Positions 1 through 64,000 of a stretch of 64,000 nucleotides of DNA are shown in pieces; position 1 is the stretch's first letter; every line of letters starts with the position of its first letter. Origin of the DNA: Cladopsammia gracilis (lineage: Eukaryota; Cnidaria; Anthozoa; Scleractinia; Dendrophylliidae). Made by a program: the position numbers and the translations under genes. Where the stretch lies: the NCBI GenBank assembly GCA_022457155.1, contig JAJGOT010000320.1, positions 607,501-671,500 of the forward strand, given 5' to 3'. Under the pieces are notes generated by a model, which worked only from the letters and a program-made list of their open reading frames with translations, had not been told where the DNA came from and ran no database searches.

Positions 1-1624
1 CCGCAAAAGTGGTATATGTACATTCTATGGGAAATTCGAATCCGGACTCATATCGAAAATCGGTGGTATTACTCAAGACAAAAAAAATAATCAATCTGCC
101 GATAACCTCAAGCTCTCTTTTCGAATCTTTCAGCCAAAAGAAACGCTGGGATCCCGAATCTTAAAAGTCATGATTCAAATTAATTCTGATTGAATCCCTT
201 CTGAGTATGGATTCATTGGATTCATGATTCGTTTTAGTGAAAAAAAAAAACAGAATACTGGAAAGTTCTTTAATGTAAACAATGTCTCCCTTACCGGTAA
301 TACAGATACAAGTCATACAAGTAGTTGTCATGGTATTTTCAAATATTGACTTGATTTGCCTAATATCTTCTAAAATAGTACACAAAGATATAGTTTCGTA
401 AAGTTGGGAAATTTTAAAGACCTTTGTTTAAGCGGACTCGGGCAATTTCTTGCCTTCGGAAGCAAAATTTCCCGACCTTACGGAACTTCTTCGCTATTAA
501 AAGATATTACTCTCAGCAAGCCTGGCAATTATACTAATTTTAACCTCTCTTTCCAGCAGTGTCGACGTTTTTTTACTACCGGGCCAATATCAATTAAGAT
601 TATCAGTTTTGGGATGTGACGAGTTCTATTTTAAATAACAAATGTATTTATGCAACTAGTACAACTGAACTTTATCGATCTGACGTTGTAAAACTGTTGC
701 CGTGTTAATAAATAAATAAAATTTTTCCTAAAACAAAACTGAACTTTATGCAACAGAGTAGTAACCTTGGCTAAAACTATGTACTTATGCCCAGAAATAT
801 AATAATGCACTTAGTATAAAACAAATACTCGATAACCCTAAAGTGCGTTGTACTTCAAGTTTATTCACTTTCAGCAATGAGCCAATCAGAGAACACGACA
901 AAGTCACGTGTTCAAAACAAGTTACGATGCACAACAGTTCACCTTACACCTGTTTGATTTAAACCACACGCATCCTGGGAGCTCATTGTACAACTTTTTA
1001 AAACTATTTTAAATATATAGTTAAGCCAACCAAGATAAAGCCATGCAACAAGAATGGGCCAATATGCATTTTCCAAATTCATACGAAAATAAAGGGAGGG
1101 TAGTATTGAAATTTATGACGATATGCTATCGTATATAACTGTGACGTAATCGCCCAAAGCTCTTATCTGGTGACTTCATGGGTCAACTCATGGCGGAACT
1201 TCGCAAAATTTTGATTTAGAAATAGTTATGTTCAACACGAAGCCAATATGAGGGATGATAAAAACAACAACTTGACTAATTCCTATCAGCGAAAAAAAAA
1301 AGTTTCTACTTTTACTAAATGCGTTAACCGAGAGTGCTGGCTAAGCATATTCAAATATCACGGTATCGATTACTTTGACAGATTTGAATTGGCAATGTAG
1401 ATCGCTTTCGAAGCTTCGTCTATCTCTTTTCCTGTTATAAATCTCGTTTTTCAAAACACAGGAAGCTGAGAATTTAAATTTATTTATTAAATGAAACTGA
1501 CAAGTGCCAGCCTACTTCCTAGTTTTAATTGAAGAAATAAACTTCGGCGAGAATATCGACTTTAAATTCGCGGTCCAATTTCTTTGCTCCCAAAAGTTTT
1601 AGTAATATATATGTATATAATCAA
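1..1624. other. AT-rich intergenic DNA, no gene seen
   Basis: No coding region with recognisable protein features is seen on either strand. Short open frames here have no domain signature and low-complexity composition. A pyrimidine/purine run near 241-250 and several A-tracts are the only simple features. Confidence 0.6.
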
Positions 1625-2584
1625 TCAGGAAACACTTTTAGAGTTTCGAAAGCTGGCTGCAATGCTTCTTGAAAGCTCCCTTTTCAAACGCTTTCTGCCC
1701 AAAATTCTTCTCCAAGTATTTTTAAACTCTGGTACTCTTATGGTATACACCCAAGGATTCACTGCTGAAGAGCAAAAACAAAGAAAAGCCAACCAGAACC
1801 ACGCAAAATCGATTCGCATTTTCCTACAACGATCAATCGTAGTAAGTTCAATACAAGAAGCAAGGAAACTCGGTATCCACATAATTACAAACAAGGAAAT
1901 AATTATCGCTGCAGTCCAAGCAGCCTTGCGGTTTTTGGCGGACAATCGCGCCTCTTCAGCGCTTAATTTACGTTCGGCGATCTTTTTACACTGCGCTTTC
2001 GCCGCGTGGTAGATTTGCAGATAGCAAAATGCAATTAAAAAGAGGGGAATAATAACTGTTAAAATAGTGGTTGAGATCCACAGCCTGGGTAGTTTTACTG
2101 GGTTATTGATAAGGAGCCTCACTGAGCCAAATATAAAAGAAAAGATCCAAATAATTGTCAATGCTACGAAACATTTTCTCCGAGTCATTACTCTATGATA
2201 TTTGAATACCGCAGTGATTGCTACATATCTGTCAATGCTAACTGCGCATAAATTAAACGTGGTACTTGTAGTGCTCTGAATCCAAAAAAAGTCCGCCAGT
2301 TTGGACAGCCAGTGATTCCCTTGCCATCGATCCAACGCCACTTTGCTAATCAGAATCGGATTCATGAATAACCCTACAGACACGTCTGCGACGGCCAATG
2401 AAGCAATGAAAAAGTTTGACACAGTTCGCAATGTTGTTGTTTGGTAGATCGCAAGCAGAACAATTACGTTACCAAACAGGCAAAATGCGCTTGAAAGACC
2501 GTACAAGCCGATAAGAATTACTGACGATATCAAGGAGAATTCCGCGCTGCAATAGGCGTCTCTTCCAAAGCTTGTGTTGTTCAT
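1625..2584 (-). CDS. Class A (rhodopsin-like) GPCR, single exon
   Basis: A 319-residue seven-transmembrane receptor of the plasma membrane. Landmarks in order: a short N-terminus with an N-glycosylation sequon (NNTS); TM1 with GNVIVLL; TM2 with SLAVADVSVG; the TM3/ICL2 junction SIDRYVAI (DRY motif); TM6 with MWIP in place of the usual CWxP; and NPWVY at the end of TM7 (NPxxY), followed by a basic C-tail. The length is complete for a short-tailed receptor, and the ATG at 2584 gives a normal N-terminus. The cysteine usually found at the start of TM3 is absent, as in melanocortin-type receptors. Overall the sequence resembles the large cnidarian set annotated as adenosine/melanocortin-like receptors, but no ligand can be assigned. 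Intronless GPCRs of this kind are commonly expanded in cnidarians (family knowledge). Confidence 0.9.
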   Translation of the reverse strand: MNNTSFGRDAYCSAEFSLISSVILIGLYGLSSAFCLFGNVIVLLAIYQTTTLRTVSNFFIASLAVADVSVGLFMNPILISKVALDRWQGNHWLSKLADFFWIQSTTSTTFNLCAVSIDRYVAITAVFKYHRVMTRRKCFVALTIIWIFSFIFGSVRLLINNPVKLPRLWISTTILTVIIPLFLIAFCYLQIYHAAKAQCKKIAERKLSAEEARLSAKNRKAAWTAAIIISLFVIMWIPSFLASCIELTTIDRCRKMRIDFAWFWLAFLCFCSSAVNPWVYTIRVPEFKNTWRRILGRKRLKRELSRSIAASFRNSKSVS

Positions 2585-4556
2585 GGTACGAGGCTTGTTT
2601 CAGCGCACACTCTAGCTAACGATCACCAAAGCAACTGAAGTAACTCCCTTTACGCGCTCGATTTCTCTTTTACTGCACCTTTTATGGCTTGGCAGGGTCT
2701 TACAGCTCTGAAAAGTCTGTTTTACCAACGAAATCTTTAAGAGACACCTCGCTTGCACAGCTTTTCTGCTGAATAGATGATAAATCTTCTTTACTCAAAT
2801 GAATAGCACATGAAACTAATTGCAATCCTCATTATTTTCGTTGTAATTAACTTTTCGCACAAGTTGGCGGATATTGTATGTTATATTCGCTTCTTTTGCA
2901 TATTTTAGCATCAAATCGGAATAAAAAAAATTGTCAGTTTTGGTCAGATTGGTCGACCCAAGTAAACAGATTGTCAAATCACATTTCATCGCGGATCAGA
3001 TTAGGAGTTTCGCTTGTTTGTGCAGCCTAGAAAAACATCAAACGACTAAAATACATTGCTGATTTTAACCCCGAATACAGGCAAAAATGTAATGACAACG
3101 ACATGCAGAGCGACTGACATGTGTCAGTCTGCGAATTTTATCCAGAATACTTAAGTGATAGCCTGTTTCGAAAGGCATAGCAACGACAAAACTACGCGAA
3201 AACTAACCTGTCTAACACTGCCTTCGTTTGTTAATTTACGAAATCTATACCATTTTTATTTACTGAAGAAAACAGTTTCTGCTGAGAATAAGTGGTTTTT
3301 AAGAAAAGTTTCAGTAAAGAAAACATTGTCTTTCTTCCAGAGTAAAGTAGTTTATAAACAGAAGCAGCTGCAGGCATTTCGAAGCCCATTTCTTCGGCTT
3401 CAAATCTTTGACGTTCATACTCATTAAAAAAAAAGTTATAATCTGCACTATCAAACCATTTGGAGGAAAAGTCAGACATACTAAGTCATAACACATAAGA
3501 AAAATTAATAATTTTGGTTTGTTTCCTATCGGTACGGTGTAGGGGGTAAAATCATATTTGACCTGACAGCCCAACGTGCATTTATTTGATGTAGGCTTTA
3601 TTGACATAATTTATAACATTTTATTGCTTTTTAAGAGCATAACTAAAGATAACATTTTCCGCTAAGAGGAAGTGGTTTCTTTAAAAACCAGTACCAGCTG
3701 CCGGCCTTTAGCCCCAAACCTGAAAAATACTACTTTTACTTCGATTTTCATTAATCTTTATGTTTCTCATTAAAGCTCCCTTTATACTCGAGTGGTTTTG
3801 GTACATCTCGGCAAAAAGGTTACCACGCCTCGGGTAGTGACACGCACCAAAGGCTTTAACACTTAGCTTTTATAGGTCGTTTGTATGGTCTTGGAGGTCA
3901 GAAACAAAAAAAAAGTTTTATTCCCGCAGAATGGAATTTTTTTTCTTCTAACTCCCAATATGGCCGACAGCCACTGCCTAAAGAAAACTTCGGTGGATAT
4001 CGGGGCTAAAAGCTACCCAAAGTTATTAATGTTTTTACAGCGTTAAACTTAACACTTTTTCACGTAACTACAATTAACGCTGCGCAGGATACATATTTAT
4101 TTATCGTACCCAAAGTTATTGCCGACTCTACTGTGACATATTATTGAAAATATTCATCATGATTGATGTTATTTACAATCCAGTAACTACCCGGCAAACA
4201 CGGATGAAAGCGCGGAAAGCGGAAAGTGTACTGAACACACTGAGGTTGAAGGGTAAAGTAACATAATCAGTCACGCCCATTTTTCAAAGCGATCAGCAGT
4301 CGATGGATGATAATTTTGGGGGTGGCATATGTCAAGTTTTCCTATAGAGGAACATTTTACTTAAGTAAAATACATGCCATATGCATATCCTTCTAAAAGA
4401 AAGATTTGAACCATTCAAAACTTCGTGTGTAATATTCCTTGTACCCCCACGCATGCTGTTTCACTGTCCCTTCGTTTTTGCCGGCGTGTTGACAAATTCG
4501 CACGTGGAAAAAACAAGGCCCTACTCCGCCGTGATTAGTTGAGGGTTAACCCTTAG
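2585..4556. other. Intergenic, no gene seen
   Basis: AT-rich DNA upstream of the GPCR. Open frames around 3155-3607 overlap on both strands with no domain signature and look random. Confidence 0.55.
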
Positions 4557-5027
4557 CTATAGACCTCTTTCATAATGGCGGCCGATTTATTTATTCTTTT
4601 ATATGTATGCCAATTAGTCTCACTGGCCTCATTTTAGAGTAAAAATTCTTTTAAATGTTGTGCACGCTAACAAGGCTAATAAGGCTGATTAACATACATA
4701 GAGCAGTTTTCAATTGAGTGTCGAAAGTAATTACACAATTGCTTTGGTTTTGCATTGCTACGCTTTGTGATTGGCTAAAAAATCTCGCGCCACTTTCTCG
4801 ACCAATCAGAAGTAAAACCAAAACCAATCGTGACTTGCTCGCACGCGTTTTCCCGCGCTTGGCGCCGCCGACATGTAATTGCTTCGAGCTCTGATTGGTT
4901 CATTGGATTGTTTACGACTGCTGTGATTGGTCAGAGTAATTACTTTGGTTTTGGTTTTACGACAATCAATTGAAAACCGCTCTATAAAAGAATAAATGAA
5001 TCGGCCGCCATTATGAAAGGTCTATAA
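4557..5027. mobile_element. Palindromic TIR element interrupted by a second MITE
   Basis: The left end (about 4557-4606, with CATAATGGCGGCCGATTTA) is repeated in inverted form at the right end (about 4983-5027, with AATCGGCCGCCATTATG). These terminal inverted repeats of about 45 bp define a non-autonomous element. A different MITE (4699-4985) sits inside it. A related TIR, CCAAAATGGTGGCC / GGCCGCCATTTTGG, occurs at 7728-7909. No coding capacity. Confidence 0.7.
4699..4985. mobile_element. MITE family 1, copy 1
   Basis: About 287 bp bounded by near-perfect inverted ends (GAGCAGTTTTCAATTGAGTG at the left and ATTGAAAACCGCTC at the right), with TA at both edges suggesting a TA target duplication. 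The interior contains several CCAAT/ATTGG motifs. Two further copies are at 32220-32506 and 35781-36068. It is inserted inside another TIR element. Confidence 0.8.
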
Positions 5028-5048
5028 GTCTTAAGTCTGACACGTAAA

Positions 5049-5195
5049 GTGATGATGATGATAATGTTGACGATGAAGATGAAGATGAAGATAATAATGA
5101 TGAAGATAATAATGATGAAGATAATGATGATGAAGATAATGATGATGACAATGATAATGATGACGATGACGATGACGATGACGATAATGATGATT
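5049..5195. repeat. GAT/AAT-rich trinucleotide microsatellite
   Basis: An interrupted run of GATGAT, GATAAT and GACGAT triplets. The His-rich open frame on the opposite strand is a by-product of this repeat. Confidence 0.95.
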
Positions 5196-5258
5196 GGCCT
5201 CAGAAAAAATCCCTGGTAATAAGGTTGTGTTCCAGGATCTTAGGTGAAGGACATACAA

Positions 5259-6139
5259 AGAGGTGTACCAACTTAGTAGTAACGGAGAGGAAATGACGTT
5301 GAGGCCTTACTCTGTCAGTTAGTTTTCTGCTCCCACTGTTGTTTTGACTTCCCGTTATATCTCACCGCCAGAAATAGGTTCAGAGCTCTAATAGACCAAT
5401 ATCACGCTAGCATGGCATGAAAATATATTCAATTTCATGGGAAAGAATCCAGTATCAAATTCAGCATATCAATATTAGTAAAACTGTAAAGTTTAGTAAA
5501 GATTGCTCGTATGACGCAGATATGAACTTGTGAAACTTAGTACTCTGGCCTAATTTTTACGAAAAAATGCATGGGAAAAACACGAAAACGAGGCTGAACG
5601 GGCAATCATATCTTCGTCAGTTTGCTAGCAATCTTTACAAAATTTTGTAGTTTTACTAATATTTGATGCTGGGCTCTTTTCCCCAATAAACTAAATATGT
5701 TTTTGTTTGTGCCATGCTAGCATGATATATGTCTATGGGACTCCCATAAGAAAAAAGTCATGGGGTATTGGGGGAAATTTACTTAGTCGTGTGTGTGCAA
5801 CTCAGACGAGATCTTTTCGCCTGATCACTCCGCTGTACCGGACTTAGCCCCGGCTGACCGAGGAACCCGCACTCTCGGGACGGGATCGCCTCTGCCCTAA
5901 TCCCTTCACGCCCTCTTCCCGTGATGCAAAATTTCACATATTACGATAGCAGGACTTTATTTCAACTTCTTGTAAACTAATCTGCTTCATAATACTGTAC
6001 ACTTGCAGCTAACATCGTCTTATTTGTATCTTCTATAACATGCTGCAAGCGATTTTAATAAATTACAATACAAAAATAACCTCCAGTGCTAAAAACAATA
6101 TTAGCAATAATTATACATCGGGAGTGGTTTTACATGTAC
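5259..6139. other. Intergenic, no gene seen
   Basis: No coding signal. The two halves (around 5390-5480 and 5610-5740) show loose inverted similarity, with GCTAGCATG-like strings in both, so this may be an old palindromic insertion. Confidence 0.4.
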
Positions 6140-6143
6140 TTGT

Positions 6144-6290
6144 CACGTGAAGCAAGTGCAATAGTCACACGCGCTTGACACGTGAAGCAAGTACTAGTCA
6201 TACGCGCTTGACACGTGAAGCAAGTACTAGTCATACGCGCTTGACACGTGAAGCAAGTACTAGTCATACGCGCTTGACACGTGAAGCAAG
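6144..6290. repeat. 33-bp minisatellite with a repeated CACGTG core
   Basis: About 4.5 tandem copies of a 33-bp unit that includes GACACGTGAAGCAAGT. The central copies are almost identical. Every unit carries one CACGTG hexamer. Confidence 0.95.
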
Positions 6291-6499
6291 TCCTAAAGTC
6301 ACCCTAAATCCTGCGTAGCAGGCACCGGTTCATTTATAGAGCGAGTGGTGCCTGCTCTGAATCCCCCTCTCCCAGCGTACGCCCTCGAAATTGCTCCCTA
6401 TAAAATAATCGGCGCCCGTTGCGCACCAACCAAACAGGCTTAACATATTCCCAACCGAGACCGAAACTAAGGTAACAACCATACAGGCTTAACATACAC

Positions 6500-6646
6500 C
6501 TAATTCAATAAAGGTTGCTTTGGCAGTTGGTCATTGGTAATTGGGAATTGGCATTTGGCATACGGAACACAATGCAATGCTTCGCTTGAGTGACCGTCAA
6601 ACAATAGCTTCCCAATGCCCAAAGCAACCTTTATTGAATTAGGTAT
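6500..6646. mobile_element. Short palindromic MITE
   Basis: The left arm ACCTAATTCAATAAAGGTTG is repeated inverted as CAACCTTTATTGAATTAGGT at the right. It can form a long hairpin and has no coding capacity. Confidence 0.8.
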
Positions 6647-6797
6647 ATTCCCAACTACAGCAAATCAGTGTATAAAATACTAGCGTGCCCAATGATTTAA
6701 CTGAAAGATACTAAAGCAGCACCTTTAAGTCGCGCTGTTTGCCCAGCAAGCAAGTAAAAAAGAACTTTTCTAACGAAGTTACGAGCGGGGTCGTAGC

Positions 6798-6931
6798 TGT
6801 CCAAACGATGTCTGTGATTGGCGAACGATACAATTGATATATAACTTGAACAATGCCGCTATCCCTAATCCCTATCCCAGCAGGATAAATATATTGTTTT
6901 CTTAGCGAATCACAGACATCGTTTGGACAAA
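6798..6931. mobile_element. Short palindromic MITE
   Basis: Inverted ends TGTCCAAACGATGTCTGTGA and TCACAGACATCGTTTGGACA flank about 90 bp of AT-rich interior. Confidence 0.8.
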
Positions 6932-7571
6932 TGCGGGACTACCCGAAGTTACATAAAGATGATATCGATCTGTTTGAGAAAATTTTAGAAAATTCATCTT
7001 ACTCAAAGGACGTAAACGATTGATGGAAATCAATTATCACTTTTCAATGAAAAGATAACCATTTACAACTATCGTCACTGGAAAAAAAAACATGACGTAA
7101 AATTAAACCACTGTCAAGATGCGGCAGTGAAAACAACTTTATCTTACTTTTGCTGTTATGCTATAGTTGGCCGTTCAGATATAAATCAGTCTTGGATAAA
7201 AAAAACTAATTCATCTCTGGAGAGATGAGTAAGTTATATTCACGTTACTTTCTAAATGCCTTATCAAGTCAAGCCATCAATAGTTTACAGCTACAAATTT
7301 AAGAGACGATTAATTATCCAAAGAGACAGACAGAAACACTAAAGCTCCATGCATACGAACAAATTTTCTTTGACATAGTTTTTTGGCTCGTGTATATGAG
7401 TTTGCCAAAATTTTCTTTGCCAGAGACAACCCTTCGTCCATGTGTTTTTCCGAGCCTTCATGGCGGCCAACCGCGTGTTTTAGGCAGTTCTGGAAATGTT
7501 TTTGTATTTAGATGCATTTCAACTTCAAAAAAGAGCCATTTATGTTTCAATTTTTTTTCACTTTCCTTATA

Positions 7572-8100
7572 GAGCGTTTGCACGTGACGTCACGGTGGCC
7601 TTGGTGTCCCAAAACAATGAAATGGCGGCCATATTGGTGTCCTAAACGATCCTATGGGACTTTAGCGCCATTATTATTCAAACATTTCCTATTGTTTTAG
7701 CACTCCAATATGGCCGTCTGCCATACACCTTATTCCAAAATGGTGGCCATTATTTTTATTATTCTTTTACATCCATGTTAATTAGCCCTCTTGGCCTCGT
7801 CGGCATGTGCAAAATACAAAAGAATTTTCAAGCGAAAATGAGGCCAAGAGGGCTAATTAACATGCATATAAAAGAATAACAAATTGGCCGCCATTTTGGA
7901 ATAAGGTGTATGTAAGTGAAAAAACTCTATAGAGTGTTTTCACTCACGTGGTCTGCAGCTATGCTAATTTATTTGAACAAAACAAAGTGTTTGCATTAGA
8001 AAAGAGTTCATTTCTTACAGGATTAGCTTGGGACACCAATATGGCCGCTGTTTTATTGTTTCGGGACACCAACATGACCGCCGTGACGTCATGTGATAAC
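7572..8100. mobile_element. Long-TIR element with nested MITE
   Basis: Inverted arms of about 65 bp at 7580-7645 and 8030-8095, both with GTGACGTCACGG-like ends and a GGACACCAATATGGCC-like segment. A second palindromic element (7728-7909, TIR containing CCTTATTCCAAAATGG) lies inside. Open frames here are chance frames. Confidence 0.75.
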
Positions 8101-8241
8101 ACTCCATACGTCTTTTCAACTTTTTCTTTTCGGCGGCGAGCTGCTCCGCCGTCCAAGAGGCGTTGCTGGCACACAGACAAGGAAACTTGTCAAAGAAAAA
8201 TTGTTTATTCTTATACACGGGAACTCCCATTACCCTTATAA

Positions 8242-9722
8242 ACTTTATTAATAAAACCTATTTTAACATTTAATATGCATTCATTGCCAATAACAGGCAA
8301 TAGATTCCTACGAAATTTGTTAAACTGGCAAAATCTATTTTCAGCTTTACACTATTACTCTGTACTAGCAACAGGATCTACTCTCTGAGATTTTTCATGC
8401 AACAGGCAAAAGATTTGATTCATTCAAATAACCTTACTTTGGATCAAAAGTAGCATTACAAAAAATAAATTTCTGAAATAAAGCCGCAAGAAATTTACGA
8501 TACATGTTGTAAGCAAACTTAGGCAGGTAAATTTCGTACATTCACCACAAGGTCTCTTTTCCTAAAATAGATAATTGTTTTATAGTAAATATAGCTAATT
8601 ATTTTTTCATGAACCAAAATTAACTGGGAACCACTTGTGGTTTGGTTTTGACTCCTATTGACAACTTTGTTAAGTACATGGAGAGTTTTAATCATTATTT
8701 CCCTGGCTGGCTACAGGTGAAAGGATATCAGTGGCGGAAATAGACCCCATTGTAAGGGGGGGGGGGGGGGGTGCAAGTTGCAGGGGAGGGGAGGGGAGGG
8801 GAGGGAGGCTAGATCCCCCACTGGATATAAAGCAACATCATATCGCAAACTTATCCCAATATGGAAACTTGGGATAAGTTTTCTTTTCACTGTTTGGCCA
8901 GTTCCTCTCAGTTCTGTTTGCTATGGTATGATAGCAGTTACACATGTATTCTTAACCTAGCATCAAATGCAGGCTAAGTAATATAATTATTGAACATTAA
9001 CAATTATTATTTTGCATCCTAACACTACCTAGCCTTTATTTGTTCTAATAATAACTACATTTACAAGGATACAAAAATAAAATTGCTTTCCAACTTATTG
9101 TTAATACCGAAGAAGTGCAAATTGATTTCATTTAATTGTATTCATTTATTCATTCCTTGATAATGGCGTCATGAAGTCGACGAAACATCGGAACATTATA
9201 TCGTTAGTTTTTACATGCTTTTGTATCTCTAAATCATTATTAATAAGAATTTAGAAATTTATTTTCAAAAGGACCTTTGCTACAGAAATCAAATTTCACG
9301 AACTTACACCACTGGAAGGGTGAACAGTTTTTTTGTTTTTTGTTGATGTACTTTTTTTCATCTCTTTGAGGTCATCCAGATACTAACATTCAATGAAAAA
9401 AAATGTCAATGTTCAATATATTGAAATTCTATCAGATTAGTTCTCGACAAAATTATATATTTCCTTTGTTAATTAATGTCCATAAGAGAGCTCAGTTAGA
9501 ACTTTGATATACATTGTATGGAATGTGAGCTATTGGTTCAGTTGAAAGATTGTCATTAATTTAAAAAAACAACAACAAATACATCAAATGATATCAATTT
9601 GCACTCAACATGTGATTAAAACCTGTCCATGGTTTCACTGATTGCTTTAAAATTGAAACAAAAAATACAAATAAGCAAAAATACTATTGTTTGTGCATAC
9701 AGTGCATTAACGCAGTGCTGGA
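8242..9722. other. Intergenic / 3' flank of SCHIP1-like gene
   Basis: AT-rich, without coding signal. A G-rich simple run (8756-8812, with repeated GGGGA) is present. SCHIP1 3' untranslated sequence must lie in the right-hand part, because that gene is read leftwards and its stop is at 9723. Confidence 0.5.
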
Positions 9723-12700
9723 CTATCTTTTTCTGCCTTTCTGCGACATCTGATATTGTGCTTGTGCTAGTCTGTGCAAAATAAACAGCAGAACAATGAA
9801 ACAAAACAAGAACACCACACAAGACAGGACTCAAGACTAACTTACAACTAACTTAGTGACTGGCTACTATCATGTGCAACTTCACAAGTAAAAAATATGC
9901 TTCACTTACACAATATCAGATTGTGTACAATTTTAAGAAAACCTTCGCAACAAGTAAAATGTGAGGCAAGCGTGGTGTGAATGTCCTCTCCAGCCTTGCA
10001 AACGTATTTGTAAGTTTGGATGCAATTACTATCCCTTTATGCCAAAAATTAACTTTCATTAGATTGTGTTAGCCTGTGGTTAACCTGTGGTTAGCCTGTG
10101 GTTAGGCTGTGGTTAGCCTATGGTTAGTTTGCTACTGTTAGCCTTGAGCCCTGGACCAAACATACACAAAACAAACAGGTTTAACTTGTTTAAGCAGACA
10201 GAGTTAAAAACTGCATGACATAACAGCCACAATCCACCACAGTCAGTCTCTGAAGTTCTTCTGTCCAAAAAGACGGTTCACTTTTCTGGTGCAAGTGATG
10301 ACAAAAACAAGTGAGAAATAATGACAACATGCACACAGCAACATAGAAATAAAAAATTCAACAGTTTTGTGTTAAGTCACTGTCATAAAAATAAGAGTAG
10401 CTTTACATGTATGTTTATTTTTGGTAACTATGATAATTATTATTATTATTTTTTTTTTACTTGTCTGCCAGCGTTTAAACTTTTCAGTTTTGAAAGATCA
10501 TTATTTACACACTGTAAAATGCCTTAAAATGCAATTCATGACTTGCCAAAAGGTTTCAAGTCTAAAACAACATTACCACCAACAACAACAATGACTAAAA
10601 CAGTAAAAAAACAACAACAACAACAACAACACAGCAACAGGACACAGTCTGAATGGCAAAAACAAGTGAGACCTCAGTTTTGAGCAGAAAGCAGAAAGTT
10701 AGAAAAATTGAAAGTTACTGCAAAGAAAAGTACTTTATTTAAAGCCTATGAAATTTAAATTTAACTCTCATCAGTCTATAATGAGAAAACTATTAATTAA
10801 CACCATTATTTCACTTCATTTATAGAATTTCCTGACAGACATGAAGTTTCTGTCAGCCATTTAAAATACATGTAATCTTAGATCAGTGACAGTGACGTGA
10901 TAATGCACAACTTTATGAAACCGTATGAATTCATCTTTACCAGTAAAATAAATTAAATCAGGTGTAAATTTTGTTATCTCCAACATTAATAACTTTAAGG
11001 TCACAATATCATTTGATAACTTCATTTAAAATTACTGATCTTGAAGACAGTTGATAATAATTAGAAGACTATATGTAATACTTTTAAGTTATAGTTAGAA
11101 TTTTTAATGGTTCTAAAGAAGCATGGTAAGTTTCGAGTTCAGTTTTGCCTTGATGTACATAAGCAGTAGCTTCCAAAGAATACACAACGTTTTGTCATGT
11201 TCATCAGTTTAAACTGAAAAGAGGATTTTAAAGTATTAGACAATGTACTGAACATGCACATGCAGCTGAAGTAACTGACAACTGCTTGATGCACTTACTG
11301 TTAAATTCTTTCTTATTGTTGACTGAGGATGGTACATTGTATACAGTGTATATATACAGGTAATGAAGGGTTGTCATTAGAGAAGAGATATTACAAACAA
11401 CAACAAAATAAAAAAATAACCGAATTGTCATGGATCTATAATACTTCATGATTTAAGTAATATACATGTATGACTTACTTTGATGCATCTTCTACATCCA
11501 TGAGAAGGGAGTCTTGTCTTAGGTGAAGACTATCTCTGTTCATTAATTCAGTGACCAGAACTTCATTTTGAGCTGTAAAGAGTTGATAATGAGGACATTA
11601 CATTTCACATTTACTCTGTGGTGCTACAATGTATGATCATAACATGGTTGAGTACTAGCTTGGGTGTCTCTGGGAGCCTGCTGGAGCTACTATATGTCAG
11701 ATGCAGACTATCCCTCTGGTACATGTAGGTCCAATAAAGCCAGATTGGTCCTAGCCTTATTTTATAAATGGCCATAATGAGAAGGTTTCAATAAGAGGAT
11801 TTAAGTGAATAGAAAAAAGAACATGGCAAATGTGGAGAGGTGGCTGTTGTGGAGAGATGTCTTTTAGTACACAAAACCTGACATGCCTTTGACACCAACG
11901 ACATTCTTTTTTGGAACATTTCCATACTAATGTACTTTGATCCCAGATAAAAAAAAAAACATAAGCTTTCAGGAAGGGGGAGTACATGTATCTTTCATAC
12001 ATACAGGGCTCTGTACATGACTGTAGTATGGGAACACCAAAATCACTCCTGTACACATACTAACAACAGTCGCTACTTTGATTGCATGGCACATGTTTTA
12101 GATTTCCTTCTGATTGGTTGAAAAAAGGGGTACAGTGCAAGTTTGCTTACCAAATACAAAGCATAAGAAATACATGTACAAAGCAATTCCTGTCAACACT
12201 CACTCTAACCTTACCTTTAATCAACTGTGCCATGTTTTTCTTCAGTTCCCTAAGCTCAACAACAGTCAATTCTGTTAACCGTTCTTCTGTCCAGCCCAGC
12301 ATCACAGTTGAACATCCTTCACCTTTCTCTTCTTCCTCACTGTCTTGCTTACTTAGTTCTAATAAAACTTTTTTTGAATCCTCCTGGGATATCGCTTGAC
12401 TTTCCAGCATTTCTGGTGGAACAGTTTTAATACTAAAAGATTCTGACATTTCGTCGTCACCGGCCACACAACCTGAATCGCGTTTCTCTTCATCAGAAAC
12501 ATCTTGTTTATCTATTATGTACTCTTTTATCAGGCAACTGTCTTCATCTCCTTCCACATCACTGAGCAGTGTATCATCAACAAAACAAATCTGCAAATCC
12601 TTTGGTTTCAGAGAAAAGTGTTTCAGCCTGTCATTGGATGAGTCAAGAAGTTCGTTGTGCTCTAATAATTCTTGTGTCTCACCCTCTGACGTCAGACATG

Positions 12701-15700
12701 ATTCTATTGACTCCCAGTCAGTGGTTGGCGAGGGCAACTCCGCTGGTGAGCTAATGGAATCTATCCCTGGTAGTTCATCATTAAATGTATCACATTCAGT
12801 TTCTTGGTGAGTATCATAAATTTGTCTGTGTGGTCCATGTTCTTGGGTATTTCTAATGTTCTCCTCTGTAACTTGCTCAAGACTGTCATTAAAAATGTCG
12901 GAAAGATTGTCATCATCACAGTAAGAGGAATTCTCATTACTGCTGGCCATAAATGGGTTTGTCAGTATATGAACACTGCTATTGTCAGGGGTAACTGTGC
13001 CAAACTCTGGCTTGTTAAATGGATTTACTCTGCCTTGTTGAAGTGACAAATGGTCCTCAGATTTGCGCTTGTGTTCTCTCCAAGCTCTTTGAATGCTACA
13101 AAAAATGACACTATGTTAAAAGGTTGATTTAAAATAGCATTGTAAGACACATAGATGGCAATTTTATGGCAGACAAAGACATTGATTGAGTAGGAGGGCA
13201 CTGCTAGACATGTAAACTGGAAGTTCTGGCTTCAATGCCCTTTGACCACTACACAAAAATTATTGCATAACATATTATTTTGTAAGTACACTGTAGGCAT
13301 TTACATTCCTCAGCCACTGAGACAATTAATATAATTCACATGATTTCCTTTTCCTAAATTCAATATATATGTACATGTGCCCTTCTGAAAATAATCAGCA
13401 ATTAGGTTATATAAATGTTAACAAACAAATAAAACTCTTGAAAATGGGCAAGTTCATTGTGTTCTTCACATGTACGGTGTACTTAAATGCGACTAGCAAG
13501 TAACAGCCAAGAGTAATAGTTATACAGCTTTTTTACACAATGCCATGTTAGTGTGATTTTAATTTCAAAAAATTAATACGGTGTAGGTTAAGGGTTTAAC
13601 AGAACAACAGAAATTAACTCAAGTTAAACACTCACGTTATAACATCACATTCTATCCCTCTTCTAAGGTTTTTACGTAAACAAGTATTCTCTTCCATTTC
13701 AAGATTTAAACGATAGCTGCCAAGAGAAAAATGTGAGAATTTTTTGAGAATAAAAAAAATAGCATTATACGTAATTTAAGTTTGAGAAATAAGAGTGGGA
13801 ACTTTGAATATACATTCATTGATAATGCTAATGAAACTCACAACTGGACATCCTGGTATCATCCATTGAAATCAGGGCACAATAATCACAAATGTATGTG
13901 TGTTTGCTCAAATACTTCTCTGTCACTTGCTTTGTTCATTTGAATGATCACAATTTAAGAATTCACACACAGACATACAGCACAATAAACAGTGCAAAGT
14001 ACTGCTCAACAGCTTTCACTTAAGGATTTTATCCACAGACTCGAACGTTAGAACCACCTTTTACAGCATAACAAACAGTACCACAGGAAAGAACTGCACA
14101 AAGCTTTCATTTGAATGGTCAAACTTTAGGATTTCCTCTACAGACACAAAAGTTAGAACCACCTTGTACAGCATAATAAACAGTACCACGGGAAAGTACT
14201 GCTCAATAGCTTTCATTTGAATGGACACACTGTAGGATTTCATCTACAGTCTCAAAAGTTAGAACCACCTTGTACAGCATATTGTAAAATTCATTAATAA
14301 TTTATAAGGGTACTAACAAATAGAAATGAGCCATTCCAATCACATGATTACCCTGTATTGACCAATACAATCTTGATACAACTCACGAGTGGTTGTATCT
14401 ACATGTAATTTGTATTCCAGATACAACTCACGAGTGGTTGTATCTAATTTACATGTGAATGTGAATTTCACAAGTTGTTTACTACATTCGCGTCCGTGTT
14501 GTATCAGCACTATACATTCACTTGGCTGCGCCTCGTGATTGTATAGGGCGATTCAACACTCCCGCTCATGTAGTAAACATTACATAAACAGTACCACAGG
14601 AAATTAAAGTACTGTGTAATACGATTGCTGTGCCCATATCAAGAACTGAGTTAAGAACAATAATTACAGGTGTATGTGCACGGACAGTCATTATAAACTG
14701 TTAGATTATTACATGTTGTTAGTTTTGGGTTGCCTGTGCTTCATGAGTCCGTGATTTTAGTCAGTGGTTCGTTGCACTTGGCCGCCATGTTTCTTCCGTT
14801 GTATGTGTAGTACAAGATTAGCTGATTAAAAAACTTAATTTAACAGGCAATTGACTCTTCTACATCACAACATACTGCACAAAGCTTCATTTGAATGGAC
14901 ACACTTTTGCATTTCACCCACAGAATACATACATGTACATGTATAAACATTATAACTACATCAGGGGTTTCCTTCCTTTTAGACTACATGTACATGTACA
15001 TGTACACTACTGAATGACTGACAGATTCAAATTACACTGTATGAAGGTTTTTGAGAAATGTTTGCTACAGTTTATAATTTTTATGTTCACCTGTCTGCTT
15101 AGAAACTTGTGTAGTATTGAGTATGAGTACTGTTTTTCATGTTTAAAAACATGGGAGTCGCAGTCAAAATTGTACACATGCATACATGCCCAAACTTAAT
15201 CTTGAGATGTTTTAGGATCTGATGTTGGCTGCGTGTTTTTAAATTTTTAATAGCTATTAGTGTCTAGATTAAAATCACTTCTGACAGTTTCAAATAAAAT
15301 TTAAATTAAAATCAATCAGAATAAAATTATATTTACTGGCCATTTCATAAGCCTAAAGCTAAATTACAGATATTACCAAATAACCCTGCACTCATGAAAA
15401 TAAATAAAAAATGTTTAAAAATATATTTTTTAATAAATTTTGTGAACTTACAGAATAACAGAATGTTAGTTTTTCTTCAAATATTCTCTAAGATGCAATA
15501 AACACTCCAGGCAAAATATTAACAAAAAATAAATTGAAGTGAAATTTTCTTTTGATTTCCATGAATAACAATACAAGAAAAACACATCAGAAACAAGTCA
15601 TACAATAATATCATACAGTGTGTTGCTACAGGAAGTTTTGTCCACTAACAAAAGACAATTAGTTTGTTTTGGTAAATTTTCAAGATTTTGACTGTGGAAG

Positions 15701-18700
15701 CTACATGTATAAGCCTACTTAGATAAACAGTAATAAATACAGAATGTAAATTTGTCTGAGAAGACTCAAGAGGAATTAACCAATAGAGCAACAAGCCCAA
15801 TTACCGGTAGTTTAGCCTCGCACATGCTGAGTTACTCAATTCTACAGAAAACTACTGTAATGAAATTTGCAAGATTTGTGTCATGTCTCTAAAAATTTTC
15901 AAAATTAAATTCAAACAATAGTGGATGCTAAGCAATAGTCAAATGTTACGGTTTCATGATGCAGAACAACATTTGTTGAAACCACATAACATTCAAACCA
16001 AGATCTTTCTGTAATGTTCAACATTTTTAGAATGAATGATCATTTGGTCAATGTTTTTGCAACCCATAATCCCAAAAAAGACAAGAAATGTGAAAGCTAG
16101 TCAGTATAAAACATGCCTGTTTCCATGCACTTCCATCTACATGTACTGTACCAATAACATGTTGCCTTCAATGGCAGAAAAGTGCTGAACATGTGCTTTA
16201 TCCTACCTCGCCATATTCTAGTCTTGATATTGATGTTGGCAATAACATCAAAACATTGACTTGTACTGTCTTATTGTTGCTCATATGTAGTATTGTACTC
16301 ATTGTCATCACTGCTTAAACTACTTACAGTATGATGATGATGGAAAAAATGGTTTGAGAATTTTACACCATTTTAATGATTGTTTAAGTTGTTCTGCTTA
16401 CTTTTCTACCAACAGCTCCCCTTCCATGACCTGTTGTCTTTTTCTTGCTTCCATCTCATCATCCTCCTGTAATTGATAGAAAAAAAAACATTAAATCATT
16501 TGACTCAATCTTTGAAAAAAAAGCCACAAATTTTGTTTTGCAAATGTAAAACACTGAGTATAAATTATCAGACAGCACAATGAATTGTAAAGCTGAACAG
16601 CTTAAATTTGTAGTCCTACTTCAGGATTTTAACCAGCGACTCAAAAATAAAATTATATTAGACCTAACTTGTATAGCATAATAAACAACACCATAGCAAA
16701 ATACTAATGAATACACTGTAGCTTTCATATAGATATTTGCGCCGAATAAGTAATAATAAATTATTCATTTGAATGGTCATGCTCAACAGTTAAAACAAAT
16801 TAAACAATTCAACCTGTCTCTGTATGAAAGTGCTAATAACATCAACAGCTTAGTGCAAATAGGCCATACAATGTATATCCCAGGCTCCAACCCTTCCCAC
16901 AGTGAATGCAAACAATGGGCACCTTTGCAGCCTTGCACATGTATATCATATTTTAAACAAAACTGATAGGGGGAAGAAGGAAGGGGGAAGGCAGGAGCAG
17001 GAGGCCCCAACAAAAATGTTTTATTCCTTTGGCACTTAAAAATGTTTTACCAACAAGGAAGGACCCAGGCCCCTTGTTGACTTCTGCTTCTGGGAAAGAA
17101 TGGGAGGTACATGTATCTGTTGCAGTTCAGGTAACTTTTGTTTTTCCTTTGTTTCAAATTCATTAACAATGGAAAAATAAAAATTACCTGAGATAAAAAA
17201 TTAACTACAACATAATCCATCAACAGGTGATAACCATAAGCTGTACATAAACTTTATTTAAACTTGAATTTAAAAGTTGCTCAACAAGCTAATGTCTTGA
17301 AGCAAAATAACTTAATTTATTACATATACAATGTGTCTCTTGGCCAATTTAGCATGGCATATTTTTCAGTACGGCCCTCTAATTATTTAAGCATTGGCAT
17401 AGCATACGCTTACAAAAGTTGTTTTCTACATTAAAAATTATCCAGAGGAAACATTTGGAGCTAAATGGGTTAACATGTCAGGTTACAAAAACTCTCCGAT
17501 GAAATTAAGCTATAACTTTAGCAAAAAACTGATTAGCTGCGAATCAAAAAGCATTGACAATATTTTCTCAAGTAAGCTTACATGCTTATTGTTTTGGTTT
17601 TTAGATTTTAGGCTGCAAAGTTATAAAAACTCGAGTACCTGTAGCTCTCAGCAAATTCATTTAACTCTAACAATTTAATTCAGCATTGACAAAAGAGTAC
17701 ATGTATCTTTCTTCATAAGAAATGTCTTTATGAAAAACATAAAGCTACAAAACATTTTGAAACGGCTTCCATCGGCAAACTGTATCATATAAAGCTTAAT
17801 TAAATTAACTTAGTTTGATCAAGTTCTTGTCTGGTTATAAACTTACATGTAAGTTCAAAGAACAAACTTGAAGCTACAGAATTACGCTAAAAGTGTACCT
17901 TGATTCCTCAGCAAAATTTTTGTCCTTGCAGTAGATTTTTGCGTATTCGCAAAATAATACAGTGTACGCTCTTGCTGCAGCTCACACTGAAAATTTGTCA
18001 GGTGTGATTGAATTCAAACTCATCCATGCACAAAGTTCGGCATGAAGCCACTAAAGCACACAAAAAGCCAAAAACAACTTGCAGCATTTGATGACGAGAT
18101 AATAATTCGAGAAAAAATAAAGTTTATGTATGTATGTATGTATGTATGTAATAATTTTCAGTGTCCTTTTAGAAGTTTGAGAGTTTCTTCGTTCACCACT
18201 GTAGACTGAAGTGCTGCCACATTTTCCCATTTGACAAACACGTTTGTTTTGTTAAAATGGTACTTTTGATGCATTAATGTTTTCATTTAGTTTTACTTAT
18301 TTCCAAGCAGAAAAAAGTACTTGATTGTCAATCAAAAAATTGCTCACCAACTTCTATAAGTCCATTTTGCTGAAAGCATTTGATCTGAACTTGTGTGCCA
18401 TCAAGGGTGCATTTACTTGGCTTTTAATGTGCCATTTCAAATTTTTATTTTTGCAGGAATCTGGCAAGGCTGTGGCCTGGTAAGAACACTGCATGTACAT
18501 GTAATGCAAAACTACATTTTACCAACCTTTATATATTTCTCATACAGGAGTCGAACAAACAGCTTTCTCGCTAAATATCCTCTGAAATGGGCCTGAATGC
18601 AAATGGCTGCTGCTTCCTCTTCTGAGAGATCATTTGGCTACAAAACAACCAAGAAAAAATCAACAAATTATGAATGGCAATGCTTTTCATTACATGTAGG

Positions 18701-20942
18701 ACTTCATCCATGGACGTAATACTGAAAAACTGATAGCAGCATGTGAAAGGGATGCCAATAATTTTCTTACCAAGGGTAGCACTTTCCTTGCCAATGTAGG
18801 ATTTATTGCCTGCAAAAGAAAATTTTCACACTACCCTTATTTAAGAGAATATCATAAAAGAATACTCTATTTTTATCAACACATGACATAGTCATAAGAA
18901 CAATCTCTTATCATATTGATACAAAGCCACAGTTAACCCACAAGCAGTTCATTTCCTAGTGTCTGCTTAGTGCAAAAAAAAAAAATAAACATCTGCCCCC
19001 TGTCCTCATTGAATGTTCTGCAGACTCCAAATTTTAAATACAGCCACTGGAAAGTATTGTTGTAACATATGGTCTTGCTTTGGTTTTTCATTCATACATG
19101 TATACATTAATTTGTATTCACTCTGGCAGCAAGGACTTTAAACAAAGAAACATTTGTGACTTTCTGGTACAGAAGGTCAAAGAATGTAGCTATTGGCATG
19201 AATTTATCTAAAACATAGTATTTATAGCTTGAGCTTTTTTTGTTATCACCTGACCAAAACAATTTTTTGTATAAAGGAAAAAAAATTCATTGCCTGTTTT
19301 GTTGTCTTGTGTAGGTTTCTAAGTTTGTAATTAATTTAGACTATACATATGATATGTACAGTGTACATGTACATGGAAAACTAAGAGCATCTTTAACAAT
19401 AAGTGATTAAAGGGAGACTACTGTTAGAAATTAGAACATTTTTATCAAACCAAAGATATTCTGCAGATAACCTTGGCATTTGGTACAGCACCCTTAATTC
19501 TGCTCTCCTAGACAACAAATGTTTTTAATATTATTATCTACTGTAACTTCTCCCTCAACATGTCTGGGAGTCAAAGGGCAATTCCTAAAGGGCTGACAAT
19601 AGTTTATAAATATAAATAATTCTCTAAATACTATTTCTGCCCTCAGCGTTTCTTGCTGTGTTCCTTCAAAACATTTGCCCAATGTTTACAAATGCACCTG
19701 TGCATCATAATACTCTCAAAACTCATCTTTTCTTCTCCAAGCAATGCATCAAATATTAGTTTTTTTTTTGTTATATGCAAAATAGAATTAAACTCAGCAG
19801 AAATAATTTCTAATGGAATAATTTGGCCAATACCAGTCCATCATTCTGTACTGAGCTTAGTTTTATTTTCAATTTCTCTTGGGGGGGGTTCTTATCAAAA
19901 TCTACTTCCCACATAAATGGAGAACATTTCACAATAATTGATTTCCTGCAGGCTCAAATGTTTCAACAAGAAAAATTACAAATTTTACTAAAGTATGTAC
20001 AAAGAGGCTGATTTTAAAATCAAAGATGCATTAAAAATAGTTTAAGGGAACTTGTCAAGAAAGGAACTTCTCCAAAAATAAACATGTCATATATTGGATC
20101 GAAAGTGAAAAGCACTTGAGAGCTGTCAAAAATTAATAATTCTGGAACTAAGCAAATAACGTTAGCACACACAAAAAGAGGAAAGTTAGCATTTTTATAG
20201 ACTTAATTCTTCTAAAAAAAACACTAAACCACAATTAAACCAAAAAGGGGAGACATCTGGGGAGGTTTATCTCCAGATATGCCAATCCATGCAAATGATG
20301 TGTCGCATGCAAAGAAAAGAAAACATCAAAAAATACAAGGGACAAGAAATACTCTGTTAAGAATAGTGGAATAGTTTTATCACTGGTCAGTGTAGCGTTC
20401 TAAAATATATATTTCTAGTCAACAGATTTTTACGATTTATCATCCGTTTATAAATTACTCACAGATAAATTTTCGACTTCAATGCAGGCACACGATTATC
20501 GTATTTCCGTTTTAGCTTTTTATAGCGATGTGGAGCAAAACAGTTCACTCGACTTTTTAAAAAGAACGGCAAACCACATCATTAGCTTAATTCACAGCTG
20601 TTTTCTTGCATAGAAACGAGAAAAGTGATAAATAAATAATAGTAATAAGCCTAGACTAAACCGCCAACTACAAGTCACCAAGCTTCACGAATTAAAATGT
20701 AACTAAGTTTTAATATTCGATCGTCTATCGCTTACCGCCATGGCTGCTCGGGTTCTGTCATACGAGTTTTTCTTTATGGCTCCCATGTCTAAGCCTTGCA
20801 GCGTATTGTCTATTTGTGAATCTAATAAGTCTGGCAACATATTGCCTTCGCAATCATAGACTCCTGTATCTTGGTAACTCGTTTCATCACAATCGTGATA
20901 ACAGCCGCCATTGATACTTGCAGTAGGTGTTCGCGGCTCCAT
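9723..20942 (-). CDS. SCHIP1: IQCJ-SCHIP1-type schwannomin-interacting protein, 8 coding exons
   Basis: Exons traced through GT-AG sites with continuous phase: 20736-20942 (ATG), 18771-18809, 18527-18637, 16402-16466, 13636-13716, 12215-13095, 11479-11572 and 9723-9771 (TAG). Together they give 508 codons. Exon 3 carries an IQ calmodulin-binding motif (ICIQAHFRGYLARK). The start of the large exon has an IQRAWR stretch, then NPFNKPEF, then a long acidic disordered region. Its end, with the last two exons, forms the conserved C-terminal coiled coil (TVVELRELKKNM; NRDSLHLRQDSLLMDVED). That C-terminus is the SCHIP1 signature, and an IQ motif on the same protein matches the vertebrate IQCJ-SCHIP1 fusion. 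In vertebrates the family binds merlin/schwannomin and ankyrin and acts at the membrane skeleton. The function here is inferred from the family. Confidence 0.85.
10064..10132. repeat. Short tandem repeat in SCHIP1 intron
   Basis: About six tandem copies of an 11-bp unit of the type GCCTGTGGTTA, slightly diverged. Confidence 0.85.
13985..14285. repeat. Diverged tandem repeat of about 107 bp in SCHIP1 intron
   Basis: Nearly three units share AACAGTACCAC, GCTTTCATTTGAATGG and AAAAGTTAGAACCACCTTGT in the same order. Isolated partial units recur at about 14580-14610, 14870-14925 and 16615-16790, so the repeat is also dispersed in this intron. Confidence 0.8.
18125..18151. repeat. ATGT tetranucleotide microsatellite
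   Basis: Six or more perfect TATG repeats in a SCHIP1 intron. Confidence 0.9.
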
Positions 20943-21414
20943 TTAAATCGTCCCCAGAAAAACTTTCCTTATACGCTATCAACATCGAGAAAATCTTTCC
21001 AACACGCGGCGTCGAATTCGTCGATCACAGCTTTCTCATATGAAGTCAACCTTATCGGATTTCACCGATTTCTCAAGAACGACAAACACACAACTTATGT
21101 TGAAATATCACTCACTCACACACTCTCAGCAAGCCCAGCCTTTCACAACGTCACTTCCTTTTCATATCATGTTGCGGCCAAAGGACAGTTTTCAGCCATC
21201 ATCTGTCATCTGGGGAAAATACTTCTTGATCAAAACGAATATGGCCACCAAAACCCGCCCTAGAAATCCGTGATGTGTTCTGAATCACTTTCCTGTCGTT
21301 TTGATATGTAAATTTGTGTGTAGGAATCAACGCCTGGCAAGCCTTCCTCTATTTTTATGTTTGAGGCGCATAATGTGCAAATGAAACCGCTGGTCAACCA
21401 CACTTCAAGTGAAA

Positions 21415-21587
21415 CCTTACGGCAGAAAAAAAAGAAATAAAATAAAAGTGGAATATAATAGTGCCCAATATTTCGCTTTTGCTAGCCCCTGAAGAAGCTT
21501 TGTTTAGCAAAGCGAAATATTGGGCACTTTTATTTTATTTTATTTCCTTCTGCTTCTGTTTCTTTTTTTCTGCCGTAAGGATCAGTT
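21415..21587. mobile_element. Palindromic MITE
   Basis: Inverted ends CTTACGGCAGAAAAAAAAG and TTTTTTTCTGCCGTAAG, with inner inverted arms around AGTGCCCAATATTTCGCTTT. The sequence just right of it (GATCTAAGTCTGGAA, 21626-21640) recurs at about 29940, suggesting a larger dispersed family. Confidence 0.7.
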
Positions 21588-22168
21588 TGCCGTTTCTTTT
21601 GTTTCACTTCAAGTATTAATACTGATCTAAGTCTGGAAACCAAGATCCGGCTTTTCTCAACGGTTTGTTGCAGTGATCGTGCATTCTATGTTTCTTTTTA
21701 ACCACACTTCAGTTTCCCTTCCAATAGTAGAACTCGTCTCCTACAGCCCGTGAAGAGGTTCTCCCAGGGGGAGTCCATGTTCCCGTGTTCCCATCAAAAA
21801 TTGGCCTGTGTTCCCTTGTTCCCACTATTTTTCCTCACTTGTTCCCTACCTTACCAATCTCATTGACCCTTGCCCCCCCCCCCCAAAAAAAAAAAAAAAT
21901 GTAAAAAAAAACCGACTGATAACTAACATGCTGTACTGTTCTATTGAATCTATAATTTGATTCAACAGTCGTCACAAATTCAGTAACTCTTTTAAAACAG
22001 TAAATGCTTTATCTATGATTCTCTACTTTATGGACACACAACGGCAAGTTCCTGTAGGATTAGGACAATGAATGGCGAGCCTTCCAACTAACCTTAGAGG
22101 GTTCTTTTTACGCGTAACCATTTGTGCCACGGTTATGGTCGACTATAATTAATTCATTTTGATTGTTA

Positions 22169-22296
22169 AAGGCCCAGTATCACCCAAAATGCATTGCGCG
22201 CTCAATGCCTCGACAGAGCCAATCACGAGCGAGCTCGTCATTTGAAAACAAAAACAAACGACCGCAAAACCGAATGGGTGATACTGGGCTTTTAAT
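22169..22296. mobile_element. Short MITE
   Basis: Terminal inverted repeats GGCCCAGTATCACCCA and TGGGTGATACTGGGC flank a non-coding interior. Confidence 0.75.
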
Positions 22297-23379
22297 ATTC
22301 CAGCGAGAAGTGATCAGAAGTTGTTGCAGTCCGCGCGCTGCTGCACCGATCCCTTGTTGTGTTTCTTGACCATGGGCATCCACACACATTAAGGCAATGG
22401 TCCGTAGCGGCCGGCTCATTGGTTCACCATTTTGCAGAGTATGGCACTTGCACGCACAAGCCTTTTTTCTTAACGTTACGCTAGAATCGCAGCATTACAC
22501 GTGGCAGCTGTAAAACTGAGAGGCAGGAAGCTTTTGAAGAATACTTGTAGTTACCTGTTTTTAAGCAAAACTTTAATGAGAAGGCGAGCATTGCGTCCCG
22601 CTCTTAGCGTCTCCTACTTACATAATGATGCAAGCTGATAGGAGTGATAGCCTGTTAATAAAACGGTTCAAGATTCAAGAGAACTAGGTAAGCAGGGGTT
22701 TCATTAAGATTTTGAACAGGAGGGCAATGAGTTGGAACAGGTGGGCACACGATCGGAAGGGCCGAAGGCCCTTTCCTTTCGGCCCTTCCCCTCTAGGGGT
22801 TTCCGGGGGCAGGTCCCCCGGTAAAAGTTTTAAATTTTAGTCTCCCGGAGATGCATTTTCCTGCATTTTGAAGCACGAACTTAAGCATCTTACTCGTGTT
22901 GCTTGAAACATTGTATTTCGTTTGTTTATCAACTGAATACAGATATCTGTAGTCATGGACATCAAGTTATCAAATTCATCTTAACGGAGTAGAAATATTT
23001 TTCACGTTGTTATTATAATAGTTGTTGGTATGTAGATTCGTTGGTATGTAGGTTACGTAATCATGTTACGAATTGAATATTTAAGGAGTTTGTCAGTTGG
23101 GAGTTGTCATTCGACGGCTTCTCCGTTTTTTTGCTCCGATTTAATCTAAATTTGTATTATGTCTGATCCAGGTTTACTATGATAGTTGTATTCAACTATG
23201 TTTAAGGCCGTTTATGCGAGATTGATAAACGAGATGCCCCCTCCTGTACGTCTGGTTTTATTGCTGCGAGCCCCCAGGCGAGTAGCACACTAATCTTTGG
23301 TATGCCTGTGGTTGCTTGGGTTTCCTGCGCTTTATGTCATGCTGCTGCATGGCAGGGTATTCTGCAGTTACTCCGGTCT

Positions 23380-24376
23380 ATTGTTCAATCGGCAAACTCT
23401 GAGCACGTAACAACGCTGAAAAACTCATAAAAAATTGTCTTCCCCGTGAAATGTCATTAAATCGTTCGTGATCTTGATGAATGCTTCCAGCAACAAATAA
23501 GTTTGAATTTGGCATGATACATTTGTAAATATCGAAGAAGCGAAGAGAAGCGAGCATGTGCTATGGACGGCGAATTAGATGCATCCAGATCCAGGCGCAT
23601 CTAAGTTATGATGAAGGGTACAAATAAATGTTGAGCCACGTAGCACTGGTGATACAAGCAAGGAATCAGAGAATTAACTCTGTGTGTAAATTATAGTGCT
23701 TAAGTAAACCCATAAATTTCCCTGTACTGAGCGTTAGCCCTAGTAAGGAAATGAGGGACCACACGAGGGAAAGAAAAAAATCTTTGACCTCGGTGGGATT
23801 CGAACACTGACACCGCTTGACGTACGCTTGCTCAAAATCATCGTGACAAGATTGCAGGTTGTGCCTAAAGAATACCGTTTAGAGGGACGTCGGACACCTT
23901 ATTAAGACTTATATAACGTAATGTCGACACTTAGAATTTTATTTTCAATAAATTTTTAAGTGTAGAAAAGAAAATCTAAAATCCCCCACTCGGGATTGAA
24001 CCTGTGATCTCAGCTAGGCTTAGGCTTAGATAGCCTACCGTACCACTGTACCACCTAGCTTCTCGGGTTGTTCAGGCCTAAATTTAACTATATAAACCGC
24101 TACCCAACCAGTTACTCCGTTATATAAGTTTCAATAAGGTGTCCGACGTCCTTCTGAACGGTATTCTTTAGGCTTAACCGTAAAAAATGGCATCGACCGT
24201 TTACGAATGGGAAATCAGCGTCGGCGGCTAAGAGTTTGCCGATTGAATAATGGATCACAAAGAGCATTCATCAAGGTCACGAACGATTTGGTGACATTTC
24301 ACGGGAAAGGCAATGTTTTTTTATGAGTTTTTCAGCGTTGTTACGTGCTCAGAGTTTGCCGATTGAACAATGGATC
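23380..24376. mobile_element. Large palindromic element containing the tRNA-like TIR element
   Basis: About 105 bp at 23383-23487 (AATCGGCAAACTCTGAGCAC ...) recurs inverted at 24262-24370 (... GTGCTCAGAGTTTGCCGATT). Part of the right arm is also repeated directly at 24231-24250. The 23866-24175 element lies between the arms. Confidence 0.65.
23866..24175 (-). mobile_element. TIR element with tRNA-like module, copy A
   Basis: Inverted ends contain GACGTCGGACACCTTATT and AATAAGGTGTCCGACGTC. The interior on the minus strand (about 23985-24062) has a tRNA-like arrangement: an A-box-like TGGTACAGTGG and a B-box-like GGTTCAATCCC about 45 nt apart. It is not a full tRNA cloverleaf. Copy B is at 26217-26553 in the opposite orientation. 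Confidence 0.65.
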
Positions 24377-24639
24377 ACAAAGAACTACTTAAATCATGTA
24401 TATGGTATGTAATTCGATTGCAATTTTGAAGGCAAGGACCAACGTAACAAAACAGAAGCACTGGATCCAAATTGAAGATCTGATCAGCTATAAATAATAG
24501 CAAATCAGCCTTGCTTTTTTTCGTTTATGTAATTCGAAAATGATGGTAATTGACCCAATAAATAAATTTATGAAATTATCAAAATCTGTATGTAAATTTA
24601 CTGTTTCCGTTATGTTTTACTGCCCAGCATCTGCTCGCA

Positions 24640-24738
24640 GCATTATCATTACAATTTGTAACCTCTAGTTACTTGTACTAAGTTAGAAATTATCATTACA
24701 ATTTGTAACCTCTAGTTACTTGTACTAAGTTGGAAATT
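24640..24738. repeat. Tandem duplication of about 47 bp
   Basis: Two adjacent near-identical copies of ATTATCATTACAATTTGTAA plus the following 27 bp. Confidence 0.9.
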
Positions 24739-24739
24739 A

Positions 24740-26216
24740 TTTTGTTTTCGTTTCACTGCAGAGTGATTAGACAACAAAAATATTGTTTAATCGACCGCAT
24801 TCTGATCTTTTTCCGGTCGCCATTAACACACGTAGAACTTGTTTGCAGCTCAGTGACATCATGCAGCGCAGAACATGATGCAGAGCAGTAAGCTGGCAAT
24901 GCATTGTGGGGCGATTTCAGTTGTTTGTCACCTTTCTTCTGTACAGGGAGCAACGGGAGGTAAAATCGAAGACAATGTCGGACAAAGGTCAGAAAAGTGA
25001 TTTTTACGTCTTTTATTTCAATTTTTTGTCAGATTCCCCTTGACAATGTTTGTTCCCGTGATCCGCAAAACTGTTTCAATGTTCCCGTATTCCCTAACAT
25101 TTTTTGTCTCTGTTCCCTTTGAAATTGGCCATGTTCCTTTGTTCTTCGAAGCCCCTGGGAGACCCTCCGTGAAGGATGAATATTTTAAATCAGTCTGCCT
25201 TCAATTTCTGTTATACTTACCTTGCATTTTGAATTGTACAAGCATCCCTTCTTTAAGGAGAGCACCACTTAACCCATTGGCTCCTACACCGACCAAAACC
25301 GGCCGTACAAGACTCCACTCTTTAAAAAATTGCAACTTTCTCAATCGCGCGAACATTGCCTTAACTATCAGTTGTGAGCATTGACAAGAAAGTCCCTCAA
25401 ATAACACAAAAAAGTCAGCCATTTTTGCAGAATATCAGCATTTGAATTTGGACAAGAACAAAAATGACCGTTTATAACGTCATAGAAAAGCAACAAAAAT
25501 CATGTTTTTGCCTTGTTTTTTTTTTATTGAAATCATCGTTGCAAACCCAAAAGTCAACATTCACAGCAAAATTCAGTCCTAGTCCAACCTAAGAAGTGAA
25601 TTTTTTTTTGGCTCTTATTCGTTGCCCAGGCCGAGCTACAGCCTCTCGTTCTAGTGCATCCTGGCCTTGACTCGATTTTCAACATCACGACCGCACTGAA
25701 GTCCACAGCCACTCTGACCTACCACCGAAATTTCGCGCTTGTTGTGTTCTTCAGTGGTCGCAACTTCCAAAATATGCGGGTGGTAGGTCGAGAAATTCAT
25801 CCAGAGTCGAGTCCCAAGGCTACTTCGTTTCTTGGCGGCCATTTTTCCAGTTCAACGAGCAACGATCAACAAGCAACGAGCAACGAGAAAGTTTTTACTA
25901 AAAAATGTTTTAAAAAGTCTTTACTGATAAGGATAATACAATTTACTGAGTTCTAAAACAAAAAAATAACTAATCTAACTAGTACTTCAATATACTATAC
26001 AAAAACGTAAGACAAATATTTAAAAAATACATCTATAGCTATATTAAAAAAGTTATAAAAAAGTGAATAATAATAATAAAAAGCTAAAATAGGCGAATAC
26101 ATGTAGATTAAGAAGTCCAGAGGTCAATTCAATAAAACTTTTACAAGTGTAGCTATTGTTTTCAACCTCTGAAACAATGGCTACACTTGTAAATTTTATG
26201 ACTTAAAAAAGTTGGA
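24740..26216. other. Intergenic, repeat-derived, no gene seen
   Basis: Overlapping open frames on both strands at 25040-25960 have no domain signature. A GTTCCC-rich stretch at 25040-25150 resembles 21775-21840, and the flanking CTCCCAGGGG (about 21762) and CCCCTGGGAG (about 25152) are inverted, so the two may be ends of one old insertion. A hairpin of about 75 bp lies at 26130-26203. Confidence 0.45.
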
Positions 26217-26553
26217 ACCTTAGATAACAACGGCCTGGACCACCTCGGACACCTTATTGAGACTTATATAACGGAGTAACTGGTTAGCTTTCAGTTGAGG
26301 TTCGGGTTAGCAATTTATAGAGTTAAATTTAGGACTAAGCAACCCGAGAAGCTAAGTGGTACAATGGTACGGTAGGCTATGTAAGCCTAAGCCTAGATGA
26401 GGTCACAGGTTCAATCCTGAGTGGGGATTTTTGGTTTTTTATTTTTCCACTTAAAAATTTATTGAAAATAAAATTCTAAGTGTCGACATTACGATATATA
26501 ATTCTCAATAAGTGTCCGAGGTGGTCCAGACCGTTGCTATCTAAGGTCTTCCG
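26217..26553 (+). mobile_element. TIR element with tRNA-like module, copy B
   Basis: The ends CCTTAGATAACAACGGCC and GACCGTTGCTATCTAAGG are inverted. The next segment, CGGACACCTTATTGAGACTT, matches the TIR interior of copy A (23866-24175). The module at about 26349-26432 has TGGTACAATGG (A-box-like) and GGTTCAATCCTG (B-box-like). Confidence 0.65.
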
Positions 26554-27609
26554 AAAAAGTTTTGTTAAATTGACGCCAGGTCTTAAAGGCATTTGCGACA
26601 CTGACAGTTGGTAAATTTAATAAATTAGTGATCGAAATTGTGTCAGTGTGGTGGCCAATTTGAAGGCAGCCGGGTGTTGTTTCCAATAATGAGAAATTAA
26701 GTAAAAATACTATCTAACTATTTACCAACCAGGCCAACGGTAGTATTATTAATGACCATAACGATATTAGTGAAAAACAAGAACAAGGGAAATTATCAAG
26801 ACTCAATTCGGCTGCGACGTAAACTTTTCAGAAAGAACGAAGCAAACATTCTTATTATGATAAAGATAACCGCATGGGAGAAAAAATTCAAATTCCGAAC
26901 TTAAAAATAACAGTAGCAAACTGGTGTTTTTGTTCGACTAGAACACAAAATATTTGCGTCACCCCAAAATAAAATTATAAAGAAACATTTTCTGAAAACC
27001 TTAGCAGTAGAAGCTTACTAAACACAAGTCTTATTTTTTGTTATTTTAATCAAAACATTTTGTACACAATTTCAAAGAAGACGTCCCCAACGCACGCATT
27101 ACTCTTTTCTGTTGATAATAGTTAAATAATGAGAAGTCTCTTTTCTCTCAGGAAACAAAAACGCGAATGTGCGCGTAAACAGCCTGCGGTAATGAGACAC
27201 GACACAAGGGCGAGGAGAAGAATACTGGCGTTGTTTCGTCATCGCGCGTCCCCTCAGCGCGCGTGATTTATCCTGCGCGGTGCCGTGTTTTGCTCTTTTG
27301 ATTATCCGTGGAAATGAAAGACAATAATATAATAATAATTTACATGCTTATATTGCGCACTGATTCCATGCAAATGATCAAATGCTCATTACAACTACTC
27401 GTGGTCTATAATAATGCCATAATACATGACGCAACCAGAATTAAAATGAGTTAACTCGTTACACGAGACAAATTCGAGAACGATTGAAGTTCGAGTCACG
27501 AGTTAAGTTGTAGCCAAGCTCGATTTATTTTTAATTTTTATTACGATATGACACATTTTAAATTTCTCCCCCGAAGTTAAAAAAGACTTCTCGACCTTCA
27601 TAACAATTG
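26554..27609. other. Intergenic / 3' flank of beta-galactosidase gene
   Basis: No coding signal on either strand. The 3' untranslated sequence of the leftward gene ending at 27610 should lie in the right part. Confidence 0.5.
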
Positions 27610-30600
27610 TTATTCTACGTAGACAGTCTCTCCTTTGATCTTTGGTTCCAGAGCGAATGAGACTTCAGGAGTTTTGCAGTTTTCCAATTCAAACACCAGC
27701 AGCTGAAAGACAATAAAATGAGGAAACAATAAAACTTCCTGAGATAACTTGCAAGGCCAATTTAGGGGGAGTTTTGCGTCCTCCAATGCCAAACCCAAAA
27801 TCATAACAAACAAGAGGCTGCAAGCAGCCTATACTCATGCGCATGCGTACGAAAGTTTTATGATATATTTTAAACATGATAAGAAGATGTCCGATATGAA
27901 GAAGAGTTACTCCTTTCATTCAGTCATCGTTCCTGCAAACCACGTTCTTTACTATTGAATGTTTTGTAAATAAAGGCTGTACCACAATGAAGCCAGTGAT
28001 TGTTCTACGTCTTATATATACCTAACGTGAACATTAGTAATGTAGGTAGGGTTGTAGGAGATGCTGTCGTGACATTTCAGTAACGCTGTTTTACCGGAAG
28101 TGGGAGTAGCCGGAAGTCACTAAACAGGAAGTCTATGAACCGGAAGTGCCAATTTAAAATATGCGTGCATAAATTTGCATGCAAAATCGTGACACAAAAA
28201 AAATAATAATAAAAAAAAAAGAAAAACAGAGCCCATTTTATAACTCATGCCGCTACGCGCATGAGTAACTAGGTGTATTTATGAACTTGTGCGGCTTTAG
28301 AGATCGAACTTGTCAGTTCAACAATCATAATTTTCCTGGTATTAGATACTACGAAGGCGGCGCCCGAAGAAAATCTGATAGGCAATCAGCGCTATAGACG
28401 AGTATTAATTTAATATTGACTGTCTTTGTAACAGTTTTTCAGCAGTCAATCTTAACTAAATGTCAATATTGTCAGTATTAATAGGGTATCATCAACAGGC
28501 TCAAAAAACGCTTAAGCCAAGTTACTTGACTTGATCAGTTTGCCAGAAGGAATGAAAGGATCCAGCGATCCAAAATATAATCATATAAGAAATAAAAGTA
28601 AACTGCAGAAGACCGCAAACGATAATGCTGCTAATGATACGTAGGATCTACGAGAGACCTAACCAGCCAAAAAATGAATGAACAAAAACAATGAATTGCA
28701 AGGCCGTAAAAAAGTAAAATTTGCGAGACACCATCACGACAGAAACCGATAAAGTAGGATCGTAACCGTGGACAATTGTTTCGTTGTTATTGCAACTCAT
28801 CAGCACGGTGTAACGATCTAAATGTCGCCAGCAAGAAAGCCAGCGAAAATAGACTGCACAATGACCCGTTCACAATATCAGGTTCCCCTCCCCCGTACTA
28901 TATACCCACTTGTTACCCGAAACACGCGTGCCACATCACGTGTTTCGGGAAACAAGGAGCCCACAGTGTATCGCAAAGATGTCTCTCTTCTTTTTGAACT
29001 TTTTTTTATATAAAATGTATAAATATAAAATCAAGAAAGTAAAAGAAAAATCGCACCTCATTTTTACTTCTGCGTAACCATGGCGACGGAAGGTACAATG
29101 TCTCCTGTGGCCCTAGTTCCCAGTACCTTCCCAAGTTATGTCCATTAATGAAGGCCACGCCCTTGGTCCAGCCTTTCATGTGCAGGAAAGTGTCTTTAGG
29201 TTCACCCTTTATATCAAATGTTCCTCGGTACAGCCTCGGAGGGGAGGGTTTGTTCCATTCTGTCACTTTTTTCCAGGATAATGGAAAGTTGCTTAATCTA
29301 ACACAAAAATAGGATAAAGGAGAGATTTTCCAAAACGTTTATAATGAACTTTCTCAAAGCGGATAACCCTGTTTGGTGAACCTCTCTCTAAGGCGGACAT
29401 GGTTGGCGGATAAATTTAAATTGGAGTAAAAGTTGCTGTTCTCCAGGCGATGCGTGATATTTGATTAAATTAATGTGTCTAAAACGTGAAAAAAATAGTA
29501 AAAATAAATGAATAAAAAATTATAAAGCGTCAGTGATTTAGTTCACTAACGTTTCGGGCATAGCCCTTCATCAGTGTGACTGATCCCCGTCGAAATTCAC
29601 TTGTTTGTTTGTAACTAAACTTGCGTAAGGTGGACACCTCTGTGGCGAACAGCGGACACTTTAAGAGCAAACTTCCGGTTAACAATACCTCTCAAGGCGG
29701 ACAGTAGTGAAACTGAACATTTGTATTAATTTGTCCAACCGCAACACTAATAAACACAAACTGATTTTATGATTCAGGAAGAGGCTCTGTTTATTGGCAA
29801 AAATACCTTGTGAACGAAAAAAAAAAAATGGGAATCACGTACGTATGCTTTATTACAAAATTAAATACAAAGTAAATTATAACATTTTACTTCTTTTTCG
29901 TAAGGATCTGTTTAGTTTGTTCAACTTCAGTGTTAGAACCGATCTAAGTCTGGAAGCCCAGATCTGACAATTCCTAATAGTTTGTTGTTATGATCGTTTA
30001 TTCTTCGTATTCTTGACTCCCTTATTCCAACCTTTAACTTTTTATTTCTAACCTTCAACGTCCCATATTCCACATTTTCGTATAATGAGAACGATCTTGT
30101 TTCCGTTCACGTGTCACGTTACACCTCTCTAAGGCGTACAGCTAGAACTGATCCAAAGTTTTAGAGAGAATTCACTATACAGTTATCTCTAGACAAAAAC
30201 TACAGCATGCTCAGGTGGCCAAGTGGTTTGCGCGTCAAACGTACTAATAATAGGAAAAATCCCCCCCCCCCCCCCCCGTACCTCTCACCCTCCTAAAAGA
30301 TGTTACACAATTTCTTTATTGGAGCTAGCCACACAAATAGTCGGCAAGCGCAAATGCAAAGCAACCGATCTTTACACTCACTTAGAGAAAAAATCTTGCT
30401 TAAATTCCATAGCGAATATTTTCCAACTGGTTTGTTTCTTACCATCTACGAGAACATCGCCGAGGATACCTGAAAACAATTAGAAGAAGAAAAAAGTTAT
30501 AATGAATATTTTTAATAGTTTACACAGTAATTTATCATATTAAGTACGTTAAAAAATAGGGTGTTTCTTGGTGTTGCGGAAGCCATTGTTGGTTAGCTTT

Positions 30601-33600
30601 TGTGTTGTGGTGTGGGTATTCTTCAGTGTCTTTTGAATCTTTTGTTTTACGTCATTTGGTGATCACCCTATCCGCAACACCAAGAAACAATAAAAAAATA
30701 CAATAAAAAGAGGGGGTCACCACGCCTGTTTTCACAATATAGCGCCGTAGTATATAACAACTTTGCTAGCTTGCGACGGCAACATTGAAAATCCTAACCT
30801 TGAGCAAGAGGCAACCATTACTTCCAGAAAGTTATTACCAGCAATGAAATATTAGTGTTATCCTCATAATAGCAGAACAATGGCCTGTGGCGCTGTTTGC
30901 CTTTCATTATATCTAAAGAAATAGTTTAAAATTGATAGCCTTAGACTCTCAGATAGTAAAGAGTGAACTACATGTAACAAAACAAACTCAGCGGACTCTG
31001 ACCTTTACGTTGAGTGTTCATGACGGGGAGAATGTTTGAACGGCCCATGTTTTCAACAAGAATATCAAGGACATGTTTCTTCGTATCCTGAATGGCACAA
31101 AAACATTACAAGATACAACTAAAATAGATTGTTTCAGTAGGGGCAGGTAAAACGGGTGTCCGCATTAGACGGGTTAATTTAAGAGATTTTTTTTGTCGGG
31201 ACCGAGAAACTGTCAAAAATAACGGGGTGTGAGTATAAACTGGGTGTTATGCGGGTTTCAAGTGCACTAAAAAGTTTTCCGGCGCTTTGTATTGCCGGGT
31301 ACACGTTTTTGATAAATGAAGGTTTTGTTAGGTTCAATACACTTTGTTGCCGTGGAGCAGAATACTTCTGTGATGGCCTCGGTGATAAAACGTTTATCTA
31401 GAAAACAGCTCTTAATTATGACTTAATTATTGTCTCGTGATATTTGCAAGTTGTCGTTACCTGGTTTGGATTATCCAGCTTTATTTGCACTTCCCAGAGT
31501 TGTTTTTGATCTATGTAGTGAATATTCTTCCATGTCCCTTTTTTCATTGCATTAGTTCTGTGAATGACCCATCCATCAAGTAAAACCTGTACAGGACAAA
31601 TATAAAGTAGGTCCAAGATTACAAAGACAACCATTTATTTTACTGAGGCTGTGTTTCTTCGTGATTCAGCAGGAAAAAGAAACCGTGTTTGGTTGATTTG
31701 ATTACCTGTGCACTGTCGCTGACATTATGGATGATTATTTCCCACGGCTCCTTCCAGTTCTGTTCGATATAATATAAACCCATATCCCTGTCCGCCATTG
31801 TTATTTATTGGTAACATTTCCATGGGCATGACATCGTCACTCTCAACAGAAATCTGCAGACAAACAAACAAACAAACAAACAAATATAGTACAGGTGTGT
31901 TATTCTGGAAGCTAACCTGGGCAGAGTTGTCTAAGGACAATTAGCGCTAATCCAGGGTTAATTACCATGACAACTCATATGTTCGGTTGACAGTTAATCC
32001 AGGATTAGTGCTAATCAGGCTTTAAAGGCCCATGTTGACCTAATCTGATTGCACGCTTGTGTTTTTGTTTTAAAACGGTTCAATTGTTTAATGTAGCGTT
32101 TTGACTGGCTGGCACGTCGATTTTTCACTTTTCCGTCTGTGCGAAAATCAGCCCGGGCGCGCAAAGCAGATTGGGTGAACAGGGGCCTTTAAACAACTCG
32201 GCCCTGGAATGCGAACTTGACAGATTGGTTTTCAATTGAGTGTCGAAAGTAACTCAGTGATTGCTTTGGTTTTGCATTGCTGGGCTTTGTGATTGGCTAA
32301 AAAATCTCGCGCCACTTTCTCGACCAATCAGAACTAAAACCAAAACCAATCGTGACTTGATCGCACGCGTTTTCCCGCGCTTGGCGCCGGCTACATGTAT
32401 TTGCTTCGAGCTCTGATTGGTTCATTAGATTGTCTGTGTCTGTTGTGATTGGTCAGAGTGATTACTTTGGATCTGGTTTTGCGACACTAAAATGAAAACC
32501 ACTCTGAACGCACACAAACACCAGCCCCGAGAGGTTCAATTGTCCTACAAGGCTTTTAGGGCATTCATGTAAGGATATACTCACAAAGAAAGGCGCTATA
32601 TTCGAAAGCCCCATGCAATTCTCCATTTTGACCATTTCTAAATTAAACATGGAAGACAAAACAATAAAGAACCTTTTTATTTTTAAAGAATTACTAAACC
32701 TGCAAGCTAACAAGGAAAACCCCAGATTATTGTTAGCCATTGTTGTGTTGTTTGTTCTATTGTTTTCTCAGCAAATCAGAGAAGACCTTGTAAGAGCTGC
32801 GTACTGCCCCAAAAACCCTCATCCCTTATAACAACAATGCCTTAAAGATAATGTTACACATGACAATTCTTAACGCCACCATGTTACGTTAGAAATTGAT
32901 GCACGTTAATGCACGTTGCGACATGTTGCAAGTTTTTGAAGGTAGTTAAAATACTCGCAACATTTTGCCGCAACAAATTGTTAAAGATCGCCTGGCGTGC
33001 TGTGTTACGCGACGCGATTTTCAACGCAACGACGAAGCGTTAAAAATCATCGTTAAGGATCGTCCCGTGTAACATTACCTGATAGGTGCTTAGCTAAGGA
33101 ATTGGCTGAAATCAAACAGTACACTGTTGGCGTGTTCTTCACTTCCATCATTCTTAGCAGTTATGTATAATTAAGTACTTTGGAACTGTTAGGGTAAAAA
33201 ATTACCATATTCTCTTTTCTGTGGGAACAGGAGACTTTTTGGAACTAGGAGACAGAAAAAATACATCCGTCACTAGCGTCCCAGTACTATGACACGATAT
33301 ACGACTCACTTAATGACCAGTAAAACATAACACGATATAGTACTCATATCATACACACAAGATATAACACGATATAGGCCTCTAACACAGTTAATGACCA
33401 ATACAATATATAACACGTTATAAAATGCATTAATAATTCATAAGGAAAATACAAAAGAAATGAATGTTTAATGAAGGTTTGTAAACCCCAATACAGATCA
33501 ACTGAGTTGATGAATTATTAAACAGTAGCATTAACTTTTGATACAGATGTCTGCTGAGCTAATTAGTATGCATTAACTTTTGATACAGATCTCTGCTGAG

Positions 33601-36600
33601 CTAATTAGTATGCATTAACTTTTCATACAGATCTCTACTCATTGTTTCATTTCATAAGTCAGATAAAATATTCGCGTCCGCCATCTGCTCTTGTGGCATA
33701 ATCTTGACGATTCTTGCACCCGACAACATTAATTGAAAAAGCAAGAGGTGAAATTTAAGATAATATAAGTTCGTGTTAAAAAATTAATAGCTTTTGGATC
33801 TAATAATCAGAGCGAGACTAACGGTAGCCAACTAGCCAAAGTCTAGTAAAAATTCAGTTTTGGCTAGTGGAATTTTGCTTTCACTAGCCATTTGGGCTAG
33901 TAAAAATCGTGAAGCACCAGACGTAACGAAACCAATCTGAAAATTAAGTTTCTCTGTACTTTCGTTACGGCTTTATAGTTGTTCATTTTCAATGTCTTCC
34001 TGTAAATTCTTATGTTTCTAAGGTGTTAGTTAGTCTTATCTTCTCAATGTTTTTCCGTAAGCTCGTACGTTCGAACATTGTTCTTTTCGTAAGTTATTAG
34101 CCTCATCTTCTTAATGTTGTTTCTTACAATCGTACGTTCGTAAGTTGTTAGTCTTATCTTCTCGTTGTTTTCCTACACATTCGTACGTTCGTAAGCTGTT
34201 AGCCTTATCTTCTCAATGTCGTTTCTTACATTCGAACGTTCGAAAGTTGTTAGTCTTATCTTGTCGTTGTTTTCCTGCACATTCGTATGTTCGTAAGTTG
34301 TTAGCCTTATCCTCTCAACGTTTTCCTGTACGTAAGGACGTTTGTAAAGTGTTAGTCTTACCTTCTCGACGTTTTTCCGTAATTACGTTTAGTAGGTTCG
34401 TAAGGTGTTAGTATGAGATTTATGAAGAAAACTAAAAAATATGATCAAGATGCGTTTCCAAGTCTTGGGGTTTTTTTTCTTAATCAGTGTGACATATATT
34501 ATTGTCTCCCCCCGCTCAATCCCCACCCCCACCCCCTGTACAATTTTGGCTACTGGAAATTTATTTTGGCTAGTGAATTCAAACCGGTTACTAGCCACTA
34601 GGCTAGTAAGCTGAAAAGTTAGTCTCGAGCCCTAATCAGAGGATGCATTATGTAATAACCCAACCTTGGTCGTCAGCGCTGGGATTATATTCCTTAAAAA
34701 CTTTGAACAATGCCCAGAACTTCTCAGTGACATCACCAGCTTCTGACAAGGGAGCATCATAATCTACAAACAACATTTAAGAAGCTCACTTAATAAAAAA
34801 ACAGTGATGAATTATCTTTTCACTTCCAAAGTGAAAGTACGGAATGCACTCTTAATGAACATGTTACCATATGATGTGACAGCAGGTTGATAAGAGAACT
34901 TGCGTATCCACGGAATAACAATCGCTCCATTCATAAAACCAAAGTTGGTTCCACCTTCAAAGACAAAAAGTAATCGCCATCAATTAAGTACTGCAGGTTA
35001 TATACCTGCTATATGCTTTATTGCAGCATTTCACTCATTTGAAAACTTTTATGTGAATCAGAATCAGAATCGGATCCTATTTTGTTTATCTATATAATCT
35101 ATCTATTTTAATCCACCTAGCAATGCTGTGTATTTATTGTCTCCAAAGTATCATTAATTTTTCATCCTGTGCCAGTAATTGCCACACACCTTCAGATCCA
35201 CACCACAGATGGTCTGTGGAACCGTTCATTGAATGCATCCTGACTCCCATGTATACAGGGGGAGCGACAGCAGCCTTTCTACAAAACCTGGCATCAAGAG
35301 CCAATTTCAGATGGAAATTTGATCCCTAATATTTCTTAATTTTAAGAACACATAATAAAGATTCCCAGATACTTATCAAGTAGACTGTGATTAGCTTCTG
35401 ACATTCCACATTACCATGAAACATGTAGAGGTTGATTGAGGCTCCTGCCTTTAGAATGTTAGATATTCTTGTGGTAGTCTTTGTTAGATCCATTTCATGG
35501 TGACCATCACCCCAGTTATCAAACCAGCCCGGCCAAAACTCTGTCACCATTAAAGGTCTGTCAGGCTAAAAAGAGAAACAGCCCATTTCAAATCCAACGT
35601 CACATTTGCCTTGGTGTTCATTAATAGCACAAGCAGTTATTCACCTGCAACGTTTTGAGCCTTTTGAGAGAATCAACCTCATCCTTTTGCAAATTTACAG
35701 TCAACAATGCTGCAAAGAGACAAGAGCAAAGAAAATTGTTATATAGCTGGAGTTTTTCTCAATATAATGCACATGTTTAATAGAGCAGTTTTCAATTGAG
35801 TGTCAAAAGTAATTACACAATTGCTTTGGTTTTGCATTGGTACGCTTTGTGATTGGCTAAAAAATCTTGTGCCACTTTCTCAACCAATCAGAAGTAAAAC
35901 CAAAACCAATCGTGACTTGCTCGCACGTGATTTCCCGCGCTTGGCGCCGCCGACATGTAATTGCTTCGAGTTCTGATTGGCTCATTGGATTGTTTACGAC
36001 TGCTGTGATTGGTCAGAGTAATTACTTTGGTTTTGGTTTTACCACACTCAATTGAAAACTGCTCTATAACGCACATGTTTAATATAACGCACATGTTTAT
36101 TGGTTGATTCATGGTCAAATAACATGTAACAAACAAACCGTCTCCCACCAAACATCCATGAATGGGCAACATTCGCAAAAGCGGGCAACAAAGGTGAGAA
36201 ATGGCATGATTATGATGGATTGATGTTTACCTCAAATGCTCCGCGCCTTTTTAAACTGTGCTGTGTTGTGTTTTTTGTATTGCTATACAATAAATCACGT
36301 AGTGACTCATCCCTCGGGAAACAGTTAATTTTTTTCCCGAGAAACAAAATTCACTGTTTTCCTTGCGACCAGTCATTAAGTGTTAACTATTGACTTAATT
36401 TAATAATTTATTTATTATAACTAACAGAAAATAACATAATAATATTTGATTATATTAAAGCCTGGAAATAAATTTAGAATTCATTACCTGCTGTTGTGAG
36501 AAATGTAATTAAATTTAATGAGTTTTGAATCTTGGTCAAACACTCATGTTCTAATAGTATTTTTTACTTTGAATCTTTCTTTTTTTCCAAAAACGTCTCC

Positions 36601-39600
36601 TTTAAAACTTTTACATTCCTTAAAAGGTTAGAAACTTTCTTTAGAATAACCAGGTGACTTTAATTAGTTTGAGTGACAGTACCTCCTGGTAGATGGTACT
36701 TTTTGTGTTCCATTTCCCACAAATTATCAGAAGTAAACATCAATTCTGTAAGACTGCCACCAAACATAACCTAAGTACCAAAATAAAGAACATCAGTAGT
36801 TTGGTTCAATTTTTCCAAGACGAATAGTATAAAAGGAAAACGTTTAACAAAAATACCATAATTTCTTGATCAATTATTAATGCCCAGTGTGCAAGTCTAT
36901 GAACCGGAAGTGCACAATTTAAACTATGCGTGCATAAATTTGCACCCAAAATTGTGAAACCAAAAAAAAAAAAAAAAAACCATAAAAAAAACGGAGCCCA
37001 TGTTATAACTCATGCCGCAACGCGCATGAGTAATTAATGAGAGGACTGTGTGGATCTCCTCCTTCCCATCCTTGATCCTACAAAAATATAATTATGGCCA
37101 CTGCACATACGTGTAATATCCTCAAACCTTCCACAAAAAAATAGTTTTTGAAAGAAACAGGATGATATCTTACGTCTCTTAGGTGAATCATATATTCAGA
37201 GTTTAATTGATCTGAATAGCTTGCATACTCATTTTCAACCTGAAATGCTATGATGGGACCACCTTTGGAGTACTGTAAACATCAATTGATAAATGAGGTT
37301 AGAACCACATTAAAATTGTATTATTAAATAAAAAACTTGCTAGTAAGTAAATATTAGATTCGTATGAGAATTCAGAATCAACAGAAGACTTATAAAGCAC
37401 TTTAGTCTCCTTCATAATAATAATTTATTAGTGAGTAAGACATTCATATCAATTAAAGTTTATTTTAATAATTAAAAAATATTCTGTTATTATATTTAAC
37501 AACCTGTAATCTTTACAAAATCACTTTCCATCATCCTTTTTTTAACTTTTCACTGACAGTAGCCAAGAGAGTCTCTCTTGCTTCTAATCCAAACAAAATC
37601 ACAATTTCCAATCATAGTAATCTTATACTCCACTAAAGTAATTAAAATCTGCTTGGCATGGTAAACGATTCTTAAGACTGTTGAAACCTGCCTTTGTTAC
37701 AAATGATTTAGATGCTTGTAATCCATTCAAAATCACACACTAACATTTTTTATCCTGCCTTCTAATGAAAATCACTCTAGCAAAACAAGCTCACCTACTA
37801 GAGGAAAGCAAAATATTGAAGTATTTTAATACTTAAAATAACAATACTTACTTACAGTAGTTTAAATGGGCTTACCAATAGATTTGGTATTGTCACTTCT
37901 ACCTTTTATTAATGGGTAAAATTATTGATCTAATATAGTTTTGGCTTTGTTTTCTGAATCCTCTGAGAATTCAAAAGAAGTTCAATGGCTTTTCTTTGAT
38001 TTATTCATTTAGCAAAATTAAACTGTTTCTACCTTCATTGGTGTGAAGTAGGTTGCATGTAATTGATTACCACTAATAATATCTTTACTAATAAAAGTAT
38101 TATTTACAATTAGCACTGGTCTAAATTGTGATTTGCAATAAATATACACACATCAATGTACCTGAAGTGAGGCCAAAACTTGTGTGACTTTCTTCAAATA
38201 CCTGTCCACAGCCATTATATAGGGGGGATATGTTGATCGCAACTCCATGTTTGGATCATGTAACAGCCAGCTGCAGTAGAATGAAGTAATAACAATATTA
38301 ATTTTACAGGAGTTATGCTTTTACTAAGAAATATTTACATTTATATTTTACAATTGAAAATATGAAATGAAAAGGAAGCAATGTTCTTTTTTAAACTTTA
38401 ATTGTCATGCTATCAAGTAATAAATAAGTTGAATTACTATCCTTTATTTCATGATATTCTTTCTTCTTGTCATCTAGCTGTGTGAGAATATCTTCATCTC
38501 TGAAAGGTGATCAATACTGATCACTCTCAGGTATTAAATTGTGAACCTCGGGTTTCCAAGATTTCACATACAAAGGAACCCATCATTCAGGACCAACTGG
38601 TTAATATGGACACATCTTTGTATAATTATATGTCCATTCACATACATTTATAAATTTTGTTTTTTAAAAACCTCAATACTCAGTTGCCTTGTAACGGTAG
38701 GTACAATTAATTATTTCATACACTGCAAGATGGCCACTCCAAATAAGAATTAATGGAAACACTGATGAAGGATTATGCCTGAAATGTTTGCATTCCAAAA
38801 CACTTTTCTTCAAGTTTGTGTTTTTTATATATATACTATTTTTCATGTGTTGGTCACATTGGATTTTTAACTTTAACTGTGGCAAAAGAGATGTGCAAAT
38901 AAATGTTTTAATTGTTTTTTTTTGTGAATTTTTTTTTAGTTCAAATTAATGTACAGTTGTAATCTCAGTGTAGTCATTGAAATCTAGGCTCACTTCAGTA
39001 AATGTATAACTTATGCAGCAGGTGTAATCAACAAGGATAGGAACCTTACTATGGCCACTTAATAGTATGATCAGATTTTCTTGGTCCCAAGGTTGCTGGA
39101 TGATTCCATAACAAACTAACAGATTTGTGGCTGTGACATTATCTTTTGTTTCAGTTGTGTTTGGCTGGGTCCCCTACCGCCAAGAGGAGAACCGTTTTTA
39201 GTACTTTTAATGCAAACATTTAATTTTATACTGCAAAATGATGATAATAAATGTATTCCCACCTTGGAAATCCTCCAAACTCCCACTCGGCACAGATGAA
39301 AGGCCCGGGACGCACAATCACATACAAACCAATTGAGTGAGCTACCTTAACAAAATGACTGAAAAATGAACACAATGGTAACAACATGGAGTACTTGCTT
39401 GTGAGTTGGATATTGTTCTATTGAAAGATAAATGCCTTAGATTGAAATTCTGTTTTTGATGAAATTTGACATTAGTAAATGAACAAGAGTTAATTGGTAA
39501 GTTTAATCACCCATTTTAACAACCAGTATGCCTGTTTATGCCAACCAACATACATATAAACACACACACACACACACAAACAAAACTAAATTTAATAAAT

Positions 39601-41757
39601 TTCAGATGATGAAAACAATCATGGTTATCAATTTATCTACATGTAATTTAATTACCTTACTGGGGGTTTGCACTTATGTCATATCAAAATTCAGAAGCAT
39701 TAAACAACAGATTTCAATTCCAAAATGTTTATGGAATTGTAGAGAATTTAAAACTACACACCCCAACCACATTTTGAAGTGCAAGGTGAACAAGTGTTAG
39801 ACATTTTTGGTTAGAAATGTAATGAGCGACCATCTTGGTGCCCCACTTGGGGGCACCAACATGGTTGCCAAAAATTCAAAGTCTTAATTACACCAAAAAA
39901 CTCATCACAAAATATTGTATTCACTATAAGTTTCATAAAATCGGCTTATAAGTATCTATAATGCAAAAATAACTTTCAACTGGCTCAGTTTTGTTTATTT
40001 TTACATCTGAAACAGCGTGACGAATTGCATGACAAATTTAAAGCCTTTATTAATCGGAAGCAAATCATTGTTATTAAAAACCTGAAAATTTTTGTGGAAG
40101 ATTATAACACTGGTATACATGTACCATGTTAGAAACAGCTTTGTAGGATTGTTACTTTACATGTTTGAATTTTAAAAATATGTTTTGTCACATAAACAAA
40201 TAATGGCTTATGAGATTTATATCTACTCCTTGTCACCTTCTTTCATAGTTTCTTTATCTTTCTGTTTTAAGTTGTACAATATTGTCGGAAAAATGGAGGT
40301 TAATAAAGTTGAAGTTGAAGAGAAAAAAAGTACCAGTCAAATTCAATACAACATATACAATACACACACACACACACACACATGCTGATTGGCAAAAATG
40401 CTGATCGACCTCTCCATAGCCATGCCATGGGAGGATGGCTGTGTGTTGTGTGGAGCTGGCACTTAAAGGGTTGGCACTTAAAGGGATGCTTGCATCCACC
40501 TTGGCAGTAAAGTGGTGGGGTCAATGATCTTATGCGAGACCCTGCCTGGCTATGCCATGCTGATAAGTCCTAACTATGACGAAACAGCTGTCCATGCATG
40601 GCTGCCACTGCCTGGGTGATACCAGGGCTGCAAATAATTATTTTTTTTTTGAAAGGACATACGTCCGACCTGGGCACCATTTTGGTCAGACGTCATCATA
40701 TTATTTACCATGCATTACAAGCGGGCATACATGACGTATTCAATGCTCAAAGGTTTGCAATGCATTATAGGGCAAGTTCAAACACTGTCAGCCATTTGCA
40801 AGTTTTCCGGATGTAATGTCCGACCACGGTTGCGATTTCGTCGGACATTGGCAAATTTTGGTCGGCCATTGTCGTATGACCGACTGTTATTTGCAGCCCT
40901 GTGATACAGCTGTGCGCATGCATAAAGTACTGGCCAAGCCATGGGGTTGATGTTCGAGTGTGTCACTTGCTTTTTCAAGTATTTTTATATACGGTATATA
41001 TGCGTTTTTCACATCAGATCTGACTAAAAATATCAGACCCTCTTCTGCAGGTATTTCTCTGTGGAGAGCATCTGATCACAGGCTAACATTTCCCAAGCAT
41101 TGGCTGTCAAATGAATGGCTTGGGATGTGTTGGAGGGTCATTGACTCCTACTGCTACATAATGATAATAAAATAGTTTAGTCCAGTCAGCGTACACTAAT
41201 AAAAGCATATGAAAATACACTCACGCAATATCCAATCCGCCTTCAAAGTTAAAATGTCCTCTAACTTGCTCATGTAAATTCCAAGGTACATACCTATGAT
41301 AAAAAATATAAAACCTTACCAAAATTGATGCTTCGCTTGAACTTAAGCTTCTATTTTGAAAGGGGTCATGACAAATTAAAAATTATGGACGAAATACATG
41401 TAGCAAATGCTCGTGATCGAGCTGTATCGGTTAGAACAGCACTAGCCGAATGCTTTACAGGCATTAAACATCACGTAAGCTATAAACTTACGTTTGAACA
41501 GTATTTAATCCCATGGCTTTAAGCTTTTGTAGACGATCTTTCCAATATTCTGGAACAACTCTAAAGTAATGTATGGAGCCACTTAGAATTCGAAATGGTT
41601 TACCATCAAGGTAAAAATGCTTTCCATCTGCCCTTAAGCTGGGTATCGTAACCTTAGGCTCCCTCCATGGCATGACCTTGAAATAGAAGACAAGTCCGAA
41701 GATTAAAACACCCAAGACTGCGAATACTGGCTTGCTGCGCAGCCGAACAGCTATCAT
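27610..41757 (-). CDS. GH35 beta-galactosidase-like enzyme, 17 exons, one frameshift
   Basis: Exons traced by GT-AG sites and phase: 41492-41757, 41225-41293, 39263-39358, 38162-38270, 37174-37272, 36683-36770, 35645-35709, 35415-35565, 34868-34954, 34665-34763, 32585-32637, 31706-31853, 31461-31586, 31003-31087, 30382-30469, 29057-29297 and 27610-27702. Exon 1 has an N-terminal hydrophobic signal or anchor (residues 12-27), then [15 protein letters not shown]. Exon 5 holds the acid/base glutamate (FQVENEY). Exon 8 holds the nucleophile glutamate ([12 protein letters not shown]). Exon 9 has [11 protein letters not shown], and exon 16 the C-terminal jelly-roll motif [13 protein letters not shown]. 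The predicted length, about 653 residues, fits animal GLB1-like family 35 enzymes that remove beta-linked galactose in lysosomal or secreted compartments. Exon 12 is 148 nt instead of 147: homology changes frame between 31754 and 31766, so the copy is either a young pseudogene or carries a sequence error. Everything else looks intact. Confidence 0.88.
28125..28268. repeat. Dispersed repeat, copy 1
   Basis: AGTCTATGAACCGGAAGTGC through CATGCCGC(T/A)ACGCGCATGAGTAA is shared with 36895-37032 in the same orientation. An A-rich tract lies in the middle of both. No coding capacity. Confidence 0.8.
30559..30690. mobile_element. Short MITE in beta-galactosidase intron
   Basis: Inverted ends GTGTTTCTTGGTGTTGCGGA and TCCGCAACACCAAGAAAC. 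Confidence 0.75.
32220..32506. mobile_element. MITE family 1, copy 2
   Basis: Interior nearly identical to 4699-4985, for example GTGATTGGCTAAAAAATCTC. The right end is diverged, with AAAATGAAAACCACTCTG in place of the inverted end. Intronic. Confidence 0.8.
33532..33650. repeat. Tandem repeat of about 46 bp in beta-galactosidase intron
   Basis: Two and a half units contain TAACTTTTGATACAGAT, then CTGCTGAGCTAATTAGTATG. Confidence 0.85.
33811..34632. mobile_element. TIR element with internal 60-bp minisatellite
   Basis: The left end (GCGAGACTAAC) and right end (GTTAGTCTCGAGC) are inverted. TAATCAG lies directly outside both ends (33804-33810 and 34633-34639), a likely target-site duplication. 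CTAGCC/GGCTAG-rich subterminal sequence is inverted on the two sides. The middle (about 34000-34410) is a diverged minisatellite with a unit of about 60 bp, containing CGTACGTTCGTAAG and GTTAGTCTTATCTTCTC. The 88-codon plus-strand frame in it is only translated repeat. Confidence 0.75.
35781..36068. mobile_element. MITE family 1, copy 3
   Basis: Best preserved copy: TAGAGCAGTTTTCAATTGAG at the left and CTCAATTGAAAACTGCTCTA at the right. It lies in an intron of the beta-galactosidase gene. Confidence 0.85.
36895..37032. repeat. Dispersed repeat, copy 2
   Basis: Same orientation and order as 28125-28268, with a poly-A tract of about 18 in the middle. Confidence 0.8.
40619..40902. mobile_element. 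MITE with short perfect TIRs
   Basis: CAGGGCTGCAAATAA at the left and TTATTTGCAGCCCTG at the right. Inner GTCCGAC/GTCGGAC motifs are also inverted. Non-coding; intron 2 of the beta-galactosidase gene. Confidence 0.85.
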
Positions 41758-42608
41758 TTCGCCTTTCGAATTGACTCAACCCCAGCTGGCGTTTCCGAGA
41801 ACGTTAGCCTTTTCAAACCGATATTAGCATTGCACTCTTGATTGCTTCTCGTGATAATGATAACAATCGTCATTATGCATGACGATGCACAAATTCGATC
41901 GGCGAGGACAATTTATATAGCCAAGAGGCATATGTAGTTCATAGTTCCTGTTTACGACATTGCGGTCAGTCGACTTGGTCGACTTCCATTTTGAATTCGG
42001 AGAGACCAAGAAGTCTGGGAACGAGATTGGTGTTTTGGCGCGAAAAGTGCGAGCCACAGGAGGAACAGGAGGGTACAGGAGGTCAAGACAGCAGGGTACA
42101 GTTGAGCATAGTTAATGGAACAAACTGGTTATGAAGCTCAAGAAATTTCAAAAAAAGAGTGTACAAAGCTGCTTTGTTTTATGTTGAACGAACCGTGACC
42201 CTGTATGTGGATACCAGTGTTATAATCTTTCACAAAAAGTTTCAGGTTTTAACGATGTTTCGTTTTCGATTTATAAAGGTTGTTAATGTGTCACGCTATT
42301 TCAGATAAGCCGTGAAAATAAACAAATTGAACTAGTTGAAAGTTATTAATGAATTATAGATGCTTATAAACCGATTTCATGCCTCTTATAGTGAATACAA
42401 TATTTTGTGATGAGATTTTGGTGTTATTAAGACTTAAGCCGCCATGTTGCATTGGTGTCCCTAAGTAGGACACCAAGATTTTGCTTTATTTTACAAAATA
42501 ATACAAATTGATGCCAAGGAATTACAAGTTTTGGGGGATTGAACAGAGTAATAGATAAGTCTGCGCACCGCCTCCCGGTGGAATTATCGTTGTCGCTCAC
42601 GCGCTGTA
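41758..42608. other. 5' flank of the beta-galactosidase gene
   Basis: Upstream of the leftward gene starting at 41757. The only long open frame (41824-42057, minus) has no domain signature. A CAGGAGG-rich segment at 42056-42085 is the only repeat seen. Confidence 0.5.
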
Positions 42609-42639
42609 TTGAAACCACCAACGTCCACACTAACCCGCT

Positions 42640-43890
42640 TAGCTGAACTAGTACTCACGCTCAATGCGTTTTCCTTCAACGACGAGTATTACCGACAAAC
42701 TGGTGGTGTTGCCATGGGCAGCAAAATGGGCCCTAATTACGCTTGCCTCTTTGTGGGCTATATTGAAGAGCTTATTTCGTCCCAATACAACGGCTTTACT
42801 CCACAGCTTCATAGCGCTACATCGATGACATCGTAGGAGCAGCTTCTTGCGAATGAGAGGATCTTGAAAGCTTTATCAATTATGTATTTCAACTTTCATC
42901 CCGCTCTGCAATTTACCTCCTCCATTTTGCAATCCGACCTTCCTTTCATGGCATGACATCCAACTTCGCATTTCTGGCAACAGGATTGAAACATCCGTAC
43001 ATTAAAAAGAAATCGACACCCACAACTATATTCACCACACCTCATCTCACCCCGCACACTGTAACAACAGCATCCCATACAGCCAGTTCCTCAGCCTCCG
43101 GCGTCTCTGCTGTAACGATGATGACTTCATCCTACAATGTGATAAAATGAGTACATTTTTCGAAAGCCGTGGTTACCCTTCTTGCGAAGTGATCGTGAAA
43201 GATTAAGTAATGCTCCACATAAGAACGATAGCAAACTTCATTGTTCTGCGCCATTCGCTCTTTCCCACATAGAATATCTTTCATTTCAAGAATAGAGGAG
43301 GAGCTGATGATTAATAATTATATTTCATTATAAAAATAAAGAAAATCCATTTGCGTCAAATAAATTTTAGGAAATGTTCGTGCTTAACCAATCAGAATAG
43401 CAGAAGATAATAACCAATAATTTTGCTTCCTTGATGAAGTTCCCCAAATACAATATCTTTTAAAAATTGAATGTTGCGCGATTGGCTCTCAAATTACTCG
43501 AAACCTTAAAAGTATTAGACAAAATGCACCTTGAATCTTAATTTTTTAGCGGTTTTTGAGTCTAGGCCAATGAGATCACTAGTTGTAACAATGAAAAAAA
43601 GTTGACATTCCATCGTGCATTGCCGTTCAGCGCTATCCTTCTTATGCGGATCATTACTTAATGTCTGTGAGCCGACAGCAAGCACTTCAGAAGCGATTAG
43701 CGGAAACTGATGACAGAGTTCCCCTGGTACTTACATACCATCCCTTTAACTCCCGCGTTAAGAACATTTTGCCGGATACCCTGGTGCACAATTCTAACAA
43801 GTGCCACACTGATCAACCTGGTTCGTTCGCATGTCAGCATCCCCGGTGTCGCACTTGCAAACACATCAGTAGTGTAGGACGCTCATGACC
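42640..43890 (+). pseudogene. Degraded Penelope-like reverse transcriptase
   Basis: Pieces in different frames but correct order. First an RT segment with GGVAMGSKMGPNYACLF (about 42690-42755). Then the catalytic YIDD region in another frame (about 42820). Then downstream RT text, frameshifted several times through 42890-43200. Last a C-terminal block with VLTYHPFNSRVKNIL and CQHPRCRTCKHI (43717-43870). The MGS...P motif and the Cys-rich C-terminal block are typical of Penelope-like elements. The GIY-YIG endonuclease expected next is missing. Clearly inactive. It abuts the viral element. Confidence 0.75.
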
Positions 43891-44119
43891 TGACGGACCA
43901 ATCAGGAGCGAGTACATAAAATTAGCATCTCATTTGCATCTCATTAAGAGCCGGTCAGCCAATCAGAGGCCGAGTTGAAAAGGATGACATCATGGGTTTG
44001 CATGAGAGTGAGGCAAAAAAAATTGGGGGGAGGGGTGGGGGGGCTTATAGTGACCGGAAGTGACCTTAAAGGTGACTTAAAGGTTCTTAAAGGTCGTAAT
44101 GATGGTGCAATGGGTTGTC

Positions 44120-44235
44120 TCAAACAACCAGGTCCCAGATCCCGCTCGGGATCCCTCGGGATGGTTCGGGAATCGCTCGGGATCGTTCGGGATCTTGCTC
44201 GCTGGGTCGGTCCCAGATCCCGCTCGGCCAGGGAG
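44120..44235. repeat. GGGATC-rich repeat cluster near the left viral terminus
   Basis: GTCCCAGATCCCGCTCGG occurs twice (44132-44149 and 44211-44228). Between them are several variants of CTCGGGATC(G/C)(T/C)TCGGGAT. This may be part of the terminal inverted repeat or a terminal regulatory region. The right-hand partner is not in the window. Confidence 0.6.
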
Positions 44236-44323
44236 ACAGAAAAAAACCCGAAAATAACACAAAAAAAATGCCTTTTTAATAGTCACACAACGAAAAGCTA
44301 TTTTTACATGCGGTAACATGAGT

Positions 44324-44530
44324 TCAATTCATGAATGGATTTGTTCGTGTGTTGTAGATTTCACCCCAATAGCTTCTGGGTGGCGGCGGTTTGTTCTTTG
44401 CGAGCCAGTCGTCAATGGACCCGAGAGCAAAATACCGAATGCAATGGTTGCATAGAATCCAGGGATCGGCGCTGCGGGTGGTCCATTGTCGGAAGCCGCA
44501 CACGATCAGGGATTTCAATTGCGTCATGAC
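44324..44530 (-). CDS. Alternative terminal exon, unit H (last)
   Basis: Acceptor CTCCGTTTCAG. Phase 0, 68 codons. Module: VCGFRQW ... CNHCIRY ... GSIDDWL, then a proline/aromatic tail. Nothing matching the module is seen further left. Confidence 0.65.
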   Translation of the reverse strand, partial: VMTQLKSLIVCGFRQWTTRSADPWILCNHCIRYFALGSIDDWLAKNKPPPPRSYWGEIYNTRTNPFMN

Positions 44531-44691
44531 CTGAAACGGAGGAAACCACTGTCAATGGAACCACGTGTTTTTTTTCGTAAACAATGTTGGCATAAAAACA
44601 CTCGAAGATTGGGAGTGATCCATTTAGGCACCAAACGGGTGGACCATAGGGTGTGACCGCAAACAAACAGGGATGTCAATTGCGTCATGAC
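44524..44691 (-). CDS. Alternative terminal exon, unit G
   Basis: Acceptor CATTTTTTCAG. Phase 0, 55 codons. Module: VCGHTLW ... CQHCLRK ... GSIDSGF. It begins VMTQL, like unit H, and is its closest relative. Its TGA stop overlaps the ATG of unit H (ATGA). Confidence 0.65.
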   Translation of the reverse strand, partial: VMTQLTSLFVCGHTLWSTRLVPKWITPNLRVFLCQHCLRKKTRGSIDSGFLRFRS

Positions 44692-44707
44692 CTGAAAAAA
44701 TGGAAAG

Positions 44708-44869
44708 TCACGTTGAGTGGTTTTGTCGCTTTTTGTATTTCAACCAATCGTCAATGGTTCCCAGGCCCAGTCCCCGCACGCAATGGCAGCATGGATAGGA
44801 AAGAAAGAAGGATCGCGTGGACCATAGGTACATGGGGCAAACGCGAAAAGACAGCAATTGATCCAGAAT
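44708..44869 (-). CDS. Alternative terminal exon, unit F
   Basis: Acceptor TTGTTTTTTCAG. Phase 0, 53 codons to TGA. Module: VCPMYLW ... CCHCVRG ... GTIDDWL. No ATG near its start. Confidence 0.65.
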   Translation of the reverse strand: MLDQLLSFRVCPMYLWSTRSFFLSYPCCHCVRGLGLGTIDDWLKYKKRQNHST

Positions 44870-44918
44870 CTGAAAAAACAACAACAACATTTATTCACGA
44901 TTGTTTTTTAAAAAATAA

Positions 44919-45164
44919 TTACACGTGTTGATAAAAACGTAAATTTAAACGTTTGTCCGCAAAAGCAACGAGATGATCATCGTTGTAAACGGCGTCGTGT
45001 CTGTCCATAAAGTCGTCGTGAGCCCAATCGAGGGAATGGGCGACGAGAAAATCGAGTCGCCCAAACAGTTCTATGCGTCGACAATGTTGACAATAAGGCA
45101 ACGCGGGATTGGTGATCCATTTGGTGCACGGACACACGACGGATTGCCCGAGTTCTTGCATCAA
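44919..45164 (-). CDS. Alternative terminal exon, unit E (long)
   Basis: Acceptor TTTCTTTTAG directly abuts it. Phase 0, 81 codons to TAA. Module: VCPCTKW ... YCQHCRRI, then an extended acidic/hydrophobic tail. An AATAAA on the minus strand about 25 nt after the stop (44890-44895) is a candidate poly(A) signal of its own. Confidence 0.65.
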   Translation of the reverse strand: MMQELGQSVVCPCTKWITNPALPYCQHCRRIELFGRLDFLVAHSLDWAHDDFMDRHDAVYNDDHLVAFADKRLNLRFYQHV

Positions 45165-45305
45165 CTAAAAGAAACGGAGAAGAAAACGATCGTCAATGTC
45201 CCCGTCTGTCCATCGTCGCAAACAATGTTGACAATACGATGACGGAGTGGGATCGCCCCAAATAGAAACGGCGCAAACGGGCAAGTCTTGTATTTCTAAA
45301 ATCAA
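45165..45305 (-). CDS. Alternative terminal exon, unit D
   Basis: Acceptor CTGTACAG. Phase 0, 46 codons ending in TAG. Module: VCAVSIW ... YCQHCLRR ... GDIDDRF. No ATG at its start. Its TAG stop supplies the AG acceptor of unit E. Confidence 0.65.
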   Translation of the reverse strand: MILEIQDLPVCAVSIWGDPTPSSYCQHCLRRWTDGDIDDRFLLRFF

Positions 45306-45333
45306 CTGTACAGTGTGAAATAAAAAATGAAAA

Positions 45334-45495
45334 TTAGTGATCTCCGCGTTTCCTTCTTTTAATCAAACGATCAATTTTGCCCTTGAAGACTTTACGATTA
45401 CAATGTTGGCACACCGTAGGATTGTTCGTATGTTTTTCGGTGTTCAACCATAGCGAGCGTGGGCAGAGGTACAAGTCCCGTAACTGTGCCGTGAT
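45334..45495 (-). CDS. Alternative terminal exon, unit C
   Basis: Acceptor after TTTTTTTTCACCCCACAAACACAG-type tract (the AG is at 45496-45497). Phase 0, 53 codons to TAA. Module: LCPRSLW ... CQHCNRK ... GKIDRLI, then a basic tail. No ATG near the start, so splicing is needed to translate it. Confidence 0.65.
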   Translation of the reverse strand: MTAQLRDLYLCPRSLWLNTEKHTNNPTVCQHCNRKVFKGKIDRLIKRRKRGDH

Positions 45496-45519
45496 CTGTG
45501 TTTGTGGGGTGAAAAAAAA

Positions 45520-45651
45520 TTACAGATTAACAACACGTCGCCGGCAGTAGAGGCAAGAGAGGTCCCACACAATAAACGATCGTCGACTGGGAGAGGGTCG
45601 CACCCATTGCGTGACAGGACAGCGAAGCAAGGTGCGGATTTCGACCATCAC
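45520..45651 (-). CDS. Alternative terminal exon, unit B
   Basis: Preceded by a T-rich tract ending TACAAG (acceptor). Open in phase 0 for 43 codons to TAA. Module: RCPVTQW ... CLYCRRR. It lacks the G-x-ID motif of the other units. An internal ATG at codon 2 would also allow separate initiation. Confidence 0.6.
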   Translation of the reverse strand: MMVEIRTLLRCPVTQWVRPSPSRRSFIVWDLSCLYCRRRVVNL

Positions 45652-45675
45652 CTTGTAGTTAAAGAGGAAAAAAAA

Positions 45676-46155
45676 TTAAAGGTTACAAAGTTTCCGGGAT
45701 TGCATCAAATCGTCGTGGCAGTCATTGCAATAGCCATTGGTCCAATGGGCGGAATGGGGGTTTTGGATGGAACGCACTTTGGTTAATAATTGATCGATGG
45801 CCCCGTAACGCCGTCGACGGGAGCAATGGTTGCAACCGACACATCTGACTGAATATTTGACCCATTTATGAAATTGGCAAACACGATGAAATACAAGGTC
45901 GAAACATACCCGTGCCATGCGTTCTCGGTGCAATTGCCTGGCCGCCAAATCCAGGATGCGTTCTTGGAGGATGATGGGTAAATAATCCCAATAAGACTCT
46001 CCATGGGGAAGCGAGGCAGTCTGAGATGGATCCTCTCCCTCCGGTTCCACTTTCACGCGTTTGGCGACCAGGGTTTCCTTCTCATCCATGACACGTTTCC
46101 GCTTGGCACGCATGACTTCCACCACCGAGGGAGTGACCACTTTGTTGGACGCCAT
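45676..46155 (-). CDS. F-box-like viral protein: common 5' exon plus read-through tail (unit A)
   Basis: The unspliced frame encodes 159 residues. The N-terminal half is basic/acidic and disordered with a lysine-rich, NLS-like stretch, followed by DYLPIILQERILDLAA, which resembles the first helix of an F-box (LP-x-E-x-x-x-I-L). After residue 82 the DNA reads CACGG|GTATGT, a strong splice donor in phase 0 (exon end 45910). Read through the donor, the frame continues into module VCQFHKW ... CVGCNHCSRR ... GAIDQLL, then a second Cys pair (CNDC). A TATA-like TATAATAAG lies at 46221-46229, about 65 nt upstream of the ATG. F-box proteins recruit substrates to SCF ubiquitin ligases; the F-box match is weak and is an inference. 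See the seven units at 44324-45651. Confidence 0.7.
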   Translation of the reverse strand: MASNKVVTPSVVEVMRAKRKRVMDEKETLVAKRVKVEPEGEDPSQTASLPHGESYWDYLPIILQERILDLAARQLHRERMARVCFDLVFHRVCQFHKWVKYSVRCVGCNHCSRRRRYGAIDQLLTKVRSIQNPHSAHWTNGYCNDCHDDLMQSRKLCNL

Positions 46156-46220
46156 GTTTGTTTTTCACTAGAGCTCGTAACAACTGAGTGAAGGGTGAAA
46201 AACGGTGGGAACCCCTTGCT

Positions 46221-46229
46221 CTTATTATA
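46221..46229 (-). promoter_or_regulatory. TATA-like box for the F-box-like gene
   Basis: TATAATAAG on the minus strand. The same nonamer with flanking GAGxGTATAATAAGAG-like context precedes the plus-strand gene at 60419. The surrounding 100 bp is an inverted duplicate of 60280-60395. Confidence 0.55.
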
Positions 46230-46384
46230 CCCTCGGGAAGGAGGACGATGCATGCCGGGAAGGAACGGGGTACCCATGGGGGGGTATGGGTATTGATTTC
46301 TTCACTCGTCCCAGGGTCTCTCGCCACCCCACCCCGTTCTATTTAATTCGCCTCGAGAGATAGAGAGAGAAAAGGACGGGCACG

Positions 46385-46963
46385 ATGTTGGGGTACGCGA
46401 TGGATCCGTTGTCCGTGAAAAACGTGTTATTGACCAAGGAATTGAACGAAGTGAAAAAAGAAAATCTGTTCCTGCGAAAGGCCATGGCGGATGTCACGTG
46501 TCAACTCAGTGGGGTACCCTGGAGCCAGATTCCGAGTTGCGTCGAGGCCTTGAAGACCGACAACTCGTCCCTCCGCGCTCGAATCGAGACCTACCAACGG
46601 GACAAAATGCAGTGGTCGACAGACATGAAAGAGGCCCGCGCTCGAGTCGAGACGTTGCAACGGGAGAAAACGCAGTGCTTGAAAGACACGAAAGAGGAAC
46701 GTCGTCGGGGTCTGCAATGGCAAGTGCGCTGCGATCTCTTGTTGGACCAAATTTTGTGCAGGGAGTGCGAAGAGGAGAAAGATGCCGCCTACCACACGGG
46801 ACACGGTTACGACTGGGAACCCAACTGTTGCGAGGGATCCTGTAAATTGGCCAAATATAATTTGCAGGCTGGGATGGACAAGCACGTCGGCGAATTTGTT
46901 ATCCCCGAGTATTTCGAGAAGGATCCCCGCTTACAAGCCCTCGAAAAACAGTTGGTGAACTGA
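46385..46963 (+). CDS. Coiled-coil protein with C-terminal cysteines
   Basis: 192 residues; family not recognised. Residues 15-30 and 55-120 are heptad-rich coiled coil, with an internal repeat of the type R-x-E-T-x-QR-x-K-x-Q. The C-terminal third has CREC and NCCEGSC, possibly binding zinc. It is transcribed divergently from the F-box-like gene, with AATAAA at 47030-47035 as a likely poly(A) signal. A role in virion assembly or regulation cannot be chosen from sequence. Confidence 0.8.
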   Translation: MLGYAMDPLSVKNVLLTKELNEVKKENLFLRKAMADVTCQLSGVPWSQIPSCVEALKTDNSSLRARIETYQRDKMQWSTDMKEARARVETLQREKTQCLKDTKEERRRGLQWQVRCDLLLDQILCRECEEEKDAAYHTGHGYDWEPNCCEGSCKLAKYNLQAGMDKHVGEFVIPEYFEKDPRLQALEKQLVN

Positions 46964-46994
46964 CACAAAAACACTTATTTTACAAGTGGTTGAT

Positions 46995-47035
46995 TTTATT
47001 AAACTTTAAACGCAACGTTGGATTTTTACAATAAA
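46995..47035. terminator. Convergent poly(A) signals
   Basis: AATAAA on the plus strand (47030-47035) serves the coiled-coil gene. TTTATT (46995-47000), AATAAA on the minus strand, serves the PLA2 cluster. The two transcripts would overlap tail to tail by a few tens of bases. Confidence 0.6.
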
Positions 47036-47043
47036 GTGTTCTT

Positions 47044-47418
47044 TCACAATTTTAAACGTTTCTTGACTTGCATGATTTTTTTCACAATCTTCTCCGTCAG
47101 GGTGTGTTTTCCCGGCAGGTTGGCAATCCCTCGGATCATTTTTTCGTCCGCTTTCCACTTGTCCTGCAACGTCTTGGCACGACCGTAATCGATGTCGTGT
47201 TGCTTGGCCAATCGATCCAATCGATTTTTGCCGGGATCCCCTCGTTTCAGGCGTTTGGCGAGATGCGTTCCGGGGCCCATGTATTGATACCCCGGCCAAT
47301 GAAATTCGATCCCCGTTTTGGCCAGTAACTTTTGAAGGTCGAAACTTCCTCCGCGAATGACTCTTCGTCGGCGGGGAGCCCGTTGCCTTTTTCGTTTGGG
47401 TGTTTGACCGCGTCCCAT
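47044..47418 (-). CDS. Virion phospholipase A2-like protein (parvovirus VP1-type)
   Basis: 124 residues from the ATG at 47418; an in-frame ATG at 47436 would add six. A basic N-terminus leads to RGG, then the PLA2 domain: a calcium-loop-like YMGPGT and the catalytic helix LAKQHDIDY (His-Asp pair), as in parvoviral VP1u and adintovirus PLA2 proteins. In parvoviruses this enzyme hydrolyses membrane phospholipids during endosomal escape; the same role is inferred here. The start overlaps the stop of the upstream gene (TGATG), suggesting coupled translation. The RGG|S site may be cut by the viral protease. Confidence 0.85.
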   Translation of the reverse strand: MGRGQTPKRKRQRAPRRRRVIRGGSFDLQKLLAKTGIEFHWPGYQYMGPGTHLAKRLKRGDPGKNRLDRLAKQHDIDYGRAKTLQDKWKADEKMIRGIANLPGKHTLTEKIVKKIMQVKKRLKL

Positions 47419-48080
47419 CACTTCCAATCCAACCAACTCGTCTTGAGTTTCTCCAACTCCCTTTTCGCTCTTTTTTCGAGGGCCGCCTTGGCTTTGTCTC
47501 GGATCACTTGTTGGGTTTTTTTCGCGACACTCCCTATTGTCTGTTTGGCTCGTTTCTTCAACGTTCCGCTGAGAGACGAGGAGGACGTCGACGGACCGGG
47601 TGCCGACGCCGGCGTGTCAAAGGGAAGTTGCCTCGGACGGATGGGTCTCGGAATGCCCGACGGGGTCGTGAGTTTCTTGACGCTGACCTTTTTCGGGGTT
47701 CCCGTCGGTTTGGCCGGTTTTGGACCTGGCGCGGGTGTCGACGGGGTGCGTCCTTTTATCATGTGTTTGAGGAAGGTGGAGATGGGCGCCTCGGCCAAAT
47801 CCTCCTCCTCCGCCGCCGTTGCCCCCACGCCCGTGCCCGGGGCCGTCATGCCCGGTTGTCGCACGCGTTTGGTCCACACGCGCACTTGACGCGCCAAGGG
47901 TTTGGCCAACGCGACTTTGAGCCCCGGGTCCAGGTCGGAGTTGAGCAACACGTCTTCTTCGGCCGCCAAGGTCGCCGCCTTATTCAATCGACTGTCTTCC
48001 ATCAATCGTTGCTTGTACTGTTCTTGCAATTGAAGAAACCGTCGAGGGTCGGTGACGGCTTGGGCCTGGAACGCGCTCAT
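47418..48080 (-). CDS. Basic/proline-rich putative virion protein
   Basis: 220 residues from the ATG at 48080, whose last base pairs overlap the previous gene's stop (ATGA). The N-terminal 80 residues are helical and charged, followed by VRVWTKRVRQPG. The middle is low-complexity Pro/Thr/Ser, with a basic amphipathic helix at the C-terminus. Family not recognised. Its position between other small structural genes suggests a capsid-associated protein. Confidence 0.7.
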   Translation of the reverse strand: MSAFQAQAVTDPRRFLQLQEQYKQRLMEDSRLNKAATLAAEEDVLLNSDLDPGLKVALAKPLARQVRVWTKRVRQPGMTAPGTGVGATAAEEEDLAEAPISTFLKHMIKGRTPSTPAPGPKPAKPTGTPKKVSVKKLTTPSGIPRPIRPRQLPFDTPASAPGPSTSSSSLSGTLKKRAKQTIGSVAKKTQQVIRDKAKAALEKRAKRELEKLKTSWLDWK

Positions 48081-48355
48081 GCTAATTCTTTGCCGCTTCC
48101 GTCTCCCAACACGTCGGCGTAGACTCGACAGTAGCGGCAGAGTTGATGATCGCGTAGATTCAGCAAATGTTGACACAATACCTCCACGTGGTCCTCTTTT
48201 TGCCTCAATCGCTCGCGAAGCGTGTCGAGTTCTTTTTCGAGCCTCTCCACGTCTCGATTTCGACTTTGCAAGGTCTCCACCACGCGTTGTAAGGTGGCCT
48301 GACGTTCTTGTTCCCGTCGTTCCGTTCTTCTTATAAGGTGCGACACGCGATTCAT
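48077..48355 (-). CDS. Small coiled-coil protein
   Basis: 92 residues from the ATG at 48355, overlapping the upstream stop (ATGA). Almost entirely coiled coil up to the C-terminal pair LCRYCRVY. The frame stays open further upstream, but that part lies antisense of nothing conserved and overlaps the better-supported 48352-48675 gene. Confidence 0.7.
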   Translation of the reverse strand: MNRVSHLIRRTERREQERQATLQRVVETLQSRNRDVERLEKELDTLRERLRQKEDHVEVLCQHLLNLRDHQLCRYCRVYADVLGDGSGKELA

Positions 48356-48675
48356 CGCGACTTGAGGGCTCTCTCGCAGACGCAATTCAACCCGCGCCAG
48401 AGACCCGCCCCCGTTTGCGATTGCATGGTCTCTCGACGTCTTTTTATCGAATTCTTTTTTTTCGCCATCTCGCGCAAGGCCTGGCGGTGGGGAAGTAGCA
48501 CTCGATAATTGGCGCGGGAGAGGGGGACCGTGCCCCGTAACGTGTTCATCGCCAATTCGCTGATGGCATTGATTTGATCCGCATTGGCTAATTGCAATCG
48601 TTCTTGTCGTCGATGCTGATCGGCTTCCTTCAAGACACTTTTCAAGAAGGGCAATTGACGATGGATGCGACGCAT
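48352..48675 (-). CDS. Conserved small virion-type protein
   Basis: 107 residues from the ATG at 48675, with TATA on the minus strand at 48720-48725 about 45 nt upstream. It has the pattern FLKSVLKEAD ... ISELAMNTLRGTVPLS ... LRxMAKKKxSIKRRRE ... Q-x-G-x-GL, a small protein type that recurs in invertebrate Polinton/adintovirus-like elements next to capsid genes (recognised by pattern; function unknown). Heads the four-gene ATGA/TGATG-linked chain 48675-47044. Confidence 0.7.
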   Translation of the reverse strand: MRRIHRQLPFLKSVLKEADQHRRQERLQLANADQINAISELAMNTLRGTVPLSRANYRVLLPHRQALREMAKKKNSIKRRRETMQSQTGAGLWRGLNCVCERALKSR

Positions 48676-48775
48676 GACGCACACTCGGTTCGACCGCCGT
48701 CCGTAGACATGGTGCTCGCTTTATACTCGACGGGTTTTTTCTCTCTCTCTCTTCTCTTGTTTTTTGTTTTTTTTT

Positions 48776-48997
48776 TCACCTCCGTTTTCGCGGTGCGGCT
48801 TCCAAGGCTTTCTTGGCACCGAACCCCGCCGCGCCTCCCGCTGCACCCAAGGCGGCCGCTTTGCCCGCGGCGATCAAGGCGGGCACGGCCAAGGCCAGTA
48901 AAGGAAACACGCCTCCTTGTTGACGACTACGGGGTCGTCGTCGTGTTTTGACTCCGTATCGTCGCAGGGCACGTTGTCGTCGTTTTCCTTTCGGCAT
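48776..48997 (-). CDS. Adenovirus mu/pX-like basic membrane-active core protein
   Basis: 73 residues: a very basic N-terminus (RRxRR clusters), then RQQGG at residues 25-29, a 25-residue Ala/Leu/Gly-rich hydrophobic stretch, and a basic tail. Basic plus GG plus hydrophobic resembles adenoviral pX/mu precursors and the X-like proteins of adintoviruses. TATA on the minus strand at 49041-49048 overlaps the stop of the upstream gene. Confidence 0.7.
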   Translation of the reverse strand: MPKGKRRQRALRRYGVKTRRRPRSRQQGGVFPLLALAVPALIAAGKAAALGAAGGAAGFGAKKALEAAPRKRR

Positions 48998-49040
48998 GAT
49001 CCAGGTCCCAAGTGTCGACGGCAAGCCCTCTCGGTCGTTT

Positions 49041-49048
49041 TTTTTATA
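49041..49048 (-). promoter_or_regulatory. TATA box overlapping the upstream stop codon
   Basis: TATAAAAA on the minus strand. Bases 49044-49046 are the TAA stop of the gene to the right. It lies about 45 nt before the ATG at 48997. Confidence 0.7.
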
Positions 49049-49334
49049 GTCCCGGCAGACGTCGTTTGACGCGTTGCGCGGCCCGCGTGGCTTTCCGTTT
49101 GATGCCTCGCACGGTACTGGACATTTTCCGAGCCACCCCTCGCGCCCCACTCTTGACGGTTTCTTTGGCCAATTCTTTCGCGGCTTTTTTCGCCAAGGCT
49201 CCCACGGATTGACCTCCCATGAGCGATTTCACCGCGCGCAGGATGGGGGGAATCAGTTGTTCCAAGCCACCCCCGCGTTGAAGCTCCCTGGTCTGCCGCC
49301 GTCGACGTCTTTTCACGGCCCGTCGTTTTGGCAT
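49044..49334 (-). CDS. Basic core protein, pVII/pX-like
   Basis: 96 residues: a basic N-terminus, QRGGG at residues 19-23, an amphipathic middle, and an Arg/Lys-rich C-terminus with repeated RKxxR. Probably DNA-binding in the virion core. TATA on the minus strand at 49377-49384. Confidence 0.7.
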   Translation of the reverse strand: MPKRRAVKRRRRRQTRELQRGGGLEQLIPPILRAVKSLMGGQSVGALAKKAAKELAKETVKSGARGVARKMSSTVRGIKRKATRAAQRVKRRLPGL

Positions 49335-49376
49335 CCTGTCGTCCCACAATGACGTGGGCAAGTTCCCCTTTCCGTT

Positions 49377-49384
49377 TTTTTATA
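49377..49384 (-). promoter_or_regulatory. TATA box overlapping the upstream stop codon
   Basis: TATAAAAA on the minus strand, including the TAA stop (49380-49382) of the gene to the right. About 45 nt before the ATG at 49334. Confidence 0.7.
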
Positions 49385-49673
49385 GGAAGAGCATCTGTCG
49401 ACGTAGTTCCGGCGGAATGCGTTGTTTTGCCCGTTGATAGGCTCGTTTCATCTGTTTGCCCACGGCGACACTGCCTTTGGCCAACGCCAAGGCTTGCGCT
49501 TCTTTGGAGGCGCCTTTGGCCAAAGTGCCCACGGTTTTTTTCCCAAAGGTCCGTTGCAAGTCGCGAAATAACACGGGAAGGAGATTTCCTCCCCGTTGGT
49601 GGTGGGACCTTCCACGCCGTCGTCGTCGGATGCGGGGAGTCGTGCGTCGACGCATCCCGTTGCCTCGAACCAT
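49380..49673 (-). CDS. Basic core protein, pVII/pX-like
   Basis: 97 residues from the ATG at 49673 (an in-frame ATG at 49694 adds seven). A run of arginines is followed by HHQRGGN at residues 25-30, then a hydrophobic/amphipathic segment and a basic tail. Same layout as the 49044-49334 and 48776-48997 genes, suggesting one diverged family. CATAAAAA box (about 49737-49744) includes the stop of the gene to the right. Confidence 0.7.
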   Translation of the reverse strand: MVRGNGMRRRTTPRIRRRRRGRSHHQRGGNLLPVLFRDLQRTFGKKTVGTLAKGASKEAQALALAKGSVAVGKQMKRAYQRAKQRIPPELRRQMLFL

Positions 49674-49738
49674 GGCGATCACTGTCTGCACCAAAGTGTG
49701 GGTGTGTCTTTGCTTTTTTTCTCTCTCCCCCTCTTTTT

Positions 49739-50599
49739 TTATGGATTGGTGATGCGGGAGGAGGTCCGTCGTACGGTGGGTGCTTCGCCGTTGTCTTCGT
49801 ACACCGTGGTCACGGTATTGGTATGCGTGAGATTGCGTATGCGACGGTTGCGGGCTTGCTGTCTGGCATCTTCCGCCAACAGATCCATTTGTCGACGCAT
49901 CTCCTCTTGATTGCGTCGATTGGTCGGGCCGGGACCGCGACGTCCTCTGGGTCGTCTGCCACGTCCGCGAGGGGAACGAGGCGGAGAGAGCGATGACGAG
50001 GAGGAGGAGGAAGGGGACCCTCCCGGTCCGCCGGGAGCGCCTGCTGCCGTCCTGGTGGTGGCCGAGACGGTCGTGGGTGGGGCGGTGGCGGCAGGTGACG
50101 CGGGGGAGCCTGCGTCGTCGTACGGGGGGAGGGTGGCCATGTACCTCTCCAAATCGTCGTCGGTGATACGGTATTGTTGCCGCAATCGCGTTTCTTCCTC
50201 TTTCGTCATGGGCGCGTTGAGGATCCGATGCATGACCAAATTCCTTCTCGTGCCAGAGACGGCTCCGGACGGAGTGGGTGGCAGGGACGGCGATGGAGAC
50301 CGAAACGAGGAGGAAGAGGAGGAGGAGGCGACGGCACGACGTGGCGGGGATACTGCCAATCCCAATTCTTGCAACAACTCGGTCGGGTTCAGGTCTCGAG
50401 GGGACGAAAAGGAGGTCGACACCCCCACTCCCGCCGGACGCGCCGTGGCAGCGGGTTGGGGGCTCGTGCCTACTCCGGCCGGCGACAGCGTGGCCAAAAC
50501 TCGTTCCATCTGTTCCAGGTATTCCGGATCCAGCAGGGCGTCGTCGCTCTCCCGCGCATCGCGAATGAGTTGCGGGGAGGGTGAACTTTCACGACTCAT
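49739..50599 (-). CDS. Large disordered structural-type protein
   Basis: 286 residues: Ser/Pro/Ala-rich low complexity with poly-Ser tracts, a short folded-looking helix (TKEEETRLRQQYRITDDDLERY), an RGRGRRPRGRR basic patch, and a charged helix near the C-terminus. Family not recognised. The ATG overlaps the ATPase stop (ATGA), so it is probably co-expressed with the packaging ATPase. Confidence 0.75.
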   Translation of the reverse strand: MSRESSPSPQLIRDARESDDALLDPEYLEQMERVLATLSPAGVGTSPQPAATARPAGVGVSTSFSSPRDLNPTELLQELGLAVSPPRRAVASSSSSSSFRSPSPSLPPTPSGAVSGTRRNLVMHRILNAPMTKEEETRLRQQYRITDDDLERYMATLPPYDDAGSPASPAATAPPTTVSATTRTAAGAPGGPGGSPSSSSSSSLSPPRSPRGRGRRPRGRRGPGPTNRRNQEEMRRQMDLLAEDARQQARNRRIRNLTHTNTVTTVYEDNGEAPTVRRTSSRITNP

Positions 50600-51228
50600 C
50601 TCGTTTCTTCAAAGACCACCGGAGGCGCTTCTCGTTCGCGCAGATTCGTCCACAACCGAAACCGATCGTCGGACGCCGGGTGGAGATCCAACATTAAATA
50701 GCCAAAGGGATTCTGCGTGCAGAGGTTGAACACGTCCATCACCCCTTGCCATTGGTCCGGGAATGCTTGCAACGCCAAATTTCGCATGCCCGTGCGATCG
50801 CGCGGATTCTTGAAGGCGATGACATAATGCGCATTTCGGTTGATGGTCTTGGCAAATTTACCGGGCGGAAACAAATCTTGCGTCAAATAAAACACCGTGA
50901 TGTTGCGATGATGGGAATCTTTGGTGAATAAATCCAACACGCGCTTGTCGTTGCCCCCTTCTTCCATGAGATCGTCCAACACCAGAATATCGCCCCCTCG
51001 ACCCTCGAACCATTGTCCCAAGTGAGAGGGGGTCGGGATGCCTTGATGAAATCGAACGCCTTTCTTCTTCATGTCAGTAAAGCGGGGTTGCCACACCCCG
51101 TAACAGTACACGATCCGAGCCGGGGTCCGTTGAAACGCGCGTTGTTCCGTCAACAGATCGTCCAGCAATTGGGTTTTGCCGCATCCCGAGGGGCCACCGA
51201 CCATGACGCTACTCGGCATACGAATCAT
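50596..51228 (-). CDS. Genome-packaging ATPase (A32/FtsK-HerA type)
   Basis: 210 residues from the ATG at 51228, which overlaps the upstream stop (ATGA) and starts MIRMPSS just before the Walker A motif GGPSGCGKTQ. Walker B is DILVLDDLM, followed by a sensor-like YLTQDLF and NPRDRTG. This is the adintovirus/Polinton packaging ATPase that pumps genome into the capsid. The frame is open further upstream, but the ATGA start fits the junction pattern of this element. Complete and intact. Confidence 0.9.
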   Translation of the reverse strand: MIRMPSSVMVGGPSGCGKTQLLDDLLTEQRAFQRTPARIVYCYGVWQPRFTDMKKKGVRFHQGIPTPSHLGQWFEGRGGDILVLDDLMEEGGNDKRVLDLFTKDSHHRNITVFYLTQDLFPPGKFAKTINRNAHYVIAFKNPRDRTGMRNLALQAFPDQWQGVMDVFNLCTQNPFGYLMLDLHPASDDRFRLWTNLREREAPPVVFEETR

Positions 51229-51491
51229 GGTGCTAGGTAGTGATCGTACCATCGAGGGGTGCGTTGTTTTATCGAGGTTGCCACGCTTTCCCTGACGCGG
51301 GTTTCTCCGCAAGTTTGAAGCGCGGTCACCAGAGCATCCCAGTCACCTCGTTCGGCCAGTACACGCAATCGACGATACTGACGATAATCCCATCGATTCC
51401 ACAAGACATCCTCGGGATGGCAAAGAATTTCTCCCCATTCCAATTCTCTCAAGCTTTGAATCACGTGTTGCGCATCTTGTCTGGTGATCAT
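51225..51491 (-). CDS. Small conserved-looking protein upstream of the ATPase
   Basis: 88 residues from MITRQDAQ at 51491. Helical, with WNRWDYRQYRRL and a C-terminal WYDHYLAP. Family not recognised. Starts 14 nt after the preceding stop and ends in an ATGA overlap with the ATPase. Confidence 0.65.
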   Translation of the reverse strand: MITRQDAQHVIQSLRELEWGEILCHPEDVLWNRWDYRQYRRLRVLAERGDWDALVTALQTCGETRVRESVATSIKQRTPRWYDHYLAP

Positions 51492-51505
51492 GGTTGGTTT
51501 TTTTT

Positions 51506-51796
51506 TCACACTTCCCACGGTTTGCGTCGACCGCGATAATGACCCGCGGCACCCGTCACGCCCATCCTTTTGTAAGAGTTCATTTTTCCCAGTTGGTACC
51601 CCAGTTTGGCCGCCGAGGCTAATACGGTGAAGATCCCGCCCGTCTGCTCTCGTTTACGTCGCAAGGTCTCGCTCATCTGCCCGCGTTTTCCCAACACCGT
51701 CAAAAAAGAGGGATTGGGTCCCGATTTGCCCGTATACCCTCGGGTGGTGCGTCGTCGTCGTCGTCTTTGTCGTTTGGTTGGATTCCCTTGCGGCAT
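51506..51796 (-). CDS. Basic small virion-type protein
   Basis: 96 residues: an arginine run near the N-terminus, EQTGGIF at residues 50-56, a short hydrophobic helix, and a basic C-terminus. A GG site like those of the other core proteins suggests protease processing. TATA-like CATAAAAAG at about 51837-51845 on the minus strand. Confidence 0.65.
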   Translation of the reverse strand: MPQGNPTKRQRRRRRRTTRGYTGKSGPNPSFLTVLGKRGQMSETLRRKREQTGGIFTVLASAAKLGYQLGKMNSYKRMGVTGAAGHYRGRRKPWEV

Positions 51797-51865
51797 GTCG
51801 TCTCGAATGATTTTCCCTCCCCAGCCAGGGATGGCTCTTTTTATGATGAAAAAAAAAGAAAGAGA

Positions 51866-51937
51866 TGCAATGACCAGGATTCGAACCTGGGTCTCTGCGG
51901 CCACAACGCAGCGTCTTTACCACTAGACCATCAAAGC
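51866..51937 (-). tRNA. tRNA-His(GUG)-like gene inside the viral element
   Basis: 72 nt. An anticodon stem CTGCG/CGCAG closes a loop TTGTGGC with anticodon GTG. The A box TGGTCTAGTGG and B box GGTTCGAATCC are intact, and the T stem CCAGG/CCTGG is perfect. The acceptor stem has two T-T mismatches (positions 3-4), so it may be decayed or may need checking. A T-run on the minus strand just after the 3' end is a pol III terminator. Lies between the protease gene and a small virion gene. Confidence 0.85.
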
Positions 51938-52098
51938 ATTCGCTGTCAAATGGGTCTGTTTTTTAATTATTTAAATTAAAAATTGCACCGGAAACACTTT
52001 TTTTTTTCAACCACTTGTTTTATTTTCTTTTTTTTAACAACAACCATAACAATAATAACAACAACAACTGTTTTTTTTCTTTTCTTCCTTCCTCTGTT

Positions 52099-52662
52099 TT
52101 ACACATGGAAATGTTCCTTGTTCTCTTGAAAGCTCACGCTGCATTGACGATTGGGGACGGCATTGTCCACTTCGCTCAGTTCTTCCTGGATCAAGGCTTT
52201 GACTCGTTGCGCCACTTTGGCGTCGTTGGATACCAGGTCGTGCGGCGAAAAGTCGGCCAAAAACTCTTCAAACGAGACCCCTCGTACTCGCGCTTTGAGA
52301 AACAGCAAGGCGTAATGTCCGCAGGTTTGACTCCGGAGGGCTTGTAGGGTCATACCGCTTCGAAATACCGTGGGCCATTGCGCCAACCATTCGTGCATGC
52401 CCGGGGCCGGGTATGTGGTCAAGGGCAACCCGTAACTGTCAAAGACTTCGCAACCTCGTCCCGGTTCGGTCCACACGGCCAGCCAATGTTTGCCCGGTTC
52501 CCCCGTCGGGTCCGTGTTCACGATGTAGCCTGCCCGGGTCGTCACGGTGGGAGGTTGCGGCAATCCGTCCGACGGGACCACGTCCCAAAACACGCGTTTC
52601 AAGGTGTCGTCGTCCCTGGCCAGGTAGCGTAACACGGTATCACTCAGCGCTACAAATTCCAT
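52099..52662 (-). CDS. PRO: Adenain-like cysteine protease
   Basis: 187 residues with the adenovirus-protease catalytic order: His in GKHWLAVW, acidic residue in EVFDSYG, and Gln/Cys in SQTCGHYALLF. Matures virion precursors, normally cutting after XGG or (M/L/I)XGX. Likely substrates are the GG-containing small proteins in this element. Located between the capsid protein and the ATPase cluster. Minus-strand AATAAA at 52019-52024. Confidence 0.9.
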   Translation of the reverse strand: MEFVALSDTVLRYLARDDDTLKRVFWDVVPSDGLPQPPTVTTRAGYIVNTDPTGEPGKHWLAVWTEPGRGCEVFDSYGLPLTTYPAPGMHEWLAQWPTVFRSGMTLQALRSQTCGHYALLFLKARVRGVSFEEFLADFSPHDLVSNDAKVAQRVKALIQEELSEVDNAVPNRQCSVSFQENKEHFHV

Positions 52663-52696
52663 GCTTCTTCTTTCTTTCTTTTCTTGTTTTCTTCAG

Positions 52697-54073
52697 CTAA
52701 CGGTGCAGGTTATACAAGACAGCGCCGTTGCCATCCACTTCAAATAGATTTTCAAACTCGCCCCAGACCAACACGGTGATATTGGTATTCAGAGCAACCT
52801 GGAAATCAATTTCCACGCGCAAATTGCCAGCTTGTTTCGGGTTTCGGTACTCGGGGTCGTCCGCCACGCCCGAGGGGACATTGTTGAACGCGAACAACGT
52901 GCATTGTCCATCTTGCCCCCAATCCTCCGGTCTCACCATGGAGGAACCGTGGTGCTGCAACCGTCCACAGGCTTCCAGGAACCGACGGTAGCCTTTCAAA
53001 TCTTTCAAATTATCGTTTCCATTCAATTCCAGGGTGGGGTACGGGTATTCTTCACCATCCACCACTTGCTTGATGCGGGTCACCCCAAATTTTTGAAAAG
53101 CAAACGGATACCATTCCACATCGCCGTTAAACGCTCGACTGTCCACCAACGCCACGATCATCCGATCGGGCACTTTTCCCACAAACACGTTATCTTCCGT
53201 GAATTTGGTGGTCCGTCCGTCGAACGAAAAGGACCGGATCTCGCTTCTCACCACCGGGTACTTGGCCGTCTGTCTCTTGCTTTTTCGATCGGTTTGCAAC
53301 GCGCTGTACACCGTGGGATTCAAACTCACTCGGCACAGATGCAGGGTCACTTTCAGATCCTCGTGATTCAACGTCACCATCCGTTTCACGCCCGCGCCAC
53401 TCGTCTTGGTACCAAACGTGAAAAAATCGGGGGCATGGCAAAACAGTTCCAAGACCATTTCTACGCCCGGGGTGAGAAGACGTCCCGTGTGAAAGGCTTC
53501 CAGGTGCGGCTTGATCAGGAACGTCACGGTCTGGTTGCCGCGAAATCGCACGGAGGCCGTTTTCAGGGCTTGCACCGAATTGTGCAACCATCCGACCGTG
53601 GTGGGGATGTCGTTTTCGGCGCCGCCGGCTTGGATCCGAGGGACGACATCCAATTGATTCACCCACCCTTGTGCGGCCAGCAAGGTCTCTCCTTCCTCTC
53701 TATTGAAATTCAAGATGGTTTCTAGGAATGCCTTGTACGCGTACGTGTCCGTCTGTTCGCTCATGAGGGCTCCGTTGAAACGCAGGTTCATTTGTTTGAA
53801 GATGGAATGCGCAATGTTGTTGACCGCGTACAGGAATCGGGTGTCGTCGGCGTCCGAGGTGGCATTCTCGTCCGCCACCAGGCCGTTGGTGGAAGCCGAA
53901 TGCAAACGCAGTTCCAGTTCCAAATAACTTCGATCCAAATCGCAAAAATCGTCCAATGCTTGCACCGTGAAGGTGATGGGTCGGATGCCCGTGGTGGACG
54001 GACTGTACTTGACCATCCGATACCCCTGCCGAGCAATGTCGGCCGTGGGAATCGTAAACAATTCCAACGACAT
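52697..54073 (-). CDS. MCP: Major capsid protein, double jelly-roll (hexon-like)
   Basis: 458 residues from MSLELFTIPTADIARQGY at 54073, the usual N-terminal style of adintovirus/Polinton MCPs. The frame remains open to 54253, but that part reads through promoter repeats and looks non-coding. Conserved blocks include the TPGVEMVLELF strand, the YPFAFQKFGV segment and a C-terminal NTNITVLVWGEFENLFEVD strand pair, as in double jelly-roll capsid proteins. Trimers should form the icosahedral shell. Intact. Confidence 0.88.
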   Translation of the reverse strand: MSLELFTIPTADIARQGYRMVKYSPSTTGIRPITFTVQALDDFCDLDRSYLELELRLHSASTNGLVADENATSDADDTRFLYAVNNIAHSIFKQMNLRFNGALMSEQTDTYAYKAFLETILNFNREEGETLLAAQGWVNQLDVVPRIQAGGAENDIPTTVGWLHNSVQALKTASVRFRGNQTVTFLIKPHLEAFHTGRLLTPGVEMVLELFCHAPDFFTFGTKTSGAGVKRMVTLNHEDLKVTLHLCRVSLNPTVYSALQTDRKSKRQTAKYPVVRSEIRSFSFDGRTTKFTEDNVFVGKVPDRMIVALVDSRAFNGDVEWYPFAFQKFGVTRIKQVVDGEEYPYPTLELNGNDNLKDLKGYRRFLEACGRLQHHGSSMVRPEDWGQDGQCTLFAFNNVPSGVADDPEYRNPKQAGNLRVEIDFQVALNTNITVLVWGEFENLFEVDGNGAVLYNLHR

Positions 54074-54142
54074 GGTTGCGTTCAGGGACGTGGACGTTTG
54101 CGTTGCCGTGGACGCGCGTGGACCCTTTTTATGTATCTGGCG

Positions 54143-54267
54143 AACCGATACCCCGGTGGAGGCGCCACGTCCGACGAGATCCAACCTCCGCGTTGACGTA
54201 GTCGTCGAGTAAACCAATATCCCGGGGGAGGTGCCACGTCCGACGAGATCCAACCCCCGCGTTGGAC
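54143..54267. promoter_or_regulatory. Direct repeat in the MCP upstream region
   Basis: CCACGTCCGACGAGATCCAAC occurs at about 54163 and 54233, within two units of about 50 bp that also share CC(C)GG(T/G)GGAGG and CGCGTTG. A TATA box on the minus strand (TATAAAAG, 54272-54279) lies just upstream, so the repeats would fall in the 5' leader or just downstream of a start site. Confidence 0.6.
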
Positions 54268-54381
54268 GGGACTTTTATACCGTCCCCTTCCCGTCAGATG
54301 CCGGGGTCGCGATTGCACGACCAGGGGGTGGACCATGGTGGTGCTGCTGCTAGTTTTTTGTTTTCTTTAATGTTTCTGTCT

Positions 54382-54666
54382 TCACTCGCCGAAAATGTCT
54401 CGGGCTCGTTTCGCCGCTTTTTTATAGATCCCTTGCTTGCTCGTCAGGGCTTTTCGTTTCACCCCTCGTCCCAAGGCGCCAAACACCGCTTTTCCCGCCT
54501 GTTTCCACGATTGACCTCGGTCCAGCGACGCTTTTCCTTCGCGCAACGACGACGCGAGCAACGGGGTGGCCAATTTGATCAAATCTTGCATGAAGGCACC
54601 TCCGCCTTGCCCCGTCCCCGTTCTCGTCGAGGGGGGATGATAACGCGTTAAACTGCCTCCCAACAT
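54382..54666 (-). CDS. Small virion protein, pVI-like in layout
   Basis: 94 residues. Starts MLGGS, has GQGGGAF at residues 19-25, then an amphipathic helix (MQDLIKLATPLLASSL) and a basic tail. Gly-Gly sites followed by an amphipathic helix resemble adenovirus pVI. TATA on the minus strand (54710-54717) overlaps the penton stop codon. Position beside MCP and penton supports a capsid role. Confidence 0.65.
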   Translation of the reverse strand: MLGGSLTRYHPPSTRTGTGQGGGAFMQDLIKLATPLLASSLREGKASLDRGQSWKQAGKAVFGALGRGVKRKALTSKQGIYKKAAKRARDIFGE

Positions 54667-54709
54667 GACGACACTCGAGGATCGACGAGGGAGGGTGGGA
54701 GGGCTGGCT

Positions 54710-54717
54710 TTTTTATA
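54710..54717 (-). promoter_or_regulatory. TATA box overlapping the penton stop codon
   Basis: TATAAAAA on the minus strand with the penton TAA stop inside it (54713-54715). About 45 nt before the 54666 ATG. Confidence 0.7.
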
Positions 54718-55735
54718 CCGTCACCTTGCGGAACGAGAAGGTGGCGACCGTCTGGCCTTTTTTCATTTTTGCCAAGGTCCCGGTCGGGTCGGCCAGTTGC
54801 ACTTCGACGATATCGATCCAGGGACGTCGTAAGGGGACCCATTGGATGTGCAAGGGTTCAAAGAACTGCACCCCCTCTCCGCTTTTGGGAAAATGCGCTT
54901 CTCGAATCAAGGGGTGGAGTTGACCGCCCATCCGATTGCTTTCCACCAGATCCGTGTACACGAAGAAGCGTCGTCCCGTACTCCCCACGTACTCGGCAAA
55001 GGCATCGTTGAGATTCACAAAGTGCCAATTCACGGTCAGCGAGAGAGACAGGTACCCTCGGTTCGCGTGCCAGAGGATGGGCGTTTCCGTTGTCTCGTCT
55101 ATCTTGGTCGTGCCCAGTTCCGTGTCCTTGATAAAAAAGAAGGACTGCTTGGATTCTTGAAACGGGAGGGAATAGTGAAGATTTTCCCCCAGTGCCGTCC
55201 CCTCGGCGTTCAACCACCCCATGCCCACCGCCAACTTTTTATTCACCATCAATCGAATGCCGGGTACGGGGTTGTTGGGAACGGGTTTGATGTGCTCCAA
55301 CAGTTTGTGTTCCACGACCAAGGACGGGCCTTCCCAATGAAAGGTGGGTCGACGGACCTTCTCCAAACGACGTCCCAGTGCTTGCGTTTGGGCAAAGGCT
55401 TCCCGCTCAAAGAGTCGAATCATGGAGGCCATCATGTCCACCCCATTCTTGATGAATTGCTCGTCTTGCAAACGATCGCCGTTGATCATGTAACTGTGAA
55501 GGGTCGGTTGATCGAGGGTATCCACCAGGGTGTAAGCCAGCACAAACATGACATCCTTCTCGAGCCCGGCGACGTGTGTCAATGCCCGTCCGCTATCGGG
55601 GGTGGAGAGGGACAGCAACCCCACTTCCCAATCCCCATCCAACGCCAGCGGTTCCGCCAATCGTACCTTGAACGCATCCGGGGTGTTGTTGGGAAATTCC
55701 GGGGAGACATCGCTCAGGAGCACCACGCGATTCAT
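54713..55735 (-). CDS. Penton-like minor capsid protein (single jelly-roll)
   Basis: 340 residues. N-terminal FPNNTPDAFKVRLAEPLAL then DWEVGLLSLSTP, and C-terminal FFVYTDLVESNRMGG with PLIREAHFP, the typical skeleton of Polinton/adintovirus penton proteins that close the fivefold vertices. Intact. TATA on the minus strand (55786-55791) overlaps the integrase stop codon, about 50 nt before the ATG. Confidence 0.85.
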   Translation of the reverse strand: MNRVVLLSDVSPEFPNNTPDAFKVRLAEPLALDGDWEVGLLSLSTPDSGRALTHVAGLEKDVMFVLAYTLVDTLDQPTLHSYMINGDRLQDEQFIKNGVDMMASMIRLFEREAFAQTQALGRRLEKVRRPTFHWEGPSLVVEHKLLEHIKPVPNNPVPGIRLMVNKKLAVGMGWLNAEGTALGENLHYSLPFQESKQSFFFIKDTELGTTKIDETTETPILWHANRGYLSLSLTVNWHFVNLNDAFAEYVGSTGRRFFVYTDLVESNRMGGQLHPLIREAHFPKSGEGVQFFEPLHIQWVPLRRPWIDIVEVQLADPTGTLAKMKKGQTVATFSFRKVTV

Positions 55736-55785
55736 GACGTCGACGACGACGACTTCGTGGTCAGTCTGGGTGTGCGATGCCCCTC

Positions 55786-55791
55786 TTTATA
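55786..55791 (-). promoter_or_regulatory. TATA box overlapping the integrase stop codon
   Basis: TATAAA on the minus strand, with the integrase TAA stop (55787-55789) inside it. Drives the penton gene. Confidence 0.65.
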
Positions 55792-56869
55792 GCGAGGTCA
55801 TATGGCGTTTGGGGATCCAACTATCGTATTTGCTGGGCCACCCCTTCCAACGCACCAACACGTTCCGTCCTCGTCGTCGAAGCACTTTTTCCACCCGAAA
55901 CACGGCATCGTCCGGCACCTGGACTTTTTGCACGTCTTCTTTGTAAAAAGTCCCTTCCACGGGCGTTCCGTCCCATTCTTGGATCTTGTAGGTGGGTACG
56001 GGGCCTCCTCGGGCGCGTTGCACGATGAACACTTCTTCCGTCCATCCGGGCAAATACCCCTTTTGGAAAGGACGATGTTTCTTGTTGAGTCGAACGCGAT
56101 CCCCCACCTTCAACGTCGGGCGTTTCCATCGTCGAAGCCGTTTCTCGTACAAGCGATCCCACACGGTGCGTTCGTTGGCGCGGGTCACTTGGTTCGGGGG
56201 CAGGCCAATACTTCGATGCGGGGTGGCGTTGTACCCTCGGACCAACAGCGGCAACCGATCCTCGTACCGGAGCGTATTCAGGGCGGTAAACATGCGGTAC
56301 ATGCGTTCCTTCAACGTGCGATTCCATCGTTCCACCACGGCGGCTTTGCTATCCCCGCGCGTGGAAAAGAGCGCAATTCCTCGCTCTTTCAGAAACGTTT
56401 GGAAGGGCCGGTTGTAAAATTCTGTCCCGTCGTCCGTTTGCAACCGCAAGGGTTGTCGTCCTTTGCTGCCTCGCAGAATCGAGGCAAAGGCTTCCGTCAC
56501 GGCTTTGCCGGTCTTGTTCTTCAAAGGCACCGCCCACGCGTACTTGGACAAGACGTCGATGACGGTCAAAATGTAGCGGTACCCCTTATTCCATTTCTTC
56601 AAGGCCGACATGTCCACCAAATCGGCCACCCATTGTTCGTCGCGGGCAAACACGATCACGGGGGTGGTGGGAAACCGTTTCCGACGCGGTTTGTGCAGGG
56701 TATAACTCAAGAGCCCTTCCAAGACGCGTTTGGCCCGTGCCAGAGGCAACCCCGTCTGCTGGGCAAATCGTTGCACGCCCCCCAAACTGCCTTTTTTCTC
56801 GGGGGATTCGTAAACCTCTCCCCAACTGACCGAGGCTCGCTTTTTTTGGGATTTGGCACGCGGGGCCAT
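55787..56869 (-). CDS. IN: Retroviral-type integrase with C-terminal chromodomain
   Basis: 360 residues from MAPRAKSQ at 56869; the frame is open to 56941. DDE catalytic core: first Asp in VADLVDM, second Asp in LQTDDGTEF, and Glu in VVERWNRTLKE, about 35 residues after the second Asp. A basic linker and an SH3-like segment (LKVGDRVRLNK) follow. Then a chromodomain (VLVRWKGWPSKYDSWIP) at the extreme C-terminus. Polinton/adintovirus integrases insert the linear genome and make 5-6 bp target duplications (family knowledge). The chromodomain may steer integration to methylated-histone chromatin. Confidence 0.9.
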   Translation of the reverse strand: MAPRAKSQKKRASVSWGEVYESPEKKGSLGGVQRFAQQTGLPLARAKRVLEGLLSYTLHKPRRKRFPTTPVIVFARDEQWVADLVDMSALKKWNKGYRYILTVIDVLSKYAWAVPLKNKTGKAVTEAFASILRGSKGRQPLRLQTDDGTEFYNRPFQTFLKERGIALFSTRGDSKAAVVERWNRTLKERMYRMFTALNTLRYEDRLPLLVRGYNATPHRSIGLPPNQVTRANERTVWDRLYEKRLRRWKRPTLKVGDRVRLNKKHRPFQKGYLPGWTEEVFIVQRARGGPVPTYKIQEWDGTPVEGTFYKEDVQKVQVPDDAVFRVEKVLRRRGRNVLVRWKGWPSKYDSWIPKRHMTSL

Positions 56870-57035
56870 GTCGTTCGCCAATGGGATCCGAAGCACTCGT
56901 AACAAAAGGGGAGGAGGGAAGGGGACTTTTATCGTTAACAAACAACAACAACCACACCGTGAATGTTCTTGACAACAACATGTTTTTTTTAATCAACCAA
57001 ACAAGATAATATTTTTACATGTAGAAAAGCAATGT

Positions 57036-58151
57036 TCAATGTTCAATCCCGTCTGACACGTATTTGTACTTGCCACGGGGTGACTCTTCCGCGGCTCTGG
57101 CCAACCTCTCGGTGACTCGACGCATCCAATAGTCAAAGGTGGGGGTCGGCTCGTCGGGCACGTACTTGTCTTTCAACCACTGCACATCCCTCAACATCTC
57201 CAACGAAGGGTCTTCTTCTTTCAGGTACCGCCACAAGGCCTGCACGTAAATGATCTTTTTCCATTTTGGGACAAGTTTCATCTCCTCGTACGCCTCCTTC
57301 AAGTAAGGGCGAGAACTCAAATTTCTGAATTCTTCGGGATAGGCAATGGTGTTCTTCGTTCCCGCCACCACGAACCCTCCTCGCCAAAACTTGTTCCACC
57401 GGGGAATCTCTGGCTCTCTTTCTGGCTTGCTTTCTTTGTCGACCTGGGGCGGTTCCCAAGAGGTCCACGGCACGGGGTGGTACTCCTCTTTCTTGACGCG
57501 GGGTTTCCAATGGATCCACTGGAAATACCCACAGCGTTCTTTGCCAAACTGTTCCACGCCTTTCTGGTTGACGCCGCAGGTCAGGAACACCTTTTGGTAA
57601 TTCTTGGGGGACAGACTCAGTTTCATTCTCGGTCTCAACCCGCAGTCGCAACGCAAGGAAGACCACTGGGCTTTCAGGGCGGGGTGAAGATGGTCTTTCA
57701 ATTCTTTCAACATCGTGTCCAAGTGACGGGTGGGAATGAACACCAGACATCCCTCGTGACCGCAACGTTCGTAAGAAAAGTCGCCGCAACTGCCCGGGCA
57801 CAAGGGTTCCCACTCGTGAATGGGGCACGACAAATCGGTGACGACGACGGGGGACTGGGGTGGAGGGTCCGTCTGCGTGGCCGCGTCCACCAGGTTGGAA
57901 AGAACCGGGTCTTTGCAAAGGCTCGCCAGAAATGCATCTGCCTCGTTCTCTTCTTCCTCGGTCAACAAGAGAGGTTCGGGGGAATGAGGTGGCAGGACGT
58001 CCACGGGGGCATTCAAGATCGCCATTTCCTCGGGGCTCAATGTCTCGTCTTTCTTCTTCTTCTTTTTACTCCCTTCGGCATCGCTCTTGGTTTTACGTTT
58101 TTTAGGCGCAGCGACGGGAGTCGGTTGCGTGGCCACTCGACTCATACTCAT
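57036..58151 (-). CDS. Protein with GRF-type zinc finger
   Basis: 371 residues. A Lys-rich N-terminus (NLS-like), an acidic stretch, then Cys-rich CPIHEWEPLCPGSCG ... CGHEGC. The next segment, RCDCGLRPRMKLSLS ... VFLTCG ... CGYFQWIHW, matches the GRF zinc finger (C-x-C ... C ... C-G-x-F-x-W) found in topoisomerase III and nucleases, which binds single-stranded nucleic acid. The C-terminal 150 residues are unrecognised. Possibly a replication accessory protein; not a core Polinton gene known to me. Confidence 0.75.
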   Translation of the reverse strand: MSMSRVATQPTPVAAPKKRKTKSDAEGSKKKKKKDETLSPEEMAILNAPVDVLPPHSPEPLLLTEEEENEADAFLASLCKDPVLSNLVDAATQTDPPPQSPVVVTDLSCPIHEWEPLCPGSCGDFSYERCGHEGCLVFIPTRHLDTMLKELKDHLHPALKAQWSSLRCDCGLRPRMKLSLSPKNYQKVFLTCGVNQKGVEQFGKERCGYFQWIHWKPRVKKEEYHPVPWTSWEPPQVDKESKPEREPEIPRWNKFWRGGFVVAGTKNTIAYPEEFRNLSSRPYLKEAYEEMKLVPKWKKIIYVQALWRYLKEEDPSLEMLRDVQWLKDKYVPDEPTPTFDYWMRRVTERLARAAEESPRGKYKYVSDGIEH

Positions 58152-58349
58152 GACTTTTCTTCCTTTCCTTCAGGTCACTGCAACTGGAACGAAGAGAGGG
58201 CGAGAGAGAATGCGTCACGCCTTAAATGCCAAGTCCACGACCCCCTGTAGCGTGACGTGGTCGTATCCGATTGGCAGGCCTCCTCGTGACGTGGCCTCCT
58301 TCGATTGGCTAAACATAATCCCACCACCACCACGCCACCTGCCAGTCTC

Positions 58350-58357
58350 TATAAAAA
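58350..58357 (+). promoter_or_regulatory. TATA box
   Basis: TATAAAAA, 49 nt before the ATG at 58406. Confidence 0.65.
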
Positions 58358-58405
58358 CCACACCCCCTTCCCTCGCACGTATTCAAACGAACAAAAACAA
58401 GCAAC

Positions 58406-58993
58406 ATGGAGAAGGTATGCGTTTGCATCGACCTGGAAGGGTTCCAAATCCAGGGATGTTTTCTCTGTCGCGAAATGGGGTACTGCGATTGGACGCGACA
58501 ACATTCGGGCGTCGTGCATTACCATCTCCCCATCGAGTACGCTCAGTTGTCGGACAAGGAAAAGATCACTGCCCGTTGGGTCATGCGGAACATTCACGGA
58601 CTCCACTTTCAACCACCCCCCGCCGCCGCGCCTTACCCCCACCGACTGTTGGACGTGCAAATTCGAGCTCTGCACGAACGATTCCGCACCGACGAGCGAG
58701 ATACGGTGGCCTTCAAAGGGGGGCACGTGGAACAAGATCTCTTGGATCGACTCGGCATTCCCCACCTCGATCTCGAAACGTACGGGTGTCCCCCGTTTCG
58801 TAAAATGAAACGCTTGGATCGCGTGGAAGGTTGCGGTTTTCACGCCGACCCCCTACGTCATCATTGCCCGCAAGTCGAATGCCATCATTTCGTGGATTGG
58901 ATGCGACGACAATGCGGGATGACGTATCAGTCCACGTACAGATTCCATTGGTCCGCCAACCGTCCCGTGTGGACAAAGTCGACGACGGTCTAA
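58406..58993 (+). CDS. DEDD/RNase H-fold nuclease-like protein
   Basis: 195 residues. Begins VCVCIDLEGFQIQG (first acidic D-x-E), followed by FLCREMGYCDW. Later VAFKGGHVEQDLLDRL and PHLDLETYGCPPF give further conserved acidic residues, and the C-terminus has a Cys/His set. The pattern D-x-E-GF ... F-x-x-RE-x-G ... K-GG-x-E-x-x-x-L ... DLE-x-x-GCP matches a family of DEDD-type exonuclease-like proteins that I recall next to Polinton-like elements and as solitary genes in invertebrates; enzymatic activity is inferred. The TAA stop is part of a TAAATAAAAAG element serving the next gene. Confidence 0.7.
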   Translation: MEKVCVCIDLEGFQIQGCFLCREMGYCDWTRQHSGVVHYHLPIEYAQLSDKEKITARWVMRNIHGLHFQPPPAAAPYPHRLLDVQIRALHERFRTDERDTVAFKGGHVEQDLLDRLGIPHLDLETYGCPPFRKMKRLDRVEGCGFHADPLRHHCPQVECHHFVDWMRRQCGMTYQSTYRFHWSANRPVWTKSTTV

Positions 58994-59001
58994 ATAAAAA
59001 G
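58991..59001 (+). promoter_or_regulatory. AT-rich TATA-like / poly(A) element overlapping a stop codon
   Basis: TAAATAAAAAG starts with the stop codon of the upstream gene and contains AATAAA. It lies about 65 nt before the ATG at 59064. It could act as a poly(A) signal, a TATA box or both. Confidence 0.5.
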
Positions 59002-59063
59002 ACCCCGCTTGCCCCGGCTCGGACTCATTTTTGCGTTGATTTCTTTCACGAGCGCTTCTCATC

Positions 59064-59663
59064 ATGTCGATGGCCATGGACATTCCCGTTTTGAACGACT
59101 ACACCATCATCACGGGTGGAGCACCGGGCGTGGACGCCGAGGCGGAACGTCAAGCCCTCCATTTCGGGACTCGTTTGGACGTGGTGATTGGACCCCATCA
59201 CCCTCGCCGTCAAACCATCACGCCCTTGACGGAAGAAGAATTGAACCGAGCCGACAGTTACTTTATCACGGCGCAGACTCGATTGGGAAAAGGGGTTTCC
59301 AACGCCATCACGGCCGAATATTTGAAACGCAACTTTCACATTGCGGCACGGGCCGGCAACGTCTACGCGTTTGGGTTCTTTACCTTCAACCATAAACAGA
59401 TGAAAGGAGGGACGGGGTGGACCGTGGAATATGCCAAGCAATTGCATCGGCAGATCTTTGCCTACGACCTGGAGAAATCGCGATGGTACAAGTACAACTA
59501 TGGCACCGCCACGTTTCACGCGATGGGGAACGGCAATTTTCCGCTCTTACACACCCAGAGTGCCATTGTGGGTTCCCGCTATGTGGACAATTACCCCCGA
59601 TGGAAAGAGGCCCTCGCCGGATTATTCGAGCGCACCGTGGGTTGTCTACAATCACTGCATTGA
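59064..59663 (+). CDS. SLOG-like nucleotide-binding Rossmann protein
   Basis: 199 residues. The first strand-loop-helix is TIITGGAPGVDAEAERQA, the GG-x-x-G-x-D signature of the SLOG/DprA/LOG superfamily. A second glycine-rich segment, GGTGWTVEYA, follows at about residue 115 and could complete the ligand pocket. SLOG domains bind nucleotide-derived ligands and occur in nucleotide-signalling and immunity systems; a role in sensing or removing a nucleotide signal is inference. Intact, with its own promoter-like element. Confidence 0.7.
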   Translation: MSMAMDIPVLNDYTIITGGAPGVDAEAERQALHFGTRLDVVIGPHHPRRQTITPLTEEELNRADSYFITAQTRLGKGVSNAITAEYLKRNFHIAARAGNVYAFGFFTFNHKQMKGGTGWTVEYAKQLHRQIFAYDLEKSRWYKYNYGTATFHAMGNGNFPLLHTQSAIVGSRYVDNYPRWKEALAGLFERTVGCLQSLH

Positions 59664-59742
59664 CACTTTGATGATTATTGTTTATCGCCCACCCCATGAG
59701 ACAATGAGAACACTGCAAAATGAGACTTTGAACCACAACTGT

Positions 59743-59821
59743 TTTATTGTGTTTTGATTAACACGTTTTAAATTTGTTTCTTGTAAAAATAAAATTAAAA
59801 TGTTCTTTGAAATGAAATAAA
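59743..59821. terminator. Convergent poly(A) region
   Basis: AATAAA on the plus strand at 59788-59793 and 59816-59821 for the SLOG-like gene. TTTATT at 59743-59748 (AATAAA, minus strand) serves the RING-type gene. AT-rich 187-bp intergenic segment. Confidence 0.6.
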
Positions 59822-59850
59822 TGTTTTTTTTCAGTGTCTTTCGGTTTCTT

Positions 59851-60213
59851 TCACAGTTCACCGTCACGAAAGGCAGCCATTTCCTGAAAATCACAACCCA
59901 GTGATCTGCAATGGGGGCACTTGAATAATAGCATCAGCCTCCCGTTCTCCTCGACCCACTTCAACAGGCAACTGTCGTGGCACCAACCACTGCAACAAAA
60001 CAATTTGTTGGCCCGCGCGCGGTAAAACTGTCTGGCCAGCGTCCCGTCTCGCTTTCTAAACTCTCGCACACAGAGCTTCTTCTCCTCCAGGCATATGATG
60101 CACTTTCGGTCCTCCTCCTTCTCTTCCTTCTTCTTCTCCCACTCATTTCTTCTCCTGTCTTCTTCATTCATCTCGATCGAAAAAATGGTCACATGCTCAT
60201 CGACAGCATTCAT
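59851..60213 (-). CDS. RING-type zinc protein (possible E3 ubiquitin ligase)
   Basis: 120 residues from MNAVDEHV at 60213. This ATG is chosen because TATATAAA (minus strand, 60256-60263) lies 43 nt upstream; the longer open frame runs through the promoter. A charged coiled stretch (residues 18-38) precedes CIICLEEKKLC ... FCCSGWCHDSCLLKWVEENG ... FKCPHC, a C-x2-C ... C-H-x2-C ... C-x2-C cross-brace arrangement as in RING/RING-CH E3 ligases. The long insertion between the first and second cysteine pairs is atypical. Confidence 0.75.
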   Translation of the reverse strand: MNAVDEHVTIFSIEMNEEDRRRNEWEKKKEEKEEDRKCIICLEEKKLCVREFRKRDGTLARQFYRARANKLFCCSGWCHDSCLLKWVEENGRLMLLFKCPHCRSLGCDFQEMAAFRDGEL

Positions 60214-60255
60214 CTTGACAGTTTTTGGTGTGAGTTTGAAGCCAAGCCCTCGGCC

Positions 60256-60263
60256 TTTATATA
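60256..60263 (-). promoter_or_regulatory. TATA box for the RING-type gene
   Basis: TATATAAA on the minus strand, within the divergent promoter 60214-60418. Confidence 0.65.
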
Positions 60264-60375
60264 GATCCCCGCACACCTCCCGGCCGGGGTCTGGGGCGAG
60301 TGAAAAATCAAGACCCATACCCCCCCATGGGTACCTCGTTCCTTCCCCAGCATGCATTGTCCTTCTCCTCGAGAG

Positions 60376-60384
60376 TATAATAAG
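60376..60384 (+). promoter_or_regulatory. TATA-like box for the 60419 gene
   Basis: TATAATAAG, 35 nt before the ATG at 60419. Same nonamer as at 46221-46229 in an inverted duplicate of the region. Confidence 0.6.
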
Positions 60385-60418
60385 AGGGCGGGTACCGCCC
60401 GACGACGACCTTTTTCGC

Positions 60419-60646
60419 ATGGAGTGCTTTCACTGTCGCATCTCTCGCATCAGGAGAAGAGATCCATTGACCCTATTGCAGACCTATCGAGGGGAAACCA
60501 TCACCCTATTCGTGCGTGACGTCAAGGAAGCCAAACGCCGACGGTTTAACTCGCGGCAACTCCATTTGTGTCGTTGCTGTAGAACGCTGTTCAACCTCGC
60601 CGATCGGGACAAGTTGTTTTTCCTAGTCCTCTTCGTCGAGTGTTAA
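60419..60646 (+). CDS. Small zinc-ribbon-like protein
   Basis: 75 residues with two cysteine pairs, CFHC at residues 3-6 and CRCC at about residues 51-54, and a basic middle. Family not recognised. The spacing of paired cysteines recalls the modules of the 44324-46155 array, but the Trp is absent. Ends 11 nt before the polymerase ATG, so the two may share an mRNA. Confidence 0.65.
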   Translation: MECFHCRISRIRRRDPLTLLQTYRGETITLFVRDVKEAKRRRFNSRQLHLCRCCRTLFNLADRDKLFFLVLFVEC

Positions 60647-60657
60647 AACCCTTCAAA

Positions 60658-63600
60658 ATGGCCGACCTCGAGGAGGAAGAATTGGACGACGACGTCTTGT
60701 TGGAGGCCATGGAAGCCGCGGAAGAGAGCAACCGGGGCCACCTCTTCGAGTTTCGACTCACCCCGGGCACGGATCGACGCGTGCAAAGGTTTGGGTTACG
60801 TCGTCGCGTGTTCGATGCCACCCTCCACGCTCGCACGGAACTCTTACAACCCCCACAATACGACGTGGGTTACGAACTCGAACAGGCGTTGCGTCGGGCC
60901 ATCGATCGCCAATTGGAGGAGGAACAGTTAACCGACGACGATCACGTGTTGTTCACCATGCAACATCCCAGCTTTCTGCACGCCTTTCAATCGTTTCACG
61001 TGCCGGTGCGGGAATGGCGCGAACAGAGTCAGCGGGTCACCCTCCTCTTGCAAAAAATGGCGGAGAAATTAAACTCGAACGAACAATTCAAAGCGGACGA
61101 TCGCTTGAAAGTGCAAATCACCACCGTGAAGGATCCCGGACGGGGCAGCGGTCGTCGAAAGGAAGCCATCCCGGGCAACGTCCCCATCCTGACCTTTCTC
61201 GAAAAGAAAAGGTGCGTCGTCAAAATCCACAATCGGGACGAGTTGTGCTGCGCTCGGGCTCTCGTCACCATGCAAGCGTGGGCCGACGAACTTCCCCCGC
61301 GTCGACGGACGCCGGAGCTTGGCTACGTATCCTTGAAAAAAGGTGGTCCGGGTCAAACCCGATTGGCCAAGGCTTTGCACGCTTTGGCTCGCGTTCCCGA
61401 AGGGCCTTGCGGGTTGGGAGCCCTCCATCAATTCCAAATCGTGTTGCCGGACTATTACATCAAAGTCCTCAGCGCCGATGTGGGTTACCAAGTGATCTTT
61501 GGACAGGGCGAGAAACGCGCCGACCAACGTTACCTGTTTCTCTTGAAACACGACGATCATTATTACGGCTTGACCTCCATCCCCGCCATACTCGGACGCA
61601 GCTACTATTGCCACTTGTGCGACAAGGGGTACGACCACGAGGATTTTGCGCATCATCCCTGCGTGAAACGACGTTGCGTGGCCTGCAAACAGAAAGACTG
61701 CCGCGATTACCTGGCACTCCTCCCGGGCAATAGCAAACCCCCACGACCGACGCAACGCCCGTGCCCGGACTGTCGACGCTGCTTTTACGGAGACCGTTGC
61801 TACGAGAATCACCGGGTGTTTTCGCCCAACGGACAAGGGGCCGACACCCCGCAACACTCCGTCTGCGCCAACCTCCAAACGTGCGAGGATTGCTGCAAAT
61901 CCCTCGACTGGTGGAAAAATCGACGCAAACGTCAACGTCCCCACAAGTGCGAGGAATATTTTTGCAAGACCTGCAAGGATTATGCGGATGTCACCACCCA
62001 CCGTTGTTACATTGACCCGGTGCACGATCCAGACCCGGAGGAGGTGGAAGCAGCAGCAGCGGGACCGCCTCCCGCCAAACGCGCCAGACCTGCCCCGCGT
62101 CACGCCGCCCACGCCGTCCGTTTCCTAGCCGCCAACGAGCCCGAGTCGGGGGAAGACGAAGACGAGGAGGAGGAGGAGACTCGGCCCCGATTGCCGCCTT
62201 ATTTCGTGTATGCGGATTACGAATGCACGCAGGACGACCAATTGCACGTGCCCATCCTCATCTGCGCCAAAGGGGAGGACCATCTCGACACCGTGCCCGC
62301 CCGGGCATTTTTACGATTGGCTGCTGACCAAAACGGAAGTGCTGGGCGAACCGCGGGAAGTCATCGTGATCTTTCACAATTTCAAAGGTTACGATGGGAT
62401 GTTCATCCTCCAGTACCTCTACGACCATCGCATCGAGGTCAAAGATCAAATTTGCGTGGGATCGAAAATCTTGAGCCTGAGAGCCGGACGGTTGACGTTC
62501 AAGGACAGTCTGTGTTTCCTCCCCTTTGCCCTCTCCTCCTTTGCCGCCACGTTCAATCTGACGGAAAGCAAGAAAGGTTTCTTCCCGCATTTCTTCAACA
62601 CCGAGGCCCATCAAGAGTACGTGGGGCCTTGGCCCGAGGCGCGCTATTACGACCCCGAGGGCATGAAACCGGGCGTGCGAAAAGACTTTGACAAATGGTA
62701 CAAGACCGTGCAACATCTCGAGTTCAATTTGCACGAGGAAATGCTGGCCTACTGTCGATCGGACGTGCAAGTGCTCAAAGCCGGCTGCGAAATTTTTCAG
62801 CGGGAATTTGCCGCCAAAGCCGATTTCAATCCCATGGAGAAATGCGTGACCATCGCCGCGGCCTGCATGCGGTATTACCGCAAAAAACATTTACGTCCCC
62901 GCACCCTGGCCTTGGAACCCCCCTGCGGATGGAATGGAAAAAGAGGGCACCAATCCCTGAAAGCTTACCAGTGGTTGGAATGGCAGAATTCCCAACAAAC
63001 CCAAGGGGTCATTGCGCACGCGTTCAACGGGGGCGAACGCACTCTCCAAGTCGGGGGCCGTCGGTATCAAGTGGACGGATTCAACGAGACGACCCGCACC
63101 GTGTACGAATTTCACGGGTGTTTGTGGCACGGATGTCCCGTCTGTTTCCAGGGGAGTATGACCAAGACCACCCGTCTCCACCCCGATCGCGCCAAGTGGG
63201 AAATGCACGAAGCCACGATGCAAAAACAGCGGCAATTGGAAGCCGGCGGGTACCGCGTGGTCGTGGTCTGGGAATGTCAGTGGGAGCAGTTGCGTCAACG
63301 ACCCGACGTCGCCGCCTTTCTCGAGTCGCGCCCGTTCACCGTCCCTTCGCTGAACCCACGCGACGCCTTCTTCGGGGGCCGCACCAATGCCGTACGACTA
63401 TGGGACGAAATCGACGAAACGCAAGGGGAAGAAATTCGGTACGTGGATGTGACGTCACTGTACCCCACCGTCAACAAGTACGACCAATACCCCGTCGGAC
63501 ACCCCGTCATCGTCACCCAGCCGGTGCAAGACATTGCCCAATACTTTGGCATCGCCGATTGCACCGTCTTACCGCCCGAGGGGTTGTTTCATCCAGTGCT

Positions 63601-64000
63601 GCCGTACCGTTGCCATGGCAAAATCACATTCCCCCTGTGTCGAGCCTGCGTGGAAGAAGAGATCCCCAAACGGATGACCGAGCGAACCTGGGTGTGCGAA
63701 CACACGGCGAGTCAACGCAGCATCCGAGGGACGTGGTGCACCCCCGAGCTCGTCAAAGCCGTGGAAAAAGGGTACCGCATTCTCCAAATTCACGAAGTGT
63801 ACCACTTTCCCCCCGCGCAGCGACGTACCGGGCTGTTCGAGGACTACGTCAACGTGTGGCTGAAAGGAAAAACAGAAGCCTCCGGGTGGCCCCCGAACGC
63901 CGACGGAAGTCTCAAAACACCGGAGCAGCAAACGTTCTTCCTGAATGATTATTGGGGACGGGAAAGGATCCGACTCAATCGGGACAACATGAAATCGAAC
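60658..64000 (+). CDS. polB: Protein-primed family B DNA polymerase, frameshifted, cut by window end
   Basis: Starts at ATG 60658 (AAAATGG context), 12 nt after the previous stop. The N-terminal 500 residues contain Cys/His clusters (CHLCDKGY, CVACKQKDC, CPDCRRC, CEDCC) as in Polinton polymerases, and a Lys/Arg-rich linker. The 3'-5' exonuclease motif is FVYADYECTQ. Between about 62285 and 62330 the conserved protein changes from frame 1 to frame 2. After that the frame stays open to 64000, with a FHNFKGYDGMFIL exonuclease block, a GCLWHGCP zinc segment and the palm motif VDVTSLYPT. The later palm/thumb motifs lie outside the window. The shift equals a one-base gain or two-base loss and disables this copy unless it is a sequence error. 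Confidence 0.88.

Follow-up and report, generated by a model that had tools for sequence, protein, structure and literature searches.

Arrays of alternative terminal exons are known from animal genes. In Drosophila lola and mod(mdg4), a shared N-terminal part with a BTB domain, often a cullin-adaptor fold, can be spliced to any of numerous alternative 3′ exons, and trans-splicing occurs in mod(mdg4). Among viruses, adenoviruses use alternative 3′ splice sites in E4 and L1, and the atadenoviruses, double-stranded DNA viruses thought to be related to polintons, carry RH genes that Both reportedly described in 2002 as encoding F-box proteins. F-box-related RH genes, RH0 among them, also figure in the portion of the atadenovirus literature at hand (PMC7551158), and viral use of F-box proteins is treated in an excerpt of PMC3588083. 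The locus described here appears, as far as its sequence can tell, to share the lola-like layout: one putative donor is followed by several homologous candidate terminal exons, each headed by a potential acceptor and all in one phase.

The locus lies in a window of 64,000 nucleotides (the whole stretch of DNA that was analysed) from the coral Cladopsammia gracilis. Positions 1 to ~44000 are animal-type DNA with GC content of 0.31–0.42, including a rhodopsin-family receptor gene at 1625–2584; GC is 0.47 over the array and 0.52–0.58 from 46001 to the right window edge. This right part holds a family B DNA polymerase (PF03175, DNA_pol_B_2, E 6.6e-41, 62210–64000 on the plus strand, truncated by the window edge), a retroviral-type integrase (rve, E 1.9e-12, 55787–56941, minus strand) whose ORF also matches a chromodomain (E 0.00017, under the family cut-off), and a packaging ATPase (50596–51312, minus strand) with 940 homologues at E <= 1e-5. 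Among the best 120 of these 940, some carry a precomputed PF04665 assignment and some come from Porites, Montipora and Oculina; the Pfam matches of the ATPase ORF itself are weak and to AAA families only. An adenain-type protease candidate at 52099–52662 (minus strand) matches Peptidase_C5 weakly (E 0.0098, under the cut-off). The adjoining ORFs of 518 and 340 aa, looked at for a double jelly-roll capsid protein, gave no Pfam match, and a PDB search with the 518 aa ORF returned a single weak match at E 0.67. Judged by such matches, the polymerase, integrase, ATPase and weak protease match are a polinton/adintovirus gene set, and the element is Polinton/Maverick (adintovirus-like). The array sits near one end of this element; the right end is outside the window, so terminal inverted repeats are not both in view. 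The element also has a DprA-like gene.

Upon re-reading the minus strand, we found the coordinates, phases and separate stops as the first-pass annotation had described them: a common exon, a tail (A) read through its donor, and seven further units, B to H (Table 1). The tails are 43–81 codons long, stop excluded. The units use all three genomic frames (A, B, C and G; D and E; F and H), yet every unit is in phase 0 after its AG, and all units in the window are open. The spacers from each stop to the next acceptor measure 24, 24, 28, 0, 49 and 16 nt, G and H overlapping, and they are little beyond acceptor sequence. Where the spacer is zero, the final codons of D (FLLRFF) double as the pyrimidine tract of E, and those of G (GFLRFRS) as that of H. 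Units C, D and F had been thought to lack a usable ATG, and this stands for C and D, which have no in-frame ATG before the cysteine at residue 11, but not for F, which has one in its pyrimidine tract; B, E, G and H have Met at residue 2. The AATAAA between E and F and the ATTAAA after H make two polyadenylation sites possible; a second ATTAAA lies within unit C, at 45363.

Table 1. Features of the array. The higher coordinate of each of units B to H is its first exon base (45651, 45495, 45305, 45164, 44869, 44691 and 44530, respectively).
Feature	Position	Strand	Remarks
Common exon	45910..46155	-	82 codons, MASNK...RMAR; ends CGG/GTATGT
Common exon features	45910..46155	-	basic KRKR and KRVK; F-box-like stretch WDYLP..ILDLAARQLHRERMAR
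Putative 5′ splice donor GTATGT, phase 0	45904..45909	-	doubles as Val-Cys codons of the read-through frame
Unit A, read-through (intron-retained) tail, including stop	45676..45909	-	kept in P0002, partly in P0003
Unit B, including stop	45520..45651	-	putative acceptor ...ACTACAAG
Unit C, including stop	45334..45495	-	putative acceptor ...AAACACAG
Unit D, including stop	45165..45305	-	putative acceptor ...CTGTACAG; clear L031 counterpart
Unit E, including stop	44919..45164	-	putative acceptor ...TCTTTTAG
Unit F, including stop	44708..44869	-	putative acceptor ...TTTTTCAG
Unit G, including stop	44524..44691	-	putative acceptor ...TTTTTCAG; 7-nt overlap with start of H
Unit H, including stop	44324..44530	-	putative acceptor ...CGTTTCAG; 77% DNA identity to G over 71 nt
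AATAAA then GT-rich sequence, between E and F	44890..44895	-	possible internal polyadenylation signal, motif match only
ATTAAA after H	44275..44280	-	possible terminal polyadenylation signal, motif match only
Candidate TATA box TATAATAAG, upstream of common exon	46221..46229	-	read by eye

In all eight modules, the read-through tail A among them, residue 11 counted from the junction is Cys and residue 16 is Trp (C11 and W16), and C-x2-C with an Arg two residues later is equally invariant, in agreement with the diverged C-x4-W...C-x2-C module noticed at first pass. The G-x-I-D noticed in six of the eight was likewise found, with E reading GRLD and B having none. Each of the eight tails opens with Val, Ile or Leu, as if it completed one helix of the front domain. 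Moreover, A aligns with B–H from its first residue at the donor, and the donor and acceptors therefore stand at one homologous codon. Identity between units is 0.445, 0.562 and 0.384 at codon positions 1, 2 and 3. The comparison of dN with dS between units that had been proposed as a check gave dN 0.41 and dS 0.81 for G against H; the majority of the remaining pairs are saturated or close to it.

The acceptors were scored frame-blind. With approximate weights for pyrimidine-tract context, the seven unit acceptors took ranks 1–7 among all 30 AGs in 44350–45880, and the donor ranked first of the 119 GTs in 44324–46300 under an approximate matrix. Among 2000 dinucleotide shuffles, none had phase-0 frames of at least 42 codons behind all of its top seven AGs (the best, a single shuffle, reached six of seven), and C11 with W16 followed one of the top seven AGs in four shuffles and none in the other 1996. 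Leave-one-out profiles recovered every unit at E 1.1e-14 to 7.1e-5, the best non-unit segment in the same runs scoring 0.0017–0.29. No shuffle came near the observed array, and the case against chance is stronger than the one made at first pass. YTNAY sites resembling branch points occur within 50 nt of the acceptor in five of the seven units, F and G being the two without one. RNA pairing of the docking/selector kind, sought between the donor-proximal intron and the stretch preceding each acceptor, was in no clear excess over shuffles, and this comparison found no common pairing element able to enforce exclusive acceptor choice. Codon-usage evidence is weak: frame 0 is the best of the three sense frames in 7/9 segments, D and H being the exceptions, and codon bias is weaker in the units than in the element's core genes.

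We searched the coral's own assembly (877,814,584 bases, 1469 contigs) with the common exon plus A and obtained at least 99 matches at E <= 0.01, some being fragments of a single copy. Seventy loci were examined, namely the 30 delivered with the search, including the window's own copy, and 40 from the remainder with divergent ones preferred. Sites at which an AG opens a phase-0 frame carrying C11 and W16 numbered four or more in 58 of the 70 loci, one or two in three and none in nine, a count that includes one chance off-frame common-exon site in many loci and misses units with changed Cys or Trp. The totals were 401 in phase 0, 37 out of phase (for the most part a single site that recurs from locus to locus) and 2 in antisense.

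Fifty-seven copies could be compared position by position in an alignment that excludes 13 loci (the window's own, L001; L031, L032, L033–L039, L041, L043 and L070). The unit-acceptor AG was changed in 3/363 cells (36 gapped), the 23 other array AGs in 65/1171 (140 gapped) and the common-exon AGs in 128/824, while the donor GT was kept in 55/57 copies (changed in L044 and L064) and other GTs were changed in 602/5584 cells; because the copies share ancestry, such site-class tests are not independent and their Fisher value is optimistic. Unit differences at codon positions 1, 2 and 3 were 0.043, 0.027 and 0.049. Measured against the window, with gapped and stop codons dropped as well as units with more than three gapped codons, dN/dS was 0.50 for the units pooled (57 copies), 0.30 for the common exon (50 copies) and 0.53 for A (54 copies), values that probably understate past selection because copies mutate freely after insertion and share ancestry. 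Single units gave 0.25 for H (28 copies), 0.30 for D, 0.33 for E and 0.61–0.75 for B, C, F and G, the highest being F (0.75, 50 copies). Internal stops in gap-free copies were found in D 0/53, H 1/25, G 2/23, B 4/48, C 4/53, F 4/45, E 9/50, the common exon 6/47 and A 19/50, where hidden insertions may count as stops because every copy was aligned at the fixed length of the window's array. Stops and indels within the units of some copies are expected of inserted copies, and would be expected of slack selection as well. Comparing unit number and sequence among related elements, as the first-pass annotation had advised, shows that the array recurs and that recombination alters the number of its units: in several copies a single unit replaces G and H, and L055 has an additional D–E pair.

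A more distant lineage repeats the layout. Its two members, L031 and L032, lie on two further contigs and share 35% and 37% identity, respectively, with the window protein over ~118 residues, and 91% with each other; the own-genome search found no further members beyond these two. Each has a donor of the AAG/GTATGT type (AAAAAG followed by GTATGTGA) and seven AG-headed units with C11 and W16. The unit acceptors are ranks 1–6 and 14 of 78 AGs in L031 and ranks 1–5, 7 and 14 of 85 in L032; two better-scoring AGs in L031 and one in L032 head no C11/W16 unit. Between the two, the seven units pooled give dN 0.062 and dS 0.144; taken singly, some units have a dN/dS below 1 and others above it. Unit D is the only unit with a clear reciprocal match between the window and L031, and unit-by-unit orthology in array order is unsupported, the collinear sum ranking 409 of 5040 permutations. 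A gene adjoining L031 and L032 is 52–65% identical, in pieces, to the DprA-like gene of the window element, and they therefore seem to lie in a related element whose genes are ordered differently.

Other relatives have no array. L041 and L043 (69% and 73% identical) retain the common exon and A, with no units in ~3 kb downstream, and they have no donor, since the codons GTA TGT are replaced by ATA TGT in L041 and by CTA TGT in L043; units and donor are absent together. A counter-example to joint absence is L070, a broken copy with the donor present and the units absent. L033–L039 have a related front domain, a different C-terminus and no array. Beyond this genome, a protein search with the common exon plus A found only two proteins, P0002 and P0003, on short contigs and at 69% identity, and one with the unit alignment had no match at E 10. 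IMG/VR searches (with the common exon plus A, a polymerase piece, an ATPase alignment and query A2) gave no confirmed relative, nor did a genome-contig collection searched with query A2 contain one.

We conclude that this is probably a single viral gene carrying a series of alternative 3′-terminal exons, and we put the probability of this reading at about 0.86, a figure from which any adaptor function is excluded. The anatomy is not a product of chance, it is conserved in the copies as well as in a diverged lineage, and there is purifying selection; splicing presumably occurs, with the choice of acceptor either free or regulated. A single pre-mRNA would be transcribed leftward, toward the end of the element. 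Left unspliced, the fixed 82-codon exon would continue into tail A by intron retention; otherwise its single strong donor would be joined to one of seven competing acceptors, each opening a 43–81-codon tail with its own stop. Up to eight proteins would result, sharing their N-terminal half and differing in a small Cys/Trp module (C-x4-W...C-x2-C-x-R) whose beginning coincides with the junction.

What these proteins do is a separate matter. The first-pass annotation had proposed a cassette system in which a fixed F-box-like exon, perhaps recruiting a ubiquitin ligase, carries interchangeable zinc knuckles; the alternative terminal exons behind a fixed exon in a viral element stand, but the two domain identities and the ligase recruitment remain proposals. 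For the common exon, no Pfam F-box family matched up to E 10 with P0001–P0003, the exon pieces, L031, L033, L036 or L041, a PDB sequence search with the 48-residue F-box-like stretch had no match, and the structure model of the common exon plus A (P0001) is poor, with a pLDDT of 47.1. For L031, Pfam offers no more than a hint of PRANC, an F-box-like domain (E 0.084, under the cut-off). For the modules, the four invariant metal ligands of a zinc knuckle were not found, C11 and C-x2-C alone being invariant in 8/8 units. A fourth ligand may vary between units or lie in the common exon, and zinc binding is plausible though just three Cys are invariant. The unit H model (pLDDT 66.6) has no fold match by Foldseek, the best hits being E 4.8 against the PDB and E 0.73 against a viral structure library. 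Two PDB sequence matches were rejected: query A2 hit DpHF filament chains and nothing else (best E 6.4e-5, the match lying in the variable N-terminal part), and the unit profile hit an aminomutase (E 0.027) besides weaker C-x2-C matches.

It is a real possibility, falling a little short of even odds, that splicing is genuine and there is no ubiquitin-ligase adaptor, the common part being a helical nuclear domain and the modules nucleic-acid- or host-factor-binding variants. This concerns function only and is compatible with the spliced-array layout. In its favour are the absence of an F-box profile match, the C-x2-C module and the basic, NLS-like stretches visible by eye in the common exon. 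Against it, the window's WDYLP...ILDLA...MARVC has a spacing presumably close to that of F-boxes, and L031, with LPPELSEYILDL in its front domain, likewise reads WDSLPPELSEYILDL...MKKVC; the PRANC hint in L031 and the F-box-related RH genes of atadenoviruses (PMC7551158, in the part consulted) point the same way. The common part may be an F-box-like adaptor whose modules bind different partners.

Other readings are improbable. In one, the units are mainly silent cassettes, a recombination reservoir for rewriting tail A as in antigenic variation. Unit number does change by recombination across the copies, but a silent store would require neither conserved AGs nor acceptors placed precisely at the homologous codon, and A remains distinct in relatives; we consider this improbable. 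In another, the units are decayed tandem duplicates, dead copies of the gene's second half with splice-like sites that are remnants or chance. Their mutual homology (G and H above all), their turnover by recombination and the stops in some copies would all suit such an origin, and random stops and lost splice sites in related elements had been named at first pass as the sign of it. Own-genome relatives instead keep acceptor AGs and donor far better than matched dinucleotides and have dN/dS <1, although some copies do have stops or indels in units; in the window every unit is open. Given the kept splice sites, the dN/dS and the repetition of the layout in a lineage only 35–37% identical, decay is very unlikely as the main account. 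Least probable of all are independent small genes with internal starts, for which the Met at residue 2 of B, E, G and H and the ATG of F might serve, but C and D have no ATG before Cys11, spacers of 0–49 nt leave little room for promoters, and the AG immediately before each unit is conserved.

If the spliced-array reading is right, a small element diversifies an accessory protein without repeating the whole gene, obtaining a protein family from one promoter and exon; in the literature searched, we found no virus or transposon described as making a protein family in this way. The joint absence of donor and units in L041 and L043, together with unit turnover, would also offer a natural system for the origin and decay of exon arrays. 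More speculatively, and here we are inclined to doubt more than to believe, the virus-like element may keep, over deep divergence, at least seven splice-selected interchangeable recognition modules on one F-box-like adaptor, a 1.8-kb gene directing the host ubiquitin ligase at many host targets; it would be a viral counterpart of lola and mod(mdg4), with module gain and loss by recombination driving an arms race.

The literature searched on F-boxes and splicing in polintons and adintoviruses and on viral exon duplication, mostly outside subscription papers, describes no such array, nor do the portions consulted of PMC11071296, PMC13201242, PMC6431247 and PMC11071308. What appears to be new, as we found no viral precedent, is a terminal-exon array of the kind otherwise known from animal genes in a virus-like element. 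The Stylophora coral adintovirus belongs to the same coral-associated polinton/adintovirus class, although the likeness is by description only and its text makes no mention of F-box, splicing or introns (PMC11071308). The atadenovirus RH genes are likewise F-box-related accessory genes near one genome end, but the part of PMC7551158 consulted describes them as separate ORFs, with no shared exon bearing alternative tails and no mention of splicing. Adenovirus E4 and L1 resemble the array in having one donor, several acceptors and compact overlapping coding; their acceptors, however, open different genes, whereas those here would open homologous interchangeable modules. The nearest cellular analogues are probably lola and mod(mdg4), which have the same common front and alternative 3′ exons that each end the protein with a different Cys-rich module. 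Theirs are cellular genes of unrelated sequence spanning tens of kb, whereas the array here occupies ~1.8 kb of a virus-like element, with spacers of 0–49 nt and a coding read-through tail over its donor.

The common exon of the array is adjoined by a divergent ORF of coiled-coil-like character that contains a 63-nt tandem repeat, and a relative of this ORF (64% identity) lies beside L070, a broken copy that keeps the donor and lacks the units. The arrays of the own-genome relatives L031 and L032 adjoin a relative of the window DprA-like gene, matched in pieces at 52-65% identity. For the array-less relatives, the upstream flanks (L041 3778-4001, L043 3585-3808) match element genes at 49739-50599 and 60095-60646, that is, genes other than the window copy's neighbour, and these matches indicate a gene order unlike that around the window copy. 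The tRNA-His gene inside the element is flanked by the ATPase and protease genes.

ORFs and tRNA gene accompanying the array (window positions)
Feature	Position	Strand	Remark
Coiled-coil-like ORF	46385-46963	+	divergent from, and adjoining, common exon
tRNA-His gene	51864-51938	-	GTG anticodon
Element ORF, weak GRF zinc-finger match	57036-58151	-	E 0.003, below cut-off
DprA-like gene of element	59064-59663	+	PF02481, E 1.4e-8

A second gene group (L033-L039) has a related front domain (for example, SYWDYLP...LHRERM.VVC) and a C-terminus of a different Cys/His type; the sequences of these loci contain no array. The D-E unit pair is duplicated in the own-genome copy L055, and this duplication represents array growth by recombination.
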